DNA of 64,000 nt from an uncultured Bacteroidia bacterium. GTDB taxonomy: Bacteria; Bacteroidota; Bacteroidia; Bacteroidales; UBA932. Below, piece by piece: positions 1-64,000 of this stretch. Each line of letters begins with the position of its first letter. Position 1 is the stretch's first letter. The stretch lies in contig CACZUR010000002.1 in NCBI GenBank assembly GCA_902784435.1, positions 1 through 64,000 on the forward strand, given 5' to 3'. The translations under genes were made by a program, and so were the position numbers. The notes under the pieces are model-generated. The model did not search any database, was not told the origin of the DNA, and worked only from the letters and a program-made list of their open reading frames with translations.

Positions 1-41
1 ATTGTCCTTTAGTTAAACTTTCAATATCGGCATAAATTTAC

Positions 42-49
42 TATTTTTG
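42..49 (+). promoter_or_regulatory. candidate -7 promoter box before glyA
   Basis: TATTTTTG matches the Bacteroidota -7 consensus TAnnTTTG. It lies 74 bases before the glyA start, in an AT-rich leader. I do not see a clear TTTG -33 element at the right distance, so the assignment is tentative. Confidence 0.4.
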
Positions 50-123
50 TCATACAAACTTTGGAACAGAAAACTACGCTGCAAATCTAAGGTTTGTAAA
101 CTACAAAAACACTAAACAACCAT

Positions 124-1467
124 ATGAAAAGAGACACGCAGGTCTTTGACCTTATCCGGAAAGAGAAGGAACGCCAGTCTACCGGGCTGGAACTCATTGC
201 ATCTGAAAACTATGTAACCGACGAGGTGCTGGAAGCCATGGGCTCCGTGTGCACCAACAAATACGCCGAGGGCTATCCCGGCAAGCGTTATTATGGCGGC
301 TGCGAGGTAGTGGACCAGATTGAACAGCTGGCCATCGACCGCCTGTGCAAACTCTTCGACGCAGAATATGCCAACGTGCAGCCCCACTCCGGCGCCCAGG
401 CCAACATGGCCGTGACCATGGCCATCCTCAAGCCCGGCGACACCTTCATGGGCCTGGACCTGAGCATGGGCGGCCATCTCACCCATGGCAGTCCCGTGAA
501 CGCCAGCGGCATCCTCTACCATCCCGTGGCCTATGGCCTGAACCCGGAAACCGGCCGCATAGACTACGACGAAATGGAACGCAAGGCCATGGAATGCAAG
601 CCCAAGCTCATCATCGGCGGGGCATCGGCCTACTCCCGCGAATGGGACTACGAGCGCATGCGCAAGATTGCCGATGAAGTGGGCGCCATCCTCTGGATCG
701 ATATGGCCCACACGGCCGGCCTCATCGCCGCGGGCCTGCTGAAGAACCCGGTGAAATACGCGCACATCGTCACGTCCACCACCCACAAAACCCTCCGCGG
801 ACCGCGCGGCGGCATCATCCTCATGGGCAAGGACTTTGACAACCCCTGGGGCCTCACCACGCCCAAGGGTGAAGTGAAGAAGATGAGCGCCATCCTCAAT
901 TCCAGCGTGTTCCCCGGCATCCAGGGCGGTCCGCTGGAGCACGTGATCGCCGCCAAGGCCGTGGCCTTCTGGGAGGCCGCCCAGCCGGAATACGTGCAGT
1001 ACCAGAAGCAGGTGGTAGCCAACGCCGCCGCCATGTGCCAAGCATTCCTCTCCAAAGGCTATAAGATTATCTCCGGCGGCACGGACAACCACCTCATGCT
1101 CATCGACCTTCGCACCAAATTCCCGGACCTGACCGGCCGCATGGCAGAAAAGGAACTGGTCCGGGCCGACATCACCGTGAACAAGAACATGGTGCCCTTC
1201 GACAGCCGCAGCGCCTTCGCCACCAGCGGTCTGAGGATCGGCACGCCCGCCATCACCTCCCGCGGCTTCGAGGAGAAGGACATGGCAGATATCGTAGAGC
1301 TCATCGACACGGTGCTGGCATCGGCCAATGCCAATGCCGAGGCGCTGGCTGCCAAGGAACCCACGGAGCAGCAGCTGGCCCTCCGCATCGCCCATAAACT
1401 GGTCCTGGACGAAGTCCGCCGCAAGGTACAGATCATGACCACCGGACGTCCCCTTAACCGCTATTAG
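124..1467 (+). CDS. glyA: serine hydroxymethyltransferase
   Basis: This PLP enzyme interconverts serine and glycine while moving a one-carbon unit to tetrahydrofolate in the cytoplasm. The 447-residue protein is close to the usual bacterial size of about 420-430. It has the family opening around ELIASENYV, the tetrahydrofolate and substrate regions [13 protein letters not shown] and HSGAQAN, and the PLP-lysine motif [13 protein letters not shown] with Lys222 as the Schiff-base residue. The start is the first ATG after an AT-rich leader and agrees with the family N-terminus. The next gene begins one base after the stop, so co-transcription is possible although the functions are unrelated. Confidence 0.97.
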
Positions 1468-1468
1468 T

Positions 1469-3037
1469 ATGAAAAAAGCTTTCCTGACCGGCCTTGTCCT
1501 GGGGCTAGTGATGGCCTGCTCGCCGGCAGAGCAGCCTGCGCAGCCCACACCCGGCAACAACACCACGCCCACCACCCCGACTACGCCCACGCAGCCGGAG
1601 CAGCCGGAGCAGCCCTCGGTGTTCTCTTTCAGTGCAACACCCTCCAGCCTGCATTTCCCGGGCGACGGTGGAACCCTCAAGTTCCAGCTCACCACCAAGG
1701 CCCAATGGAAAGCCTATACCCAAGACTCCTGGTACACCTTCTCCCCCACTCAGGGAGAAGGTGACACGGAGATTACCGTCACCGCGCTGGCCAACCCGGA
1801 CCCGGCATACGGGCTGCGGGGCACCATCGACTTCGAGGCCCAGAACGGCGAAGGCTCTCTCAGTTTCCAGCTCACGCAGGAGAAGGGAGAAGCCGGCATT
1901 TCCGTGAACGTGATTACGGGCGCCATTACCGACATCAGCGGCACAAGTGCCACGGTGACAGGCTCTTACTCCGACGCTCCGGAAACGGGCGTGTATGAAC
2001 GGGGCGTCTACTACGGCACCTCTTCCGCCTCGCTGGACAAACACGTAACCCTGGACAGCTCCCCGGACGCTTCCGGCAGTTTCACCGTCAACCTGAGCAG
2101 CCTGGAACCGGGCACAACTTACTATGTCAAGGCCTATGTAACGGCGCTGGATCCCAAGACCAACACCTATCTGGACTTCTTCGGCGAGCTAAAGAGCTTT
2201 GTTACTACGCCAAGCGGGACCGCCACCCCGTCCGGTTTGCAGTACCTGAGCGGGTACGAGATTCCGGCCATCGACCTCAAGGGCAATTCCTACAACAGCT
2301 CCGGCAAAGAAACCTATGGCAGTACCAAGTGGTATAACTACCTCACGGGCAATGACAACCAGATGGTGGTTACGCACACCTACTCCTATAACGGGAAGCA
2401 GTACCGCAACTACACCTGCCTGGTGGACAAGACCAAGAAAGCCCCGCTGTGGAGTGCCTTTGTCATGCACAAGAACGCCTATCCGGACAATAATGTCGGA
2501 CGTACCGGCAGCTGGACGGACGACCCCGGCATCCCCGCTTCCTGGCAGCAGAGTTCCTCTGCCAGCGGATACAGCCGCGGCCACTTCGTAGCATCCAATT
2601 ATCGGCAAGCCACCGGCGACGCCAACAAACAGACCTTCTACAAGACCAACCAGGCCCTGCAGGAGCAGGACGGCTTCAACGGTGCCCTGTGGGCCGCCCT
2701 GGAAACTGACGTAGTAGCCAAGGCGCCCTCCGGGCGTGATACACTGTACGTGGTGGTCGGGGTCCTGTACGAGGACAACAAACAGCTGGGTGGTGTACCC
2801 TGCCCCAGCCACTTCTATAAACTCCTGATGAAGTGCAGCTTCGGAACGGACGGCACGATGACTGCGGCCAAGGGCTGCGCCTACCTGTACACCAATGTAT
2901 CCCACAAGGGGCAAAGCTACTCTTCCGGTCTCACCACCATCGACGCCGTCGAGCAGCGCTCCGGCTGGAATTTCTTTGCGAACGTGCCCGAGTCCCTGCA
3001 GAACGCCGCAGAGGCCCAAAGCAACAGCGTCTGGTAA
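1469..3037 (+). CDS. secreted lipoprotein with BACON domain and DNA/RNA non-specific endonuclease domain
   Basis: The 522-residue protein begins with a lipoprotein signal (GLVLGLVMAC, acylated Cys about 17), then a Thr/Pro/Gln-rich linker. Residues about 50-140 look like a BACON domain, with alternating strands and a SLSFQLTQE ending. Residues about 142-250 resemble a fibronectin type III-like module. The C-terminal half is a NUC1-type non-specific nuclease: the catalytic region reads SRGHFV with His372, where DRGH is usual, followed by TNQALQEQDGFNGALWAALE, which supplies the metal-binding Asn and the conserved Trp and Glu. It probably degrades nucleic acids at the cell surface. BACON domains are thought to bind carbohydrate or mucin. 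The Asp to Ser change before RGH is seen in some family members. The start is one base after glyA. Confidence 0.85.
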   Translation: MKKAFLTGLVLGLVMACSPAEQPAQPTPGNNTTPTTPTTPTQPEQPEQPSVFSFSATPSSLHFPGDGGTLKFQLTTKAQWKAYTQDSWYTFSPTQGEGDTEITVTALANPDPAYGLRGTIDFEAQNGEGSLSFQLTQEKGEAGISVNVITGAITDISGTSATVTGSYSDAPETGVYERGVYYGTSSASLDKHVTLDSSPDASGSFTVNLSSLEPGTTYYVKAYVTALDPKTNTYLDFFGELKSFVTTPSGTATPSGLQYLSGYEIPAIDLKGNSYNSSGKETYGSTKWYNYLTGNDNQMVVTHTYSYNGKQYRNYTCLVDKTKKAPLWSAFVMHKNAYPDNNVGRTGSWTDDPGIPASWQQSSSASGYSRGHFVASNYRQATGDANKQTFYKTNQALQEQDGFNGALWAALETDVVAKAPSGRDTLYVVVGVLYEDNKQLGGVPCPSHFYKLLMKCSFGTDGTMTAAKGCAYLYTNVSHKGQSYSSGLTTIDAVEQRSGWNFFANVPESLQNAAEAQSNSVW

Positions 3038-3039
3038 AC

Positions 3040-3714
3040 TTAGAACAGCCAGCCGATGCCGCCGGCAATGGAGAACATCGAGCGGCGCAGATTACCGGCC
3101 TGGATGGGGTAACCCGCCAGGCCGTAGTGGTATGCCGGGTGGATGTTCAGGGAGAAGTGCCAGATGGGGATGGACAGCACCAGCCCCACATCCAGCGTGA
3201 GGGAGAACTGGCCGTACTCGTCGGCCGTAAGCCCGTTGAAAGTGCCGGAATACAGGCCCGGCGTCAGGCCCACATAATACTCACTCCGGCGGAACAGGGC
3301 CATGATGAAGTTGGCCAGGATATCACTGCCGATACGGTCCGTGGTGCCGTAATACCCGTTGAGCACCGTGTCGCTGATGGACATTTCCGCTGCCGTGAGC
3401 AGGCTGTTGCCCAGGCTCCGTATGCCGGGCCGATAGGCTATTGCCAGCGGTATCCCCACATGCATGCCATAGTCAAAGCCCGGGAACATGCCCTGTACAC
3501 CGGCCTTGTAGGCCATGGGGCCCCAGAAATTGGCCGTATAGGAAAGCGTGAAAGTACGGTTCAAAGGGGCGTCCTTTACGCCTGCAGCGGTGTACACGCC
3601 ATATTCGGCGCGGATATCGCGAAACGAAAACTCCGGACGGAAGCGCACGGCTTCCTGTGCGAAAGCGAGCACGCCCATGCCGCAGAGGGCGATGGTCAGA
3701 ATCAGTTTTTTCAT
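3040..3714 (-). CDS. predicted outer-membrane or secreted beta-barrel-like protein, function unknown
   Basis: The 224-residue protein starts with a clear signal peptide (MKKLILTIALCGMGVLAFAQ, cleavage after AFA). The rest is rich in alternating aromatic and small residues and ends in Phe, as small outer-membrane barrels do. No catalytic motif is visible and I cannot name a family. I chose the ATG at 3714 because it begins the signal peptide; the longer open frame upstream only reads through tandem hairpin repeats. A -7 box lies 23 bases before this start. The stop is two bases past the stop of the convergent nuclease gene. Confidence 0.7.
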   Translation of the reverse strand: MKKLILTIALCGMGVLAFAQEAVRFRPEFSFRDIRAEYGVYTAAGVKDAPLNRTFTLSYTANFWGPMAYKAGVQGMFPGFDYGMHVGIPLAIAYRPGIRSLGNSLLTAAEMSISDTVLNGYYGTTDRIGSDILANFIMALFRRSEYYVGLTPGLYSGTFNGLTADEYGQFSLTLDVGLVLSIPIWHFSLNIHPAYHYGLAGYPIQAGNLRRSMFSIAGGIGWLF

Positions 3715-3737
3715 ATCGTTCAATAACCTTTGGATTA

Positions 3738-3745
3738 CAAAGATA
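3738..3745 (-). promoter_or_regulatory. -7 promoter box (TATCTTTG) for the envelope protein gene
   Basis: On the minus strand this reads TATCTTTG, an exact TAnnTTTG match, 23 bases upstream of the ATG at 3714. It supports the shorter start chosen for that gene. Confidence 0.6.
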
Positions 3746-3793
3746 AGGTTTTTTCCTTTCCCATTAAAGAAAACGGCCCCGTCCAACCGTCCC

Positions 3794-3933
3794 CGTCCGG
3801 GTTTTGGGTCATTTTCCCGGACGGACGCGGCTTTGTAGGCGTTTCGTCCGGGTTTTGAGCCGTTTTCCCGGACGGACGTGGCATTGTAGGCGTTTCGTCC
3901 GGGTTTTGAGCCGTTTTCCCGGACGGACGTGGC
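3794..3933. repeat. three tandem 51-bp hairpin repeats
   Basis: Three copies begin at 3794, 3845 and 3896, an exact 51-bp period. Each contains CGTCCGGG, a 14-base T-rich spacer and CCCGGACG, a perfect 8-bp inverted repeat, followed by GACG(C/T)GGC. Copies 2 and 3 have identical hairpins; copy 1 differs at a few spacer positions. The array lies between the end of the serine hydrolase gene and the promoter of the envelope protein gene, both on the minus strand, so it could affect read-through. It is a different family from the 53-bp repeats near 36 kb. Confidence 0.85.
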
Positions 3934-3949
3934 GGCGATGCCGCTATCC

Positions 3950-5272
3950 TCAGAGGACCCGGATGACATCCCGCAGGATGCCGTTGAAATCCATCACGCG
4001 GTCGGGCTTGGGCGAGTAGCCGAGGATGACCACGACGAGTTCCCGGGACGGGATGATGAAGATCTGCTGACCGTCATGTCCGTTGCAGGAGAACATGTCT
4101 TCAGGAACATCCGGGCACACATGGCTGCGGTTGAGCCAGAAGAAAGCGCCATAGCGGCCATCGCTGTCCGAGGCGGGCGTGACGGTATAGTCCACCCATC
4201 CCTCCGGAAGGATGTGCTGCCCGCCAATGCAACCCCCATCCAGGTACAGCTGTCCGAAGCGGGCATAGTCGCGGGCCGTGACATAAAGGTAGGACGAGCC
4301 GACGGGCGTTCCGCTCATATCCGGCTCGAAGCGGGGATGGGCGATGGCCAGCGGGCCGAAGAGGCGGTCACGCATGTAGGCGAGGAAGTCCTTGTCGGAA
4401 GCGAAGCGCCCGCGCAGATACCGCATCACGATATTGGTGCTGCCGCTGGAGTAGTACCAGTGGGTCCCCGGCTCGTAGACAAGGGGCTTGGAAAGGGCGA
4501 AGAGGCCCATGTCCGTCTCCCGGTGCAGCATGAGGTTCACGTCGGAGCGGTTGCCGTAGTTCTCATTCCACTCCAGGCCGCTCTGCATCTGCAGGAGGTC
4601 GTGGAGGGTGATGGCTTTCCGGGCGTCATCCTGCCACTGCGGAATGTCCATCGGCGCGTGGATATCCACCAGGCCGTCACCGGACATGATGCCGACAAGG
4701 GCGTTGGTGAAGCTCTTCCCCATGCTCCAGCTCAGAAGCTGCGTACCCGCTCCGATGCCCTCTCCGTAGCGCTCGGCAACCACCTTTCCGCGGTGCAGCA
4801 CCACGAAGGCGAAGGCGTGGCCACTGTATGCATGCTCATCCACGACAGCCTTGGCAAGGGGTTCCAGTCGGGCGGCGAGTTCCGGGTCGCCGGGCTCCAG
4901 ATAATCCACATAGGCGGAATCTGCCGGGAGAGGATACTGCCCGGCGAGGAAAGCCTCCTTGTCTTTCCCGCGAAGCAGGGTAACCCCGTAACCTTCCCTG
5001 AAGGCGGCGGTGGAGCGGTACCAGAGGAACCGGCTGGTGACCGTCCGCTTGTCGAAGTCCACCTTGTTCTTGGTGAGCTTGATGAATGAGAAATGAAGGT
5101 CCAGGGCCTCCACATCGGCCTGGTCGCGTCCGGAGACGAACACGGCCGATGCCAGGTTCTTGGCCGCGTAGCCCGTGATGATGGGCATGAGTGTATTCAG
5201 GTAGATGCATCCGCCCAGCACGGCGGCGACAAGCACTGCGCCCGCGATTCCGATAATCTTTTTAGTTTTCAT
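3950..5272 (-). CDS. beta-lactamase-related serine hydrolase (class C / PBP-like)
   Basis: The 440-residue protein has an N-terminal hydrophobic segment (residues about 5-30) with a possible lipobox at GGC (Cys22), so it is probably membrane-bound and faces the periplasm. Family signatures are SxxK as SMGK (Ser183, Lys186), the YSSGSTN segment as the tyrosine motif, and a late GHDGQQ that takes the place of the KTG or HxG box. These belong to the esterase/D-aminopeptidase/class C beta-lactamase superfamily. Substrate cannot be read from sequence; true beta-lactamase activity is not implied. The gene starts three bases after the truA stop, so the two are probably one transcript. Confidence 0.85.
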   Translation of the reverse strand: MKTKKIIGIAGAVLVAAVLGGCIYLNTLMPIITGYAAKNLASAVFVSGRDQADVEALDLHFSFIKLTKNKVDFDKRTVTSRFLWYRSTAAFREGYGVTLLRGKDKEAFLAGQYPLPADSAYVDYLEPGDPELAARLEPLAKAVVDEHAYSGHAFAFVVLHRGKVVAERYGEGIGAGTQLLSWSMGKSFTNALVGIMSGDGLVDIHAPMDIPQWQDDARKAITLHDLLQMQSGLEWNENYGNRSDVNLMLHRETDMGLFALSKPLVYEPGTHWYYSSGSTNIVMRYLRGRFASDKDFLAYMRDRLFGPLAIAHPRFEPDMSGTPVGSSYLYVTARDYARFGQLYLDGGCIGGQHILPEGWVDYTVTPASDSDGRYGAFFWLNRSHVCPDVPEDMFSCNGHDGQQIFIIPSRELVVVILGYSPKPDRVMDFNGILRDVIRVL

Positions 5273-5275
5273 GGG

Positions 5276-6049
5276 TCAATAGTCTACTTTGTTCAGGAAC
5301 AGGGCGTGCCCGGGGACGGATTCGCCGGCGTCGGAACGCGTTCCGGAGGCGATGAGCTGCGCAATCCACGCCGGGTCGCGCTTTCCACGCCCCACTTCGA
5401 TGAGCGACCCCACCGTAGCCCGCACCATATTCCGGAGGAAACGGTCGGCCGCTATCCGGAAGTACCAGTATCCTTCCCGTCTCGGCATGCCCATCACCTG
5501 GATATGGCCGGGGACATACGGCTCCCAGCGGGCCTCGAAGACGGTGCAGAGGGAGGTTTTGTTGTCGCCGCCGGTTTTCTCGAAGCAGGAGAAGTCGTGG
5601 GTACCCAGGAGGTACTGGCAGGCGGCGTTCATGGCGTCGAAATCCAGCTCCGGGTAGCCGCAGTACCAGGAGTACTGCCGCAGGAAGGGATCTTTCTGCC
5701 GATGGATGAAGTAGGTATATTCCCGACGCCGGGCGCTGAAACGGGCATGGGCATCTGCGGGCACTTCCGAAAGGGACAGAATGGCCACCGAACGGGGCAG
5801 GATGGCATTTAATTTGTAGATAAAGTCCGATGCCTGATAGGGCAGCGGACCCTCCGTGTCAAAGTGGGCCACATAGTTCACGGCATGCACGCCGGTGTCT
5901 GTACGCCCCGCACCGGTAACGGGCACGGGACGGCCCAAAAGACGCGCCAGCGCGCCCTCCAGGCAGGCCTGGACGGAAGGGGCCGACGGCTGGATCTGCC
6001 AGCCGCAGAATTCCGTTCCGTCGTATGACAGGCAAAGGAAATAACGCAT
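5276..6049 (-). CDS. truA: tRNA pseudouridine(38-40) synthase TruA
   Basis: TruA converts uridines 38-40 of the tRNA anticodon arm to pseudouridine. The 257-residue product has the catalytic motif GAGRTDTGVHA with Asp51, the N-terminal YDGTEFCGWQ segment, and the later FLRNMVRATVG motif that packs around the active site. I place the start at the ATG at 6049 (MRYFLCL); a TTG two codons upstream is possible but lies inside the predicted promoter. A TACATTTG -7 box ends three bases before this ATG, so the mRNA may be leaderless. The divergent moxR gene starts only 20 bases away. Confidence 0.95.
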   Translation of the reverse strand: MRYFLCLSYDGTEFCGWQIQPSAPSVQACLEGALARLLGRPVPVTGAGRTDTGVHAVNYVAHFDTEGPLPYQASDFIYKLNAILPRSVAILSLSEVPADAHARFSARRREYTYFIHRQKDPFLRQYSWYCGYPELDFDAMNAACQYLLGTHDFSCFEKTGGDNKTSLCTVFEARWEPYVPGHIQVMGMPRREGYWYFRIAADRFLRNMVRATVGSLIEVGRGKRDPAWIAQLIASGTRSDAGESVPGHALFLNKVDY

Positions 6050-6052
6050 ATG

Positions 6053-6060
6053 CAAATGTA
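6053..6060 (-). promoter_or_regulatory. -7 promoter box (TACATTTG) for truA, nearly touching the start codon
   Basis: The minus strand reads TACATTTG, then CAT, then the truA ATG. Transcription would start at or next to the start codon. The site also lies within the short truA/moxR divergent gap. Confidence 0.55.
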
Positions 6061-6069
6061 ATAAATTAT

Positions 6070-7061
<992 letters not shown>

Positions 7062-7062
<1 letters not shown>

Positions 7063-7943
7063 TGACACCGGAAGAATTAATAAAGAAGGTTCGCAAGATT
7101 GAAATCCGGACCAAGGCGCTGAGCCACCAGATCTTCGCCGGAGAGTACCACTCCGCGTTCAAAGGGCGCGGCATGGCCTTCAGCGAGGTGCGGGAGTATC
7201 AGTACGGGGACGACGTGCGCAACATGGACTGGAACGTGACGGCGCGCATGAGCGCCCCGTACGTGAAGGTCTTCGAGGAGGAACGCGAACTCACCGTGGT
7301 GCTGCTGGTGGACATTTCCCGGAGCGGCCTGTTCGGCACCCGCGTCAAGACCAAACGGGAGCAGTTGGCAGAGATTGCCGCCACCCTGGCTTTCAGCGCC
7401 ATCCTGAACAACGACAAGGTGGGCTGCATCCTGTTCAGCGACCGCGTAGAGAAGTTCATCCCGCCGGAGAAAGGCAGGACGCACTTCCTGCACATCGTCC
7501 GGGAAATCCTGGAATGGGAGCCCCGGCACGAGGGCACGGATATCGGCGAAGCCCTGCGCTACCTCACCAACGCCATCAAGAAAAAATGCACGGCCTTTGT
7601 CCTGAGCGACATGCTGGACGTCCGGGCCGATGGTACCCCGCGCTACGAGGACGCCTTGAAGGTGGCCGTGAACCGGCACGACCTGTCGGTGATCCGCGTG
7701 AGCGACCCGCGCGAAAAGAGTCTCCCGAATGTGGGGCTGGTGCATGCCAAAGATGCCGAAACAGGCGCTTCCCGCTGGATCAACACGGGTTCCCGCCGCG
7801 TGCGGGACGCTTACGGCGCGTGGTTCCGCACCACCACTGCCCAGGCCGACCGCCTGCTCCTGAAATACCAGGTAGACCACGTGGACATAGCCACCGACGA
7901 AGACTATGTCCGCAGCCTGATGGCCTTATTCCACAGAAGATGA
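7062..7943 (+). CDS. DUF58 domain protein of the Bat operon
   Basis: The 293-residue cytoplasmic protein carries the DUF58 signature GRGMAFSEVREYQYGDDVR followed by MDWNVTAR, and a VWA-like fold with the motif DISRSG near residue 87. DUF58 proteins almost always sit next to MoxR and are thought to be its partner. The start overlaps the moxR stop by one base (TAATG), which suggests translational coupling. No transmembrane segment is visible. The exact role is not established for the family. Confidence 0.93.
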
Positions 7944-8896
7944 AAAAAGTGTATGTTCTGATAGCCGCCCTTGTGAGCGCCGGTCTCATGGCCGGGGCCG
8001 AAGGCGTGCGCAAAGATGCCGGAGAAGCCTTCCTGGAGCCCCTTCAGCAGCGGGATTCCGTGCTCATCGCAGACCAGCTGCGCTATGGCGTGCTGCTGGA
8101 AAACGTGCCGGAGAACACCCCGCTGTCCCTGCCGGAATTCCAGCTGGAGAAAGACGCGCCGCTGGTGTTCCTGGGCGGCTGGCAACTGGATTCCACCCGG
8201 GTTTCCAAACGCAAGGAGCGTCCGGCCCGCTACAACATAAAAGCCTCCCTCACCCTGACCACGTTCATGGGCGGCACCTATGAGCTGCCGGACATTCCGG
8301 TGCTCCTGGACGGCGACACATTGGTGTTCCGCGCCGCTCAGCCGCTGCAGGTGACGGAACTGCCCGTAGACATGGAAAGTTTCCAGCCCCACGACATCAA
8401 GCCCCAGCAGAAGGTTCCCTACACCCTGGCGGAACTGTTCCCCTGGATCTGGGGCATCAGCACGGGCCTGATGGCCCTCGCCGCCCTGATCCTGTGGCTG
8501 GTGTACCGGAAAAAGAAGACGGACGATGCCCGCAGCGCCGAGCCCGCCCACATCCGCGCCCTGCGCAAGCTGGACAAATTCCGCGGCGACAAATACTGGA
8601 AGCCGGAGCAGCAGAAAGCCTTCTACAGCGGCGTCACGGATGCCCTGCGCGAGTACATCGCCGCCCGGTTCGGGGTGGGCGCCATGGAAATGACCACCGC
8701 CGAAATTTTCCAGGACCTGAAGGGAGCCGATCTCCCGGAAGACCTGTTCCAGGAAATGAAAGGCCTGTTTGAACGGTCCGACTTCGTGAAGTTTGCCAAG
8801 TTCACCGCCTCGGACGAGGAAAATGCCACCGTACTGCCCCAGGCGGTCCGGTTTGTGACCACCACGTACCAGACGGAACTGGAAGAGGAGATGTAG
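7940..8896 (+). CDS. Bat operon membrane protein with signal peptide and one transmembrane segment
   Basis: The 318-residue protein starts with a signal peptide (MKKVYVLIAALVSAGLMAGA), has a periplasmic beta-rich half, a transmembrane helix near residues 170-192 (LFPWIWGISTGLMALAALIL) with a positively charged KKKT after it, and a cytoplasmic helical tail. The layout matches the uncharacterised protein that lies between the DUF58 gene and batA in many Bacteroidota, and the tail resembles the C-terminal part of BatD. The ATG overlaps the DUF58 stop (ATGA). A long open frame starting at 7514 in this phase only overlaps the DUF58 gene and was not used. Confidence 0.8.
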   Translation: MKKVYVLIAALVSAGLMAGAEGVRKDAGEAFLEPLQQRDSVLIADQLRYGVLLENVPENTPLSLPEFQLEKDAPLVFLGGWQLDSTRVSKRKERPARYNIKASLTLTTFMGGTYELPDIPVLLDGDTLVFRAAQPLQVTELPVDMESFQPHDIKPQQKVPYTLAELFPWIWGISTGLMALAALILWLVYRKKKTDDARSAEPAHIRALRKLDKFRGDKYWKPEQQKAFYSGVTDALREYIAARFGVGAMEMTTAEIFQDLKGADLPEDLFQEMKGLFERSDFVKFAKFTASDEENATVLPQAVRFVTTTYQTELEEEM

Positions 8897-8899
8897 CGT

Positions 8900-9889
8900 A
8901 TGTTCTTTGAGTATCCCCATCTTCTCTGGCTCCTGGCGGTTCCGCTGCTGCTCGTTCTCCGCTATCTGTGGATCGAGCTCAAGGACCGCCGTCCGCACAT
9001 GCGGGTATCGGCCCTGGATGCCTGGAAGGCCGGCGGACGGTCGGTGCTGGAAGTGGTCCGGCACCTGCCCTTCGTCCTTCGCATCGCGGCCCTCACGCTC
9101 ATCATCGTGGCCATCGCACGGCCGCGTTCCTCCACCCAGGTAGAGAAAGTGGACACGGAGGGCATCGACATTGTCTTTGCCATGGACGTCTCCACTTCCA
9201 TGCTGGCCAGGGACTTCACCCCGGACCGCCTGAGCGCCGCCAAGGACATTGCCATCGAATTCATCGCCCAGCGGCCCAGCGACCGCATGGGGATTGTGGT
9301 CTTTGCCGGAGAAAGCTATACACAGTGCCCCCTGACCACGGACCGGGCCACCCTCATCAACCTGATGAAGGACGTGCAGACAGACCTCATCGAGGACGGG
9401 ACGGCCATCGGCAACGGCCTGGCAACAGCCGTAGCCCGGCTCAAGGACTCGGACGCCAAAAGCCGCGTGGTCATCCTGCTCACAGACGGCGTGAACAACA
9501 TGGGAGAGATAGACCCCACCATGGCTACGGAAATCGCAAAAACCTATGGTATAAGGGTTTACACCATTGGCGTGGGCGCCAACGGAACGGCCCCCTATCC
9601 GGTGCAGACGCCCTGGGGCCCCCAGCTCCAGAACATCCCCGTGGAAATTGACGAGCCCCTCCTCAAGAACATTGCGGACGGCACGGGCGGGCGCTATTTC
9701 CGCGCCACGGACAACACCAAACTGGCCGAGATTTACGGGGAAATCGGCCAGATGGAAAAGACCCGCACCTCGGTGGATTCCTTCCCCGTGTACAAGGACC
9801 TGTTTAAGAATTACGCACTGGCAGCCCTGGTGCTCCTGCTCGTGGAAGTGCTGCTGACTGCTTTGTTGAGGAGGATGCCGCAATGCTGA
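8900..9889 (+). CDS. batA: BatA, VWA-domain membrane protein
   Basis: The 329-residue protein has two N-terminal hydrophobic helices (residues about 8-25 and 58-77), then a VWA domain with a complete MIDAS start DVSTS (Asp96, Ser98, Ser100) and the later LTDGVNNMGEIDP element, and a C-terminal helix near residues 305-322. BatA and BatB are inner-membrane VWA proteins presumed to form a complex acted on by the MoxR ATPase. In Bacteroides fragilis loss of the Bat genes reduces aerotolerance. Its 3' end overlaps batB by seven bases. Confidence 0.93.
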   Translation: MFFEYPHLLWLLAVPLLLVLRYLWIELKDRRPHMRVSALDAWKAGGRSVLEVVRHLPFVLRIAALTLIIVAIARPRSSTQVEKVDTEGIDIVFAMDVSTSMLARDFTPDRLSAAKDIAIEFIAQRPSDRMGIVVFAGESYTQCPLTTDRATLINLMKDVQTDLIEDGTAIGNGLATAVARLKDSDAKSRVVILLTDGVNNMGEIDPTMATEIAKTYGIRVYTIGVGANGTAPYPVQTPWGPQLQNIPVEIDEPLLKNIADGTGGRYFRATDNTKLAEIYGEIGQMEKTRTSVDSFPVYKDLFKNYALAALVLLLVEVLLTALLRRMPQC

Positions 9890-10887
9890 TGTTTGCCGAC
9901 TATAAGTTCCTGTACCTGCTGCTGTTAATCCCTGTTTTTCTGGTGGGATACGGCCTGCTCAGGTACCTGCGCAGCCGCCGGGTGAAAGCCCTCGGAGACC
10001 CTGCGCTGGTGCAGGCGCTCATGCCCTCCTGGTCCCCCGCCAAGGGCTGGATCCGGGTGGTGCTCTTCTGCCTGGCGTTCGCCTTCTTTGCCATAGGCCT
10101 GGCGCGCCCCCGCACGGGAGCCAAACTGGCCGAACGCACTACCCGCGGCGCAGAGATCATCGTGGCCCTGGACGTGTCCAATTCCATGCTGGCACAGGAT
10201 TATTCCCCCAACCGCCTGGAACGCGCCAAACTGAGCATATCCCGCCTGACGGACCGCCTGCAGGAAGACCGCATCGGCCTGGTCATCTTTGCCGGCACAT
10301 CCTTCGTGCAGCTGCCCGTGACCACGGACTACGTGAGCGCCAAGATGTTCCTGAGCAGCATAGACACCGGTTCCATTCCCGTGCAGGGAACGGCCATCGG
10401 AGATGCCATCCGCCTCAGTATCAAGAGCTTCAGCGCCCAGAGCGAGAAAAGCCGCGTGATCGTGGTCATCTCGGACGGTGAAAACCACGAGGACGATCCG
10501 GTGGAGGCCGCCCGCCAGGCCGCAGAGCTGGGCATCAAGGTCTATACCATCGGCGTCGGATCGGCCGAGGGCCAGCCCATCCCACTGGAAGGCGGCCTCA
10601 TGAAAGACAAGGACGGCAATATCGTGGTCACGCGCCTGGACGAGGAAACGCTGCGGCAGGTGGCCCGGGCCGGTAACGGGGCCTACATCCACGCCGGAGG
10701 GGAGGAATTCGGCCTGAATCCCATTATCCAGGACATCCGCCGCATGGAAGACGAAGAATTCGGCAGCGTGGTGTTCGAGGAATACGACGAGCAGTACATG
10801 TATTTCTTTGGCATTGCCCTGGCGCTGTTTGTCCTGCAGATGCTGCTGGGAGAGCGCAAACCGCGCCGTAAACTGTTTGAGGTATGA
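9883..10887 (+). CDS. batB: BatB, VWA-domain membrane protein
   Basis: The 334-residue paralogue of BatA has the same layout: helices near residues 8-26 and 57-76, the VWA MIDAS motif DVSNS (Asp97, Ser99, Ser101), the ISDGENHEDDP element, and a C-terminal helix (FFGIALALFVLQMLL) before a basic tail. It should sit in the inner membrane with the VWA domain exposed. The start overlaps batA by seven bases and the stop overlaps batC by four, so coupled translation is likely. Another ATG at the third codon is equally possible as the start. Confidence 0.93.
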   Translation: MLMFADYKFLYLLLLIPVFLVGYGLLRYLRSRRVKALGDPALVQALMPSWSPAKGWIRVVLFCLAFAFFAIGLARPRTGAKLAERTTRGAEIIVALDVSNSMLAQDYSPNRLERAKLSISRLTDRLQEDRIGLVIFAGTSFVQLPVTTDYVSAKMFLSSIDTGSIPVQGTAIGDAIRLSIKSFSAQSEKSRVIVVISDGENHEDDPVEAARQAAELGIKVYTIGVGSAEGQPIPLEGGLMKDKDGNIVVTRLDEETLRQVARAGNGAYIHAGGEEFGLNPIIQDIRRMEDEEFGSVVFEEYDEQYMYFFGIALALFVLQMLLGERKPRRKLFEV

Positions 10888-11618
10888 GAAAGTGTGTTTT
10901 GATCCTGTTGCTTACCCTGACAAGCCTGCTTGCGTACGGCCAGAAGGCCGATCTGCGCAAAGGGAACCGTCAGTTCCGGAAAGGACAATACGACCAGGCC
11001 GATATCAGCTACCGAAAGGCCCTGATGCAGGACACGACCTCGGTCACCGCCCGCTACAACCTGGCCGGCAACCTGTATCGGCAGGAGAATTACGAAGAAG
11101 CCGCCAAGCAGCTGGACGCCGCCAAGGAGCGCGCGGCCCTCACAGCTTTTGCGGCCGACTATGATTATAACCGCGGAGACGTAGCCATTGCGCAACAAGA
11201 CTGGAAAACGGCCGTGGAGGCCCTCCAGCAGTGTCTTCTGCGCAATCCCGGGGACCTGGAGGCCAAGGAGAACTACATCTATGCCCGCAACAAACTGATG
11301 GAACAGCAGGGCCAGGATCAGAACCAGAATCAGGATCAAAATCAGGATCAGAACCAGAACCAGAATCAGGATCAAAATCAGGATCAGAACCAGAACCAGG
11401 ACCAGGATCAAAACCAGGACCAGCAGCAGAATCAGGACCAAAAACAGGACCAGCAGGACCAGAACCAGCAGCAACAGCAGGAGGAAGTCCAGCTGTCTCC
11501 CCAGCAGGCCCAGCAGCTGCTCCAGGCCATCCAGGAGAAGGAAAAACAGACACAGGAGAAAGTGGACGCAGAGAAGGCCAAGGCCCTGAAATCGCGTCAG
11601 AAGGAAAAGAATTGGTAG
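10884..11618 (+). CDS. batC: BatC, TPR protein with a Gln/Asn/Asp repeat tract
   Basis: The 244-residue protein has a signal peptide (ending LLAYGQ), about three TPR-like helix pairs at residues 25-135 (for example ISYRKALMQDTTSVTARYNL), and then a tract of about 55 residues made almost only of Gln, Asn and Asp, followed by a charged coiled-coil-like tail. It is probably periplasmic or membrane-associated and serves as a scaffold in the Bat complex. The tract is encoded by short tandem DNA repeats and may vary in length between strains. The start overlaps the batB stop (ATGA). Confidence 0.9.
   Translation: MRKCVLILLLTLTSLLAYGQKADLRKGNRQFRKGQYDQADISYRKALMQDTTSVTARYNLAGNLYRQENYEEAAKQLDAAKERAALTAFAADYDYNRGDVAIAQQDWKTAVEALQQCLLRNPGDLEAKENYIYARNKLMEQQGQDQNQNQDQNQDQNQNQNQDQNQDQNQNQDQDQNQDQQQNQDQKQDQQDQNQQQQQEEVQLSPQQAQQLLQAIQEKEKQTQEKVDAEKAKALKSRQKEKNW
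11311..11480 (+). repeat. tandem CAGGATCA/CAGAACCA-type repeats inside batC
   Basis: Imperfect 6-bp and 12-bp units such as CAGAATCAGGATCAAAAT repeat through this stretch and encode the Gln/Asn/Asp tract. All units are multiples of three, so slippage by whole units would keep the frame. Confidence 0.8.
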
Positions 11619-11619
11619 T

Positions 11620-14226
11620 ATGAAAAGACTTTTTGCCGTCATCGGCATCTTCCTCGCAGGCCTTACCGCCTGGGCACAGCCCAGCATGCGGGTGGAGGTG
11701 CACAACATAGTGGAACTGGGCGAACGCTTCAACGTGGTGTTCGTGGTAGAAGGGGAAAACAGCCCGTCGGACTTCCAGTGGGAGGCCGGCAGTGATTTCA
11801 CCGTGGTATGGGGCCCGCAAAAGGGCTCCTCCACCAGCATCCAGATGATCAACGGCAAAACCACCCGTTCTTCCCAGACTTCCTACACGTACATCCTGCA
11901 GGCCAAGGCGGTGGGTACCTTCACCATCGCTCCGGCCACGGCCAAGGTGAAAGGCACGGAGGTACATTCCAGGGCCGTGAGCGTCCAGGTGGTGAACGGC
12001 GGCGGCAGCAGTGCCGGGCAGCAGCCTTCGCAGTCCTCCTCCGGCGGGCAGTCCGCCCAGCAGCCTTCATCGGCCCAGGCCAATGCCGATATCTTCATGC
12101 GCCTGAGCTTGAGCCGCAGTTCGGTGGTGGTGGGAGAGCCCGTGACGGCCACCCTCAAGATTTATCACCGGGCCAACCTGGTAGGCTTTGAAAACGCCCG
12201 TTTCCCCAGTTTCAAGGGCTTCTGGAGCCAGGAAGTGGAAACCCCTTCCAACATTGAATTCCAGCGGGAACAGCTGGACGGAACCATGTACAACAGCGCC
12301 GTCCTGCGCCGCTGGGTCATCATTCCGCAGAAATCCGGCGACCAGCCCATCGAGTCGGCCGAGATTGTGTGCCTGGTCAATGTCCAGCGCCCCCGCACCG
12401 GCGGTTCCATCTTTGACGACTTCTTCGGCAACGACTATGTGACCACCCGCCAGCGGGTAAGCACCAAACCCGCCACCCTGCACGTGACGGCCCTGCCCGC
12501 CGGCGCCCCCGCTTCGTTCGGCGGCGGTGTAGGCGACTTCCAGGTACAGGCCCGTCTGAGCAAGGATTCCCTGAAGACACACGACGCCGCGTCGCTCATC
12601 CTCACGGTGTCCGGAAAGGGCAATATCGCCCTCCTGGAAGCCCCCAAGCTCCATTTCCCGCCGGACTTCGAGGTATACGACGTCAAAACCAGCGTAAACA
12701 CGGACAAGAGCGGCACCAGCGGCTCCAAGACCTTCGAGTATCCCTTCATCCCGCGCAGTCCCGGAGCGTTTGAAATCGGCCCCATCCAGTATGGATACTA
12801 CGACGTTAAACAGCGCCGCTACGAGACCGTGACGGCCCCGGCCCTGTCCCTGAGCGTAGCCCGCAGCGCATCGGCCGGCACCGTCACCCCGGACAGCGGC
12901 TCCACGCTGGTAGTAGACCGCAAAGGCGTCAAGAACCTGGGAGATGACATCCGCTTCATCCGCAGCAAGACCCGGCTGGGCACGGACAAAGGCTTCCTGG
13001 TCTATTCCAAGGCCTGGTGGGCCACCCTCATCGTCCTTCTCCTGGCCGGCCTGGGCTGCTGGCTGGGCATGCGCAAGGCGGCCGCCCGCCGGGCCGACGT
13101 AGCCGGTTCCCGCAAACGCAAGGCCACCCGCCAGGCCCTGAAACGCCTGGCCCAGGCCCGGGAATTCCTGCAGAAGAACCTGTACACGGCTTTCTACGAG
13201 GAACTCCACCGTTCCCTGCTGGGCTTCGTGGGCGACAAACTGTCCATGGACATGGCCGACCAGAACAAGGAGAACATCCGGGAGCAACTCATCGCACGGG
13301 GCGTTCCGGAAGAAACCGCCCAGGGCTTCACCGGGCTGCTGGACGCCTGCGAATTTGCCCGCTATGCCCCGGACGCCGGCCACGAGGCCATGAACGCCCA
13401 CTACCAGGAGGCCGTGAACCTGATTACCGCCATCGATGCATCCATGAAGAAAACACCCACCGGGGGCGCTGCGCTGGCCCTTTTGCTGCTGCTGTTCCCC
13501 ATCGGCCTGCAGGCACAGGAGCTTTCCTACCCGGATTCCCTGTGGAAGTCGGGCGTAGAAGCCTATACCGCCGGCCATTATGAAAGCGCCGTCCAGGATT
13601 GGGAAGACGTACGGGCCACCGGACTCATGTCCAAGGAACTGTACTACAACCTGGGCAACGCCTATTTCAAGAACGGGGAAATCGCCCCGGCCATCCTGTG
13701 GTACGAAAGGGCCCTGCGCCTGGATCCCTCAGACGCCGATGTCCGCTATAACCTGGACTATGCCCGTGCCCTTACGCAGGACAAGATAGACGAAGTGCCG
13801 GAGATCTTCTTCGAGCAGTGGGGCCATGCCATCTGCTACCTGCTGCCGTCCAATACCTGGGCAGTGATGGGCCTGGTGGCCTTTGCCCTGCTGGTCGCCT
13901 GCTTGCTCCTGTATCTGCTCGGGGCCACCAGCGGCCAGCGCCGCCTGGGCTTCTTTGTCGGCATCGCCTTCTTCCTCCTGGCCTTCCTGGGCTGGGACTT
14001 TGCCCAGTGGCAGCGCACCGAGGCCCGCCGCCAGGACATGGCCATCGTCATGCGGCCCGTCTCTTCCGTGAAGAGTTCCCCTTCGGCCGAAAGCGCCAAG
14101 GACCTGTTCATCCTGCACGAAGGCACCCGCGTCCGCATCCTGGACAACGTGTCCGGCTACAGCAACATCGAACTGGCCGACGGCCGCCAGGGCTGGATCC
14201 CCGCCCGGGAGATAGAGATTATCTGA
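11620..14226 (+). CDS. BatD-BatE fusion protein
   Basis: One 868-residue open frame covers two proteins that are separate genes in most Bacteroidota. Residues 1-608 are BatD-like: a signal peptide (to TAWAQ), beta-sandwich repeats, a transmembrane helix near 467-485 (WWATLIVLLLAGLGCWLGM) and a cytoplasmic helical domain. Residue 609 begins MKKTPTGGAALALLLLLFP, a second signal-like segment ending QAQ, followed by BatE: TPRs (GNAYFKNGEIAPAILWYERA), two helices near 745-790, and a C-terminal SH3-like domain (GTRVRILDNVSGYSNIELA). The topology fits a single chain, with the internal hydrophobic segment returning the chain to the periplasm. Met609 could alternatively be a separate translation start. 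It starts two bases after batC and overlaps a convergent gene by eight bases. Confidence 0.88.
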   Translation: MKRLFAVIGIFLAGLTAWAQPSMRVEVHNIVELGERFNVVFVVEGENSPSDFQWEAGSDFTVVWGPQKGSSTSIQMINGKTTRSSQTSYTYILQAKAVGTFTIAPATAKVKGTEVHSRAVSVQVVNGGGSSAGQQPSQSSSGGQSAQQPSSAQANADIFMRLSLSRSSVVVGEPVTATLKIYHRANLVGFENARFPSFKGFWSQEVETPSNIEFQREQLDGTMYNSAVLRRWVIIPQKSGDQPIESAEIVCLVNVQRPRTGGSIFDDFFGNDYVTTRQRVSTKPATLHVTALPAGAPASFGGGVGDFQVQARLSKDSLKTHDAASLILTVSGKGNIALLEAPKLHFPPDFEVYDVKTSVNTDKSGTSGSKTFEYPFIPRSPGAFEIGPIQYGYYDVKQRRYETVTAPALSLSVARSASAGTVTPDSGSTLVVDRKGVKNLGDDIRFIRSKTRLGTDKGFLVYSKAWWATLIVLLLAGLGCWLGMRKAAARRADVAGSRKRKATRQALKRLAQAREFLQKNLYTAFYEELHRSLLGFVGDKLSMDMADQNKENIREQLIARGVPEETAQGFTGLLDACEFARYAPDAGHEAMNAHYQEAVNLITAIDASMKKTPTGGAALALLLLLFPIGLQAQELSYPDSLWKSGVEAYTAGHYESAVQDWEDVRATGLMSKELYYNLGNAYFKNGEIAPAILWYERALRLDPSDADVRYNLDYARALTQDKIDEVPEIFFEQWGHAICYLLPSNTWAVMGLVAFALLVACLLLYLLGATSGQRRLGFFVGIAFFLLAFLGWDFAQWQRTEARRQDMAIVMRPVSSVKSSPSAESAKDLFILHEGTRVRILDNVSGYSNIELADGRQGWIPAREIEII

Positions 14227-15133
14227 AGCGATAAGTGAACGTCCAGCTGGAGAAGGCGCCGGCATCCAGGTGCAGGGGCATGTAGGGCTCCAGGCAAGCC
14301 ACGCGGTCGTTGGCCCAGAGGACGATGTGACTGAGCAAGCGGTTTGCGCTCACCTGCACGGAGCGGGAGCCTTCGGCCACCGTAAAATCGCAGGTGGTAG
14401 GGCCATCCGCGTTGTGCAGATTCCCGCAAAAAACGGCATCGGAAGGGTCTACCGGGCCGGTGAAAGCAACGCCGCCGGGTACGAAGCCCGCATTGTCGTA
14501 GGCGTGCCGCCAGTCCCCCGCCGGCTGCCAGGGGAAACGGAGGCTGCGGGCCGGGCCCACGGGCACTCCTCCAAAAGTGAGAAAGTTGTGGTTGTAGAAG
14601 TAGCCCGTAAGCGGCTTCCGGGCGTTCCAGACAAGGGAATGGACCATTTCCAGGCGGCTTCCGTCCAACAGGACAATCCTTTTCCGATAACTGTACCAGC
14701 CCCTGAGCGTGTGCTCATAGACCACCTCATTGCTGCGGACATACACCTCCCAGGTACCCGGATTCACCAGCTCATACAGCCGGAAGCGGTCGTAAGGTTC
14801 CGCGTCGGGCCGGCGAAGCAGCCCCACCCCGGGTTTGCAGAAAAGACCGCCTACGGGAACGCCGGTCCAGTCCACCGTCACGAATTCCTCCGAGAGGCCG
14901 CAAACGCGGTCGTGGCGGTAAGGATCCTGGTGGGAAAACCATTCGTCGGCAAAGACATAGAAGCATTCCCTGCATCCGGATGCATCCTTTGACAGTATTA
15001 TCGCTCGGCTGTAAGCGCAGCCCCTATTCCTGCCAGGACGGAGGAATCTCTCCGTCTCCCAGCGGAATAATCTCTGAGGAAGAGGAGACCTCTGTTTCTT
15101 CCATATCGGCGGGCGGTTCCGGCGGAATGGCAT
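14219..15133 (-). CDS. galactose-mutarotase-fold-like protein, 5' end uncertain and possibly truncated
   Basis: From about position 14995 to 14219 the frame reads like a real enzyme of the aldose-epimerase-like fold: SKDASG, GWYSYRKRIVLLDGS, TGYFYNHNFLTFGG and a beta-rich end. The NHNF segment recalls the conserved His region of mutarotase relatives. The only ATG in frame (15133) lies 110 bases inside the upstream small membrane protein gene, and residues 1-45 from there look like an out-of-frame shadow. No ATG exists between 15024 and 14900; CTG at 14995 or GTG at 14881 are the only nearby alternatives. The natural N-terminal strands appear to be missing, so this may be a decaying gene. It is likely co-transcribed with the SGNH hydrolase. 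Confidence 0.5.
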   Translation of the reverse strand: MPFRRNRPPIWKKQRSPLPQRLFRWETERFLRPGRNRGCAYSRAIILSKDASGCRECFYVFADEWFSHQDPYRHDRVCGLSEEFVTVDWTGVPVGGLFCKPGVGLLRRPDAEPYDRFRLYELVNPGTWEVYVRSNEVVYEHTLRGWYSYRKRIVLLDGSRLEMVHSLVWNARKPLTGYFYNHNFLTFGGVPVGPARSLRFPWQPAGDWRHAYDNAGFVPGGVAFTGPVDPSDAVFCGNLHNADGPTTCDFTVAEGSRSVQVSANRLLSHIVLWANDRVACLEPYMPLHLDAGAFSSWTFTYRFR

Positions 15134-15347
15134 GGGTTCCTTCCCCGCCGCCGCGGATTCCCACGATGACGCAGATAAACAATGCGGCCGACAGTACCAG
15201 GGTGAGCAGCATCAGGAAGAAATTCTTCTTGTCTTTCCGCTTCTTGACGATGCGGGAGATGATCAGCAGCAGGACGGCCAGCACGGCGGCCAGGATCCAG
15301 ACCTGGGTCTGGGTCAAATCCGGGAGGGAATCGATAAAATTATCCAT
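15024..15347 (-). CDS. small membrane protein, function unknown
   Basis: The 107-residue protein has two hydrophobic helices (residues about 16-34 and 44-64) separated by a very basic loop (RIVKKRKDKK), and an acidic Glu/Ser/Pro-rich tail that ends PPSWQE. The positive loop should be cytoplasmic, placing both ends outside. I do not recognise a family. It lies 20 bases after the SGNH hydrolase gene on the same strand and is probably in its operon. Confidence 0.65.
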   Translation of the reverse strand: MDNFIDSLPDLTQTQVWILAAVLAVLLLIISRIVKKRKDKKNFFLMLLTLVLSAALFICVIVGIRGGGEGTHAIPPEPPADMEETEVSSSSEIIPLGDGEIPPSWQE

Positions 15348-15367
15348 AACAAGAAGGGTTAGTCCGA

Positions 15368-16474
15368 TTATTTGATACCGTATTTACGGAGGATTTTGAC
15401 AATGGGTTTCCGGATGGACTGCTCCCACAGGGTATAACCGTAGTTGTCCGGATGGATGCCGTCCACGGAGGCCTCATGACTGGGAGGACAGGCCTTCGGT
15501 GTAATGAAATAGACGTCTTTGTACTTTTTGCGCCCCTCCGGAGTGGATTTGATCTCCTTGAAAATCCGGGCGGCCATGTCCATCTTGTCCTGTTCCTTCT
15601 TGTCCTCGCTCACGTTGAAATTCCGCTTTTCGCGCCAGATGGTCTGCTGGAAAATGAGCGGCTTGCCGGGGTGCGCGGCGATCATCCTGTCGATGAAGGG
15701 GACCAGACGCTCGCGGATCACGTCGGCCCGGGGATTGGAGAAGGAGTCGAAGACAAAGGCATCGGCATCCACATCTACCAGCACATCGCAGAAATAGTCC
15801 TGCAGCATGCAGCGGCCGCTGCAGCCCAGCGACAGCATCTGCAGGCCCGTGGCACGGGTAAACTGGGCCGGATAGGCCATGCCGGCGCGGCTGGTGCTGG
15901 CGCCATGGGTGAAACTGGAGCCCCAGATGGCAATACGGTGACGGAACGGGTTGTCCACAGGCTCCAGGACAGCCCCTTTTTCCACGCCAACTTTGATGGA
16001 CAATTCCTCGCTGTAGGTGGGGAAGTACAGCAGGCACTCATGCATGCTGCCGTCCATGGCGGCGATGAGGGTGAGCGGCTGGTCCAGCTTTCCCCGGCTG
16101 TTCACGCCCGAGGCCGCCCACAGCCATTTCCCGTCCTTCCGGATGTACAGGTCGTATCCGCGGGCCGATATATGAACGGTATTCACAGGGTCGTCCATCT
16201 GGCCATACTCCGTGAGGATGCTGATGCTCTTGCTGTTGGTCTTGAAAACGCATCCCATGCCGGAAGACATCCTCACCAGCAGGTTTTCCCGCTTGGTGAA
16301 ACCCTTGTACAGGCTGGTGTCTACCCGGTGATAGGGATTGGCGGTTTTGCCGGGCATGAGCTTGCCTATCAGGGTAAGCTCCGAAGCTTCCGTGTACACG
16401 TAATCCACGGTCTGGGCCTGCGCAGCCAGCATGCCGGCCACGAGCAGGATAAGGATAAGTGCTGTCTTTTTCAT
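15368..16474 (-). CDS. secreted SGNH/GDSL-type hydrolase
   Basis: The 368-residue protein has a signal peptide (MKKTALILILLVAGMLAAQAQ), an N-terminal beta-sandwich of about 160 residues as in the SGNH_hydro_N arrangement, and a C-terminal SGNH esterase domain. Catalytic elements are GSSFTHGAS (block I, nucleophile Ser), LGCSGR (block II, Gly) and DGIHPDNYG (block V, Asp and His). It probably removes acetyl or other ester groups from a carbohydrate or lipid outside the cytoplasm. A CATCTTTG -7-like box ends seven bases before the ATG. Two further genes follow on the same strand. Confidence 0.88.
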   Translation of the reverse strand: MKKTALILILLVAGMLAAQAQTVDYVYTEASELTLIGKLMPGKTANPYHRVDTSLYKGFTKRENLLVRMSSGMGCVFKTNSKSISILTEYGQMDDPVNTVHISARGYDLYIRKDGKWLWAASGVNSRGKLDQPLTLIAAMDGSMHECLLYFPTYSEELSIKVGVEKGAVLEPVDNPFRHRIAIWGSSFTHGASTSRAGMAYPAQFTRATGLQMLSLGCSGRCMLQDYFCDVLVDVDADAFVFDSFSNPRADVIRERLVPFIDRMIAAHPGKPLIFQQTIWREKRNFNVSEDKKEQDKMDMAARIFKEIKSTPEGRKKYKDVYFITPKACPPSHEASVDGIHPDNYGYTLWEQSIRKPIVKILRKYGIK

Positions 16475-16481
16475 CGTATCA

Positions 16482-16489
16482 CAAAGATG
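16482..16489 (-). promoter_or_regulatory. -7-like box (CATCTTTG) for the SGNH hydrolase gene
   Basis: The minus strand reads CATCTTTG, one mismatch from TAnnTTTG, seven bases before the ATG at 16474. The spacing matches six other genes in the window. Confidence 0.45.
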
Positions 16490-16581
16490 AGGAAAAAAAA
16501 GCGTAAAACAAAGACTGTCGCCTACTTATGACCGTTCTTCCACTTATGACCGTCCTTCCCAGGGCACATCCTGTACACTTG

Positions 16582-16682
16582 CATGCAACGTATAACGCGA
16601 AAAACGGGGAAAAGTGCGTTATAGGGTGCATGCCGATGCAACGTATAACGCGAAAAACGCCCAAAAGTGCGTTATAGGGTGT
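16582..16682 (+). repeat. two copies of the 53-bp hairpin repeat (REP-like)
   Basis: Two units begin at 16582 and 16635. Each has CGTATAACGC, a 17-base spacer rich in A, and GCGTTATAGGG, so TATAACGC and GCGTTATA form a perfect 8-bp inverted repeat. The same family occurs at 34246, 35950 and 50922. The rest of the 343-bp gap 16475-16817 holds the SGNH and exbB promoters and no gene. Confidence 0.85.
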
Positions 16683-16774
16683 GACGGCAGGCTGGGATGG
16701 TGGGGAAATGATACAATACGGTAAAAATCTTGGCAGATATGCTTTCCAGGTCGTGAAATTCACGGCTTTTTTTG

Positions 16775-16782
16775 TATCTTTG
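16775..16782 (+). promoter_or_regulatory. -7 promoter box (TATCTTTG) for the exbB-exbD-tonB operon
   Basis: TATCTTTG is an exact -7 match, 35 bases before the ExbB start. It follows the 53-bp repeats and precedes a run of three closely spaced energy-transduction genes. Confidence 0.65.
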
Positions 16783-16817
16783 CAGATTGAACTGAATTAT
16801 ATAAAAGACAACAACAT

Positions 16818-17546
16818 ATGTTATTCTCTCTTCTTCAATCAGACCTGGCGGCTGCGGTCGCAGACAGCCTGGTCCAGCAGCCGGAAACCGTGGCTCCCGT
16901 ACAGCCCACCGAAATGAGCACCAGCCTCTGGACCATGTTCACCCTGGGCGGCCCCCTCATGTGGGTTCTCCTGGCCCTGAGCATCCTGGCCATCTACCTG
17001 ATCGGCCGCAAATGGTGGATCATCCGCAACGCCTCCCAGATAGACCCGCACTTCATGCAGGACATCCGCGACTACATGGGCGAAGGCAAAACCAAGAGCG
17101 CCATCACCCTGTGCCGCAAGTATGACAATCCCGTCGCCCGCATGATCGAAACCGGCATCCACCGGATGGGCCGTCCCATGGCCGATATCCAGGGCGCCAT
17201 CGAGAACATCGGCAATGTAGAGGTGGCCCGCCTGGAAAAGGGACTCCCCATCCTGGCCACCATCGCCGGCGGCGCGCCCATGATCGGATTCCTGGGCACC
17301 GTGCTGGGCATGGTGCAGGCCTTCTTCAACATGTCCAAGGCCGGCAACAACATTGACATCACCCTCCTGAGCGACGGTATCTACACGGCCATGCTCACCA
17401 CCGTGGGCGGTCTGATCGTGGGTATCATCGCCTACTTCGGCTACAACTGGCTCACCTCCAAAGTGAGTGACCTGGTGTACAAGATGGAAAGCTCCACGCT
17501 GGAGTTCATCGACATTGTCCTCAACGAACCCGGAGAGCAGGAGTAA
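16818..17546 (+). CDS. exbB: ExbB/TolQ/MotA-family proton channel protein
   Basis: The 242-residue inner-membrane protein is the pentameric scaffold of a TonB-type motor that uses the proton gradient. Three transmembrane segments are visible: residues about 43-62 (GGPLMWVLLALSILAIYLIG), about 148-170 (ATIAGGAPMIGFLGTVLGMV, the conserved core of the family) and about 190-212. The first about 35 residues are an extra N-terminal leader. A -7 box lies upstream. The exbD and tonB genes follow at gaps of three bases. Confidence 0.93.
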   Translation: MLFSLLQSDLAAAVADSLVQQPETVAPVQPTEMSTSLWTMFTLGGPLMWVLLALSILAIYLIGRKWWIIRNASQIDPHFMQDIRDYMGEGKTKSAITLCRKYDNPVARMIETGIHRMGRPMADIQGAIENIGNVEVARLEKGLPILATIAGGAPMIGFLGTVLGMVQAFFNMSKAGNNIDITLLSDGIYTAMLTTVGGLIVGIIAYFGYNWLTSKVSDLVYKMESSTLEFIDIVLNEPGEQE

Positions 17547-17549
17547 ACT

Positions 17550-17960
17550 ATGGCACTCAAGAGAAATACCAAGGTGGACGCGCAGTTCTCGGTATCCAGC
17601 ATGACGGATATCGTGTTCCTGCTCCTGATCTTCTTCCTGGTCACCTCTACGCTCATCAATCCCAACGCCCTGAAGCTCCTGCTGCCTAAATCCACGGGCC
17701 AGGTCAACGCCAAGGCCACGGTGAGCGTAAGCATCAAGGACTGGGGCGATGACACCTACACCTACCACGTCAATGGCGCGCAAGACCCCATGCCCTACGA
17801 ACTGGTAGAGGAAGAACTCATCGGCCTGCTGTCGCAGGAAGAAGACCCCACTTTCTCCATCTACAGCGACCAGAGCGTCCCGGTGGGAGAAGTGGTCCAG
17901 ATGATGAATATCGCCAAAAGGAACCATTACAAGGTCATTTTGGCCACCCAACCCGAATAA
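17550..17960 (+). CDS. exbD: ExbD/TolR-family biopolymer transport protein
   Basis: The 136-residue protein has one N-terminal transmembrane helix (MTDIVFLLLIFFLVTSTLI) and a periplasmic domain, the ExbD layout. The family's proton-carrying Asp is visible as the Asp in SSMTDIVFLLL. With ExbB it forms the motor that drives TonB. It lies three bases after exbB and three before the tonB-like gene. Confidence 0.93.
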   Translation: MALKRNTKVDAQFSVSSMTDIVFLLLIFFLVTSTLINPNALKLLLPKSTGQVNAKATVSVSIKDWGDDTYTYHVNGAQDPMPYELVEEELIGLLSQEEDPTFSIYSDQSVPVGEVVQMMNIAKRNHYKVILATQPE

Positions 17961-17963
17961 GCC

Positions 17964-18752
17964 ATGCAACCTTACCAGAGAACCCGGGCAGACAGGGAGA
18001 AAAAAGCGGGCGTGAGCGGTATCCTGCTCACGCTGGGTTTCCATGCCCTGGGCCTGGTAATCCTGCTCACCAGCGGGCTCAAATACCTGGATCCCCCGCC
18101 GCCGGAGCGCACTTCCCTCCTCATCGAATTCGAAGAAGAGACCCTTCAGGAGAAACCCGTGCAAACCAGCGTGGGACGCCAGCCCCAGGCGGAGGAAGTG
18201 GATGTAACTAAACCCGTAGACCTGGTGCAGCAGTCGGAATCGCCCTATCAGAACGACCGGCCCAACACCACGCCGGCCACGCAGCCGGACCCCCACGGAG
18301 ATGTAGAAGTGCCCACGCCCCCGGTAGAGGAACCCAAACTGGATCCCCGGGCCTCCTTCCCGGGTATGGGCAACAAGGACAACAACGCCACGACGCCCCA
18401 CAGCGCCAACGAGCCCTCGGAAGGCTTCAAGCCCGGACAGCCGGACGGCAATACCCGGGAAGGCAAGACCGAAGGCACGCCCAACGCCCATGTAAAAGGG
18501 CGTAACGTAGTGGGCTCCCTGCCCAAACCCACCTACGGCACCCAGGCCGAAGGCACGGTGGTGGTGCAGGTGAAAGTGGACCAGTACGGCAATGTAACGG
18601 AAGCCATCGCCGGCGCGGAGGGCACCACCGTGGCCGACAAAAACTTGTGGAATGCCGCCCGCAACGCGGCCCTCAAGGCCCATTTCAACATGGATCCGAA
18701 TGCCCCCGCCGTTCAGGTGGGGACCATCACTTATATTTTTAAACTCAAATAA
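17964..18752 (+). CDS. TonB-family energy transducer
   Basis: The 262-residue protein has a basic N-terminus, one transmembrane helix near residues 16-36 (VSGILLTLGFHALGLVILLT), a long Pro/Glu/Lys-rich periplasmic spacer, and a short C-terminal domain with LPKPTYGTQAEGTVVVQVKVDQYGNV and ALKAHFN, the TonB C-terminal pattern. It should span the periplasm and pass energy from ExbB/ExbD to outer-membrane receptors. No receptor gene is in this window. The translation stop is followed by 24 bases before the next gene. Confidence 0.88.
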   Translation: MQPYQRTRADREKKAGVSGILLTLGFHALGLVILLTSGLKYLDPPPPERTSLLIEFEEETLQEKPVQTSVGRQPQAEEVDVTKPVDLVQQSESPYQNDRPNTTPATQPDPHGDVEVPTPPVEEPKLDPRASFPGMGNKDNNATTPHSANEPSEGFKPGQPDGNTREGKTEGTPNAHVKGRNVVGSLPKPTYGTQAEGTVVVQVKVDQYGNVTEAIAGAEGTTVADKNLWNAARNAALKAHFNMDPNAPAVQVGTITYIFKLK

Positions 18753-18776
18753 TTAAGCCCGTGAGGGTGAAACTTT

Positions 18777-19967
18777 ATGGAAGAACACAAGAAAGGTACG
18801 AGAAAACGTATCGTACGCAAGGCCGGTGAAGGCCATGCAGAAAAAGTAGATTACAGCACCAGCCGCAGTTTTGATTCCGAGAGCAGGCCGGCCCGCCGCT
18901 ATTCCGGCGACCGCCCCGCCTACGGAGAACGCAAAAACGACCGCCGCAGCGCCGGTGACGGCGAACGCCGCTCCTACGGCGAGCGTCGCAGCAGCGGCGA
19001 AGGCGAGCATCGCAGTTATGGCGATCGCCGCAGCTCAGGCGCAGGCCGCCCGCAGAGCGGCGAGCGCAAGAGCGGCTACTCCAGGCCGTCCTTTGGCAAC
19101 AAGCCCGGTTTCGGGGGGCACAAACCCGCCGGCCGCAAGCCCTTTGCCAAGCGCAGCCAGGCCGATGAAGGCATGAACGCCATGCTCAGCCGCAAACCCC
19201 AGGTAGACGGCCGTTACTCCGACGACGACACCGTCAAGACTGAAATCCAGGAAGTGGTGCGCCTGAACAAATTCATCGCCAATTCCGGCGTGTGCTCCCG
19301 CAGGGAGGCCGATACCCTGATCCAGAGCGGTGTCGTCACCGTGAACGGAGAGGTGGTCACCGAACTGGGCACCAAGGTGAATGTGCTCAAGGACGATGTC
19401 CGCTTCAACGGCCAGCGCCTCAAAGGCGAGGAAAAAGTATACATCCTCATGAACAAGCCCAAGGGTTATGTCACCACCGCCAGCGATCCGCACGCAGAAA
19501 AGACCGTGATGGAACTGCTGAGCGGCTGCCCCACCCGCGTATTCCCGGTGGGCCGGCTGGACAAGAACACCACCGGCGTGCTCATGTTCACCAACGACGG
19601 AGAGATGGCCGAGCGCCTCACCCACCCGTCCTACAACAAGAAAAAGATTTACCAGGTAGTCCTGGACGCCCCCCTCAAGGAGGAAGACCAGCAGAAAATC
19701 CTCGCCGGCATCGAGCTCAGCGACGGCATCGTGTCGGCCGATGAACTGGAATACATCGACGCACACGACCACCGCCAGCTGGGCATTGAAATCCACTCCG
19801 GCAAGAACCGTGTGGTCCGCCGCATTTTCGAGTCCCTGGGCTACGACGTAAAGGCCCTGGACCGCGTGTATTTCGCCGGCCTTACCAAGAAAGGCCTCAA
19901 GAAAGGCGACTGGCGTTACCTCACCGAGGGCGAAGTGAACATCCTTAAAATGGGAGCATACGTATAA
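18777..19967 (+). CDS. RsuA/RluB-family pseudouridine synthase with long basic N-terminal extension
   Basis: The 396-residue protein modifies rRNA uridine. Residues 1-145 are an Arg/Ser/Gly-rich, probably disordered extension with repeats such as RRSYGERRSSGEGEHRSYG. Residues about 158-215 are an S4 RNA-binding domain (LNKFIANSGVCSRREADTLI). The catalytic domain follows, with MNKPKGYVTT and the active-site motif GRLDKNTTGVLMF (Asp in GRLD), and a C-terminal KNRVVRRIFESLGYDV. Such an extension is common in Bacteroidota members of this family. Which rRNA position is modified cannot be decided here. The era gene begins directly at the stop. Confidence 0.92.
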   Translation: MEEHKKGTRKRIVRKAGEGHAEKVDYSTSRSFDSESRPARRYSGDRPAYGERKNDRRSAGDGERRSYGERRSSGEGEHRSYGDRRSSGAGRPQSGERKSGYSRPSFGNKPGFGGHKPAGRKPFAKRSQADEGMNAMLSRKPQVDGRYSDDDTVKTEIQEVVRLNKFIANSGVCSRREADTLIQSGVVTVNGEVVTELGTKVNVLKDDVRFNGQRLKGEEKVYILMNKPKGYVTTASDPHAEKTVMELLSGCPTRVFPVGRLDKNTTGVLMFTNDGEMAERLTHPSYNKKKIYQVVLDAPLKEEDQQKILAGIELSDGIVSADELEYIDAHDHRQLGIEIHSGKNRVVRRIFESLGYDVKALDRVYFAGLTKKGLKKGDWRYLTEGEVNILKMGAYV

Positions 19968-20849
19968 ATGGCACACAGAGCTGGTTTTGTCAATATCATC
20001 GGCAACCCCAACGTGGGCAAATCCACGCTGATGAACGCCCTGGTGGGAGAGAAGCTTTCCATCGTCACGGCCAAGGCCCAGACCACGCGCCACCGCATCA
20101 TGGGCATCGTAAGCGGAGAGGATTACCAGATCGTGTACTCCGACACCCCCGGCATCCTGAACCCCAACTACCGGCTGCAGGAGAACATGCTGGGCTTCGT
20201 GGACACGGCCATCGGCGACGCCGACATTATCCTGTACGTGACCGACACCGTGGAGAAAGGCGACAAGAACGAAGCCTACATCCAGAAACTGCAGCAGGTA
20301 GACTGCCCGGTAGTGGTGGTGATCAACAAGATAGACATCTCTACCCAGGAAAAGGTGGTGGAACTCATGGCCTGGTGGAAGGAAATGCTGCCCAAGGCCC
20401 AGGTGATTCCGGCATCGGCCCAGGAAAAATTCAACCTGGAAAGCATCCTGGAGGCGGTTTCCTCCCAACTGCCGGAAGCCCCGGCCTGGTTTGACAAAGA
20501 CCAGTTCACGGACAAGAACCTGCGCTTCTTTGCCTCGGAAATCCTGCGGGAGAAGATTTTCCTGAACTACAGCGAGGAAATCCCCTACAGCTGCCAGGTA
20601 GAGATTGAGGCCTTCCACGAAGGCGAAGACCGCTATGAGATTTCCGCCGTCATCTACGTGATGCGGGACTCCCAGAAGGGCATCATCATCGGCAAGGGGG
20701 GCAAGATGCTCAAGAAAGTGGGCACCGAGGCCCGCCTGGAAATGGAAGATTTCTTCCAGAAGAAGGTTTTTTTAAGTACATTTGTAAAAGTGGACCCGGA
20801 CTGGCGCGAAAGCCGCAAGGAGCTACGCCGCTTCGGATATGAATTTTAG
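19968..20849 (+). CDS. era: GTPase Era
   Basis: Era is an essential GTPase that binds 16S rRNA during 30S subunit assembly. The 293-residue protein has G1 GNPNVGKST, G3 DTPG, G4 NKID, G5 SA within IPASAQEK, and a C-terminal KH domain with GKGGKMLKKVG. Length matches the family (about 300). The gene starts at the base after the preceding stop, so the two ribosome-maturation genes are probably one unit. A large hairpin follows the stop. Confidence 0.97.
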   Translation: MAHRAGFVNIIGNPNVGKSTLMNALVGEKLSIVTAKAQTTRHRIMGIVSGEDYQIVYSDTPGILNPNYRLQENMLGFVDTAIGDADIILYVTDTVEKGDKNEAYIQKLQQVDCPVVVVINKIDISTQEKVVELMAWWKEMLPKAQVIPASAQEKFNLESILEAVSSQLPEAPAWFDKDQFTDKNLRFFASEILREKIFLNYSEEIPYSCQVEIEAFHEGEDRYEISAVIYVMRDSQKGIIIGKGGKMLKKVGTEARLEMEDFFQKKVFLSTFVKVDPDWRESRKELRRFGYEF

Positions 20850-20855
20850 GTAAAA

Positions 20856-20920
20856 GAGGAAGGTCGCCCCTCCGGGGGGCTGAATAGAAGGCCGATGCCC
20901 CCCGGAGGGGCGCCTTCCTC
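20856..20920. repeat. 65-bp near-perfect palindrome between era and parC
   Basis: The left arm 20856-20880 (GAGGAAGG...CCGGGGGGC) pairs with the right arm 20897-20920 with one bulged T, giving about 24 paired bases around a 16-base loop. There is no downstream T-run, so it is not a typical intrinsic terminator, though it could attenuate transcription from era into parC. Its size and central GGCCGATGC resemble the palindrome inside the acyltransferase gene at 28347. Confidence 0.8.
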
Positions 20921-20936
20921 TCAGAATCAAATTGTT

Positions 20937-23687
20937 ATGGCAGAAGATTGGGAAGATATCGAAGGTCAGGAACAGGAAGAGGAACTGAGTGAGGATGCCG
21001 CTGCGTCGGGCAAGTTTGAAAAACTGCTGGGCAGCGACAGCCACAAGTTCAAACTGTCGGGCATGTTCAAGGACTGGTATCTGGACTATGCGTCCTACAC
21101 CATCCTGGACCGCGCCGTGCCGCACATCGTAGACGGGTTCAAACCGGTCCAGCGCCGTGTGCTGCACACCATGTTCACCATGGACGACGGCCGCTATACC
21201 AAGGTGGCCAACATCGTGGGCCAGGCCATGCAGTATCATCCCCACGGAGACGCCTCCATCCTGGGCGCCCTGGTCACCCTGGGCCAGAAGGGCCTCCTCA
21301 TCGACTGCCAGGGAAACTGGGGAAACATCCTCACCGGAGACTCCAACGCTGCCCCCCGTTACATCGAGGCACGCCTTTCCAAATTTGCCAAGGAAGTGGT
21401 CTTCGACCCCAAGGTAACCCCCTGGATGACTTCCTACGACGGCCGCAACCAGGAGCCCACGGAACTGCCCGTCCGCTTCCCGCTGCTGCTGGCCCAGGGC
21501 ACCGAGGGCATCGCCGCCGGCCTTTCCTCAAAGATTCTGCCCCACAACTTCAACGAGCTCATCGACGCCTCCATCGCCATCCTGAAGGGAGAACCCTTCG
21601 AACTGCTGCCGGACTTCCCTACCGGCGGCATCGCAGACTGCTCCAAGTACAACAAGGGCAAGCGCGGCGGCATGGTGAAAGTGCGTGCCCGCATCAACAA
21701 GGTGGACAAGAGCACCATCACCATCACGGAAATCCCTTACGGAAAAACCTCCCACGGCCTCATCGACTCCATCCTCAAGGCCAAGGACAAGAAGAAAATC
21801 AACATCAAGAAGATAGACGACATGACCACCGGCAAAGTGGAGATTGTCATCCATCTTCCGGCCGATGTTTCCCCGGACAAGACCATCGACGCCCTGTACG
21901 CGTTCACCGAGTGCGAGACCAAGATTGCACCCAACGCCTGCGTCATCCGGGACAACAAGCCGGTGTTCCTGACGGTGGACGAAATCCTGGAATACGACAC
22001 CTTCCACACCCGCGACATCCTGAAGGCCCAGCTGGAAGTGAAACTGGGAGAACTGGAGAACGACTGGCACTACAGCTCCCTGGAGCGCATCTTCTTCGAA
22101 AACCGCATCTATAAGGTACTGGAACAGAACCAGATGAGCTGGGAAGAGCAGCTGCAGGACATCCTGTCCCAGATGCTCCAGTACCAGGACCTGCTGCACC
22201 GGCCCATCGTCATGGAAGACATCCTGAAGCTGGTGGAAAAACCGGTGCGCAAGATTTCCAAGTTCGACACCAAGGCCCTGGACGAGAAAATCTACGCCAT
22301 CGAGGACCAGATGAAGGAAGTGCGCTACAACCTGGAGCACATCACCGAATTCACCATCGACTGGTTCCGCAACCTGAAAAAGAAATACGGCAAAGACTGG
22401 CCCCGCCTCACGGAAATCTCCTCCATGGAAAGCATCGCCGTCACCAAGGTGGTGTCCAACAACGCCAAGCTGTATGCCAACCTGTCCGAAGGCTTCGTGG
22501 GCATGGGCCTGCGCCGCGACGAAGGCGAATACATCTGCGACTGCTCGGACCTGAGCGAAATCATCGTCATCGGCAGGGACGGCCGTTTCCGCGTAACCAA
22601 GATCAGCGACAAGGCCTTCTTCGGCAAGGACCTGCTGTATGCCGGCATCTTCAACCGCGGCGACGAGCGCACCATCTACAATGTGATTTACCGCGAAGGC
22701 AAGGGCCCCGCCCATTACGCCAAGCGCTTTGCCATCACCTCCGTCACCCGCGACAAGGATTACGACATCACCACCGGGGCCGAGGGTTCCCGCATCCTGT
22801 GGTTCACCGTGAACCACAACGGCGAGGCGGAAACCGTGAAAGTGAGCCTCCGGCCCAAGAAAGGGCTCAAGAAGCTGCAGCTGGAGTGGGATTTCTCCAC
22901 CCTGGCCATCAAGGGACGCAGTTCCCGCGGCAACCTGGTCACCAAGAACGCCATCGCCAAGATCCAGCTCAAGTCCAAGGGCATCACCACCCTGGAGGGC
23001 AAGGACATCTGGTGGGATCCGGACATCCAGCGCCTGAACGAGGAAGGCCGCGGACAGCATCTGGGCAAGTTCGCCGGAGAAGACCGCGTACTGGCCATCT
23101 TTGCCGACGGCAGCTATTACACCACCACCTACGACGTGGTGAACAAGTACCAGGGCGATGTCATCCGGATCGAGAAATGGAATCCCGGCCGCGTGTTCAC
23201 GGTGCTGTACTGGGACAACGCCGCCAAAGCCTATTATGTGAAGCGCTTCAGCTTCACGGAAAGCAACAACTCTCCGGTACTGTTCATCTCCGAAGCCCGC
23301 GGCTCCAAGCTGGTGGACATTTCCTCGGACCTGCATCCCCGCATCGTGCTCACCTTCGGCGGCAAATACGCCCACCGGGAGCAGGAAATTATTGATGCAG
23401 AAGAATTTATCGGCAAGAAGGGCGTAACGGCCAAGGGCAAGAAGTGCTCTTCCATGGACCTGAAATACGTAGAATTCGGAGAGCCGCTACAGGTGCCGGA
23501 AGAAGACGAACCCATCGACGTAGAAATGCCGGACTTCGAAGAAGAGATGCCCGAGGAAGAGGAAAGCGGAACCACCGCCATCGAGCAGACCGGCCAGGCG
23601 GCAGACCTGCTGAAAGGCGCCGCAGAAGCCGCGTCGGACGACGATGCGCCCATCGACCTCGGAGACTGGGAACCTACGCTGTTTTAA
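20937..23687 (+). CDS. parC: DNA topoisomerase IV subunit A (ParC/GyrA family)
   Basis: This enzyme breaks and rejoins DNA to unlink daughter chromosomes. The 916-residue protein has the DNA-gate domain with catalytic Tyr142 in AAPRYIEARLS, the HPHGDASI segment, LSSKILPHNFNE, and a C-terminal beta-pinwheel region. An acidic tail ends the protein. The pattern (DDGRYTKVANIVGQAMQYHPHGDAS, no GQRGGTG-like gyrase box seen) fits the topoisomerase IV form found in Bacteroidota better than GyrA. The start is the ATG at 20937; an upstream in-frame start lies within the palindrome. No parE gene is adjacent. The stop overlaps the convergent recJ stop by four bases. Confidence 0.88.
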   Translation: MAEDWEDIEGQEQEEELSEDAAASGKFEKLLGSDSHKFKLSGMFKDWYLDYASYTILDRAVPHIVDGFKPVQRRVLHTMFTMDDGRYTKVANIVGQAMQYHPHGDASILGALVTLGQKGLLIDCQGNWGNILTGDSNAAPRYIEARLSKFAKEVVFDPKVTPWMTSYDGRNQEPTELPVRFPLLLAQGTEGIAAGLSSKILPHNFNELIDASIAILKGEPFELLPDFPTGGIADCSKYNKGKRGGMVKVRARINKVDKSTITITEIPYGKTSHGLIDSILKAKDKKKINIKKIDDMTTGKVEIVIHLPADVSPDKTIDALYAFTECETKIAPNACVIRDNKPVFLTVDEILEYDTFHTRDILKAQLEVKLGELENDWHYSSLERIFFENRIYKVLEQNQMSWEEQLQDILSQMLQYQDLLHRPIVMEDILKLVEKPVRKISKFDTKALDEKIYAIEDQMKEVRYNLEHITEFTIDWFRNLKKKYGKDWPRLTEISSMESIAVTKVVSNNAKLYANLSEGFVGMGLRRDEGEYICDCSDLSEIIVIGRDGRFRVTKISDKAFFGKDLLYAGIFNRGDERTIYNVIYREGKGPAHYAKRFAITSVTRDKDYDITTGAEGSRILWFTVNHNGEAETVKVSLRPKKGLKKLQLEWDFSTLAIKGRSSRGNLVTKNAIAKIQLKSKGITTLEGKDIWWDPDIQRLNEEGRGQHLGKFAGEDRVLAIFADGSYYTTTYDVVNKYQGDVIRIEKWNPGRVFTVLYWDNAAKAYYVKRFSFTESNNSPVLFISEARGSKLVDISSDLHPRIVLTFGGKYAHREQEIIDAEEFIGKKGVTAKGKKCSSMDLKYVEFGEPLQVPEEDEPIDVEMPDFEEEMPEEEESGTTAIEQTGQAADLLKGAAEAASDDDAPIDLGDWEPTLF

Positions 23688-25420
23688 ATGAGTTCGTCGC
23701 GCTCCCGGATGTCCTTGAGCCTGAGCTGGATAGAAGAGGAGCCGCGGTAGAAATTCTCCACGATGGAATAGCACACATCAATGGGGTTGCCCGCCTTGAT
23801 GTGCTCGTAATAATCGGCCATATTGAAGCCGATGGCCGCGATTTGCCTGTAGGGCTGGCTTTCCTGCATCAGATCCAGCTTCAGGTGCACGCCGCCGGCG
23901 CCCACTTTGCGGCCGTTGCCGGCGTCGTATACGTCTTCCGTGAGGAACACCGGGTTGTTGTTGCCGGGGCCGAAAGGCTGGAACTGCTTGAGGATGCGGG
24001 TGAACTTGGGGGTAATCTGGGAGAAGTCCAGCCGGGCGTCTATCTCTACCACCGGCGTGAGTTCCTCCCGCGTGATGTTGTTGGCCACAAAGCTGTCCAT
24101 CCGGCTGCAGAAGGCTTCCAGATTCTCTTCCCGGAGCGTAAGGCCTGCCGCATACATGTGCCCGCCGAAGTTTTCCAGCAAGTCTGCGCAGCTTTCGATG
24201 GAGGCATACAGGTCGAAGCCCTGCACGCTGCGGGCGCTGCCGGTAATGAAGCCGTTGCTCTTGGTGAGCACCACCGTGGGCTTGTAATAGGCCTCTACCA
24301 GACGGGAGGCCACAATGCCTACCACCCCCTTGTTCCAACTGGGGTTGTAGACGATGGTAACATTCTCTGTAGCAAGCGCTTTACCGGCCTGTACCATTTC
24401 CAGGGCTTCCTGGGTGATGCCGCGGTCGATAGACTTGCGTTCGTTGTTGTTGTCGTTGATCTGCTCCCCGATCTTGAAGGCCGTGCGGTCGTCCGTGGCG
24501 GTGAGTAGTTCCACGGCCAGGCGGCCGCTTTCCATGCGCCCGGCGGCGTTGATGCGCGGGCCGATCTTGAACACAATGTCATCGATGCCGATGTGGCCGG
24601 GCTCCAGCTTGGCCAGGTTGATCATGGCCAGCAGGCCCTTCCGGGGATTTTCGTTCAGGCGTTTGAGACCGTAATGGGCCAGGATGCGGTTTTCGCCGGT
24701 CATGGAAACCAGGTCCGAGGCAATGGAAACCACCTGCAAATCCAGCAGCGGATCCAGCAGCGAAGGGTCCAGGCCGTACTTCTGAACATAGCCCTGGGCC
24801 AGTTTGAACCCTACACCGCAGCCGCAGAGGTCGTCGAAGGGATAGTGGCAGTCTTCCCGCTTGGGATCCAGCACGGCCACGGCCCGGGGAAGTTCTTCCT
24901 CCGGGAGGTGGTGGTCGCAGATGATGACTTCGATGCCCTTGGAACGGGCATATTCCACTTTGTCGATGGCCTTGATGCCGCAGTCCAGGGTGATGACCAG
25001 GTTAACACCGTTGTCTCCGGCCCAGTCCAGGGCCTTGTAGGACAGGCCGTAGCCTTCGTCGTAGCGGTCCGGGATGTAAAAGTCTACCCGCTGGGTGAAC
25101 TTCTTCAGGAAAGAGAATACCTGGGCCACGGCCGTGGTACCGTCTACGTCATAGTCTCCATATACCAGGATGCGCTGCCCGCCTGTAACGGCCTGATGCA
25201 CCCGTTCCACGGCCTTGTCCATGTCCGTCATCAGGAAGGGGTCGTGGAGGTCTTCCAGGCGGGGACGGAAGAAAGCACGGGCTTCTTCGAAAGTATTGAT
25301 GCCGCGCTGCACAAGGAGGTCTGCCAGGACCCGGTCTATGCCGAGTTCTGCCGACAACTGCTCTACCTTTTCGGTGTCTGCCGCAGTTTTAACCGTCCAT
25401 TGTCTTGCCGGGGTACCCAT
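23684..25420 (-). CDS. recJ: single-stranded-DNA-specific exonuclease RecJ
   Basis: RecJ is a 5'-3' single-strand exonuclease for recombination and mismatch repair. The 578-residue protein has the DHH-family metal motifs DYDVDG (residues 89-94), DCG, and CDHHLPEEELP, followed by GPRINAAGRM and the DHHA1 motif GGHMYAAGLTL. The length matches the family. I chose the ATG at 25420 because a -7 box ends seven bases before it; a longer frame would start inside the promoter. The stop overlaps the parC stop tail to tail. Confidence 0.96.
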   Translation of the reverse strand: MGTPARQWTVKTAADTEKVEQLSAELGIDRVLADLLVQRGINTFEEARAFFRPRLEDLHDPFLMTDMDKAVERVHQAVTGGQRILVYGDYDVDGTTAVAQVFSFLKKFTQRVDFYIPDRYDEGYGLSYKALDWAGDNGVNLVITLDCGIKAIDKVEYARSKGIEVIICDHHLPEEELPRAVAVLDPKREDCHYPFDDLCGCGVGFKLAQGYVQKYGLDPSLLDPLLDLQVVSIASDLVSMTGENRILAHYGLKRLNENPRKGLLAMINLAKLEPGHIGIDDIVFKIGPRINAAGRMESGRLAVELLTATDDRTAFKIGEQINDNNNERKSIDRGITQEALEMVQAGKALATENVTIVYNPSWNKGVVGIVASRLVEAYYKPTVVLTKSNGFITGSARSVQGFDLYASIESCADLLENFGGHMYAAGLTLREENLEAFCSRMDSFVANNITREELTPVVEIDARLDFSQITPKFTRILKQFQPFGPGNNNPVFLTEDVYDAGNGRKVGAGGVHLKLDLMQESQPYRQIAAIGFNMADYYEHIKAGNPIDVCYSIVENFYRGSSSIQLRLKDIRERDELI

Positions 25421-25427
25421 AGTCTTA

Positions 25428-25435
25428 CAAAGATA
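25428..25435 (-). promoter_or_regulatory. -7 promoter box (TATCTTTG) for recJ, seven bases before the start codon
   Basis: The minus strand reads TATCTTTG then TAAGACT then ATG. The predicted transcription start would be at or within a few bases of the start codon. The box lies between the aroK stop and recJ, so recJ has its own promoter. Confidence 0.6.
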
Positions 25436-25452
25436 ATGAATCCCCCGCACAT

Positions 25453-25950
25453 TTACAAACAAGAAATGATAATCTCGTCGGCAATCTCTTCCGGGGTGAG
25501 TTCGGACGTGTCGATGACGATGTGGGCGGCCGCCTCGTACAGGGGTTCCCGCTGCTCCAGACGGCCGGGGAGCTTGTCATCGGCCAGGGGGCGTCCTTCC
25601 CGCTGGCCTTCCAAACGCTGCTCCAGGACTTCCAGAGGAGCTTTCAGGTAGATGCAGAGGGTGCGCTCCTGCAGCAGTTTCACTGCCCCGGGAATGGTGA
25701 CGCTACCGCCGCCCAGCGCCAGGACGGCCGTGTTTTCTGCATATTTGGCCACGGTCTCTTCCAGCAGCTTTTTCTCCAGGCGGCGGAATCCGCGCTCGCC
25801 TTCGGCCGCAAAGATTTCAGGGATGCTGCGCCCGGCTTTTTTGACGATGAGGGCATCCAGGTCCAGGAAAGGGCAGCCCAGGGCATCGGCCACGATGGCG
25901 CCCACCGTGGTTTTCCCGCTGCCCATGAATCCGGTCAGTGCGAGGAGCAT
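25453..25950 (-). CDS. aroK: shikimate kinase
   Basis: This cytoplasmic enzyme phosphorylates shikimate in the aromatic amino acid pathway. The 165-residue protein has Walker A GFMGSGKT, the shikimate-binding DLDALI Asp pair, ALGGGS for substrate binding, and the lid/adenine region around EGRPLADD. Length is typical (about 170). The start overlaps the upstream esterase gene by 16 bases on the same strand, so both are probably read from the esterase promoter. Confidence 0.95.
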   Translation of the reverse strand: MLLALTGFMGSGKTTVGAIVADALGCPFLDLDALIVKKAGRSIPEIFAAEGERGFRRLEKKLLEETVAKYAENTAVLALGGGSVTIPGAVKLLQERTLCIYLKAPLEVLEQRLEGQREGRPLADDKLPGRLEQREPLYEAAAHIVIDTSELTPEEIADEIIISCL

Positions 25951-26735
25951 AGGCGTTTGATGTGTTTTTTCAGGATGGCGTGGGCGGGAACGGCCATGTC
26001 GCCGTGGTCGTAACCGTCCAGTTCATACAGGCTTACGTCCTTGTGGCCCACCAGCTTGAGCATGCGCCAGAAGTAGGCGGTCTCTTCGTATCGGCCATAG
26101 AGTTCCTGTTCCCGGTCTGCGGAAATAATGACGATGGGCGGAGCGTCCGGCCGGATGTGGTAAAGGGGCGCAAATTCGTCGATGAGCGGCTGCGTGGGCG
26201 ACATGCCCCGTTTCTCGCGGATGGCGAAGTGCGTAATCACCTGCCCGCTGTAGGGAACCAGGGCGGCAATGCGGTCTGCGTCTATGCCATACTTGGCCAG
26301 CCAGTGTTTGTCCAGGCCGATCATATCCGTCAGGTAACCGCCCGCCGAATGTCCTGCCACGAAAATCTTGTCCGCAGAGCCGTTATACCGGCCGATGTTC
26401 CGGAAGGTCCAGGCCACGGCTGCCGCAGCGTCGTCTATACAGTCGGAGATATCGGCCCGGGGCATGAGCCGATAATTGACGGCCACCACCACCAGCCCGC
26501 TGTTCTTGAGCTCTGAGGGGATAAATTTGTTGCCGCCTGTGAGGCCGCCGCCGTGGAACCACACCACCACCGGGCAGTCCTGCTGTCCGGCAGGGTAATA
26601 CACATCCAGCTTGCATCGCTCCTGCGCATAGGCATCAGGGCTTGGCTGGTACGGGAGGTCCGTAACCGTATTGTATTGCGCCCATGCCGCCACCCCGGGC
26701 AGCAGAAAGGCCAAAAGGAAGAGGATTCGTCGCAT
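25935..26735 (-). CDS. secreted alpha/beta hydrolase (carboxylesterase-like)
   Basis: The 266-residue protein has a signal peptide (ending VAAWAQ). The mature part has an oxyanion-hole HGGG in VVWFHGGGLTGG, the nucleophile elbow GHSAGG, an Asp in ISADREQELYG and a late His in YDGYDHGDM, the pattern of the BD-FAE/carboxylesterase group that removes acyl groups from sugars or small esters. It likely acts in the periplasm. A TATCTTTG box lies five bases before the ATG. Its 3' end overlaps aroK by 16 bases. Confidence 0.88.
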   Translation of the reverse strand: MRRILFLLAFLLPGVAAWAQYNTVTDLPYQPSPDAYAQERCKLDVYYPAGQQDCPVVVWFHGGGLTGGNKFIPSELKNSGLVVVAVNYRLMPRADISDCIDDAAAAVAWTFRNIGRYNGSADKIFVAGHSAGGYLTDMIGLDKHWLAKYGIDADRIAALVPYSGQVITHFAIREKRGMSPTQPLIDEFAPLYHIRPDAPPIVIISADREQELYGRYEETAYFWRMLKLVGHKDVSLYELDGYDHGDMAVPAHAILKKHIKRLCSSH

Positions 26736-26740
26736 GACTA

Positions 26741-26748
26741 CAAAGATA
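26741..26748 (-). promoter_or_regulatory. -7 promoter box (TATCTTTG) for the esterase-aroK pair
   Basis: The minus strand reads TATCTTTG then TAGTC then the esterase ATG. The five-base gap predicts a leaderless transcript. The divergent glycerate kinase gene starts 49 bases away. Confidence 0.6.
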
Positions 26749-26796
26749 AGAAAGATTTTGTTGCGATTCTACCGTTTTTTGGCTTATTTAGCGGTC

Positions 26797-27906
26797 ATGA
26801 AAATTGTCATCGCACCGGATTCGTTCAAGGAATGCCTGTCGTCGGCCAGGGTGGCATCGGCCCTGGCGGCCGGTGCCCGCGCACGCTGGCCGGAAGCCGA
26901 TGTGCGGTGCATTCCCCTGGCCGATGGCGGGGAGGGCACCCTGGAGGTCCTCGCCGCCGCCCTGCAGGCAGACATCCGCGAGGCCAGGGTCCACGACCCG
27001 CTGGGCCGCCGCGTCACCGCCCCCTATGCCGAAAAGGGAAAAACGGCTGTCCTGGAAGCTGCCAGCGCAGTGGGGCTGTCCCTGCTGGCGCCTCGGGAGC
27101 GTGCCCCCCTGACAGCTTCCAGCGCCGGACTGGGAGAACTGCTGCTGGCGGCCTTTGACCAGGGGTGCCGGCATTTTGTCATCGGCCTGGGCGGTACCGC
27201 CACCTGCGACGGCGGCCTCGGCATGCTCGCAGTCCCCGGCATCGGGCGCTTGCGGGATGCGACGATGGAACTGCTGTGCGACGTCGATGCCCCCTTCTTG
27301 GGTCCGCGCGGGGCGGCACGGGTGTTCGGCCCGCAAAAAGGAGCCGGTCCGGAAGCCGTGGAACTGCTGGAGCGGCGCATGCAGGCACAGGCCGATGCAC
27401 TGCTGTCCTCCACGGGCGTAGATGTATCGGCCCTCCCCGGTGCCGGCGCCGCAGGGGGTCTGGCCGGCGCCCTGATAGCCGTTTTCGGCGCACGCTACAC
27501 CCGCGGCATCGACCGAGTGCTGGAACTGGTCCACTTCACGGATGCCGTCCGCGGGGCCCATCTCATCTTCACCGGTGAGGGCCGCTCCGACGCCCAGACC
27601 CTCATGGGCAAAGTGCCGATGGGCGTGCTCCGCCATGCCCGGGACCGGCGCCCCGACGCGTCCGCCCCACCCGAGGGCTCTCATCTCCACGGTCAGCCCG
27701 AGGGACCCAATCACTGCGGCGGTGTTCCAGTAGCACTGTTGTCGGGGCGGATCGAAGACCGCGAAGCCCTGCGACAGGCCGGCTTTTCTCCCATTGTGGA
27801 AGTGAGTCCCCGTTCGCTTCCACTCGCACAAGCCCTGGATCCCACCGTTGCCGTCCGCAACTTGCGCCAGGCCGTCCTGGAGATGGAGCTGCCACCCCTC
27901 CGCTAG
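26797..27906 (+). CDS. glycerate kinase (GlxK/GarK family)
   Basis: This enzyme phosphorylates glycerate with ATP. The 369-residue protein opens MKIVIAPDSFKECLSS, and has DGGEGTLE, GLGGTATCDGGLGML, FGPQKGA, and FTGEGRSDAQTLMGKVP, all family signatures. The start at 26797 fits the conserved N-terminus. Between GVLRHAR and VALLSG, where the family has about five residues, there is a stretch of about 25 Pro/Gly/His-rich residues (DNA about 27646-27730), which looks like an in-frame insertion. The gene diverges from the esterase gene and is followed by a strong hairpin. Confidence 0.93.
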   Translation: MKIVIAPDSFKECLSSARVASALAAGARARWPEADVRCIPLADGGEGTLEVLAAALQADIREARVHDPLGRRVTAPYAEKGKTAVLEAASAVGLSLLAPRERAPLTASSAGLGELLLAAFDQGCRHFVIGLGGTATCDGGLGMLAVPGIGRLRDATMELLCDVDAPFLGPRGAARVFGPQKGAGPEAVELLERRMQAQADALLSSTGVDVSALPGAGAAGGLAGALIAVFGARYTRGIDRVLELVHFTDAVRGAHLIFTGEGRSDAQTLMGKVPMGVLRHARDRRPDASAPPEGSHLHGQPEGPNHCGGVPVALLSGRIEDREALRQAGFSPIVEVSPRSLPLAQALDPTVAVRNLRQAVLEMELPPLR

Positions 27907-27957
27907 CCCAATGAGCCTGGCGCGTAAGTATCTGTCCCTGAACGAATTACGCAAACA

Positions 27958-27981
27958 CCGGTGCACTTTTTTGTGCACCGG
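27958..27981. terminator. bidirectional hairpin terminator
   Basis: CCGGTGCAC, six T bases and GTGCACCGG form a perfect 9-bp stem. It lies between the convergent ends of the glycerate kinase and acyltransferase genes. The loop is all T rather than the downstream flank, so it may work as a simple hairpin block rather than a classical intrinsic terminator. The rest of the gap 27907-28076 shows no gene. Confidence 0.6.
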
Positions 27982-28076
27982 AAAACTCAGAAGTAACTGA
28001 TTTTCAACCATTTATGCGCCAGGACACCGCGACGAGAAGGACGGGCCGAGGGAATAGCAGCGGAGGGGCAAGGCGG

Positions 28077-29384
28077 CTAGCCCATGAGCCATTTGCCAAC
28101 GCGGGGGATGCGGCGCACCAGGACGGCGATGAGCCCCACCGTGGCAAAGGAGATGAGGGCCGTGAGGAGGATCTGCACGGGGGTGGTCCAAACACCCAGG
28201 ACTCCGTCCGGGCCCAGGCCCAGCCAGTTACGGAACCAGCCGGAAACGGGACCCAGTACCAGCATGTGGATGAGGTACATCCCGTATCCTGCCAACGAAA
28301 GCGGCAGCACAACGTGCCGATAGAACCAGCCCCGGCCTTCTGCCCTGGAGGGAGACACCCCTTCAGTCGCTGAAGAGGGGGCCGATGCTCCTTCAGGGGT
28401 GTCTCCCTCCGAAGACGAAACAGGGCCCCTGGAGGCGGCGCCGATGCGGCGGAAGACCAGCACCAGGCCCACGGAGCACAGCACAACGGGGAGGCCGCAG
28501 AAGGTGATGGGGGTCTCCCAGGCCACGGCAACGCTCAGCGGGGCACTCACCGGGAAGAGCGCAGCGGCGGCGCCGGAAGCCACATCGGCGGTGGCGGAGA
28601 TGCGCTGCAGGAGGCCGCTCACGATGGCCACGAAGCCGACGAGGAACAGCGACCAGCCCAGCATGCCTGTCCAGCGGTTATTCACAAGATACGTCCGCAC
28701 GTACAGGCCCACGAGCAGGTAGCCCACGAAACCGCTCAGGTAATAGAACGTGCCGAAAGGGTTCCACGATGCCTCGCCCCAGAGCGGAAACAGGGCCGGG
28801 GCCGGCAGGCCGTCGGCCGCCTGGATGAGCGGAGCCTCTCCCCCGGCCAGCTCCCGGATGAACGGGAACAGGGTGGTAAAGAGCCAGATGCCCAGATAGA
28901 TTTCCAGCTCGCGGCGGGACACCTTCTGCGCCCAGGGCGACAGCAGCGGCATAATCAGATAGAGCCCCACCAGCATGTACACGAACCACAGGTGCCCCGC
29001 AGCATAATTGAAGTTCAGGAGCAGCCCCTTGAAGTTGTCCACGGGCTGGCCCCAGACCAGGGCGTAAACCACGGTCCAGATGGCCATGGGGACCAGGATG
29101 CGCACGGCCCGCCGCCGGAAGAACTCGCCGCTGGAATAGTGCAGCGGAAACTGCAGATAACTGGACGAGATGATGAACAGGGGCACGCAGCTGCGCACCA
29201 GTCCCTCGAAGAGGGCTACCCAGAACGCATCCGTAGCGCTGAGAACCAGCGCCCCCTCCCCACCCAGGTAGAAGGGTTCCGTGGCATGGACAAACATCAC
29301 CATCAGGCAGGCCAGGACCCGCATGTAATCCAGCCAGACCACGCGGGGCTTGGAGCCAGGCAATTGTGTATCAGTAGTATTCAT
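28077..29384 (-). CDS. membrane acyltransferase family 3 protein
   Basis: The 435-residue protein has about ten hydrophobic helices and begins with the family motif WLDYMRVLACLMVMFVHATEPF, whose His and Arg are the usual catalytic pair; RRAVRILVPMAIW and HLWFVYMLVGLYLIMPLL follow. Such proteins O-acylate surface sugars or lipids from the inner membrane. The start at 29384 removes a poorly conserved extension. Residues about 325-346, between two late helices, are encoded by a perfect palindrome, giving a Ser/Pro/Glu-rich loop not expected in the family. The stop faces the glycerate kinase gene; birA lies upstream on the same strand. Confidence 0.9.
   Translation of the reverse strand: MNTTDTQLPGSKPRVVWLDYMRVLACLMVMFVHATEPFYLGGEGALVLSATDAFWVALFEGLVRSCVPLFIISSSYLQFPLHYSSGEFFRRRAVRILVPMAIWTVVYALVWGQPVDNFKGLLLNFNYAAGHLWFVYMLVGLYLIMPLLSPWAQKVSRRELEIYLGIWLFTTLFPFIRELAGGEAPLIQAADGLPAPALFPLWGEASWNPFGTFYYLSGFVGYLLVGLYVRTYLVNNRWTGMLGWSLFLVGFVAIVSGLLQRISATADVASGAAAALFPVSAPLSVAVAWETPITFCGLPVVLCSVGLVLVFRRIGAASRGPVSSSEGDTPEGASAPSSATEGVSPSRAEGRGWFYRHVVLPLSLAGYGMYLIHMLVLGPVSGWFRNWLGLGPDGVLGVWTTPVQILLTALISFATVGLIAVLVRRIPRVGKWLMG
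28347..28410. repeat. 64-bp palindromic element inside the acyltransferase gene
   Basis: GGAGGGAGACACCCCT (28347-28362) and AGGGGTGTCTCCCTCC (28395-28410) are perfect 16-bp arms. The middle includes TTCAG and CTGAAG, which extend the pairing, and GGCCGATGC. The reading frame passes straight through. The size and centre resemble the era-parC palindrome at 20856. Confidence 0.8.
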
Positions 29385-29400
29385 ATTATTAAGTAAAACG

Positions 29401-30162
29401 CTACAGAATAAAGCCCACCTCTTTGAACCGATAGTATCGCAACGGCTGCCCCGGTGCATCCAGATCCCGGATGCAGAGGCGGCCGTCGGGCGCAACGCCC
29501 TGGATGACGCCCGTGTATTCCCGGTCTGTGAGAAGGTCGTGATAGCGGGCGTTCACATCCCGACCGAACAGCAGGGCGGAATAATCGGCAAAGAGCCTCT
29601 GTCCCTCATGGAGTGCGGGCAGCAAGGCCTCGATATGCGCCAAGACCTGCTGCAGGCATTCTTCCAGGGAATATTCCTTCCCCGTGAGGCAGCGAAGGGA
29701 TGTGGCATTGGCCAGCTGCGGGAAGTCCCGCTGATTGATGTTGATGCCGATCCCCACCACCGATGAAGCCAGAAAAGCCCCGTCCAGGGCATTCTCGATG
29801 AGGATGCCGCAGATTTTGCGCCGGCCGGCATACACGTCGTTGGGCCACTTGACCGTGCAGCCGACGCCCTGGTCCTGCAGGAAACGGGCTACGGTCAGCG
29901 AGGCCAGGTAATTGAGGCGCACGGCATCGGCCGCAGCCAAAGGCGGCAAAGCGGAGGCGGGCGGCAGACCCTCCGGGCCGAACTTCAGCACCAGGGAGAA
30001 GGTGAGGTTCCTCCCCGGCTCCGAGAACCAGGTGTTGCCCCGCTGTCCCCGGCCGGCCGTCTGCTCCAGGGCGGCGATAACCGTCCCGTGCGGCAGTTCC
30101 GGAAGCCTTCGCAGGGCCTCCGAATTGGTAGAGTCTATGGTGTCCAGCCAGCGGATGTTCAT
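29401..30162 (-). CDS. birA: biotin--[acetyl-CoA-carboxylase] ligase
   Basis: BirA activates biotin with ATP and joins it to the carboxyl carrier protein of acetyl-CoA carboxylase. The 253-residue protein opens IRWLDTIDSTNSEALR and has the biotin/AMP-binding motif GRGQRGNTW, then KWPNDVYAGRRKICGILIE, all characteristic. It lacks the N-terminal DNA-binding domain of the Escherichia coli protein, so it is the monofunctional ligase. The start overlaps the upstream hydrolase stop (ATGA). Confidence 0.96.
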   Translation of the reverse strand: MNIRWLDTIDSTNSEALRRLPELPHGTVIAALEQTAGRGQRGNTWFSEPGRNLTFSLVLKFGPEGLPPASALPPLAAADAVRLNYLASLTVARFLQDQGVGCTVKWPNDVYAGRRKICGILIENALDGAFLASSVVGIGININQRDFPQLANATSLRCLTGKEYSLEECLQQVLAHIEALLPALHEGQRLFADYSALLFGRDVNARYHDLLTDREYTGVIQGVAPDGRLCIRDLDAPGQPLRYYRFKEVGFIL

Positions 30163-30863
30163 ATTCCCTGGATGGGGATGCCGTCCTGGGCGTCCCAGTC
30201 CGGATCCGGCTGGTTAAACGGCTGCAGAAAAGGATTGTGCATGCCTTCCTGCGCAATGCTGGTGGGCTGGCCGTGGCCGGGAACCACATCGGTGTCCCCG
30301 GGCAGGACCAGCAGTTTCTCCTGGATGGAAGCCATCAGCTGGTCGTAGTCTCCCCCGCCCAGGTCCGTGCGGCCGATGCTGCCGGCAAAAAGCGTATCTC
30401 CGGACAGCAGGAGGCTGTTTTCCGGCGACCAGTAACACACCCCGCCCGGGGTGTGGCCGGGGGTGTGCAGCACCGTCCAGGATGCGCCGGAAAGCTGCAG
30501 CACCTGGCCATCGGCAATATCCTCCGTGGGAAAAGCATGACGGAAGACCTTGGAGTCCGGCATGCCCGGAAAGACGGAAGAGCCGTTCCGGAGGATGTCT
30601 TTGTCGGCAGGATGCAGATACACCGGCACCGGGAAATGCGAAAGCACGCGCTCCACCCCCCACACGTGGTCGAAGTGCGCGTGGGTGAGCAGAATGGCTT
30701 CCGGCTCAAGGGAATGGGCCGACAGGAACTCCAGAAGCTGCTGTTCCCCGTCGTCCGAGGACATGCCCGGATCCACGACGGTGCAACGGGGGCTCCCGTC
30801 ACTCCACAGCAGGATGCAATTGGTTCCCAGGGGATTGAAAGTGAATATTCTGGTATGCAGCAT
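30159..30863 (-). CDS. metallo-beta-lactamase-fold hydrolase (glyoxalase II-like)
   Basis: The 234-residue cytoplasmic protein has the metal motif HAHFDHVWG (HxHxDH), a later HTPGHTPGGVCYW His, DTLFAGSIGRTD with the bridging Asp, and VPGHGQPT with the last His. The family includes hydroxyacylglutathione hydrolase and related thioester or phosphodiester hydrolases; the substrate is not clear. It shares a four-base overlap with birA and has a TAAATTTG promoter box 22 bases upstream. Confidence 0.92.
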   Translation of the reverse strand: MLHTRIFTFNPLGTNCILLWSDGSPRCTVVDPGMSSDDGEQQLLEFLSAHSLEPEAILLTHAHFDHVWGVERVLSHFPVPVYLHPADKDILRNGSSVFPGMPDSKVFRHAFPTEDIADGQVLQLSGASWTVLHTPGHTPGGVCYWSPENSLLLSGDTLFAGSIGRTDLGGGDYDQLMASIQEKLLVLPGDTDVVPGHGQPTSIAQEGMHNPFLQPFNQPDPDWDAQDGIPIQGI

Positions 30864-30885
30864 AAGTCGGATAAAAAAGCAATTG

Positions 30886-30893
30886 CAAATTTA
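30886..30893 (-). promoter_or_regulatory. -7 promoter box (TAAATTTG) for the hydrolase-birA pair
   Basis: The minus strand reads TAAATTTG, an exact consensus match, 22 bases before the hydrolase start at 30863. It is in the divergent gap with the deoxynucleoside kinase gene. Confidence 0.6.
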
Positions 30894-30905
30894 CGAAAGT
30901 TTTGC

Positions 30906-30913
30906 CAACTTTG
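30906..30913 (+). promoter_or_regulatory. weak -7-like box (CAACTTTG) before the first deoxynucleoside kinase
   Basis: CAACTTTG differs from TAnnTTTG at the first base only and lies 21 bases before the start at 30935. A TTG about 20 bases upstream could be the -33 element. Confidence 0.35.
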
Positions 30914-30934
30914 TAGAATAAAGACTGCTCCAGT

Positions 30935-31546
30935 ATGCACATAGGAATCGCCGGAAATATCGGAAGCGGAAAAACCACTCTCACCACCCTTTTGGCCCGC
31001 CATTACGGCTGGACGCCCAAGTTTGAATCCGTCACCTACAATCCCTATCTGGCCGACTATTACAAAGACATCAAGCGCTGGTCCTTCGCCCTGGAAATGT
31101 ATTTCCTGCAGCAGCGCCTGCACGACGTACTGGAAATCTCCCAGTCCAAGGATGTCATCATCCAGGACCGCACCCTGCTGGAAGGCGTACACATCTTCGT
31201 GGCCAACAACTATGCGCAGGGAAACCTCTCGGAACGGGACTACAACACCTACATGGACACCTACAATGTCATGATGGAAGTTGTGAAGCAGCCGGACCTC
31301 ATGATTTACCTCCGTTCCGGTATCTCCCACCTGGTATCCCAGATCCAGAAACGCGGCCGGGACTACGAACAAACCATCTCCATCGAATATCTGAGCGGCC
31401 TGAACGAGCGCTACGAAAAGTGGATTGCCTCGTACAAGGGCCGGCTCATTGAAATAGACGCGGACAACCTGGATTTCCTGAACCGCCCGGAAGACTTCGC
31501 CCTTATCACGGACAGGATAGACGCAGAACTGTACGGACTGTTTTAG
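30935..31546 (+). CDS. deoxynucleoside kinase, copy 1
   Basis: The enzyme phosphorylates a deoxynucleoside for nucleotide salvage. The 203-residue protein has Walker A GNIGSGKTT, the ERS-like catalytic segment as QDRTLLEGVHIF, and the DLMIYLRSG and KRGRDYEQ lid motifs of the dAK/dGK/dCK family. Substrate preference cannot be read from sequence. A second copy with the same plan follows 81 bases later, with roughly half of the residues identical by eye (for example HYGWTPKFESV in both). It is divergent from the metallo-hydrolase gene. Confidence 0.92.
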   Translation: MHIGIAGNIGSGKTTLTTLLARHYGWTPKFESVTYNPYLADYYKDIKRWSFALEMYFLQQRLHDVLEISQSKDVIIQDRTLLEGVHIFVANNYAQGNLSERDYNTYMDTYNVMMEVVKQPDLMIYLRSGISHLVSQIQKRGRDYEQTISIEYLSGLNERYEKWIASYKGRLIEIDADNLDFLNRPEDFALITDRIDAELYGLF

Positions 31547-31548
31547 AT

Positions 31549-31610
31549 ACCCGGTCAAGCCGGGTATGACAAAAAACCGGGTATGACAAGAAGCCGGGTA
31601 TGACAAGAAG
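31549..31610 (+). repeat. short palindrome plus three 17-bp direct repeats between the kinase genes
   Basis: ACCCGGTCAAGCCGGGT (31549-31565) is a hairpin with a 5-base loop. It runs into three copies of CCGGGTATGACAAGAAG, starting at 31560, 31577 and 31594, the first with AAAAAA at its end. The first copy shares its CCGGG with the hairpin. The hairpin could weaken read-through to the second kinase gene. Confidence 0.75.
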
Positions 31611-31627
31611 AATAAACATTTTTGATT

Positions 31628-32248
31628 ATGCATATAGCCATCGCAGGTAACATCGGCAGTGGAAAAACCACCCTTACCAAAATGCTCGCCGCCCACTACG
31701 GCTGGACGCCCAAGTTTGAATCTGTGGACTACAACCCCTATCTGGCAGACTTCTACGAGGATATGGAGCGCTGGTCCTTCAACCTGCAAATCTACTTCCT
31801 GAACAAGCGTTTCCAGGACGTGGTGGAAATCTCCAAGCACCAGGAGGTCATTATCCAGGACCGCACCATCTACGAGGACGCCCGCATCTTCGCCCCCAAC
31901 CTCCACGCCATGGGCCTGATGTCCACCCGCGACTTCGAGAACTACTCCGACCTCTTCGACCTCATGATGAGCCTGGTGAACCCGCCGGATCTCCTGATTT
32001 ACCTCAGGAGTTCCATCCCCAACCTCATCGCCCAAATCCAGAAGCGCGGCCGCGAGTACGAGCGTTCCATCCGGATAGACTACATCACCGGCCTCAACCA
32101 GCGCTACGAGGACTGGATCAAGAACTACAAGGCCCGTCTCCTTGTCGTAGACGTGGACAACATCAAATTCGAGAACAAACCGGAAGATTTCCAGTTCATT
32201 ACGGACAAAATAGACGCAGAGCTCTACGGCCTGTTCCCCGCAGAATAA
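31628..32248 (+). CDS. deoxynucleoside kinase, copy 2
   Basis: The 206-residue paralogue keeps Walker A GNIGSGKTT, QDRTIYEDARIF and the DLLIYLRSS and KRGREYERSIRI motifs. It differs from copy 1 mostly in the middle helices that shape the substrate pocket, so the two may prefer different deoxynucleosides or form a mixed dimer, as paired dAK/dGK subunits do in lactobacilli. The ATG at 31628 is preferred to an in-frame TTG two codons earlier. The acyl-CoA synthetase gene starts 19 bases later. Confidence 0.92.
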   Translation: MHIAIAGNIGSGKTTLTKMLAAHYGWTPKFESVDYNPYLADFYEDMERWSFNLQIYFLNKRFQDVVEISKHQEVIIQDRTIYEDARIFAPNLHAMGLMSTRDFENYSDLFDLMMSLVNPPDLLIYLRSSIPNLIAQIQKRGREYERSIRIDYITGLNQRYEDWIKNYKARLLVVDVDNIKFENKPEDFQFITDKIDAELYGLFPAE

Positions 32249-32267
32249 CCCAAACCCAAGCTTATCT

Positions 32268-34187
32268 ATGGCAGAAAGACCCACCATCATAGACTTCGTA
32301 GAGAAGTACAGCCGGAAATATGAGAACGAGGTTTACCTGAGAGAGAAGGTAAACGGACAGTGGAAAGAGATTACCCAGGGACAGACGCGCGAGGAAGCCT
32401 ACCGCATCGGCGCCGGACTCATGTCCCTGGGCGTGAAGAAAGGCGACAAGATCGCCCTCCTGTCGGAAAGTCGCGCCATGTGGATTCTCTCCGAGCTGGG
32501 CGCCATGTACGCCGGGGCCACGGACGTGCCCCTGTCCGTGAACCTGGGAGAAGGCAAAGACCTGGTATTCCGCATCAACCACTCGGACTCCAAATGGATC
32601 CTGGTGTCCGGCAACCACCTGCCCCGCATCCGCGCCATCCTCCCGGAATGCCCGGCCGTGGAAAAGGTCATCGTCTTTGACGATACTGCCTTCGACTTCG
32701 AAAAACTGGAGCCCCGGGAAATCCGCATGTCCCAGATCCAGCAGATGGGCGAGGAATTCCTGAAAGCCCACCGGGCAGAATTCGAGGCCCGGTTCCGCAG
32801 CATCGGCCCGGACGATTATGCCAATATCTCTTACACCTCCGGCACCACGGCAGACCCGAAAGGCATCCTCCTGACGCACCGCAATTACACCGCCAACGTA
32901 GAGCAGGGCAATTCGGTCATTTCCATCGACGAAAAGGCCGTGATGCTCATCATCCTGCCGCTGGACCACTGCTTCGCGCACGTGGCCGGCATGTACACCA
33001 TGATGATTTACGGCGGGTCCATCGCCTTCGTGCCCATCGGCAAGAATGCCCTGGCCACCCTGCGCAACGTGCCCATGGCCATCAGCGAGGTTCGCCCGCA
33101 CGTCATGCTTTCCGTGCCGGCCCTGGCCCGCAACTTCAAGAAGAACATCGAGTCGGCCATCAAGAAGAAGGGCGGATTCACCGAAAAGCTCTTCTACTTT
33201 GCCCTTGGCAACGCCATCAAATACAACAAGGAATACTATAACCGCGGCACCGGCGGCACCTTCTGGCGCAAGCCCCTGGTGGCCCTGTTCGACAAACTGG
33301 TATTCTCCAAGGTACGGGAGAGTTTCGGCGGCCGCATGAAGTTCTTCGTGGGCGGCGGCGCCCTCCTGGACATCGAACTGCAGCGCTTCTTCTGCGCCGT
33401 GGGTATGCCCATGTTCCAGGGCTACGGCCTCACGGAAGCCACCCCCATCATCTGCGCCAATTCCACCGGCCACGCCCGATTCGGCTCCTCCGGCCGCATC
33501 GTCAAACCCATGGACTGCGTGATCCTGGATGCCGACGGCAAGGAAGTGCCCCACGGCACCCGCGGCGAAATCGTCATCCGCGGAGAGAATGTGATGGCCG
33601 GATATTGGAAGAATCCCAAGGCCACGGCCGACACCATCGTAGACGGCTGGCTGCACACCGGCGACATGGGCTACATCTGCCCGGAAGACCCTGAATTCCT
33701 GTATGTGGTGGGCCGGTTCAAGAGCCTGCTCATCTCCTCGGACGGGGAAAAATACTCACCGGAAGGCTTCGAAGACAACCTCACGGAAAGCTCCCCCTGG
33801 GTGAATGCCTGCGTGCTGCACAACGACCAGAAGCCCTTCTGCGTGGCGCTGGTAGTGCCGGACAAGGCCGCTCTCTCGGAAGCCGCCGTGAAGCGGGGGC
33901 TGGACCCTGCCTCCGAGGCCGGCAAGAACTACATGCTGGACCTCATCCAGGCCGATGTCAACAGCTACCGCAAAGGCGGCAGGCACGAAGGCGTGTTCCC
34001 GGAGCGCTGGCTGCCTTCGGCTATCGGCATCTGCGACCAGGAATTCACCATTGCCAACAAGATGATGAACTCCACCATGAAGATCGTACGTGGCAAGGTG
34101 GAAGAACATTACGCCTCCCTGCTGGACTACCTGTACACCCCCGAGGGCAAGGACATCCACAACCCGCGCAACCTGGCGGCGCTGTAA
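32268..34187 (+). CDS. long-chain acyl-CoA synthetase (AMP-binding family)
   Basis: The enzyme activates fatty acids to acyl-CoA through an acyl-AMP. The 639-residue protein has the P-loop-like motif YTSGTTADPKGILLTH, the MFQGYGLTEATP motif, DGWLHTGDMG and the C-terminal GRFKSLLISSDGEKYSP segment with the hinge region. No signal peptide is seen; it probably acts at the inner face of the membrane. It follows the second deoxynucleoside kinase by 19 bases and may be co-transcribed. After the stop comes a G/C-rich stretch and then a single inverted copy of the 53-bp repeat. Confidence 0.93.
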   Translation: MAERPTIIDFVEKYSRKYENEVYLREKVNGQWKEITQGQTREEAYRIGAGLMSLGVKKGDKIALLSESRAMWILSELGAMYAGATDVPLSVNLGEGKDLVFRINHSDSKWILVSGNHLPRIRAILPECPAVEKVIVFDDTAFDFEKLEPREIRMSQIQQMGEEFLKAHRAEFEARFRSIGPDDYANISYTSGTTADPKGILLTHRNYTANVEQGNSVISIDEKAVMLIILPLDHCFAHVAGMYTMMIYGGSIAFVPIGKNALATLRNVPMAISEVRPHVMLSVPALARNFKKNIESAIKKKGGFTEKLFYFALGNAIKYNKEYYNRGTGGTFWRKPLVALFDKLVFSKVRESFGGRMKFFVGGGALLDIELQRFFCAVGMPMFQGYGLTEATPIICANSTGHARFGSSGRIVKPMDCVILDADGKEVPHGTRGEIVIRGENVMAGYWKNPKATADTIVDGWLHTGDMGYICPEDPEFLYVVGRFKSLLISSDGEKYSPEGFEDNLTESSPWVNACVLHNDQKPFCVALVVPDKAALSEAAVKRGLDPASEAGKNYMLDLIQADVNSYRKGGRHEGVFPERWLPSAIGICDQEFTIANKMMNSTMKIVRGKVEEHYASLLDYLYTPEGKDIHNPRNLAAL

Positions 34188-34245
34188 GGGCGCGTTTTCG
34201 TGCCCGGGGGCGGGGCCGGGGGCGGGGGCGGCCCCTGCCCCAGTC

Positions 34246-34292
34246 TGCAACCTGTAACGCACTTTCGGGCGTTTTTCGCGTTACACGTTGCA
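34246..34292 (-). repeat. single inverted copy of the 53-bp hairpin repeat
   Basis: On the minus strand this reads ATGCAACGTGTAACGCG, spacer, GTGCGTTACAGGTTGCA, the same family as the arrays at 35950 and 50922. TGTAACGC and GCGTTACA form a perfect 8-bp inverted repeat. It lies between the ends of the acyl-CoA synthetase and GNAT genes, about 0.8 kb from the RAYT gene. Confidence 0.85.
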
Positions 34293-34323
34293 TGGGCAGC
34301 ATGTTCAGGCGTACTACCGTAGC

Positions 34324-34815
34324 TTAGCGCAGTCGTTGGTAGGCCAGACGCTCGGCCCCGGAGGCGATATGGATGATTCCGCAGTAACGGAAACCGTATT
34401 TGGCCAGGTTGTGCTGCATGATGCGGTTGTCCCGATGGGTATCGATGCGGATATTGTCCGTGATGCCGTCCAGCCAATTCATCATGGTCCGGAACACGCC
34501 GTGCACCTCCGGAAAACTGGCAATGCGGTGAATGACGTAATAGGGCTTTTCGTCATCCAGCCAGACGCCGCCATCGATGACGGAATAGGTGGGATCCGGG
34601 GAAGGAATACAGGCGAAATAGGCCACCACCCGGCCTTCCTGCTCCATCACTTTGCCATAACCTGGGCCGATATCGGCCCGTATCATCGCCTCTGTCGGAT
34701 ATCCTTCCGGCCACTGGTCCAGATTCCCGGAGTCCAGCATAATCCCCCGCCCTGCCACCATCACTTGCATGATGGCGGGAATGTCTTTTTCCATTGCCGT
34801 GCGGATCTTCAACAT
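34324..34815 (-). CDS. GNAT-family N-acetyltransferase
   Basis: The 163-residue protein has the GNAT plan: an N-terminal IRTAMEKDIPAIMQVM strand-helix, a middle EGRVVAYFACIP strand, and the C-terminal NRIMQHNLAKYGFRYCGI helix-strand, where the NxxxxxxLxKxGF pattern is common in the superfamily. The acetyl-CoA loop is poorly conserved, so the substrate is unknown. The ATG at 34815 is preferred because a TAACTTTG box ends five bases before it. Confidence 0.8.
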   Translation of the reverse strand: MLKIRTAMEKDIPAIMQVMVAGRGIMLDSGNLDQWPEGYPTEAMIRADIGPGYGKVMEQEGRVVAYFACIPSPDPTYSVIDGGVWLDDEKPYYVIHRIASFPEVHGVFRTMMNWLDGITDNIRIDTHRDNRIMQHNLAKYGFRYCGIIHIASGAERLAYQRLR

Positions 34816-34820
34816 GATTG

Positions 34821-34828
34821 CAAAGTTA
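34821..34828 (-). promoter_or_regulatory. -7 promoter box (TAACTTTG) for the GNAT gene
   Basis: The minus strand reads TAACTTTG then CAATC then ATG, so the transcript would be leaderless or nearly so. The remaining gap to 35053 is AT-rich with no gene. Confidence 0.55.
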
Positions 34829-35053
34829 TAAAAAGAATACAATTACGCAGCGCAACACCTGAAAATCCGTTGAAACAGATAAAAAAACCTTTAAAACAAC
34901 ACAAGTTATCAACAGGGTATTGATTATTGTTCTCCAAACAAGTATGTTTGAATCCGGGAGAACTACCTGTCAGACCGGGAAGCCCGCTCCTACCCATCCA
35001 TTTCTGGTGACAATATTTCCCCATTCCAAGGAGGATAATAAACACTATCATAC

Positions 35054-35971
35054 ATGATGAAAAGAGACGAGTACAAACATTTACCCAAAGGGTATTACCA
35101 TTTGGCTACGGACGGAAAATGGGACGGAGCCATATTCCACCATCGGGAACAATATGCCTATGGGATGATTCTGATGGGACTGGTCACGCTATGGTTTCCG
35201 GTCGAAATTTATTCATTTACGCTGATGAACAACCACATCCACATCATCTTCAGCGGGACCGGAGACGCATGTATGGACGTGTTCCATTATCTGGTCCGGA
35301 AACTGAACATTCGGCTGCGAAAAGATGGCTTCCCTGAACTTCCGCCCGACTATGGATGCAAACTGGTGCCCATCGAGAGCCGGGAACAATTGAAAAACAT
35401 TTTTATTTATTTGGACAGAAACCCCTACGAAAAACAGTATTGTGTCCCGGCTGGATATCCCTGGGGAACCACCTTGATTCATCATTCCCGGTTCAAGAAC
35501 CTGTTCACGTGGACAAAAGCGTCTTCCCTGTCCAAACGGGAGCTGGAACGGATTACAGGCACCCGCACCACCATTCCCGCTGACTGGGAGTTTAACCCCG
35601 TTCTGGGACTGAATCCGGATTCTTTCGTGCGCAATGACAAGTTTATGGAATTGTTTCCCACGCCCAAGGCCTATGAATGCCGCCTGGTCAAGGATTATGA
35701 AGCCATCGTAGAAGTGGCCGATGCCCTGGACGAGGAAATCTCTTTTTCTGCCGATGAAGTGGAGGGCGTCATTTCGGCACTCCTCCGGAAACACTTTTCC
35801 GGACGGGAGCTCCGGCAGCTGAACCATGACGAAAAAGGAAGGATGGCCGTATTGTTATCCCAAAACTATCACATTGCGGTTCCGCAAATCGCCCAAGCGC
35901 TGCATTTACAGGAGTATGTGGTGAAACAATTCCTCAACGCTAAGGACTATGGGAAACGTATAACGCGCTAA
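35054..35971 (+). CDS. REP-associated tyrosine transposase (RAYT, Y1/HUH family)
   Basis: RAYTs are single-copy relatives of the IS200/IS605 transposases that cut single-stranded hairpin (REP) sequences. The 305-residue protein has the HUH motif NNHIHIIFSG (His61, His63), preceded by YSFTLMNN as in the family's YxLMPNHxH pattern, and the tyrosine motif FIYLDRNP (Tyr119) followed by GYPWGTT, matching the RAYT YIHxNP...YPWSS region. An extra C-terminal part of about 150 residues ends in a helix-turn-helix-like segment (VPQIAQALHLQEYVVKQFL). The last codons and the stop lie within the first unit of a hairpin-repeat array. Start could be the ATG at 35054 or 35057; an AAGGAGG at 35028 is too far away to decide. 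Confidence 0.88.
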   Translation: MMKRDEYKHLPKGYYHLATDGKWDGAIFHHREQYAYGMILMGLVTLWFPVEIYSFTLMNNHIHIIFSGTGDACMDVFHYLVRKLNIRLRKDGFPELPPDYGCKLVPIESREQLKNIFIYLDRNPYEKQYCVPAGYPWGTTLIHHSRFKNLFTWTKASSLSKRELERITGTRTTIPADWEFNPVLGLNPDSFVRNDKFMELFPTPKAYECRLVKDYEAIVEVADALDEEISFSADEVEGVISALLRKHFSGRELRQLNHDEKGRMAVLLSQNYHIAVPQIAQALHLQEYVVKQFLNAKDYGKRITR

Positions 35972-36214
35972 TCCGGGAAAAGTGCGTTATAGGGTGCAGG
36001 CCGATGCAACGTGTAACGCGAAAAACGCCCAAAAGTGCGTAATAGGGTGCAGGCCGATGCAACGTGTAACGCGAAAAACGCCCAAAAGTGCGTTACAGGG
36101 TGCAGGCCCATGCAACGTGTAACGCGAAAAACGCCCAAAAGTGCGTAATAGGGTGCAACCCCATGCAACGTATAACGCGAAAAACGCCCAAAAGTGCGTT
36201 ACAGGGTGCAACGC
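35950..36214 (+). repeat. array of five 53-bp hairpin repeats next to the RAYT gene
   Basis: Units begin at 35950, 36003, 36056, 36109 and 36162, an exact 53-bp period. The unit is (G/C)ATGCAACGTGTAACGCG, a 17-base spacer, and GTGCGTTACAGGGTGCA. TGTAACGC/GCGTTACA pairs perfectly in unit 3 and TATAACGC/GCGTTATA in unit 1; units 2 and 4 carry GCGTAATA with two mismatches. Unit 1 has a different spacer and contains the RAYT stop codon. The array fills the gap between the RAYT gene and the 3' end of uvrA. Confidence 0.92.
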
Positions 36215-36243
36215 GGGGCCATGAGACGGGCCGGGTTTCGAAA

Positions 36244-39036
<2,793 letters not shown>

Positions 39037-39042
39037 AGGTTA

Positions 39043-39050
39043 CAAAGATA
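39043..39050 (-). promoter_or_regulatory. -7 promoter box (TATCTTTG) for uvrA
   Basis: The minus strand reads TATCTTTG then TAACCT then ATG. The box lies exactly where the broken RHS tail runs into uvrA. A LexA-type operator is not recognisable. Confidence 0.6.
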
Positions 39051-39468
39051 CGAAGAATTTACCGAAGCACCGATCCTCTGTATATAATAGATATTCGAAT
39101 CCCCGTCTTTTATATTTCCTCCTATCACCTCATATGTGCCATCGGGCAGCCTTTTCACCCTAGTACTTAACCCATCCTCATCCACCAAATTCACCGGATT
39201 TCCGGCACAGTACACATACGGGCTGATGGCGTAGTATTTCTCTGCCAGCGGATCCATCGTGCTCCAGCGGGGTATGGCAGGGATATAGTTACGGGCGCCG
39301 AAGTCATAGGACAGGGTGGTGCCGTCCCACTCTTTGCCGCCATACTTGTACTCCGACACCGCTGACGTGCTGGAAATGGGTGTAAGCAGCTGGCCGTAAG
39401 GGCCGATGGCTGCTCCGTGCAAGGCTGGCGCCTTAGAACCAACATTGTACACCACGTGAAGATATCTC

Positions 39469-40446
39469 CTACTGCAAATCCATCACCGGACGGATGAGAC
39501 CGCCCGTGCAACGCTCAAATAAACCATAAATATCAAACTCCACCCAGAGTACATTCGTCATTCCATAATATTCTTCTTTAATAGATGACGTCACCTTGCA
39601 TCCGCGAGCGTAAGTATCCTCTACGTCGGATCGATCCGACTGCCAATACTGGCTTTTATAGTATGGCTGTTCCGGAATCTGTAATTCCGCCGGGAAGAAA
39701 AGGCTGTTCCGGGTTATCCGGCTGGTCAGTGTCATTCCGGGGACACCGCGATACTTAGTCATCGCGAGAGAACAAACATCACTTAATTCTTCCATATCCT
39801 TTTTGCTGGGCATACGCCACTTTCCGCCCAGGATAACATGTGCAGCGTCTTCTTCCGGGTCTAATCGTACCATTTTGGACAGCATGGAATAGAGTGTTAT
39901 GGCACCATCTTGATACCATTGATAATTGTCCCAGGAGAAACTGGTCTTGGGGGCCGTTTCTCCCCAGGCGAAATGATCTCCGATTTCCTCCGGCTGTTTG
40001 GCGCCCAGATTACAAGACGCCCACAGGATGCCGGTACCCATGTCTATATTGCCATTGGGCAATGCTTTTGTTTTAAAAGAAAGAATGTCCGATTTCTCTA
40101 TTTTTTGATTAATGACGGGGCCATACATATAATAGTAGGTGGTTTCCGGAATAAGGCCCAATAACTCTATCTCCAGTTTTCCATCACTGACAGTACAATA
40201 ACTATATCCCTTTTGGCCGGTTCCCTCCAGAACAGACTTATCATTATCCCAAAAGACGATAAAGGATGTATTGGAATACGTTTCCAAATCTTTGATGCGT
40301 CCGGATAGTTTCGCCCAACCGGCCCCTATTTCGGTTACCGACAGGGTATACGGCGCGTTGTCCTCTTTGGTGCAAGACAACATGGTAGCTAATCCGGCCA
40401 AAAGTACAATCATGGCCAAAACCGACCAATTGCAGATTCTTTTCAT
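39469..40446 (-). CDS. lipoprotein with fibronectin-like and FISUMP-like paralogous domains
   Basis: The 325-residue protein starts with a lipoprotein signal (MKRICNWSVLAMIVLLAGLA, Cys25 in MLSC). Residues about 30-125 resemble a fibronectin type III-like module (TTYYYMYGPV). Residues about 130-325 match the major paralogous domain first named in Fibrobacter: GTGILWASCNLGA, GDHFAWGETAPKTSFSW, LGGKWRMPSKKDMEEL and a final GGLIRPV. These are common surface lipoproteins of unknown role in Bacteroidales. The start at 40446 is chosen for the signal. It lies between the RHS remnant and the possible immunity gene and uses more AT-rich codons than the flanking housekeeping genes. Confidence 0.8.
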   Translation of the reverse strand: MKRICNWSVLAMIVLLAGLATMLSCTKEDNAPYTLSVTEIGAGWAKLSGRIKDLETYSNTSFIVFWDNDKSVLEGTGQKGYSYCTVSDGKLEIELLGLIPETTYYYMYGPVINQKIEKSDILSFKTKALPNGNIDMGTGILWASCNLGAKQPEEIGDHFAWGETAPKTSFSWDNYQWYQDGAITLYSMLSKMVRLDPEEDAAHVILGGKWRMPSKKDMEELSDVCSLAMTKYRGVPGMTLTSRITRNSLFFPAELQIPEQPYYKSQYWQSDRSDVEDTYARGCKVTSSIKEEYYGMTNVLWVEFDIYGLFERCTGGLIRPVMDLQ

Positions 40447-40823
40447 AGCTTGAATAAACTGGTTATAAAATGTCTTTTGTCTGTGCTTGTACCGTACCGG
40501 CAATAATGCACAGGGCGATGAATAACGCTAATGGCCTTTTACACATATTATCCTTTGTTAAAGAAAACCGATAAAATTTGTAAAGACAAAAATAAGCATA
40601 AACGGCTAAGGACGAAAGAAATAATCGTTACATTTTCGGCTCGTAATCAATTGATACTCAACATGAGTACGCGAAGCCCTATTACATTTGAGTTTCAATG
40701 GTGGGTTTTCGCCATCAACCATGCATAACCCAAAGGCTTCTGCACAAACACCGGCCGCCCTCCGGGACAGCGCTGGGCTATCCCGGAAGGTTAGGCCGAT
40801 ATGAACGGATTTTTGCTTGTCTT
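40447..40823. other. 377-bp gap without a confident gene
   Basis: I see no convincing gene here. A short minus-strand frame (40606-40848) has no family features. One hairpin, TCCGGGA (40761-40767) with TCCCGGA (40781-40787), could end transcripts coming from the RHS operon, although no T-run follows. The stretch is AT-rich at its uvrA-distal centre. Confidence 0.5.
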
Positions 40824-41423
40824 TCATAGCACTCTCAACAAATGCCAAAGATGAGCTTTATGAACGCCGTTCTCCGGATACGAGCCAAAGTAATGGGCCA
40901 GAAGCCAATGACTATTCTCAATGACAATATAAGGTTCGAGTATTCGGGTATTAGGTGTTGCGTTCTTATCTTCTTCGTACAAAACATTATCTTCAATGGC
41001 TTCATCAATAATTGTAAGTTTTACTGCGTTATATGCCGCAACCGTCTGAGATCCAAACGCATTCTCACTGATATTTATGCACTTCGTCTGTTTGTTGATT
41101 ACATATGAGCAACCGATTTCATCAGGAGGAGCCATCGCCAACCAATCAATCCGCTTGGGATATCCGTGGACGAAACGCGCCGCATACAAAGTCTTGGTAA
41201 AATAATTCATTCTCACAGCCCCAAAATCCCGTTGCCCACACCGAACCTTAACCTCATCTAAAACATAATCCGGCGTTTTATCATTAACGGGAAGATATTT
41301 ATAGCTGACAAACATCCCGAGGCCGGGAATGTAATAAGTTTGAAAACAAACAATTACATCTACCAGCAACAAAACAAGCAGAAAACCAACGGCTTTAAAA
41401 AAACGTTTAACGTAAAACCCCAT
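40824..41423 (-). CDS. hypothetical membrane-anchored protein, candidate RHS immunity protein
   Basis: The 199-residue protein has one N-terminal transmembrane helix (residues about 10-28, AVGFLLVLLLVDVIVCF) and then a soluble domain that I do not recognise. The gene begins 17 bases inside the end of the RHS gene, the usual place for an immunity gene of a polymorphic toxin. A single anchor with an outer domain would suit neutralising a toxin acting in the periplasm or membrane. The assignment rests on position only. It is not similar to known cytoplasmic immunity families such as SUKH, as far as I can see. Confidence 0.5.
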   Translation of the reverse strand: MGFYVKRFFKAVGFLLVLLLVDVIVCFQTYYIPGLGMFVSYKYLPVNDKTPDYVLDEVKVRCGQRDFGAVRMNYFTKTLYAARFVHGYPKRIDWLAMAPPDEIGCSYVINKQTKCINISENAFGSQTVAAYNAVKLTIIDEAIEDNVLYEEDKNATPNTRILEPYIVIENSHWLLAHYFGSYPENGVHKAHLWHLLRVL

Positions 41424-44400
41424 TCGACAAACCTATTGCAATTCCATAAATATTCCTTCTCCGAATACGTTCATTATATGGCAGTTTCGTTCCTTGCAAG
41501 AATCCATACATTTGTGCTTCTTGTGACACCAAAGGCTCCGTATTTCCGTTTAATGCGTCAAATACAGCTCTCGCTTCCTCCCAAGTGATGCCATAAGCCG
41601 CCGCATAATACCCTGCAAGGATATTACCCACATCACGCGCTGTTCCAAAAACACTATGACCATTTGAGAGAGCATGGACAGGCATGGCTCTATAAAACTT
41701 TAGTTCGTCTTTAAACTGTCGCGTCCAACGGCCGTTCGTTTTTTTGAAATCATATTTTAAACCTGGCAAACCTTTTATCATGTAATTCACCAGTGGACGC
41801 AGGTTGGTCATCAAATCATGCAAAAATTCCATTCCCGTTTGATTATTCGGATCAATGATTGCACCTATCCTTGGGGTTTTATCATCTCCTGAAACGAAAG
41901 AATAAAGCGAGACACTGTATCCAATGTATTCATCAGTACTCCGCCAATTCCCTTCATCATCCAACTCCGCAACATAAATTTTTCTATCATCGTCTGAAAC
42001 GTCGACTCCTACTACTTCATATGTGCCATCGGGCAGCCTTTTCACCCTAGTACTTAACCCATCCTCATCCACCAAATTCACCGGATTACCGGCACAGTAC
42101 ACATACGGACTCACGGAGTAGTACTTCTCTGCCAGCGGATCCATGGAACTCCAGCGAGGAAGGGCCGGGAGGTAATTTCGCGCACCGAAGTCGTAGGACA
42201 GGGTGGTGCCGTTCCACTCCTTGCCGCCGTACTTGTACTGCGAAACAGCCGTAGTGCTGGAAATGGGCGTCAACAGCTGCCCATAAGGGTCATAGTGGTT
42301 CACCTGCAGCACCGTCCCATTGGCATCCGTCACCATACGGTTATTCCCCTGGTGGTCCTGAACATAGAAACGATAGGCGTAAGTGGCGTTACCTAACGCA
42401 CCCGTAATGTCCACATAGCCGCCATCCACCAGCAAACGGGTGTGAGCAAAACTGTTATCATACACCAAGTTTCCGAAACGATGCCAATGAGCGGTTATTG
42501 TCTGATCGCTTTCGGTCAACACCTCCATCTTTTCGCCGGAAGCGGTGTAGCGGATGTCGGTCTGGCTGCCATCCGACGAGTTGGTGTACCCCGACAACAG
42601 ATTCAGCGCATTATACGTCATACCCGTCAGTCCCGCATCCGGGTCCGACGTCAGGTTGCCGTTGGAATCATAGGTGTAACTCCCCGCACGGCGGTTTCCC
42701 GTATACGTGGCCGTCACTGTGACGGAAGGCGTAGTCAGCGACAGCATATTGCCATGAAGGTCGTAGGTATATGTGCGGTTATAATTGCCATTGTTGTTTT
42801 GCCCGTCACGGTATACCGCACTCTGCAGACGGGAAAGACCGTCATAGCTAAAGTCGTAGGTCCGCAGCACATTGTCGTTCCCGCACTTCCAGTCCATGCT
42901 GCTTATATTCCCACCCCACTGAACGGGATTCTGGGAAGGCGACTGGCTTGCCTGGTAACGGAGCGCTTCTACAAACGTACTCCCATAGGAGGCATTTGAC
43001 GCATTCCATCCAACGGCAATCCGCTCCGTCCAACCACGGACGTTATATGCATAGCTGGACTTCAAAGCATTTACAGTGTTCCGATTGTCCGACACCATAC
43101 GGCCGGCAAAATCGTAAACGTATGCGTGCAGTTGAGATGTTGTCCCGTAGCTGTATTCGCCCGACTGCAGCGCGCCATTCGCACTTATGCCGTGCGTCAC
43201 GGTGAGCAGGCGGTCCCAGGCATCATAAGAATAGGTATACCGCTCCGCAAAGGCATTGAACATACCACTAAAATGCACCGTACGGGATATCAAGGGTTGT
43301 CCCGTATAACTATATCCGGTATTGGTCTTGTCCCAGCCTCCCATAGGATTCCTGCGGCTGTACTGTATCTCCCGACCGTGGTTGTCGTAGTACGTAACGG
43401 CCCAAATATAAGGATTATTGCTTTCATCTCCAAGTACTTTTTCCAGCGTACCTGTCAGGAAACCATTCTCCAAGGTGGTCTGCCGGGCGCCATAGCCCTG
43501 CTGGGGAGCTCCCGTGTCATACCCCGTAGCGCTATTCAGCGCCGTAGTGGAAGGGACTTCCCATTGGCCAAGAAAACTGTAATCCCCATACCACTTGACA
43601 GACAGTATGTCAGGCTGGAGCAAGAGTACACCGGTAGTCGAATAACCATAGTTCAGTTCCATAGGAGACAACGAGGGATACGCCCGTGTCACCTCCACCA
43701 CAGTGTTTTGAAGGGGTTCTGCGAAAGGATTCATAGATTTCGGGCACAGTCCCTCCAGGCAGGAACGTCCCAGTTTATCCGTAAGATGGAACATCCACCT
43801 GTTATTACCCCGTTGATTCCCGTCCTGACTGAAAACCATACGGTCTCCTTTGTCGTAGGCATAGTACATCCAATCTGCGCCAGGGAGTTTCTTCCCTATC
43901 TGGTTGTTGCGGGAATCATAGCGATACAGGTAGGCATACGATGCCACTTCCGGGGTAGATGTAGAAGTGAAGACCGTGCCACTCGCCGCATTCAAATATG
44001 CAGACAGCATGGGCGGCAACACCCCGGCAAGACGTCCGGCGTCGTCATAGCAGTAATACGTGTCGGCCTGTATTGACGTATTTCCGCTTCCCTCCACGAA
44101 ACGGCGTTCCAGAACAGTCTCACCGAACATGTTGGTGAACAGCAGCATCCTTCGGCCATCCTCGTCCACCGTCTCCTCGACGGCGACAGTTCCGGCAGGG
44201 ACATAACCGCCCTTGGTGATAATGGCTTCGGTGTCGCCGCTGTAGACTATCGTGTATTGCCGGACGGCCAGGTCGTCTCCTGCAGACGAATTGTTGAACA
44301 TGCGGGTATATATCACCTTTTTTCCGGCATTATGCCAATCCGCTCCCGGACCGGCCTCGGAACGGACGCGGTCCATCGGCGTTCCGTCATATGTGGTCTG

Positions 44401-47400
44401 GGAATAAGGGACGTCATCTGAATAAAGAATCTGTGCAGTACTCTTCAGGCTTGCCGGCGCAGTGTACGACTGACCGGAGATACCCGTAGCCAGCCACTGC
44501 TTCTCCGGGCGGCCGGAACTGTCGTACTCCTGGAGAGTGACAATACTGCCCTGGGCTTGCGTACCATCCAGCCAGGCGCCGGCCATCAGCGTCTCAAACG
44601 GGCGGCCCAGACCGTCGTAGAATGTCTTGGTGCTACGATAAGCATCTGCACCCACTCCGGTATGGGTCTTTTCCGTGATAATGTTACTGGAGAGCGATCC
44701 GCCAATACTGTATGTGTAGGAGGTAACCGGGTTGCCGTCAGTGTCTCTGACTTCAATCAGGCGGCCATAATTATCGTAGGAAAACCACTCGGTCTGGCCT
44801 CCGCCGGAGGTACGGCTGATCAGATGTCCATCCCGGCTCCAACTGTAAGTTTCGGCCAGGGCATCTTCCGGGAATACAACCAGCTGATCGACAGGCGATG
44901 CCTGGCTCCCCGTCACCGAGAAAAACAGGTTTCCCTGGCTGTTGGGCGTTTTGCGCGTATATTCGGGTTGCCACTGGGTCCCATTCTTTCGGAGATAGCC
45001 CAGAATATAACTTTTCCCGGTCTCCGCCACCAGTGTTTTGCTATAGCCGGAGGTCAAACCCTTACTATTATTCACCCCCGCTCCTGCAGTTCCGGTTTGC
45101 TCGAAATCATTGAAGAATACGGATGTATAAGCCTGCGTGCTGGTGCTTTGTTCCACCACGGCGCGGGAGACTTCAAGGGTACCCGTCATCTTCCAACTTA
45201 AGCCTTGTCCTTTCGGCTGTAAAGGTTCATCGTTTTCGAACAAACCCGGAGTGTTTCCCTTCGGGAGTGGATCTGAGGGCGTTAATCCCGGCTCTCTTGC
45301 CGTCAGGACCAGGGTATGAAAGCCGGCAGGAAGAGGGTTGTTCGGATTCATCCCATAGAAGTAAATGCTGGTTCCCGAGTTGTTAACACAACTAAACGTT
45401 ATCGAGTTTCCATCCAGAGTCGCTGACAACGTTCCCGTATTTCCACCGCTTCCCAGATAAACACTGCCACTGAATATCACGGAGAAGGCGCCACTGACCA
45501 TCGTTTGGAAAGTGTATGTATACGTCGGGACATTATTGATACTGACTGTATCTATGTGTTGCAGGGTAGATTGCGTAGTTACGGTTTGTTCCCCATTCCC
45601 GGCTCCATAGACTACAGCAAGCGGATATTGAGCGTCGGAATCATAGATAATGCTTGTCGGGACACCTGTCCGGTTCTTGTAACGGAGAAGGTTACCACGG
45701 GAATCATATTGGTCAAATGTGGCTTCCGCAGCCTTATAACGGGTATCTTTCGTGTCCCCAGTGTAGTAGTTGAATGACGAAACGCCTTCTCCCAGATTAG
45801 CCCTGTACTGCTCGGCCGGCAGGTAAAGACTATCGGCCAATGTGTAGGTGGTAAGTTCCGAACGGATTACTTTCCCATTGCGGATCAGCGTTTTCTCCAC
45901 CGGCAGTTGGAGCAGGTGTTTGGCTTGCATGCCAGCATATACCCCGCTATTGCCCATGTTTCCCGTATAGGACACCTTCTCTACCTCCGTACCGCCGCCG
46001 GTAACCGTGCGCTGGACTTGTGTCCGGTTGCCCAGAAGGTCATAACTGTAGGTGGTTGTTTCCGTCTGTGAGATGGTCCCGCTGTCAGGATATCTTACCG
46101 TCGTTGTCCGGTACGGGCGCCGGTCGCAGATTTCACGCCGGGCAGACCACCAGTACTGGCCGCTGCCCACCACATAGGCAGAGAAGACAGGATCATTGCT
46201 GCCATTATAGTAGTCGGCGTATTCATAGGTCTCCGTCTGCACGGTCGCATTGTTGGCGTTCTTCCATGTCCGGCTTGTCAACCTGCCACGCTGGTACGCT
46301 TTGGAATCCGGTTCGCGGAGAATGTTGTTCCAGAAGAGCAATTCCATTTGATACTGTTGATGCGAAATCCCAAGGGAATCTACCGGAGACGCATTGGAAT
46401 TCAACTGTGAATTCGGCGAGTACGTGTCCGGATTCGTGTCCCAGTCTGAAAATTCAGAAACAATCTTTGAACCGTCTGCCAGGTTTTCCACCACACGGCT
46501 ATAGGCAATATGCCGGGCATCAAAACCGGATCCCGGGAAATGGATGGTAGAGTTATAGACGGGAGAAATCGCGTCCCGACCAACATAATAGCGCGGAAAC
46601 TGCTGAGCAATACCACTGCTTGTACTTCCGTTGGACTGGGTATACTGGAATGTCCGGGTACTTGACGTCCCGGCAAGATCCGTATCGGTCAGGGAATATA
46701 CGCGTACGCCGCCGCATTCCGTGTTTGAATTAAATAGCAACGAGTAGGTACAAAGTGATGCAAGGAAATGATCCGTATTCATCTGCGTCGGATCTGCGGG
46801 CTGAGGACCGGAGGCTCCACCGCCTCCCGAATTCCTGCGCAGAACGATACCCGATGCATGGTTGGCCTCATATTGGATGCTGGTATAACCGCCCGTCGGA
46901 TATGTAATCTTTGTCAGCATACCCCAGCGGGAATACTGCCAGTCGGGATCACGGAAATCCTTATCAATAGATTCATTATCATCAGAATCTACGGTCATCG
47001 GAGAATAAGAATTTTCATTATTCTCCTTCCCGTTGTAGAATCCCCAAAAGTCATAGTCGTTCGTCTCTATTCCGGGAGGCGTCGAATTCGTGGTGTTGTA
47101 GTAATCGAAAGAATAACTACCTTCGCCAGGAATGGAAACAGCGGTGAGCAAAGGACGCAGGCCGCCCCAATTGAGATAAGTCAGGTTTGCCTCGCGGATG
47201 GTCTGGCCGCCACAGCTTACCTGGAGACTTTGTAGTTTCCGGGTAGGTACCACCAGCAAGTGGTACTGCTCTGTAGAACTAGTGCTCACCATCTCCTTGG
47301 AAGTACTGCGCAACCAATTGAAAGTGACCGTCTTTTTGGACACCATACTGCTGTCCACCACGATGCGGGTAAGATACTTCGTAGATGTCAGGCATGCCTG

Positions 47401-48321
47401 TTTATAATAGACGTTACTATTCGCATCCTTTTCCTCGCGGGTCGTAAAAGTGGTAACCACATCGTCGCTTGATTGGGGGATTGTCTGGGACAAGGTTCTT
47501 CCCGTGTAGTTGAAATACACCTTGCGCCCATTTGGAGCTGTAATTTGCGTCAATAGCCACGACACAATGGGATTTTGTCCATCCTGTAGAGAGCTGGCTA
47601 ATTCCATCGGACGCTTGGGCAATCGCGTGAAAGCACGTTCCACAGGCGTATCACTGGTATTATTGCCAAACTGATAGGTGTAACCGTCACCCGTCTTTAT
47701 GGTGAATGAACGGCCTCCGGGATCAAAGGAAATGTCATAGGAACCGGCTCCGTCATCCGTACCGTAGGCCATAAACCGATGGCTCTCATGGTGGTACACG
47801 AAGTTACCTGAATGGCCCGGCATAGAAAAGTGATAGACGTCTGAAGTAGTTTCCATTTCACTAAAGATATAAGGGAAAAAAGGAGATGCCTGGCGATAAT
47901 AGACTGTCCCGTTCAAAGAATAGATTCCCGAATCCGATATTCCGGAAGTACAATCTTTTGTCCCCCAGGCTGCAAAATCGTCCAGCCCGACAATCTCACG
48001 TGTAACAGCACCTCCGGCCATCAAGGACCAGCCCAGGCCGGCCTCGCCGGTGGGCTGGTTGGGACGAAAACCGCCGGAGGCATAACGGAGGCTGATGGGA
48101 ATCCGGAAATCTTTGTCCTCAATGGTGTAGATGGGGAGCTCGTATTCCATTGTCCCGCCATTCAGGTTGGAGGACAGGTGGCCGTAACGGATCATCTCCA
48201 GCGCCTTGGGCGTTGGAGCATACTGGTTGTTCTGAAACGGGCTTTCTGCCGTCGTTTGGGCGGCCAACCCTGCCGAAAGCAGCAGGGCCGGCACAAGAGT
48301 GAGCAGGTATGCGTGTCTCAT
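41407..48321 (-). CDS. very large secreted RHS-repeat protein with variable C-terminal tip
   Basis: The 2304-residue protein has a signal peptide (MRHAYLLTLVPALLLSAGLAAQ), an N-terminal beta-rich region (GEAGLGWSLMAGGAVTREIVG), and many YD/RHS repeats such as YDNYGRLIEVRDTDGN and YDSNGNLTSD. The conserved RHS core lies at residues about 2005-2090 (DPYGQLLTPISS to NPVNLVDEDG). After it comes a tip of about 214 residues with KYDFKKTNG, KFYRAMPVHALSNGHSVFGTARDVGN and GITWEEARAVFDAL. RHS shells enclose a C-terminal toxin; the tip is the variable, possibly toxic part, but I cannot assign its activity. It follows a DUF3244 gene by 12 bases and overlaps a candidate immunity gene. Codons are more AT-rich than in the flanking genes. 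Confidence 0.9.
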   Translation of the reverse strand: MRHAYLLTLVPALLLSAGLAAQTTAESPFQNNQYAPTPKALEMIRYGHLSSNLNGGTMEYELPIYTIEDKDFRIPISLRYASGGFRPNQPTGEAGLGWSLMAGGAVTREIVGLDDFAAWGTKDCTSGISDSGIYSLNGTVYYRQASPFFPYIFSEMETTSDVYHFSMPGHSGNFVYHHESHRFMAYGTDDGAGSYDISFDPGGRSFTIKTGDGYTYQFGNNTSDTPVERAFTRLPKRPMELASSLQDGQNPIVSWLLTQITAPNGRKVYFNYTGRTLSQTIPQSSDDVVTTFTTREEKDANSNVYYKQACLTSTKYLTRIVVDSSMVSKKTVTFNWLRSTSKEMVSTSSTEQYHLLVVPTRKLQSLQVSCGGQTIREANLTYLNWGGLRPLLTAVSIPGEGSYSFDYYNTTNSTPPGIETNDYDFWGFYNGKENNENSYSPMTVDSDDNESIDKDFRDPDWQYSRWGMLTKITYPTGGYTSIQYEANHASGIVLRRNSGGGGASGPQPADPTQMNTDHFLASLCTYSLLFNSNTECGGVRVYSLTDTDLAGTSSTRTFQYTQSNGSTSSGIAQQFPRYYVGRDAISPVYNSTIHFPGSGFDARHIAYSRVVENLADGSKIVSEFSDWDTNPDTYSPNSQLNSNASPVDSLGISHQQYQMELLFWNNILREPDSKAYQRGRLTSRTWKNANNATVQTETYEYADYYNGSNDPVFSAYVVGSGQYWWSARREICDRRPYRTTTVRYPDSGTISQTETTTYSYDLLGNRTQVQRTVTGGGTEVEKVSYTGNMGNSGVYAGMQAKHLLQLPVEKTLIRNGKVIRSELTTYTLADSLYLPAEQYRANLGEGVSSFNYYTGDTKDTRYKAAEATFDQYDSRGNLLRYKNRTGVPTSIIYDSDAQYPLAVVYGAGNGEQTVTTQSTLQHIDTVSINNVPTYTYTFQTMVSGAFSVIFSGSVYLGSGGNTGTLSATLDGNSITFSCVNNSGTSIYFYGMNPNNPLPAGFHTLVLTAREPGLTPSDPLPKGNTPGLFENDEPLQPKGQGLSWKMTGTLEVSRAVVEQSTSTQAYTSVFFNDFEQTGTAGAGVNNSKGLTSGYSKTLVAETGKSYILGYLRKNGTQWQPEYTRKTPNSQGNLFFSVTGSQASPVDQLVVFPEDALAETYSWSRDGHLISRTSGGGQTEWFSYDNYGRLIEVRDTDGNPVTSYTYSIGGSLSSNIITEKTHTGVGADAYRSTKTFYDGLGRPFETLMAGAWLDGTQAQGSIVTLQEYDSSGRPEKQWLATGISGQSYTAPASLKSTAQILYSDDVPYSQTTYDGTPMDRVRSEAGPGADWHNAGKKVIYTRMFNNSSAGDDLAVRQYTIVYSGDTEAIITKGGYVPAGTVAVEETVDEDGRRMLLFTNMFGETVLERRFVEGSGNTSIQADTYYCYDDAGRLAGVLPPMLSAYLNAASGTVFTSTSTPEVASYAYLYRYDSRNNQIGKKLPGADWMYYAYDKGDRMVFSQDGNQRGNNRWMFHLTDKLGRSCLEGLCPKSMNPFAEPLQNTVVEVTRAYPSLSPMELNYGYSTTGVLLLQPDILSVKWYGDYSFLGQWEVPSTTALNSATGYDTGAPQQGYGARQTTLENGFLTGTLEKVLGDESNNPYIWAVTYYDNHGREIQYSRRNPMGGWDKTNTGYSYTGQPLISRTVHFSGMFNAFAERYTYSYDAWDRLLTVTHGISANGALQSGEYSYGTTSQLHAYVYDFAGRMVSDNRNTVNALKSSYAYNVRGWTERIAVGWNASNASYGSTFVEALRYQASQSPSQNPVQWGGNISSMDWKCGNDNVLRTYDFSYDGLSRLQSAVYRDGQNNNGNYNRTYTYDLHGNMLSLTTPSVTVTATYTGNRRAGSYTYDSNGNLTSDPDAGLTGMTYNALNLLSGYTNSSDGSQTDIRYTASGEKMEVLTESDQTITAHWHRFGNLVYDNSFAHTRLLVDGGYVDITGALGNATYAYRFYVQDHQGNNRMVTDANGTVLQVNHYDPYGQLLTPISSTTAVSQYKYGGKEWNGTTLSYDFGARNYLPALPRWSSMDPLAEKYYSVSPYVYCAGNPVNLVDEDGLSTRVKRLPDGTYEVVGVDVSDDDRKIYVAELDDEGNWRSTDEYIGYSVSLYSFVSGDDKTPRIGAIIDPNNQTGMEFLHDLMTNLRPLVNYMIKGLPGLKYDFKKTNGRWTRQFKDELKFYRAMPVHALSNGHSVFGTARDVGNILAGYYAAAYGITWEEARAVFDALNGNTEPLVSQEAQMYGFLQGTKLPYNERIRRRNIYGIAIGLSNGVLR

Positions 48322-48333
48322 AACCCTTCCTCC

Positions 48334-48720
48334 TTACAAATCAAATTCTCCTTCGAACACAAGTCCCCGCTCAGTAACCAACGTCAGGGTATAGTGGCCC
48401 GCATCGCCGCTGATGGGAATGATTACCTGGCCATCCTCGGTATCGAACACGGTCTGGTAGTAGTCGCCCGCCGTGGAAACCAGCGTGACAGCTACGTCGC
48501 CGTAAGGGCTCACGGAACCCAAGGTGACACACGTACCATCCTCATATGCAAAGAAAGGGTTGAAGGTGGGGGTGCGGGGGACATCGGGCTGTTCACTGGT
48601 AGATGGTTCTATAACAATGTCGTGCTGAACATCACATACGATTGAAACTTTACCAAATACGTTTTCTTGAAAAAAAAGCAAAAGGCCAAGGGCCATAATA
48701 CGAAAAAGAGTTTTACACAT
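48334..48720 (-). CDS. small secreted DUF3244-like protein
   Basis: The 128-residue protein has a signal peptide (IMALGLLLFFQENVFG region) and a beta-sandwich domain that ends GHYTLTLVTERGLVFEGEFDL, the pattern of DUF3244 proteins of Bacteroidales (a strand, a YTI/YTL turn and a final FEI/FDL). The ATG at 48720 gives this signal; the longer open frame upstream overlaps the divergent gene and is not used. It is 12 bases upstream of the RHS gene and is probably co-transcribed; its relation to RHS secretion is unknown. Confidence 0.75.
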   Translation of the reverse strand: MCKTLFRIMALGLLLFFQENVFGKVSIVCDVQHDIVIEPSTSEQPDVPRTPTFNPFFAYEDGTCVTLGSVSPYGDVAVTLVSTAGDYYQTVFDTEDGQVIIPISGDAGHYTLTLVTERGLVFEGEFDL

Positions 48721-48887
48721 TGCTTTAAGGTTTTTTGGGATTTGCACCACAAAGTTCGAGAATATGTTAGTGAAAGCGAAATAAACAAGGTAACATTTTT
48801 GCCGTACATCTTGCTGATTATCAATTTGTTGCGTTTTTATCAAAGTAACAAAAACCAAGAGCCCATCTTTTTCCCCTCTCTTTTTGC

Positions 48888-48895
48888 TATTTTTG
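48888..48895 (+). promoter_or_regulatory. -7 promoter box (TATTTTTG) for the TPR regulator gene
   Basis: TATTTTTG is an exact consensus match, 23 bases before the ATG at 48919. It lies in the 198-base divergent gap shared with the DUF3244-RHS operon. Confidence 0.55.
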
Positions 48896-48918
48896 TTTGA
48901 AAGAAGAAACCTTTTGAG

Positions 48919-50583
48919 ATGAAGACAAATATTCTCGTACTCATAACACTGATGACCGGCATCATTACCTGTTGTCATTCTTCCAATAAGGCGTTGGACA
49001 GAGCAGATGCATTGATGCAAGAAAGACCCGACAGCGCACTCGTGCTCCTGCGTCAATGGCAGCAGGATAATCCACATCCGGCTAAAAGAGATGAGGCCCG
49101 GCACGCGCTCCTTTTGAGTATGGCGCTGGACAAGAATTATATCGACTTGCAATCTGATTCCATCATTGACAAAGCGGTTCGTTATTATGCGCCCAGAAAA
49201 AGTAGAGAAAGGATGCTGGCTTATTACTATCTCGGCAGAGTATTCTTGAATAGAAAGTCCTATCCATCAGCTATTGTTGCCTTTGAAAAAGCAGAGGCGG
49301 ATGGACAATCTCTTGATGATTTTCACTATTTGGGACTCATCAATAGAAATAAAGCTGTCATTTTTACCATGACATACAACAACCCGTCAGCCATCAATTG
49401 TATAAAGAAAGCAATCAGTTTCTTCGAGATGGCTCACTCTACACGCCACGCAAACTATGCCAAACACTCTTTAGCGACTATTCTTACTAATAATCAATCT
49501 TATTACCAATCTCTGGATATTTTAGAGCAAATACCCAAAGAACAATGTGATGAAAGCCTGGTTCATCAGATTGATTTATGCCGTGCCCGTAATCTTTGGG
49601 CGACTGCTTTTCCTTCTCAAGAAATACTCTCTCTCTACGGCACTGTTCCATCAAGGTATTATGACCATTTGGACTATGGACACCTGGCAATTACATTTCA
49701 AGCCCTCGGGAAAACCGATTCCGCTGATTTTTGGCTTCGCAAGGGGGATGAAAGATTTACCTCTGCTGCACAACGTGCAACTATAGATTATCAGCGTGCT
49801 CGTATTGAACAAATGCGAGGCAATTACAAAAAGGCTTATGACCTGATGTATTATGTGACAAACTTTCAAGATTCCCTCACCCGAGTCCGCCTGACAGAGT
49901 CGGTGAGTTCCACCCAACGGGATTATTTCAAGAAAGAACTGGAACTGGAAACAGAAAAGTCCAGGACCAACGCCTTGAAGTTACGGTTTCTGATTGTCAT
50001 TTCTATCCTGACCATTGCCGTTATTATCCTTCTGTTTATGAACCGGCTCCGTGCAAGTAACGCTAAACTAAGGGAAAGCCTGGCCACCCTGCACAGCAGT
50101 TCGGAATCCATGGAACAACTTCGTAAAGATAATGCTATGCTGGTGGGTAGTCTGCTGAGTGAGAAACTGCTGTTCCTGGACAAACTGTCCAACGATTATT
50201 GCTCAGCTGATACAGATAAGCTGAAAGACTCTATTTTTGAACAGTACAAAGATACTCTCAACTCTCTGAGAGACAATCACCAAATCTTTGACGAGATTGA
50301 GGCCATCCTTAACCGCTACAGCAACGGACTGATGGACAAATTCCGGGCACAGCTGCCCCAAATCCAGGGAGAGAAGTTGGACATGGTTATCCTGTTCTTT
50401 ACCCGCATACCCTATAATGCCGCACAGCTCTTCTTCCGCTATCATAATGTAGATAGCCTAAAACAAGCCAAGGCTCGCATTCGCAAGACCATCCAGGACT
50501 CCGGTGCCCCAGATTCGGCCCTCTTCCTGGAAATGATGGAAATGAAAAAAGGCGGTCGAAAGACAAAACAAAACAATGTGTAA
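48919..50583 (+). CDS. membrane-anchored TPR protein with C-terminal regulator-like domain
   Basis: The 554-residue protein starts with a lipoprotein-like signal (MTGIITCCHSS), then has TPR-like helix pairs over residues about 40-320 (YYYLGRVFLNRKSYPSAIVAFEKA). A transmembrane helix lies near residues 355-372 (FLIVISILTIAVIILLF), followed by a coiled coil and a C-terminal helical domain with KLDMVILFFTRIPYNAAQLFFRYHNVDSLKQAKARIRKTI. This layout matches Bacteroidales sensor-regulators in which a periplasmic TPR part is joined to a cytoplasmic helix-turn-helix-like domain. It is divergent from the RHS operon and may regulate it. The function is inferred from layout only. Confidence 0.75.
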   Translation: MKTNILVLITLMTGIITCCHSSNKALDRADALMQERPDSALVLLRQWQQDNPHPAKRDEARHALLLSMALDKNYIDLQSDSIIDKAVRYYAPRKSRERMLAYYYLGRVFLNRKSYPSAIVAFEKAEADGQSLDDFHYLGLINRNKAVIFTMTYNNPSAINCIKKAISFFEMAHSTRHANYAKHSLATILTNNQSYYQSLDILEQIPKEQCDESLVHQIDLCRARNLWATAFPSQEILSLYGTVPSRYYDHLDYGHLAITFQALGKTDSADFWLRKGDERFTSAAQRATIDYQRARIEQMRGNYKKAYDLMYYVTNFQDSLTRVRLTESVSSTQRDYFKKELELETEKSRTNALKLRFLIVISILTIAVIILLFMNRLRASNAKLRESLATLHSSSESMEQLRKDNAMLVGSLLSEKLLFLDKLSNDYCSADTDKLKDSIFEQYKDTLNSLRDNHQIFDEIEAILNRYSNGLMDKFRAQLPQIQGEKLDMVILFFTRIPYNAAQLFFRYHNVDSLKQAKARIRKTIQDSGAPDSALFLEMMEMKKGGRKTKQNNV

Positions 50584-50617
50584 GGCTGCAAATCCTTGTC
50601 TTCCGGCCACCTTATGA

Positions 50618-50810
50618 CAAAAAGTAGACGCGATTTGTAAGTTTCACTGAGGATCTGGACGTCCCAAAACAAAACAAACAAGTCGCGCCTACGCTTGCGC
50701 GCAGGCATCGCAACTTATTCGGCTTGTTTGTGAAATTGTCCAGATTTCAGTGAACCGAAAAGCGCATAATGCTTTTGCTATATGTCTATCAGCAGATTAC
50801 TTGCTATTCT
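50618..50810 (-). ncRNA. candidate structured small RNA, 6S-like
   Basis: Transcribed from the minus strand, about 193 bases. TTCACTGAAATCTGGAC pairs with GTCCAGATCCTCAGTGAA; inside it CACAAACAAG pairs with CTTGTTTG; the tip is GCCTGCGC-GCAA-GCGTAGGC, an 8-bp stem with one G-U pair and a GNRA tetraloop. The G-U pair would be a C-A mismatch on the other strand, which supports minus-strand transcription. TAGAC near the 5' end can pair with GTCTA near the 3' end, leaving a wide bubble in which AAAAGC/GCTTTT forms a side hairpin. A T-run marks the 3' end and an orphan -7 box lies just upstream. Rod shape, bubble and size resemble 6S RNA, which is inference. Confidence 0.5.
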
Positions 50811-50814
50811 GAGG

Positions 50815-50822
50815 CAAAGATA
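50815..50822 (-). promoter_or_regulatory. orphan -7 promoter box (TATCTTTG) reading into the candidate RNA
   Basis: The minus strand reads TATCTTTG, exact consensus, but there is no minus-strand gene downstream before the end of the convergent TPR gene. The only structure it reads into is the rod-like element at 50618-50810. Confidence 0.55.
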
Positions 50823-50921
50823 GAAATTTTTTTGTTTGTTAGCAATGCGCAGCGGGACTCGCCATGATTTTCCTGGCTGCTTTCTCTTAACCATCGGCAA
50901 TGTGTGGGGTAAACGGCACTC

Positions 50922-51268
50922 CACGCAACGTATTACGCGGAAAACGCCCAAAAGTGCGTAACAGGTTGCACGCCGATGCAACGTGTAACGCGAAAAACGC
51001 CCAAAAGTGCGTTATAGGGTGCCGGCCGATGCAACGTGCAACGCGAAAAACGCCCAAAAGTGCGTTACAGGGTGCCGGCCGATGCAACGTGCAACGTGAA
51101 AAACGCCCAAAAGTGCGTTATAGGGTGCCGGCCGATGCAACGTGTAACGCGAAAAACGCCCAAAAGTGCGTTATAGGGTGCCGGCCGATGCAACGTGTTA
51201 CGCGAAAAACGCCCAAAAGTGCGTTACAGGGTGCCGGCCGATGCAACGTGCAACGTGAAAAACGCCAA
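50922..51268 (+). repeat. array of seven 53-bp hairpin repeats (last partial)
   Basis: Units begin at 50922, 50975, 51028, 51081, 51134, 51187 and 51240. They belong to the family found beside the RAYT gene, here with the linker GGGTGCCGGCC(GATGC). Unit 1 has TTACGC/GCGTAA in place of TAACGC/GCGTTA, a compensated change that keeps the stem. The array fills the gap between the candidate RNA and the oxidoreductase promoter. There are no spacers, so it is not a CRISPR array. Confidence 0.92.
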
Positions 51269-51374
51269 TAGTCCCGATGAACAACTCTTTTTGGAAATGC
51301 TGTCCGGAAAATAAAAGAGATGCCCGCACAATATAACGGCGTTATTGCATCTTTCAGGTTTCAAAGGATTTCAG

Positions 51375-51382
51375 TACATTTG
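51375..51382 (+). promoter_or_regulatory. -7 promoter box (TACATTTG) for the oxidoreductase gene
   Basis: TACATTTG is followed by CAC and then ATGATG, so the transcript would be leaderless from either ATG. The same TACATTTG with a three-base gap is seen before truA. Confidence 0.55.
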
Positions 51383-51388
51383 CACATG

Positions 51389-52342
51389 ATGAATATCGGA
51401 ATTATCGGGGCCGGCCACATCGCAGAAAAGGCCGCCCGCACCCTGAACGGGATGGACGACATGCGCTGTCTGGCTATCGGCTCGCGCTCGCAGGGGAAGG
51501 CGCAGGCCTTTGCCGAACGCTTCGGCATCCCGCGTGCCTATGGCTCCTACGAAGCCCTGCTGCAGGATCCGGACATCGGCCTGGTGTACATTGCCACGCC
51601 GCATTCCTGCCACTTCGAGAATGCGAAGGATGCCATCCTGGCCGGGAAGCCCTGCCTGGTGGAGAAATCGTTCATGATGAATGCCGTGGAGACGGCCGCC
51701 ATTCTGGCCCTGGCGCGGGAGAAAGGCGTTTTTGTGGCCGAAGCCATCTGGCCCCGCTACATGCCGGTGCGTGAGAAAGTGCGGGAGGTCATCGCCTCCG
51801 GGGTTATCGGCAAGCCGGTCATGCTGACGGCTTCGCTGGCCTATAACGTGTCGGACAAGGAACGCATCCTGCGGCCGGAAATGGGCGGGGGTGCGCTGCT
51901 GGACCTGGGCGTGTACCTGCTCAACTTCGTGCGCATGTACTGCGACAGTCCCATCCGGGACCTGAGCACTTCCTGCATCCGGAGCGCCACGGGAGTAGAC
52001 GCGTCGGAGGTCATCACCTGCATCCACGAGGACGGGACCCTTTCCACGGTGCAGGCATCGGCCTTTTCCCAAGGCGCCAACGAAGGAGTCATTGCCGGCA
52101 CCACGGGCTACCTGGTGTTTGACGACCTGATCAATCCCACCAGCCTTCGCATTTGCCGGAAACGGCATATCGTAGAACGCGTGGTGGAACTGCCGCCGCA
52201 GATTACCGGCTTCGAATACCAGTTCCGCGCCTGCGCCGACGCCCTCCGCGCCGGAGCCCTGGAGGCCCCCCAGATGCCCCACGCGGAAATCCTGTACGTG
52301 ATGCACCTGATGGACCGGCTCCGCGCAGAATGGGGCCTATAG
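51389..52342 (+). CDS. Gfo/Idh/MocA-family NAD(P)-dependent oxidoreductase
   Basis: The 317-residue protein opens MNIGIIGAGHIAEKAARTLNG, a Rossmann GxGxxA motif. It then has YIATPHSCHFENAKDAILAGKPCLVEKSF, in which the EK pair is the family's active-site motif, and a C-terminal beta-sheet domain with GGGALLDLGVYLLNF. Members oxidise sugars, inositols or dihydrodiols; the substrate is not clear. The ATG at 51386 is an alternative start, one codon earlier. The 3' end overlaps the convergent nucleoside kinase gene by six bases. Confidence 0.93.
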   Translation: MNIGIIGAGHIAEKAARTLNGMDDMRCLAIGSRSQGKAQAFAERFGIPRAYGSYEALLQDPDIGLVYIATPHSCHFENAKDAILAGKPCLVEKSFMMNAVETAAILALAREKGVFVAEAIWPRYMPVREKVREVIASGVIGKPVMLTASLAYNVSDKERILRPEMGGGALLDLGVYLLNFVRMYCDSPIRDLSTSCIRSATGVDASEVITCIHEDGTLSTVQASAFSQGANEGVIAGTTGYLVFDDLINPTSLRICRKRHIVERVVELPPQITGFEYQFRACADALRAGALEAPQMPHAEILYVMHLMDRLRAEWGL

Positions 52343-54013
52343 CGTCTGGCCGCCCACGAACTCCCGCAGGATGGAGGTGGGCGGGATGGCGTCTATCTCC
52401 GAGGGCTGCAGCGGAACGATGAAAGAGAGGAACTTGAGCAGGCGCACAGCCTCTGCGAAGGCCGGGGAGGACGGCTGGATGCGGCGCAGCAGGGGTTCGG
52501 CATAGTAGCGCAGCAGCGGCAGTTCATACAGCAGGGCCGTGTTGAACTGGGCATCGGCATTTTCCTGGAAGGGGAAGATGTAGCCGTTTTCACCGCGGCG
52601 CACGGAGGGCCAGCGCAGCAGCGTTTCCTCCGGGGAGATGCCCCTCACGCGGTTGTCGCGCACCATGCGGCGCAGCAGGCGGTTGTCCGTGGTGGAGATG
52701 CAGCAGTTTTCGTCCAGTTTCAGGGAGGTGAGGGCCGATGCATAAATGCGGAAGATGCGGCTCTGGTCCACCGAAGGGACCATGGCAGGGTCCAGGGCGT
52801 GGATGCCTTCCATGACCAGTATATCATTATCCTCCAGGTGCATCATCTTGCCCTCGAAGAAGGGACGTCCCTGCTTGAAATCGTAGCGGGGCAGTTCCAC
52901 TTCCCCGCCGGCAAGCAGCGTATTCAGCTGGTTCCCCAGCAGTTCCAGGTCCATGGCCTCCAGGGCTTCGAAGTCGTAGTTGCCTTCGCTGTCCCTGGGC
53001 GTACGTTCCCGCGACACGAAATAATTGTCCAGTTCGATGACCTTCGGGTTCATCTCCACAATTTTCAGCTGCTGGGCCAGACGCAGTGACGAAGAGGTTT
53101 TCCCGCTGGAGGAAGGACCGGCCAGGAACACGATTTTCACATGGTCCTTCTGGGCCGATATCTTGTCGGCCAGGTCTGCGAAGCCGCGCTCCTGACGGGC
53201 CTCGCACAGGTTGATGAGCTCGATGGCGCCGCCGTCCATGAGCCGGCGGTTCAGGGCGCCCACGCTCACCACGCCGGTGGCCTTGCACCAGTGGCCGTAC
53301 TCCTTCAGGGTGACGGTAAGTTTCTTCTGTTTCTGGCGCGGGATGCAGCGGGTGATGTCCTCGTCCGAGGGGTACTGGATGCAGAATCCGTGGTGGAAAG
53401 GCATGAGGTCGAACACCTTCAGGAAACCGGTGTCCGGCACCAGCGGACCATAGAAATTATCCACCACCCCGTCCAGGCAGCCTACCGTGCAGAAGTAGTT
53501 TCCCAGGGAATGCTGCAAGCCGGCCTTCAGGGGCTGATTCTGTCGCACGAAAAGGGCCTCGGCATCGGCCGACAGCATCTTCACCTGCTTGAAAGGCAGC
53601 TTCAGCTCTACCAGGCGGCGCATCTCCTCGCGGAGGGCCATGATGTCCTCGTCGGCCACATGCTCGCCGCGGAACTTGCAATACAGGCCGCTGGGCAGCG
53701 AGTGGTTGATCTTGAAGATTTTCTCCGGGTACAGGGTACGGGCGGCCCGCTGGGCCAGGAAGCTGAGCGAGCGCAGGTACGTACGCCGGCCTTCCGGGTG
53801 GTTGTAGCCGATGAATTCCACCTGGTGCGGGTAGAACATGGGATAGTTCAGGTCTACCAGCTGATGGTCTACCAGGGCGGCCAGCACCGGATATTTCTTG
53901 CCGGTCTTGGGGTCCGTCACGCTTTCCGGCGCCACGGTGGAAATCTGGGCGCCCAGGGGCAGGTAATAAGGTTTACCGTCGTTAATGCAGTTAAGGAGGA
54001 TTCTTTCTTCCAT
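52337..54013 (-). CDS. nucleoside kinase (uridine kinase/phosphoribulokinase-like with ThrRS-like N-terminal part)
   Basis: The 558-residue protein has an N-terminal half like the TGS and second additional domains of threonyl-tRNA synthetase (HSLPSGLYCKF is near the SAD-type region) and a C-terminal P-loop kinase of the Udk/PRK group: GPSSSGKTSSS, ELDNYFVSRERTPRD, YDFEALEAMD, ILVMEGIHALDP and a final LKFLSFIVPL. Such two-part proteins are common in Bacteroidota and Firmicutes and are annotated as nucleoside kinases; the substrate is unknown. Five bases separate it from the GH97 gene start side, where its ATG is at 54013. Confidence 0.88.
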   Translation of the reverse strand: MEERILLNCINDGKPYYLPLGAQISTVAPESVTDPKTGKKYPVLAALVDHQLVDLNYPMFYPHQVEFIGYNHPEGRRTYLRSLSFLAQRAARTLYPEKIFKINHSLPSGLYCKFRGEHVADEDIMALREEMRRLVELKLPFKQVKMLSADAEALFVRQNQPLKAGLQHSLGNYFCTVGCLDGVVDNFYGPLVPDTGFLKVFDLMPFHHGFCIQYPSDEDITRCIPRQKQKKLTVTLKEYGHWCKATGVVSVGALNRRLMDGGAIELINLCEARQERGFADLADKISAQKDHVKIVFLAGPSSSGKTSSSLRLAQQLKIVEMNPKVIELDNYFVSRERTPRDSEGNYDFEALEAMDLELLGNQLNTLLAGGEVELPRYDFKQGRPFFEGKMMHLEDNDILVMEGIHALDPAMVPSVDQSRIFRIYASALTSLKLDENCCISTTDNRLLRRMVRDNRVRGISPEETLLRWPSVRRGENGYIFPFQENADAQFNTALLYELPLLRYYAEPLLRRIQPSSPAFAEAVRLLKFLSFIVPLQPSEIDAIPPTSILREFVGGQTL

Positions 54014-54018
54014 GGCAC

Positions 54019-56364
<2,346 letters not shown>

Positions 56365-56374
56365 TTATTTACAC

Positions 56375-56408
56375 AATTTCCTCCCGTCATTTTAGCCGGG
56401 AGGAAATT
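56375..56408. terminator. hairpin between the second GH13 gene and the GH97 gene
   Basis: AATTTCCTCCCG and CGGGAGGAAATT form a perfect 12-bp stem around a 10-base loop. There is no T-run on the minus-strand downstream side, so partial termination or mRNA stabilisation between cistrons are both possible. Confidence 0.5.
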
Positions 56409-56445
56409 TCATATCTCCCTTATAATCAATCAATTAACGAAAACA

Positions 56446-58428
56446 CTACCGTGCAAAGGCCACCACCAGGGCGCTCTTGGGCGCTACCACCACCCCGTTT
56501 TGCAGGGTGACGTCCGCGCCGCTCAGGACATCCTTGCCCTGCACCGGGCCCTGCACGAATTCTGCGTAATGGTCCCAGTCCAGGCTGCGGTTTTCCTCCG
56601 TGTTGTTGATGTATACGAACACGGCCTCGGTGTCCGTGTAGCGGAAGAAGGCATAGGTGTTGTCCGTGATGTTGCTGGCGCCCACATTGGCGCGGGACAG
56701 GAAGTGCAGCGTCTTGCCTTCCTGCAGGGCCTTGCTGCCCTTGCGCCACTGCATGAGGGTGCGGGTGTAGTCGTGCAGGTCCCGGGCCGATGCATACAGG
56801 GCCGGGGCCGAAGCGCGGCCCTCTTCGCTGAACAGGTCTGTGTTGTCACCCTCCCAGCCGCCCGGGAAGTCGATGCGCTTGGCGCCGTCGTGCGAAGGGC
56901 AGTCCTTGCGCTCCAGGAACATCATCTCGTCGCCGTAGTACAGCTGCGGAATGCCGCGCAGGGTGGCCAGCAGCGTGATGGCCAGCTTCATGCGGCGGGG
57001 ATCCCGGCGCAGGATGTCGCCGGTACGGGCGTGGTCGTGGTTGGCGAAGAAAGTGAGCATGTGGCTCAGGTCCTTGTATACGAAATCCTGGCCCAGCACG
57101 GTGTAGATGCGGGTCATGCCCTCGTCCCACCACACCTGGTCTTCGCACAGGGCGGTGATGATGGCGTGCTCCAGCGGGAAATCCATGATGGTGGGCAGGT
57201 TGGAGTTGAACCCGTCCGGATTGGGATTGTCCTTCTGCCAGTAGGCCACCTGCGGGATGTTGTAGTCCCAGCACTCGCCAACGATGTTCATCTGGGGGTA
57301 TTCCTCCAGCACGGCCTTGCACCAGCGGCTCATGGGGCCGGGCTCGTTATACGGATAGGTGTCTACCCGCAGACCGTCCAGCCCGGCGTATTCTATCCAC
57401 CAGACGGCCCACTGCTGGAAGTACTTGAGCACAAAGGGATTGTCCAGGTTCATGTCCGGCATGGAGGGAACGAACCAGCCGCTCTCCTGACGGTCCCTGT
57501 CCACCTGGGCGGCGTTGGGGTCCATGTACACGGAGAACAGGGCGTTCATCTGCATGTAGGGCTCGTTCACATGATACCAGTCCTTGAAGGGAGGGTCTTC
57601 CATCCACCAGTGGGCCGTACCGCAGTGGTTGGTGACGATGTCCATGATCACCTTCAAGCCCTTCTTGTGGGATTCCTCCACGAAGGTCTTGTACAGGGCA
57701 TTGTCTCCGAAGCGCGGGTCTATGTGATAGTAGTCTGCGCAGGCATAGCCGTGGTAGCTCTCATAGGGCTGGTTGTCCAGCAGCAGGGGCGTACACCAGA
57801 TGGCGGTGGCGCCCAGGTCGGCCACATAGTCCAGGTGATTGATCATGCCCTGGATGTCGCCGCCGTGGCGGGCCACAGGGTCCTGCCGGTCCACGGCGTC
57901 CGGGGTGGCGGGCACCTTCCACGGACGGGCCGATCCGTCTATATATTCCCCGCCCTGCCATGCGCTGTCGTTGTCCTGGAAGGCCGACGAGAAGCGGTCC
58001 GGCATGATGAGGTAGATGAGGTCGGCGGTAGTGTAGCTCCCGCGCTGGGCGCTCCCGGCCGCACGCTCCTGCAGCAGATAGGGATATTTGAAGGACTGTC
58101 CGTCCTTGGAAAACACGAAATAATACGTGCCGGGCTTGGCCTTGGGCACCACCTCCACGTCTACGAACAGGTAGTTGGGGCTGTCTCCAGGATGCACGGC
58201 CTTTACCCGGAGGCCGCTGCCGGACACCGCCACGTCACAGGCCCCGATGCCGGGCCCCTGCACCAGCAGCTGCAGGTCTGTTTTCATGCCCGTCCACCAG
58301 CTCAGGGGCTCTACACGGGCAATCTGAGAAGGAGTTGCCTCCGCCACGGAGGAAGGGTCTACGGCTGCGGGACCGTTACAGGCGGCCACCGCCAGAAGGG
58401 CTGTCAGCGCCCAAAAAGCTTTTCTCAT
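56446..58428 (-). CDS. glycoside hydrolase family 13, cyclomaltodextrinase/neopullulanase type, lipoprotein
   Basis: The 660-residue protein has a lipoprotein signal (LLAVAAC, Cys17), an N-terminal beta domain of about 115 residues typical of the neopullulanase group, and a GH13 barrel. The conserved regions are DIVTNH, GLRVDTYPY (nucleophile Asp356), VGECW (acid Glu385) and FFANHDHAR (Asp465). A C-terminal beta domain ends the protein. It should hydrolyse alpha-1,4-glucans or pullulan, like SusA of Bacteroides. It overlaps the next GH13 gene upstream by four bases. Confidence 0.93.
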   Translation of the reverse strand: MRKAFWALTALLAVAACNGPAAVDPSSVAEATPSQIARVEPLSWWTGMKTDLQLLVQGPGIGACDVAVSGSGLRVKAVHPGDSPNYLFVDVEVVPKAKPGTYYFVFSKDGQSFKYPYLLQERAAGSAQRGSYTTADLIYLIMPDRFSSAFQDNDSAWQGGEYIDGSARPWKVPATPDAVDRQDPVARHGGDIQGMINHLDYVADLGATAIWCTPLLLDNQPYESYHGYACADYYHIDPRFGDNALYKTFVEESHKKGLKVIMDIVTNHCGTAHWWMEDPPFKDWYHVNEPYMQMNALFSVYMDPNAAQVDRDRQESGWFVPSMPDMNLDNPFVLKYFQQWAVWWIEYAGLDGLRVDTYPYNEPGPMSRWCKAVLEEYPQMNIVGECWDYNIPQVAYWQKDNPNPDGFNSNLPTIMDFPLEHAIITALCEDQVWWDEGMTRIYTVLGQDFVYKDLSHMLTFFANHDHARTGDILRRDPRRMKLAITLLATLRGIPQLYYGDEMMFLERKDCPSHDGAKRIDFPGGWEGDNTDLFSEEGRASAPALYASARDLHDYTRTLMQWRKGSKALQEGKTLHFLSRANVGASNITDNTYAFFRYTDTEAVFVYINNTEENRSLDWDHYAEFVQGPVQGKDVLSGADVTLQNGVVVAPKSALVVAFAR

Positions 58429-59843
58429 TTCACTCGGATTAAGACCTTATAATCGCCGGGAGCCAGGGTGATGTCATACGGGGTTTTGATGATGTTTCCG
58501 CTGAACACGTCCTTGTATTCGCCGTTCAGGTTGAGGGTCATGGTAACAGGCTCGGATTCCAGGTTCAGGAAAGGCTGGGCCACGGCGGCAGCGGCCGGGC
58601 GGTTGTCGTTGCCCTCGGCCACGGCCACGGGCTCCTGCTTGACAGGCGTGCCGAAGTTGGCCAGGACGATGACCATGTTGTCCTTCACCTGACGGTGGAA
58701 GGCCACCCAGCCTTCCGGAGCTTCCCACCAGACGATGTCTCCGCCGCGTTCGCCGGCCGCCAGCGCGGGATTGTTGTGCTTAAGGTCTACCAGGGTTTTC
58801 CAGAAAGTGGTGTACGCATTGGCGCTCCAGTCCGTGATGGGGTCTTTCTCGAAGAATTCCAGCCGGCGGGACAGGCCGATCTCCTGGCCGGTATAGATGA
58901 GCGGCTGGGAGCCGGGAAGGGTGAAGCACAGCACGGCGCAGGCATCGGCCGCGGCGCCTTCCCGTTCGAATTCCGTACCCGCCCAGGAGTTTTCGTCGTG
59001 GTTGGAGGTGAAGGTGAGGCGGAAGGCCTCCTTGGGGAAGCGGGCCGCGTCACGGGCCACATAGTCTTTCAGGTCCTGGACCGTCTTGCTGCCCTGGGCC
59101 AGGCCGTTCAGGAGGTGATGCAGCTCCCAGGCATAGTTGGCATCGAAGGTGACCAGCGGGTCTGCCAGGTTGTCCCGCTCGGCCTCGGCCAGCAGGTAGG
59201 CGTCCGGATAGTCCTTGTTCATCTTGGGCAGGATGCCATACCAGAACTCGGCAGGGACTTCCCCGGCGGCGTCGCAGCGGAAACCGTCCACGCCCTTTTC
59301 CAGCCAGAAACGCATGGCATCGTCCTGGGCCCACCACACTTCCTGGTTTTCGTAGTTCAGGGAACGGGTGTCTGTCCAGTCGTATTCCCAGATGGCGTTG
59401 CCCAGGGAATCCCGCTCGTAGAAGTCGGCCGGTTTTTCACTCATCCACACATTGTCCGGGGCGGTCTGGTTGGCCACCCAGTCCAGGATTACCTTGAAGC
59501 CCAGTTTGTGGGCGGCGTCCAGCAGGCTCTGGAAATCTTCCATGGTGCCGAACTCCGGATTCACTTTCTTGTAGTCCGAGATGGCATAGTAGGAGCCCAG
59601 GGTGCCCTTGCGCCCCTCGGTGCCGATCTGATACATGGGCATGAGCCAGAGAACGTCTACGCCCAGGTCTTTGAGGCGGGGCAGCTGGGCCTCCACGCCC
59701 TTGAACGTGCCTTCCGGGGAGAACTGGCGGATGTTCACTTCATAGACCACGGAGCTGTAGGTCCACTCCGGATGATACTGTACTTTTTTGTTGCAGGCGG
59801 CCAGGGCCAGCACTGCAAGAACTGCGATGAGAATCCGTTTCAT
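58425..59843 (-). CDS. glycoside hydrolase family 13 alpha-amylase, lipoprotein
   Basis: The 472-residue protein has a lipoprotein signal (AVLALAAC, Cys17) and starts the barrel with VVYEVNIRQFSPEG. The conserved regions are DWVANQT, GFRCDAAGEVP (nucleophile Asp191), LLAEAER (acid Glu220) and FTSNHDEN (Asp283). The usual His in region I is Gln126. A C-terminal beta domain has an extra run of about 30 residues (EPVAVAEGNDNRPAAAAV). It is the first gene of the operon and overlaps the next by four bases. I find no clear -7 box directly upstream. Confidence 0.92.
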   Translation of the reverse strand: MKRILIAVLAVLALAACNKKVQYHPEWTYSSVVYEVNIRQFSPEGTFKGVEAQLPRLKDLGVDVLWLMPMYQIGTEGRKGTLGSYYAISDYKKVNPEFGTMEDFQSLLDAAHKLGFKVILDWVANQTAPDNVWMSEKPADFYERDSLGNAIWEYDWTDTRSLNYENQEVWWAQDDAMRFWLEKGVDGFRCDAAGEVPAEFWYGILPKMNKDYPDAYLLAEAERDNLADPLVTFDANYAWELHHLLNGLAQGSKTVQDLKDYVARDAARFPKEAFRLTFTSNHDENSWAGTEFEREGAAADACAVLCFTLPGSQPLIYTGQEIGLSRRLEFFEKDPITDWSANAYTTFWKTLVDLKHNNPALAAGERGGDIVWWEAPEGWVAFHRQVKDNMVIVLANFGTPVKQEPVAVAEGNDNRPAAAAVAQPFLNLESEPVTMTLNLNGEYKDVFSGNIIKTPYDITLAPGDYKVLIRVK

Positions 59844-59954
59844 ATCTAAATGGTTATTAGTTTTTCGTTAATCATACAATAATACGCATTTTTTGGCGCA
59901 AACACAAGGGGGCGGGGTTTTTTCCGGACCAGTGGCACAATCCGGGGGACGAAA

Positions 59955-59986
59955 TTTGCCAAATGCAACAAAATAGCCTATCTTTG
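59955..59986 (+). promoter_or_regulatory. canonical Bacteroidota promoter for the 417-residue lipoprotein gene
   Basis: TTTG (59955-59958) and TATCTTTG (59979-59986) are 20 bases apart, a full -33/-7 pair. It lies in the 198-base divergent gap from the amylase operon, 55 bases before the start at 60042. Confidence 0.75.
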
Positions 59987-59990
59987 CATC

Positions 59991-60006
59991 TATATATATA
60001 TATATA
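59991..60006. repeat. (TA)8 dinucleotide repeat in the leader of the lipoprotein gene
   Basis: Eight TA units start five bases after the -7 box, covering the predicted transcription start. Length changes would move or alter the 5' end of the mRNA. Confidence 0.8.
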
Positions 60007-60041
60007 AGATTCGAGCAAGCAATTTTATTATTCTCAGCCAT

Positions 60042-61295
60042 ATGAAAAAACTGTATCTGATCCTTTGCGCCGGCATCCTCGCCCTCGCCGCCGTATCCTG
60101 CGGCAAAGACGTTCCGCCCGCAAAGCCCATGACGGCCCCGGAAGTCAAGCAGAAACTGGCCGATACGGCCGTAGACGCCCTCAAGGAAGTAGATCCCAAC
60201 CTCTGGAAAGACTGGGGCCAGTCCGGCCTCAAGCTTGTCAACGCCCTCCGAAAGGTAGAGGAAGGGAATCTGGATGATCTGGGCGATGACCTGGAGGCTG
60301 TGATGCGGAGCGTTGTCACCAAGGACAAGAAGACCACCGTCACCCTCCTTCTGAAACTCTCCCAGTTCAAAGGCGACATCACCGTCGTGGACGACGCTTT
60401 CCAGTACACCAAGAGCAACAATCCGCTCAACCTCACCTATGTGTTCGAAGGCAAGACCTACAAGGCCCAGCTGGAGAGCTCCGGCGAAAGCGGGGACGGC
60501 ATCCTCCTCAGAGAGAGTGAGCATGAAGTCTTTGGCAGCGAGGAAGAAAGCGAAGTCCGGATTATCAAGCTGGTGGCTCCCGCCAAGGCGGCCATCCATG
60601 TAACGGAGAACGGCAAACTGTTCCTGGACGCCGTGATCAACCCCGTCATCGAGGACAAGAACAAAAACGGTATCCTGGACGACACCGATGCCATCAAGGG
60701 CACCGCCACCATCCAGATCCCGGGTTACAGCCTGGCCCTGAACAGCCTGTCCATCAGTGACGAAGGCGTCACCGCCGCCCTGGATCTTTCCCATGACAGC
60801 AAGAAGGTTCTCTCCGTAGAGGCCGATGTGGAGATGGACCTGTTCATCGAGCGGGTCAAGGCCGCCCTGGACGAGACCACCGTCAACACCAAACCGGACG
60901 ACATCACCGGCACGGTCAGCATCCTGGGCGGCGCCGCCCTCCTCAAGGCCGATATAGATATGGGAGACCTGCAGAATGCCGAGACGCATTATGCCACCGA
61001 GGCCGAGGCCAGGAAAGTAGCCGCCGTCTTCACCAAGAACGCCAAGGCAGACCTTTACTTCGACAACAACCCCACCGTCCAGGCCAGCCTGTGCTTCCTG
61101 GTGGAGCAGGACGACAAAGAGCTTTGGGAGATTGTTCCCGGCTTGCACCTGTATGACGGATCGGCCGATGTCCCCATCGTCGAATTCTTTGACCTGACCG
61201 AAGATGTGTGGAAGCCCGTCACCGGAGAATTCGCCTCTTTCATGAGCAAGATTTCCAAGTATTTCGGGGACCTGCTGCCCAAAAAGATGCTGTAA
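60042..61295 (+). CDS. lipoprotein of unknown function
   Basis: The 417-residue protein has a lipoprotein signal (LILCAGILALAAVSC, Cys20). The mature part starts with helices (APEVKQKLADTAVDALKEV), then is mostly beta with many Val, Thr and Asp residues, and ends in a Lys-rich helix. DKNKNGILDDTD is a possible calcium-binding loop. I do not recognise a family. It has a strong promoter and a strong terminator, so it is a single-gene unit. Confidence 0.75.
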   Translation: MKKLYLILCAGILALAAVSCGKDVPPAKPMTAPEVKQKLADTAVDALKEVDPNLWKDWGQSGLKLVNALRKVEEGNLDDLGDDLEAVMRSVVTKDKKTTVTLLLKLSQFKGDITVVDDAFQYTKSNNPLNLTYVFEGKTYKAQLESSGESGDGILLRESEHEVFGSEEESEVRIIKLVAPAKAAIHVTENGKLFLDAVINPVIEDKNKNGILDDTDAIKGTATIQIPGYSLALNSLSISDEGVTAALDLSHDSKKVLSVEADVEMDLFIERVKAALDETTVNTKPDDITGTVSILGGAALLKADIDMGDLQNAETHYATEAEARKVAAVFTKNAKADLYFDNNPTVQASLCFLVEQDDKELWEIVPGLHLYDGSADVPIVEFFDLTEDVWKPVTGEFASFMSKISKYFGDLLPKKML

Positions 61296-61324
61296 TAGTC
61301 CCGGCATTCCCCGTTCATCACAAG

Positions 61325-61350
61325 CCCGGTCTTCGCAGACCGGGTTTTTT
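61325..61350 (+). terminator. intrinsic terminator after the lipoprotein gene
   Basis: CCCGGTCT, loop TCGC and AGACCGGG form a perfect 8-bp stem followed by six T bases, a classic intrinsic terminator, 30 bases past the stop. Confidence 0.9.
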
Positions 61351-61363
61351 CGTGTTTTTTTCT

Positions 61364-61371
61364 TACCTTTG
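61364..61371 (+). promoter_or_regulatory. -7 promoter box (TACCTTTG) for lysS
   Basis: TACCTTTG is an exact TAnnTTTG match, 26 bases before the lysS ATG and 13 bases after the terminator T-run. Confidence 0.6.
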
Positions 61372-61397
61372 TGCTTTTAAGAGCAAATCCGATCATT

Positions 61398-62912
61398 ATG
61401 GCATATTATGAACTGAACGAGCAGGAGCTCGGAAGACGGGAATCGCTGACCAAACTGCGCGAACTGGGCATCAACCCCTACCCCGCACCGCTGTATCCTG
61501 TCAACACCACCACCCAGGCCATCGCCGACGGCTACAAACCCGAGGAAGGCAACTTCCAGGACGTGTGCATCGCCGGCCGCATCATGAGCCGCCGCATCAT
61601 GGGCGCCGCCTCCTTCATGGAACTGCAGGACCCCGCCGGCCGCATCCAGGTCTATGTGAAGCGGGACGAAATCTGCCCCGGTGAGGACAAAACCCTGTAC
61701 AACACCGTATTCAAGAAACTCCTGGACATCGGCGACATCGTGGGCATCAAGGGCTTCGCCTTCTTTACCCAGACCGGCCAGCTGTCGGTCCACGCCAAGG
61801 AGCTCACCGTCCTGAGCAAGTCCCTGCGCGTGCTGCCCATCGTGAAGACAGATGCCGACGGCACCGTGCACGACAGTTTCGAAGACCCGGAGCTGCGGTA
61901 TCGGCAAAGGTACGTGGACCTGGTGGTGAACCCGTCCGTGAAAGAGACCTTCGTCAAGCGTACGCTTATCATCAATACCATGCGGGAGTGCTTTAACGAG
62001 GAAGGCTGCCTGGAGGTGGAAACCCCCATCCTGCAGCCCATTCCGGGCGGCGCCACGGCCCGCCCCTTCGTCACGCACCACAATGCGCTGGACGTGGACA
62101 TGTACATGCGCATCGCCAATGAGCTGTACCTGAAACGCCTCATCGTGGGCGGCTTCTCCGGCGTATACGAGTTTGCCAAGAACTTCCGCAACGAGGGCAT
62201 GGACAAAACCCACAATCCGGAGTTCACCTGCGTAGAGATGTACATCGCCTACAAGGACTACCTGTGGATGATGGAATTCACCGAGAAAATGCTCCAGCGG
62301 GTGGCCCAGGCCACCGGCGGCGTGGTCAAGACCATCGGCGGGAACGAGATTTCCTTCCAGGGTCCTTTCCGCCGCCTGCGCATCCTGGACGCCATCCGGG
62401 AGTATGCCGGCGTGGATGTGAAGGGCATGGACGAAGCCCGGCTGCGGGAGGTTTGCAAGCAGCTGAACGTGGAGGTCACTCCGGAAATGGGTGTCGGGAA
62501 ACTCATCGACGCCATCTTCGGGGAGTACTGCGAAAAGAACCTCATCCAGCCCACCTTCGTGATTGACTATCCCGTGGAGATGAGCCCCCTGACCAAGCGC
62601 TGCCGCTACGACGACACCCTCACCGAGCGTTTCGAGCTCTTCGTGAACGGCAAGGAGCTGGCCAACGCGTATTCTGAGCTCAACGACCCCGTAGACCAGC
62701 TGGACCGCTTCGAGGAGCAGGCCGCCCTCAAGAGCAAAGGCGACGACGAAGCCATGTACGTAGACTACGACTTTGTCCGCGCCCTGGAATACGGCATGCC
62801 GCCCACCAGCGGTATCGGCATCGGCATCGACCGCCTGACCATGTTCATGACCGGCGCCGAAACCATCCAGGACGTCCTGTTCTTCCCCACCATGCGGCCG
62901 GAGAAGTTCTAG
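61398..62912 (+). CDS. lysS: lysyl-tRNA synthetase, class II
   Basis: LysS charges tRNA-Lys with lysine. The 504-residue protein matches the usual length. It has an OB-fold anticodon-binding domain (residues about 55-170, [19 protein letters not shown]), class II motif 2 ([15 protein letters not shown]) and motif 3 ([14 protein letters not shown]). The start is the ATG at 61398; an in-frame GTG at 61371 lies within the promoter box. A hairpin follows the stop. Confidence 0.97.
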
Positions 62913-62914
62913 AG

Positions 62915-62980
62915 ATTTCCGAGCCGTCGCTTGCGCCCCCCTCCCTCTTATGATGCCAAGGGTGGCACGGGTTCGGAAAT
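62915..62980. repeat. imperfect palindrome between lysS and the RNA methyltransferase gene
   Basis: ATTTCCGAGCC (62915-62925) and GGTTCGGAAAT (62970-62980) pair with one mismatch around a C-rich loop. It may act as a weak terminator; no T-run follows. Confidence 0.55.
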
Positions 62981-62995
62981 ACTAAACAAACATAG

Positions 62996-63997
62996 ATGAG
63001 AACGGAGACCATCACATCGGCCCAGAATCCGAAGATCCGGAATCTGTTTCTGCTGCAGGAGAAATCCAAGGCGCGGCGGGAGCAGGGGCTGTTTGTGGTG
63101 GAAGGCGCCCGGGAGCTGCAGCACTGCCTGGAAGGCGGCTACAAGGTCCGGACGCTCTTCGTCTGCCCGGAGATCACAGGGACATCTGCCCTTGACTCTG
63201 CAGGAATTTATTTTTCGGGACGGTGCCCGAAAAACCAAATTCCTGCGCCGTCCTGCCTTCGTCACCCCGCGCTCGCAGATGTCCCTGCCATGCCGCACGA
63301 AGTTTCCCCTGCCATGCCGAGCGAAGTCTCCCCTGCCATGCCGAGCGAAGTCTCCCCTGCCATGCCGAGCGAAGTCTCCCCTGCGATGCCAAGCGATGCG
63401 AGTGTATCTCCTTCTAGCGACGTGCTCGTTATCGAACTCCCGGAGCAGCTGTACCGGAAGGTGGCGTACCGGGAGAGCACGGAGGGCATCATCGCAGAGG
63501 TGGAATACAAGTGCCTGACACTGGAAGACTTGCGCCTTCCGGAGAACCCGCTCATCGTGGTGCTGGAGAGCGTGGAGAAACCCGGCAACCTGGGGGCGGT
63601 GCTGCGCAGTGCAGACGCGGCCGGGGCCGATGCCGTTTTCATCGGCGACCCGCTCACGGACCTCTACAATCCCAACCTCATCCGGGCTTCCATCGGCGCG
63701 GTGTTTACCGTTCCGGTGGTGGGGGCGCCATCGGCCCGTCTCATTGACTGGCTGAAGGCGCGCTGCATCCGCATCCTGACGGCGCAGCTGCAGGATTCGG
63801 CCCTGTATTACGACGTGGACATGCGCCGGGGCACGGCCCTCGTGATGGGCACCGAAAGCACCGGCCTCACTCCCCAGTGGCGCGCCGCGGCCGATGCCCA
63901 CATCCGCATCCCCATGCTGGGCCGCCTGGACAGCCTCAACGTCTCCGTCTCCGCCGCCATCCTCCTGTTCGAAGCCGTTCGGCAGCGGCAGGGGTAG
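62996..63997 (+). CDS. TrmH/SpoU-family RNA methyltransferase with in-frame insertion
   Basis: The enzyme methylates a ribose 2'-OH of rRNA or tRNA. The 333-residue protein has the N-terminal substrate-binding part (ITSAQNPKIRNLFLLQEKSKARREQGLFVVEG) and the knotted SPOUT domain with motif 1 LESVEKPGNLGAVLRSADA, motif 2 LVMGTESTGL and motif 3 IPMLGRLDSLNVSVSAAILLFE. The family is usually about 250-270 residues. The excess is at residues about 61-136, encoded by a palindromic element and an AMPSEVSP octapeptide repeat, located between two strands of the N-terminal domain. The frame is kept and the catalytic motifs are intact, so the protein is probably functional. The window ends just after the stop. 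Confidence 0.9.
   Translation: MRTETITSAQNPKIRNLFLLQEKSKARREQGLFVVEGARELQHCLEGGYKVRTLFVCPEITGTSALDSAGIYFSGRCPKNQIPAPSCLRHPALADVPAMPHEVSPAMPSEVSPAMPSEVSPAMPSEVSPAMPSDASVSPSSDVLVIELPEQLYRKVAYRESTEGIIAEVEYKCLTLEDLRLPENPLIVVLESVEKPGNLGAVLRSADAAGADAVFIGDPLTDLYNPNLIRASIGAVFTVPVVGAPSARLIDWLKARCIRILTAQLQDSALYYDVDMRRGTALVMGTESTGLTPQWRAAADAHIRIPMLGRLDSLNVSVSAAILLFEAVRQRQG
63177..63287. mobile_element. 111-bp palindromic element inside the RNA methyltransferase gene
   Basis: CAGGGACATCTGC (63177-63189) and GCAGATGTCCCTG (63275-63287) are perfect 13-bp terminal inverted repeats. Within them GCAGGAATTT...TTTTTCGGG (63200-63219) and CCCGAAAAA...AAATTCCTGC (63226-63246) form a second hairpin of 19 pairs with one 2-base mismatch. 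The length is a multiple of three and the frame is open through it. It looks like a miniature palindromic insertion; no transposase is encoded. Confidence 0.7.
63284..63403 (+). repeat. 24-bp tandem repeat encoding AMPSEVSP
   Basis: Units of CCTGCCATGCCGAGCGAAGT plus CTCC start at 63284, 63308, 63332, 63356 and 63380. Units 2-4 are identical, unit 1 has three changes and unit 5 is degenerate. The first unit overlaps the end of the palindromic element by four bases. Each unit is eight codons, so copy-number changes keep the frame. Confidence 0.92.
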
Positions 63998-64000
63998 GCC

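Follow-up and report, generated by a model that had tools for sequence, protein, structure and literature searches.

A RAYT-like transposase gene and its probable family of private 53-bp hairpin repeats in a Bacteroidales genome

The window analysed here, a stretch of 64,000 nucleotides from an uncultured member of the Bacteroidales, carries a gene (R1) for a predicted RAYT-like transposase with hairpin repeats of 53-bp period on both sides and at further places (Table 1). An initial annotation, made from the sequence alone, had read an HUH/tyrosine transposase of RAYT type at 35054-35971, which the present analysis bears out, followed directly by five 53-bp hairpins, with the same repeat near 16582, 34246 (inverted) and 50922. 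Independent repeat finders recovered the repeat at all three of these more distant places. Behind the gene, they placed the repeat at 35978-36210; four of the claimed five units are good, whereas the first is degenerate (nine mismatches) and covers the last R1 codons and the stop, so that the repeats are mostly, and not all, intergenic as had been stated. A GNAT-like acetyltransferase ORF, recognized by eye and with no significant Pfam match, lies at 34324-34842 (-), between the inverted upstream hairpin and R1.

Table 1. Position of the R1 gene, its protein domains and the hairpin repeats in the window
Feature	Position	Strand	Basis or remark
R1, RAYT-like HUH/tyrosine transposase	35054..35971	+	ORF, 305 aa; invariant residues; AF2 model; Foldseek
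R1 N-terminal HUH domain: H61, H63, Y119, N123	within 35054..35971	+	two alignments
R1 C-terminal helical extension, residues ~195-300, probable helix-turn-helix	within 35054..35971	+	AF2 model
Five R1 hairpin units, period 53 bp	35953..36210	+	first degenerate, overlapping gene end/stop; repeat finders
Single R1 hairpin unit, inverted, upstream of gene	34246..34297	-	other end of REPtron-like arrangement
Two R1 hairpin units, period 53 bp, intergenic	16583..16682 (approx.)	+	repeat finders
Six R1 hairpin units and truncated seventh, period 53 bp, intergenic	50925..51266	+	repeat finders
R3-family hairpin, three units, period 51 bp, CGTCCGGG/CCGGACG	3794..3925	+	other copies flank R3, contig C25 (L033)

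Other repeats and duplications occur elsewhere in the window, in or near ORFs whose likely kinds were judged by eye, namely a 24-bp in-frame tandem repeat (PAMPSEVS) at 63283-63402 inside an ORF resembling SpoU/TrmH-type RNA methyltransferases, two adjacent and similar deoxynucleoside-kinase-like ORFs (30935-31546 and 31622-32248) with a 17-bp tandem repeat between them (31557-31610), and a 300-nt duplication, 83% identical and with an RHS-core-like translation (39087-39386 and 41974-42273). No tRNA was found in the window.

The assignment of R1 to the RAYT transposases holds by its predicted fold and, through its relatives, by family models and the tree as well. In two alignments, of 33 and of 40 proteins, every sequence has the residues H61, H63, Y119 and N123, the larger set using 39 of the 43 length-filtered ORFs from 47 orthologue loci. 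An AlphaFold2 model built on the 40-sequence alignment reached a mean pLDDT of 90.2, and its best Foldseek match in the PDB (E 1.3e-4, target TM 0.62), also the sole one at E ≤ 0.001, is 4er8, a structure of the RAYT of E. coli together with a REP hairpin; the TnpA proteins of IS608 and ISDra2 come next. The R1 sequence itself matched Pfam Y1_Tnp weakly and not significantly (E 0.084), and gave no match to NCBIfam at E 0.1 or to PHROGs at E ≤ 1. Among 33 members of the R1 lineage, Y1_Tnp was matched by 16 (best 1.1e-5) and NF047646, the model of REP-associated tyrosine transposases, by 19 (best 6.6e-13), both at E ≤ 0.1; the NF047646 cut-off of 80 bits was not reached, even matches of E 6e-22 falling below it. 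The genome's own proteins gave five NF047646 matches at E ≤ 1e-5 (best 2.1e-14), and RAYTs recognized by this model at the same threshold are present in 195 of 295 Bacteroidales genomes.

The initial annotation had also pointed to an extra C-terminal part with a helix-turn-helix-like segment. The extension is real in the model, and its last helices could form a helix-turn-helix, which is probable and not proven. Modelled alone, the C-terminal domain reached a pLDDT of 78.7 and had no PDB match at E ≤ 0.001 by Foldseek; the matches comprised short helix-turn-helix domains (2x48, DeoR 7bhy and sigma region 4), the top rows being CoREST chains. A profile of the C-terminal part found four of the 295 Bacteroidales genomes (E ≤ 1e-4), namely the genome itself, a second member of its genus and two weak cases elsewhere, a result whose bearing on genus restriction is limited by the set containing just two same-family genomes outside the genus.

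Each R1 unit has a stem TGTAACGC/GCGTTACA and a 17-base A-rich loop, as first described, and an additional outer TGCA/TGCA pairing with an internal loop makes the hairpin longer. The folding energy of the unit is -12.7 kcal/mol on the strand with the A-rich loop (z -3.3, with 2 of 200 shuffles equally good), against -7.9 kcal/mol on the opposite, T-rich-loop strand (z -1.25, 27 of 200 shuffles as good). Searching the whole assembly (2.23 Mb, 42 contigs, 82.6% complete) with a 29-base core at up to 3 mismatches gave 93 matches, and a reversed control pattern gave none. The genome-wide count of units proposed by the initial annotation, made with a 40-base core (≤11 mismatches) over the window and 21 further stretches chosen for their R1 hairpin matches, came to 102 units; these form 28 arrays, the longest with 11 units and two consisting of a single unit. 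Within arrays, 73 of 74 steps measure 53 bp and one measures 52 bp. The array ends are sharp, a unit starting at about CC[CG]ATGCAACG and ending at GGGTGC; where units adjoin, conservation is mostly 84-100% at the hairpin edges and 37-92% at linker positions, while outside the first and last unit the commonest base drops to about 30-55% within some 5-10 bases, the left flank being C-rich. As had been claimed, the hairpins differ from GTAG-type REPs, since GT[AG]G occurs within 12 nt outside the 40-nt core, on either strand, in only 3 of 102 units, and a GT[AG]G foot is absent from the unit junction consensus. No known RNA family was matched in the window at Rfam gathering scores, and a CRISPR-like array was ruled out, the whole 53-bp unit being repeated with its linker and without variable spacers.

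The full stem is not strictly kept within the genome, because two pairs of the 8-bp stem, 3-33 and 5-31, vary (unpaired in 28 and 43 of 102 units, respectively) and covariation in them, sought across all 102 units, was absent. Units are more alike within arrays than between them (identity 0.918 vs. 0.892, a difference reached in 0 of 2000 permutations), which slippage explains equally well as insertion. By codon-model gene calls, 8 arrays have convergent neighbouring genes, 12 have co-directional and 4 divergent ones, and for 4 a neighbour is missing; 16 of the 26 arrays with a called 5′-side gene lie in sense after it, and 8 of the 28 run 14-47 bases into one end of a called gene. A terminator-like fixed orientation to genes was not found among the 28 arrays. 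Ten of the 102 units fall entirely within a stop-to-stop frame that looks coding; of these, the four of L121 (+ strand) were checked against the codon score, which is negative until past the array and places them before the likely start. Array pairs in opposite orientation, - then + as around R1, enclose about 2-3.4 kb at L121 (G000:C9:102.8-105.1 kb), L114/L115 (C4) and L116 (C5).

R1 is not the only gene of its kind in this genome. The initial annotation had taken the gene as single-copy, which is right for R1 itself (one copy in the assembly), but five diverged paralogues exist, R2-R5 being 19-28% identical to R1 and R6, the fifth, having been recovered through the C-terminal profile. R6, which stood outside both alignments, shows DHHH and YTLKNP by eye; of the others, R1 and R3 have NP in the Y---NP signature and R2, R4 and R5 have NA or NC, and three R1 relatives that were compared likewise have NA and no NP. 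Other hairpin repeats adjoin R2, R3 and R5, an 84-bp repeat lies alongside R6, and one long inverted repeat was seen by eye alongside R4. The genome thus holds six single-copy RAYT genes, at least five of them flanked by hairpin repeats of their own; that there are six, that at least four others have their own hairpins and that the stem differs between orthologues had gone unmentioned in the initial annotation. Genome-wide counts, which cover the families of R1, R2, R3 and R6, gave at ≤3 mismatches 14 copies for R3 (the window array at 3794 included; none in 25 relatives), 63 for R6 (none in 25 relatives) and 4 for R2, all beside R2, with a single 3-mismatch match in one of 25 relatives. Of 27 R1 arrays (two neighbouring groups at L124 being merged for this count), 5 have R6-family units no more than 60 bp away, whereas random placement gave a mean of 0.245 and a maximum of 4 in 2000 trials. 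Direct adjacency was seen at L116, L119, L125 and L126 (G000 C5, C6, C18 and C19), and at C5:37319-37465 R6 units flank an R1 array on both sides. In the tree the paralogues are scattered among genes of other species and R1 has its own orthologue clade (12 rows, support 100), suggesting that the paralogues are old; the tree is a quick one, with long branches for R5, R6 and E. coli, R6 unplaced and a support of 87 at the lineage node.

The association of such genes with flanking repeats extends to the wider lineage. Within a distance of 600 bp, 62 of 81 RAYT loci have repeats that are 22 nt or longer (≤3 mismatches) and the other 19 do not, compared to 5 of 33 stretches 2 kb off, and among the 33 paired loci such repeats occur at 27 near and 5 far stretches; the 81 loci are not fully independent, L092 being the same as L036 and L104 as L038, with near-copies among L067-L069 and L075/L076, and L092 was dropped in the loop-motif count only. 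A strict hairpin test, run together with the stem clustering at default gene limits for L033, L035 and L054, was positive at 37 of 81 RAYT loci and at 0 of 33 far stretches, and its hairpins fall into 24 clusters by stem, with seven loci chained together in one of them. The loop motif AAAANGSCC occurs in 30 of 80 near flanks (53 occurrences) and 1 of 35 far ones (1 occurrence), against 9 of 80 (11) and 2 of 35 (3) for the permuted control AAAANCSGG; the motif was picked after viewing the near flanks, so that these figures are descriptive, and 50 of 80 loci do not have it. G+C content is a little higher in the far controls (0.576 vs. 0.550 near), and composition may account for part of the contrast in these three comparisons, the far stretches being assumed to be more coding. 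Canonical Bacteroidales RAYTs, taken as a control (19 with an ORF found out of 30 loci, 11 being dropped), have flanking repeats at 18 of 19, and thus flanking repeats in themselves do not set the R1 lineage apart.

A search with R1 gave between 1 and 8 matches in each of 21 out of 24 relatives from the same genus and, at E ≤ 0.001, none in 16 genomes from other families. Equal abundance of the repeat in genomes lacking the gene, which the initial annotation had named as an outcome that would tell against its reading, was not found: among 400 genomes of the genus the 29-base core is present in three (93 copies in its own, 20 in G689 and 2 in G522), each of which also belongs to the 81 that carry an R1 relative (E ≤ 1e-30). 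Because relatives are this common, the coincidence in G522, whose relatives are 42% and 40% identical to R1, alone says little. In G689 an orthologue 63% identical to R1 has two units on each side, inverted, with a 53-bp period and the same inner stem. The closest orthologue, in G322 (70% identical), comes with no copy of the R1 core; its hairpin has a period of exactly 53 bp, a loop ACTTTTGTGGGAAAAAC similar to that of R1 and a stem CTACGC/GCGTAG that is changed relative to R1 yet still complementary, and four of its five genomic copies stand in pairs around the orthologue gene. Over 780 pairs of orthologues, an 18/20 flank match is shared by 41 of the 52 pairs with ≥60% protein identity, by 19 of the 56 in the 50-60% range and by 14 of the 672 that are less than 50% identical; the shared flanks stem partly from common descent. 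The neighbours of R1 were sought in 56 orthologue loci, where the GNAT-like ORF was found in 2 (L209, L210) and UvrA in 3 (L066, L210 and L217, the last at only 39% identity), so that only close orthologues share the location. Those orthologue loci that are named, 47 in number, belong to Bacteroidales or Bacteroidia MAGs, many named for ruminant hosts.

These observations support the reading of R1 as a RAYT with REP-like hairpins, and we consider it likely that R1 is a domesticated, single-copy transposase of the single-strand RAYT/TnpA_REP type, with the 53-bp hairpin as its private non-autonomous substrate. The conserved catalytic residues, the single copy, the flanking arrays, the dispersal with common ends, the distribution and the co-divergence are observed directly, and the fold is predicted. 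The hairpin would form where DNA is single-stranded, as on the lagging-strand template, and would be bound there by the HUH domain, a choice of strand and a role for the probable C-terminal helix-turn-helix being further parts of the proposal. Tyr119 would then cut beside the hairpin foot, probably within the 6-base C-rich linker, and the unit would be moved as single-stranded DNA to intergenic C-rich sites or beside existing hairpins, where head-to-tail arrays might grow by repeated insertion or slippage while the R1 gene itself stays unmultiplied. The loop class (an A-run plus G[G/C]CC) apparently recurs throughout the lineage's hairpin families, though not at every locus, and the stem would serve as a private address, apparently changing along with the protein. 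Counted against this reading are two hardly dispersed families, those of R2 and G322, the missing covariation, the poor folding of the opposite strand, the slippage-compatible growth of the arrays and the loci that have no flanking repeats. A bolder version, to which we give rather less than even credence, holds that in this lineage the GTAG guide was replaced by a loop signal common to otherwise unrelated stems, namely the A-run and the G[G/C]CC after it, which the enlarged protein would read, with the stem as a fast-changing private address that allows several non-cross-reacting systems per genome and with one hairpin and its 6-base linker as the mobile unit, giving head-to-tail arrays and not REPIN pairs.

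It could be argued instead that the hairpins are kept or multiplied for a host function, at transcription ends or mRNA 3′ ends or in replication or chromosome structure, with the RAYT binding or repairing them and not moving them, and with spread by recombination or slippage. The mostly intergenic arrays, their frequent sense orientation after a 5′-side gene, the higher identity within arrays and a single-copy R1 that stays partly in the same place (GNAT at L209 and L210, UvrA at L210) would all suit such a function. On the other hand, gene orientation is inconsistent among the arrays, and the repeat is private to few species, with hairpin families that differ between orthologues and adjoin each other, which a shared host function does not predict, and we regard this explanation as unlikely. 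Replication slippage by itself, with the 53-bp arrays as simple tandem repeats and the transposase incidental to them, would account for the strict head-to-tail period and the higher identity within arrays; given the same ends at 28 separate places, the far greater frequency of repeats around RAYTs than in control stretches and the related hairpins on both sides of the 63% and 70% identical orthologues, it is disfavoured and quite improbable. Least credible of all is an ordinary IS200/IS605 insertion sequence with subterminal hairpins, even though R1 shares the HUH/Y1 fold with the TnpA of IS608 and ISDra2. R1 has one copy and only distant paralogues, no second near-identical copy being found in an assembly that is 82.6% complete, so that it is not one of many IS200/IS605 copies, the other adverse outcome foreseen by the initial annotation; moreover, its signature is Y---N and not Y---Q (PMC6006769, Table 1), and the hairpins are dispersed without the gene.

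The preferred reading, a domesticated RAYT with a private hairpin, can be set against the systems already described. The IS200/IS605 TnpA proteins share with R1 the HUH/Y1 fold and the recognition of hairpins, which for R1 is a presumption, but they are autonomous and multi-copy, whereas here one gene stands among many gene-less hairpins; in the classification portion of Quentin 2018, class 2 TnpA_Y1 proteins carry the signature Y---NP and IS200/IS605 TnpA carries Y---Q (PMC6006769). As far as the published accounts drawn upon here describe them, the canonical RAYT-REP and REPIN systems of E. coli rayT and Pseudomonas fluorescens SBW25, the latter with three RAYTs beside three REPIN groups (PMC3116915), resemble the present one in single-copy HUH transposases, each with its own dispersed palindromes, and tandem clusters are known there. 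The R1 units differ from them in having no GTAG foot and a 17-base A-rich loop, and the repeat unit is one hairpin repeated head-to-tail, while a REPIN is an inverted pair. In a study of three TnpA_REP/REP pairs, the GTAG motif and loop bases were found to matter to differing degrees by group, and recognition and co-change of RAYT and hairpin have been investigated in a few proteobacterial pairs (PMC8266576). The genus considered here offers many natural pairs with a well-predicted fold, including orthologues that keep the stem (63% identical) and change it (70%), so that both the code of recognition and the contribution of the C-terminal part become directly testable in vitro.

Bacteroidetes RAYTs with private, atypical hairpins have already been described, as the relevant portions of Quentin 2018 (PMC6006769) relate, and no paper naming the R1 lineage was found in one open-access library. 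Subclass 2.6 of TnpA_REP, which that work's table equates with group 5 of Bertels, is the nearest comparison: its members, like R1, occur in Bacteroidetes, have an NH[LIV]H motif, low copy number and low identity between paralogues, and are flanked by hairpins without GT[AG]G that have further copies elsewhere in the genome, as far as the subclass is characterized there (PMC6006769). They have, however, a median length of 179 aa, WQ and YIH[QN]NP (PMC6006769, Table 1, for the entries used), unlike the 305 aa of R1, its C-terminal extension and its motifs YPWGT and YLDRNP. The tree of RAYTs that the initial annotation had suggested places 19 sampled canonical Bacteroidales RAYTs, which have other hairpins alongside, in a clade separate from the R1 lineage (support 97). 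Subclass 2.1, or TIRYT, has a long protein with a C-terminal HTH-like domain (PMC6006769; Di Nocera 2013, PMC3733652, in the sections bearing on it) and is like R1 in this respect, but it is reported, in those sections of PMC6006769, without nearby REP-like hairpins, whereas flanking hairpin repeats are common in the R1 lineage. By the features tested, the R1 lineage thus fits the RAYT kind but neither subclass 2.6 nor subclass 2.1, and what is new is a lineage with a C-terminal extension and a probable helix-turn-helix, a long A-rich loop, no GTAG foot and several paralogues per genome.
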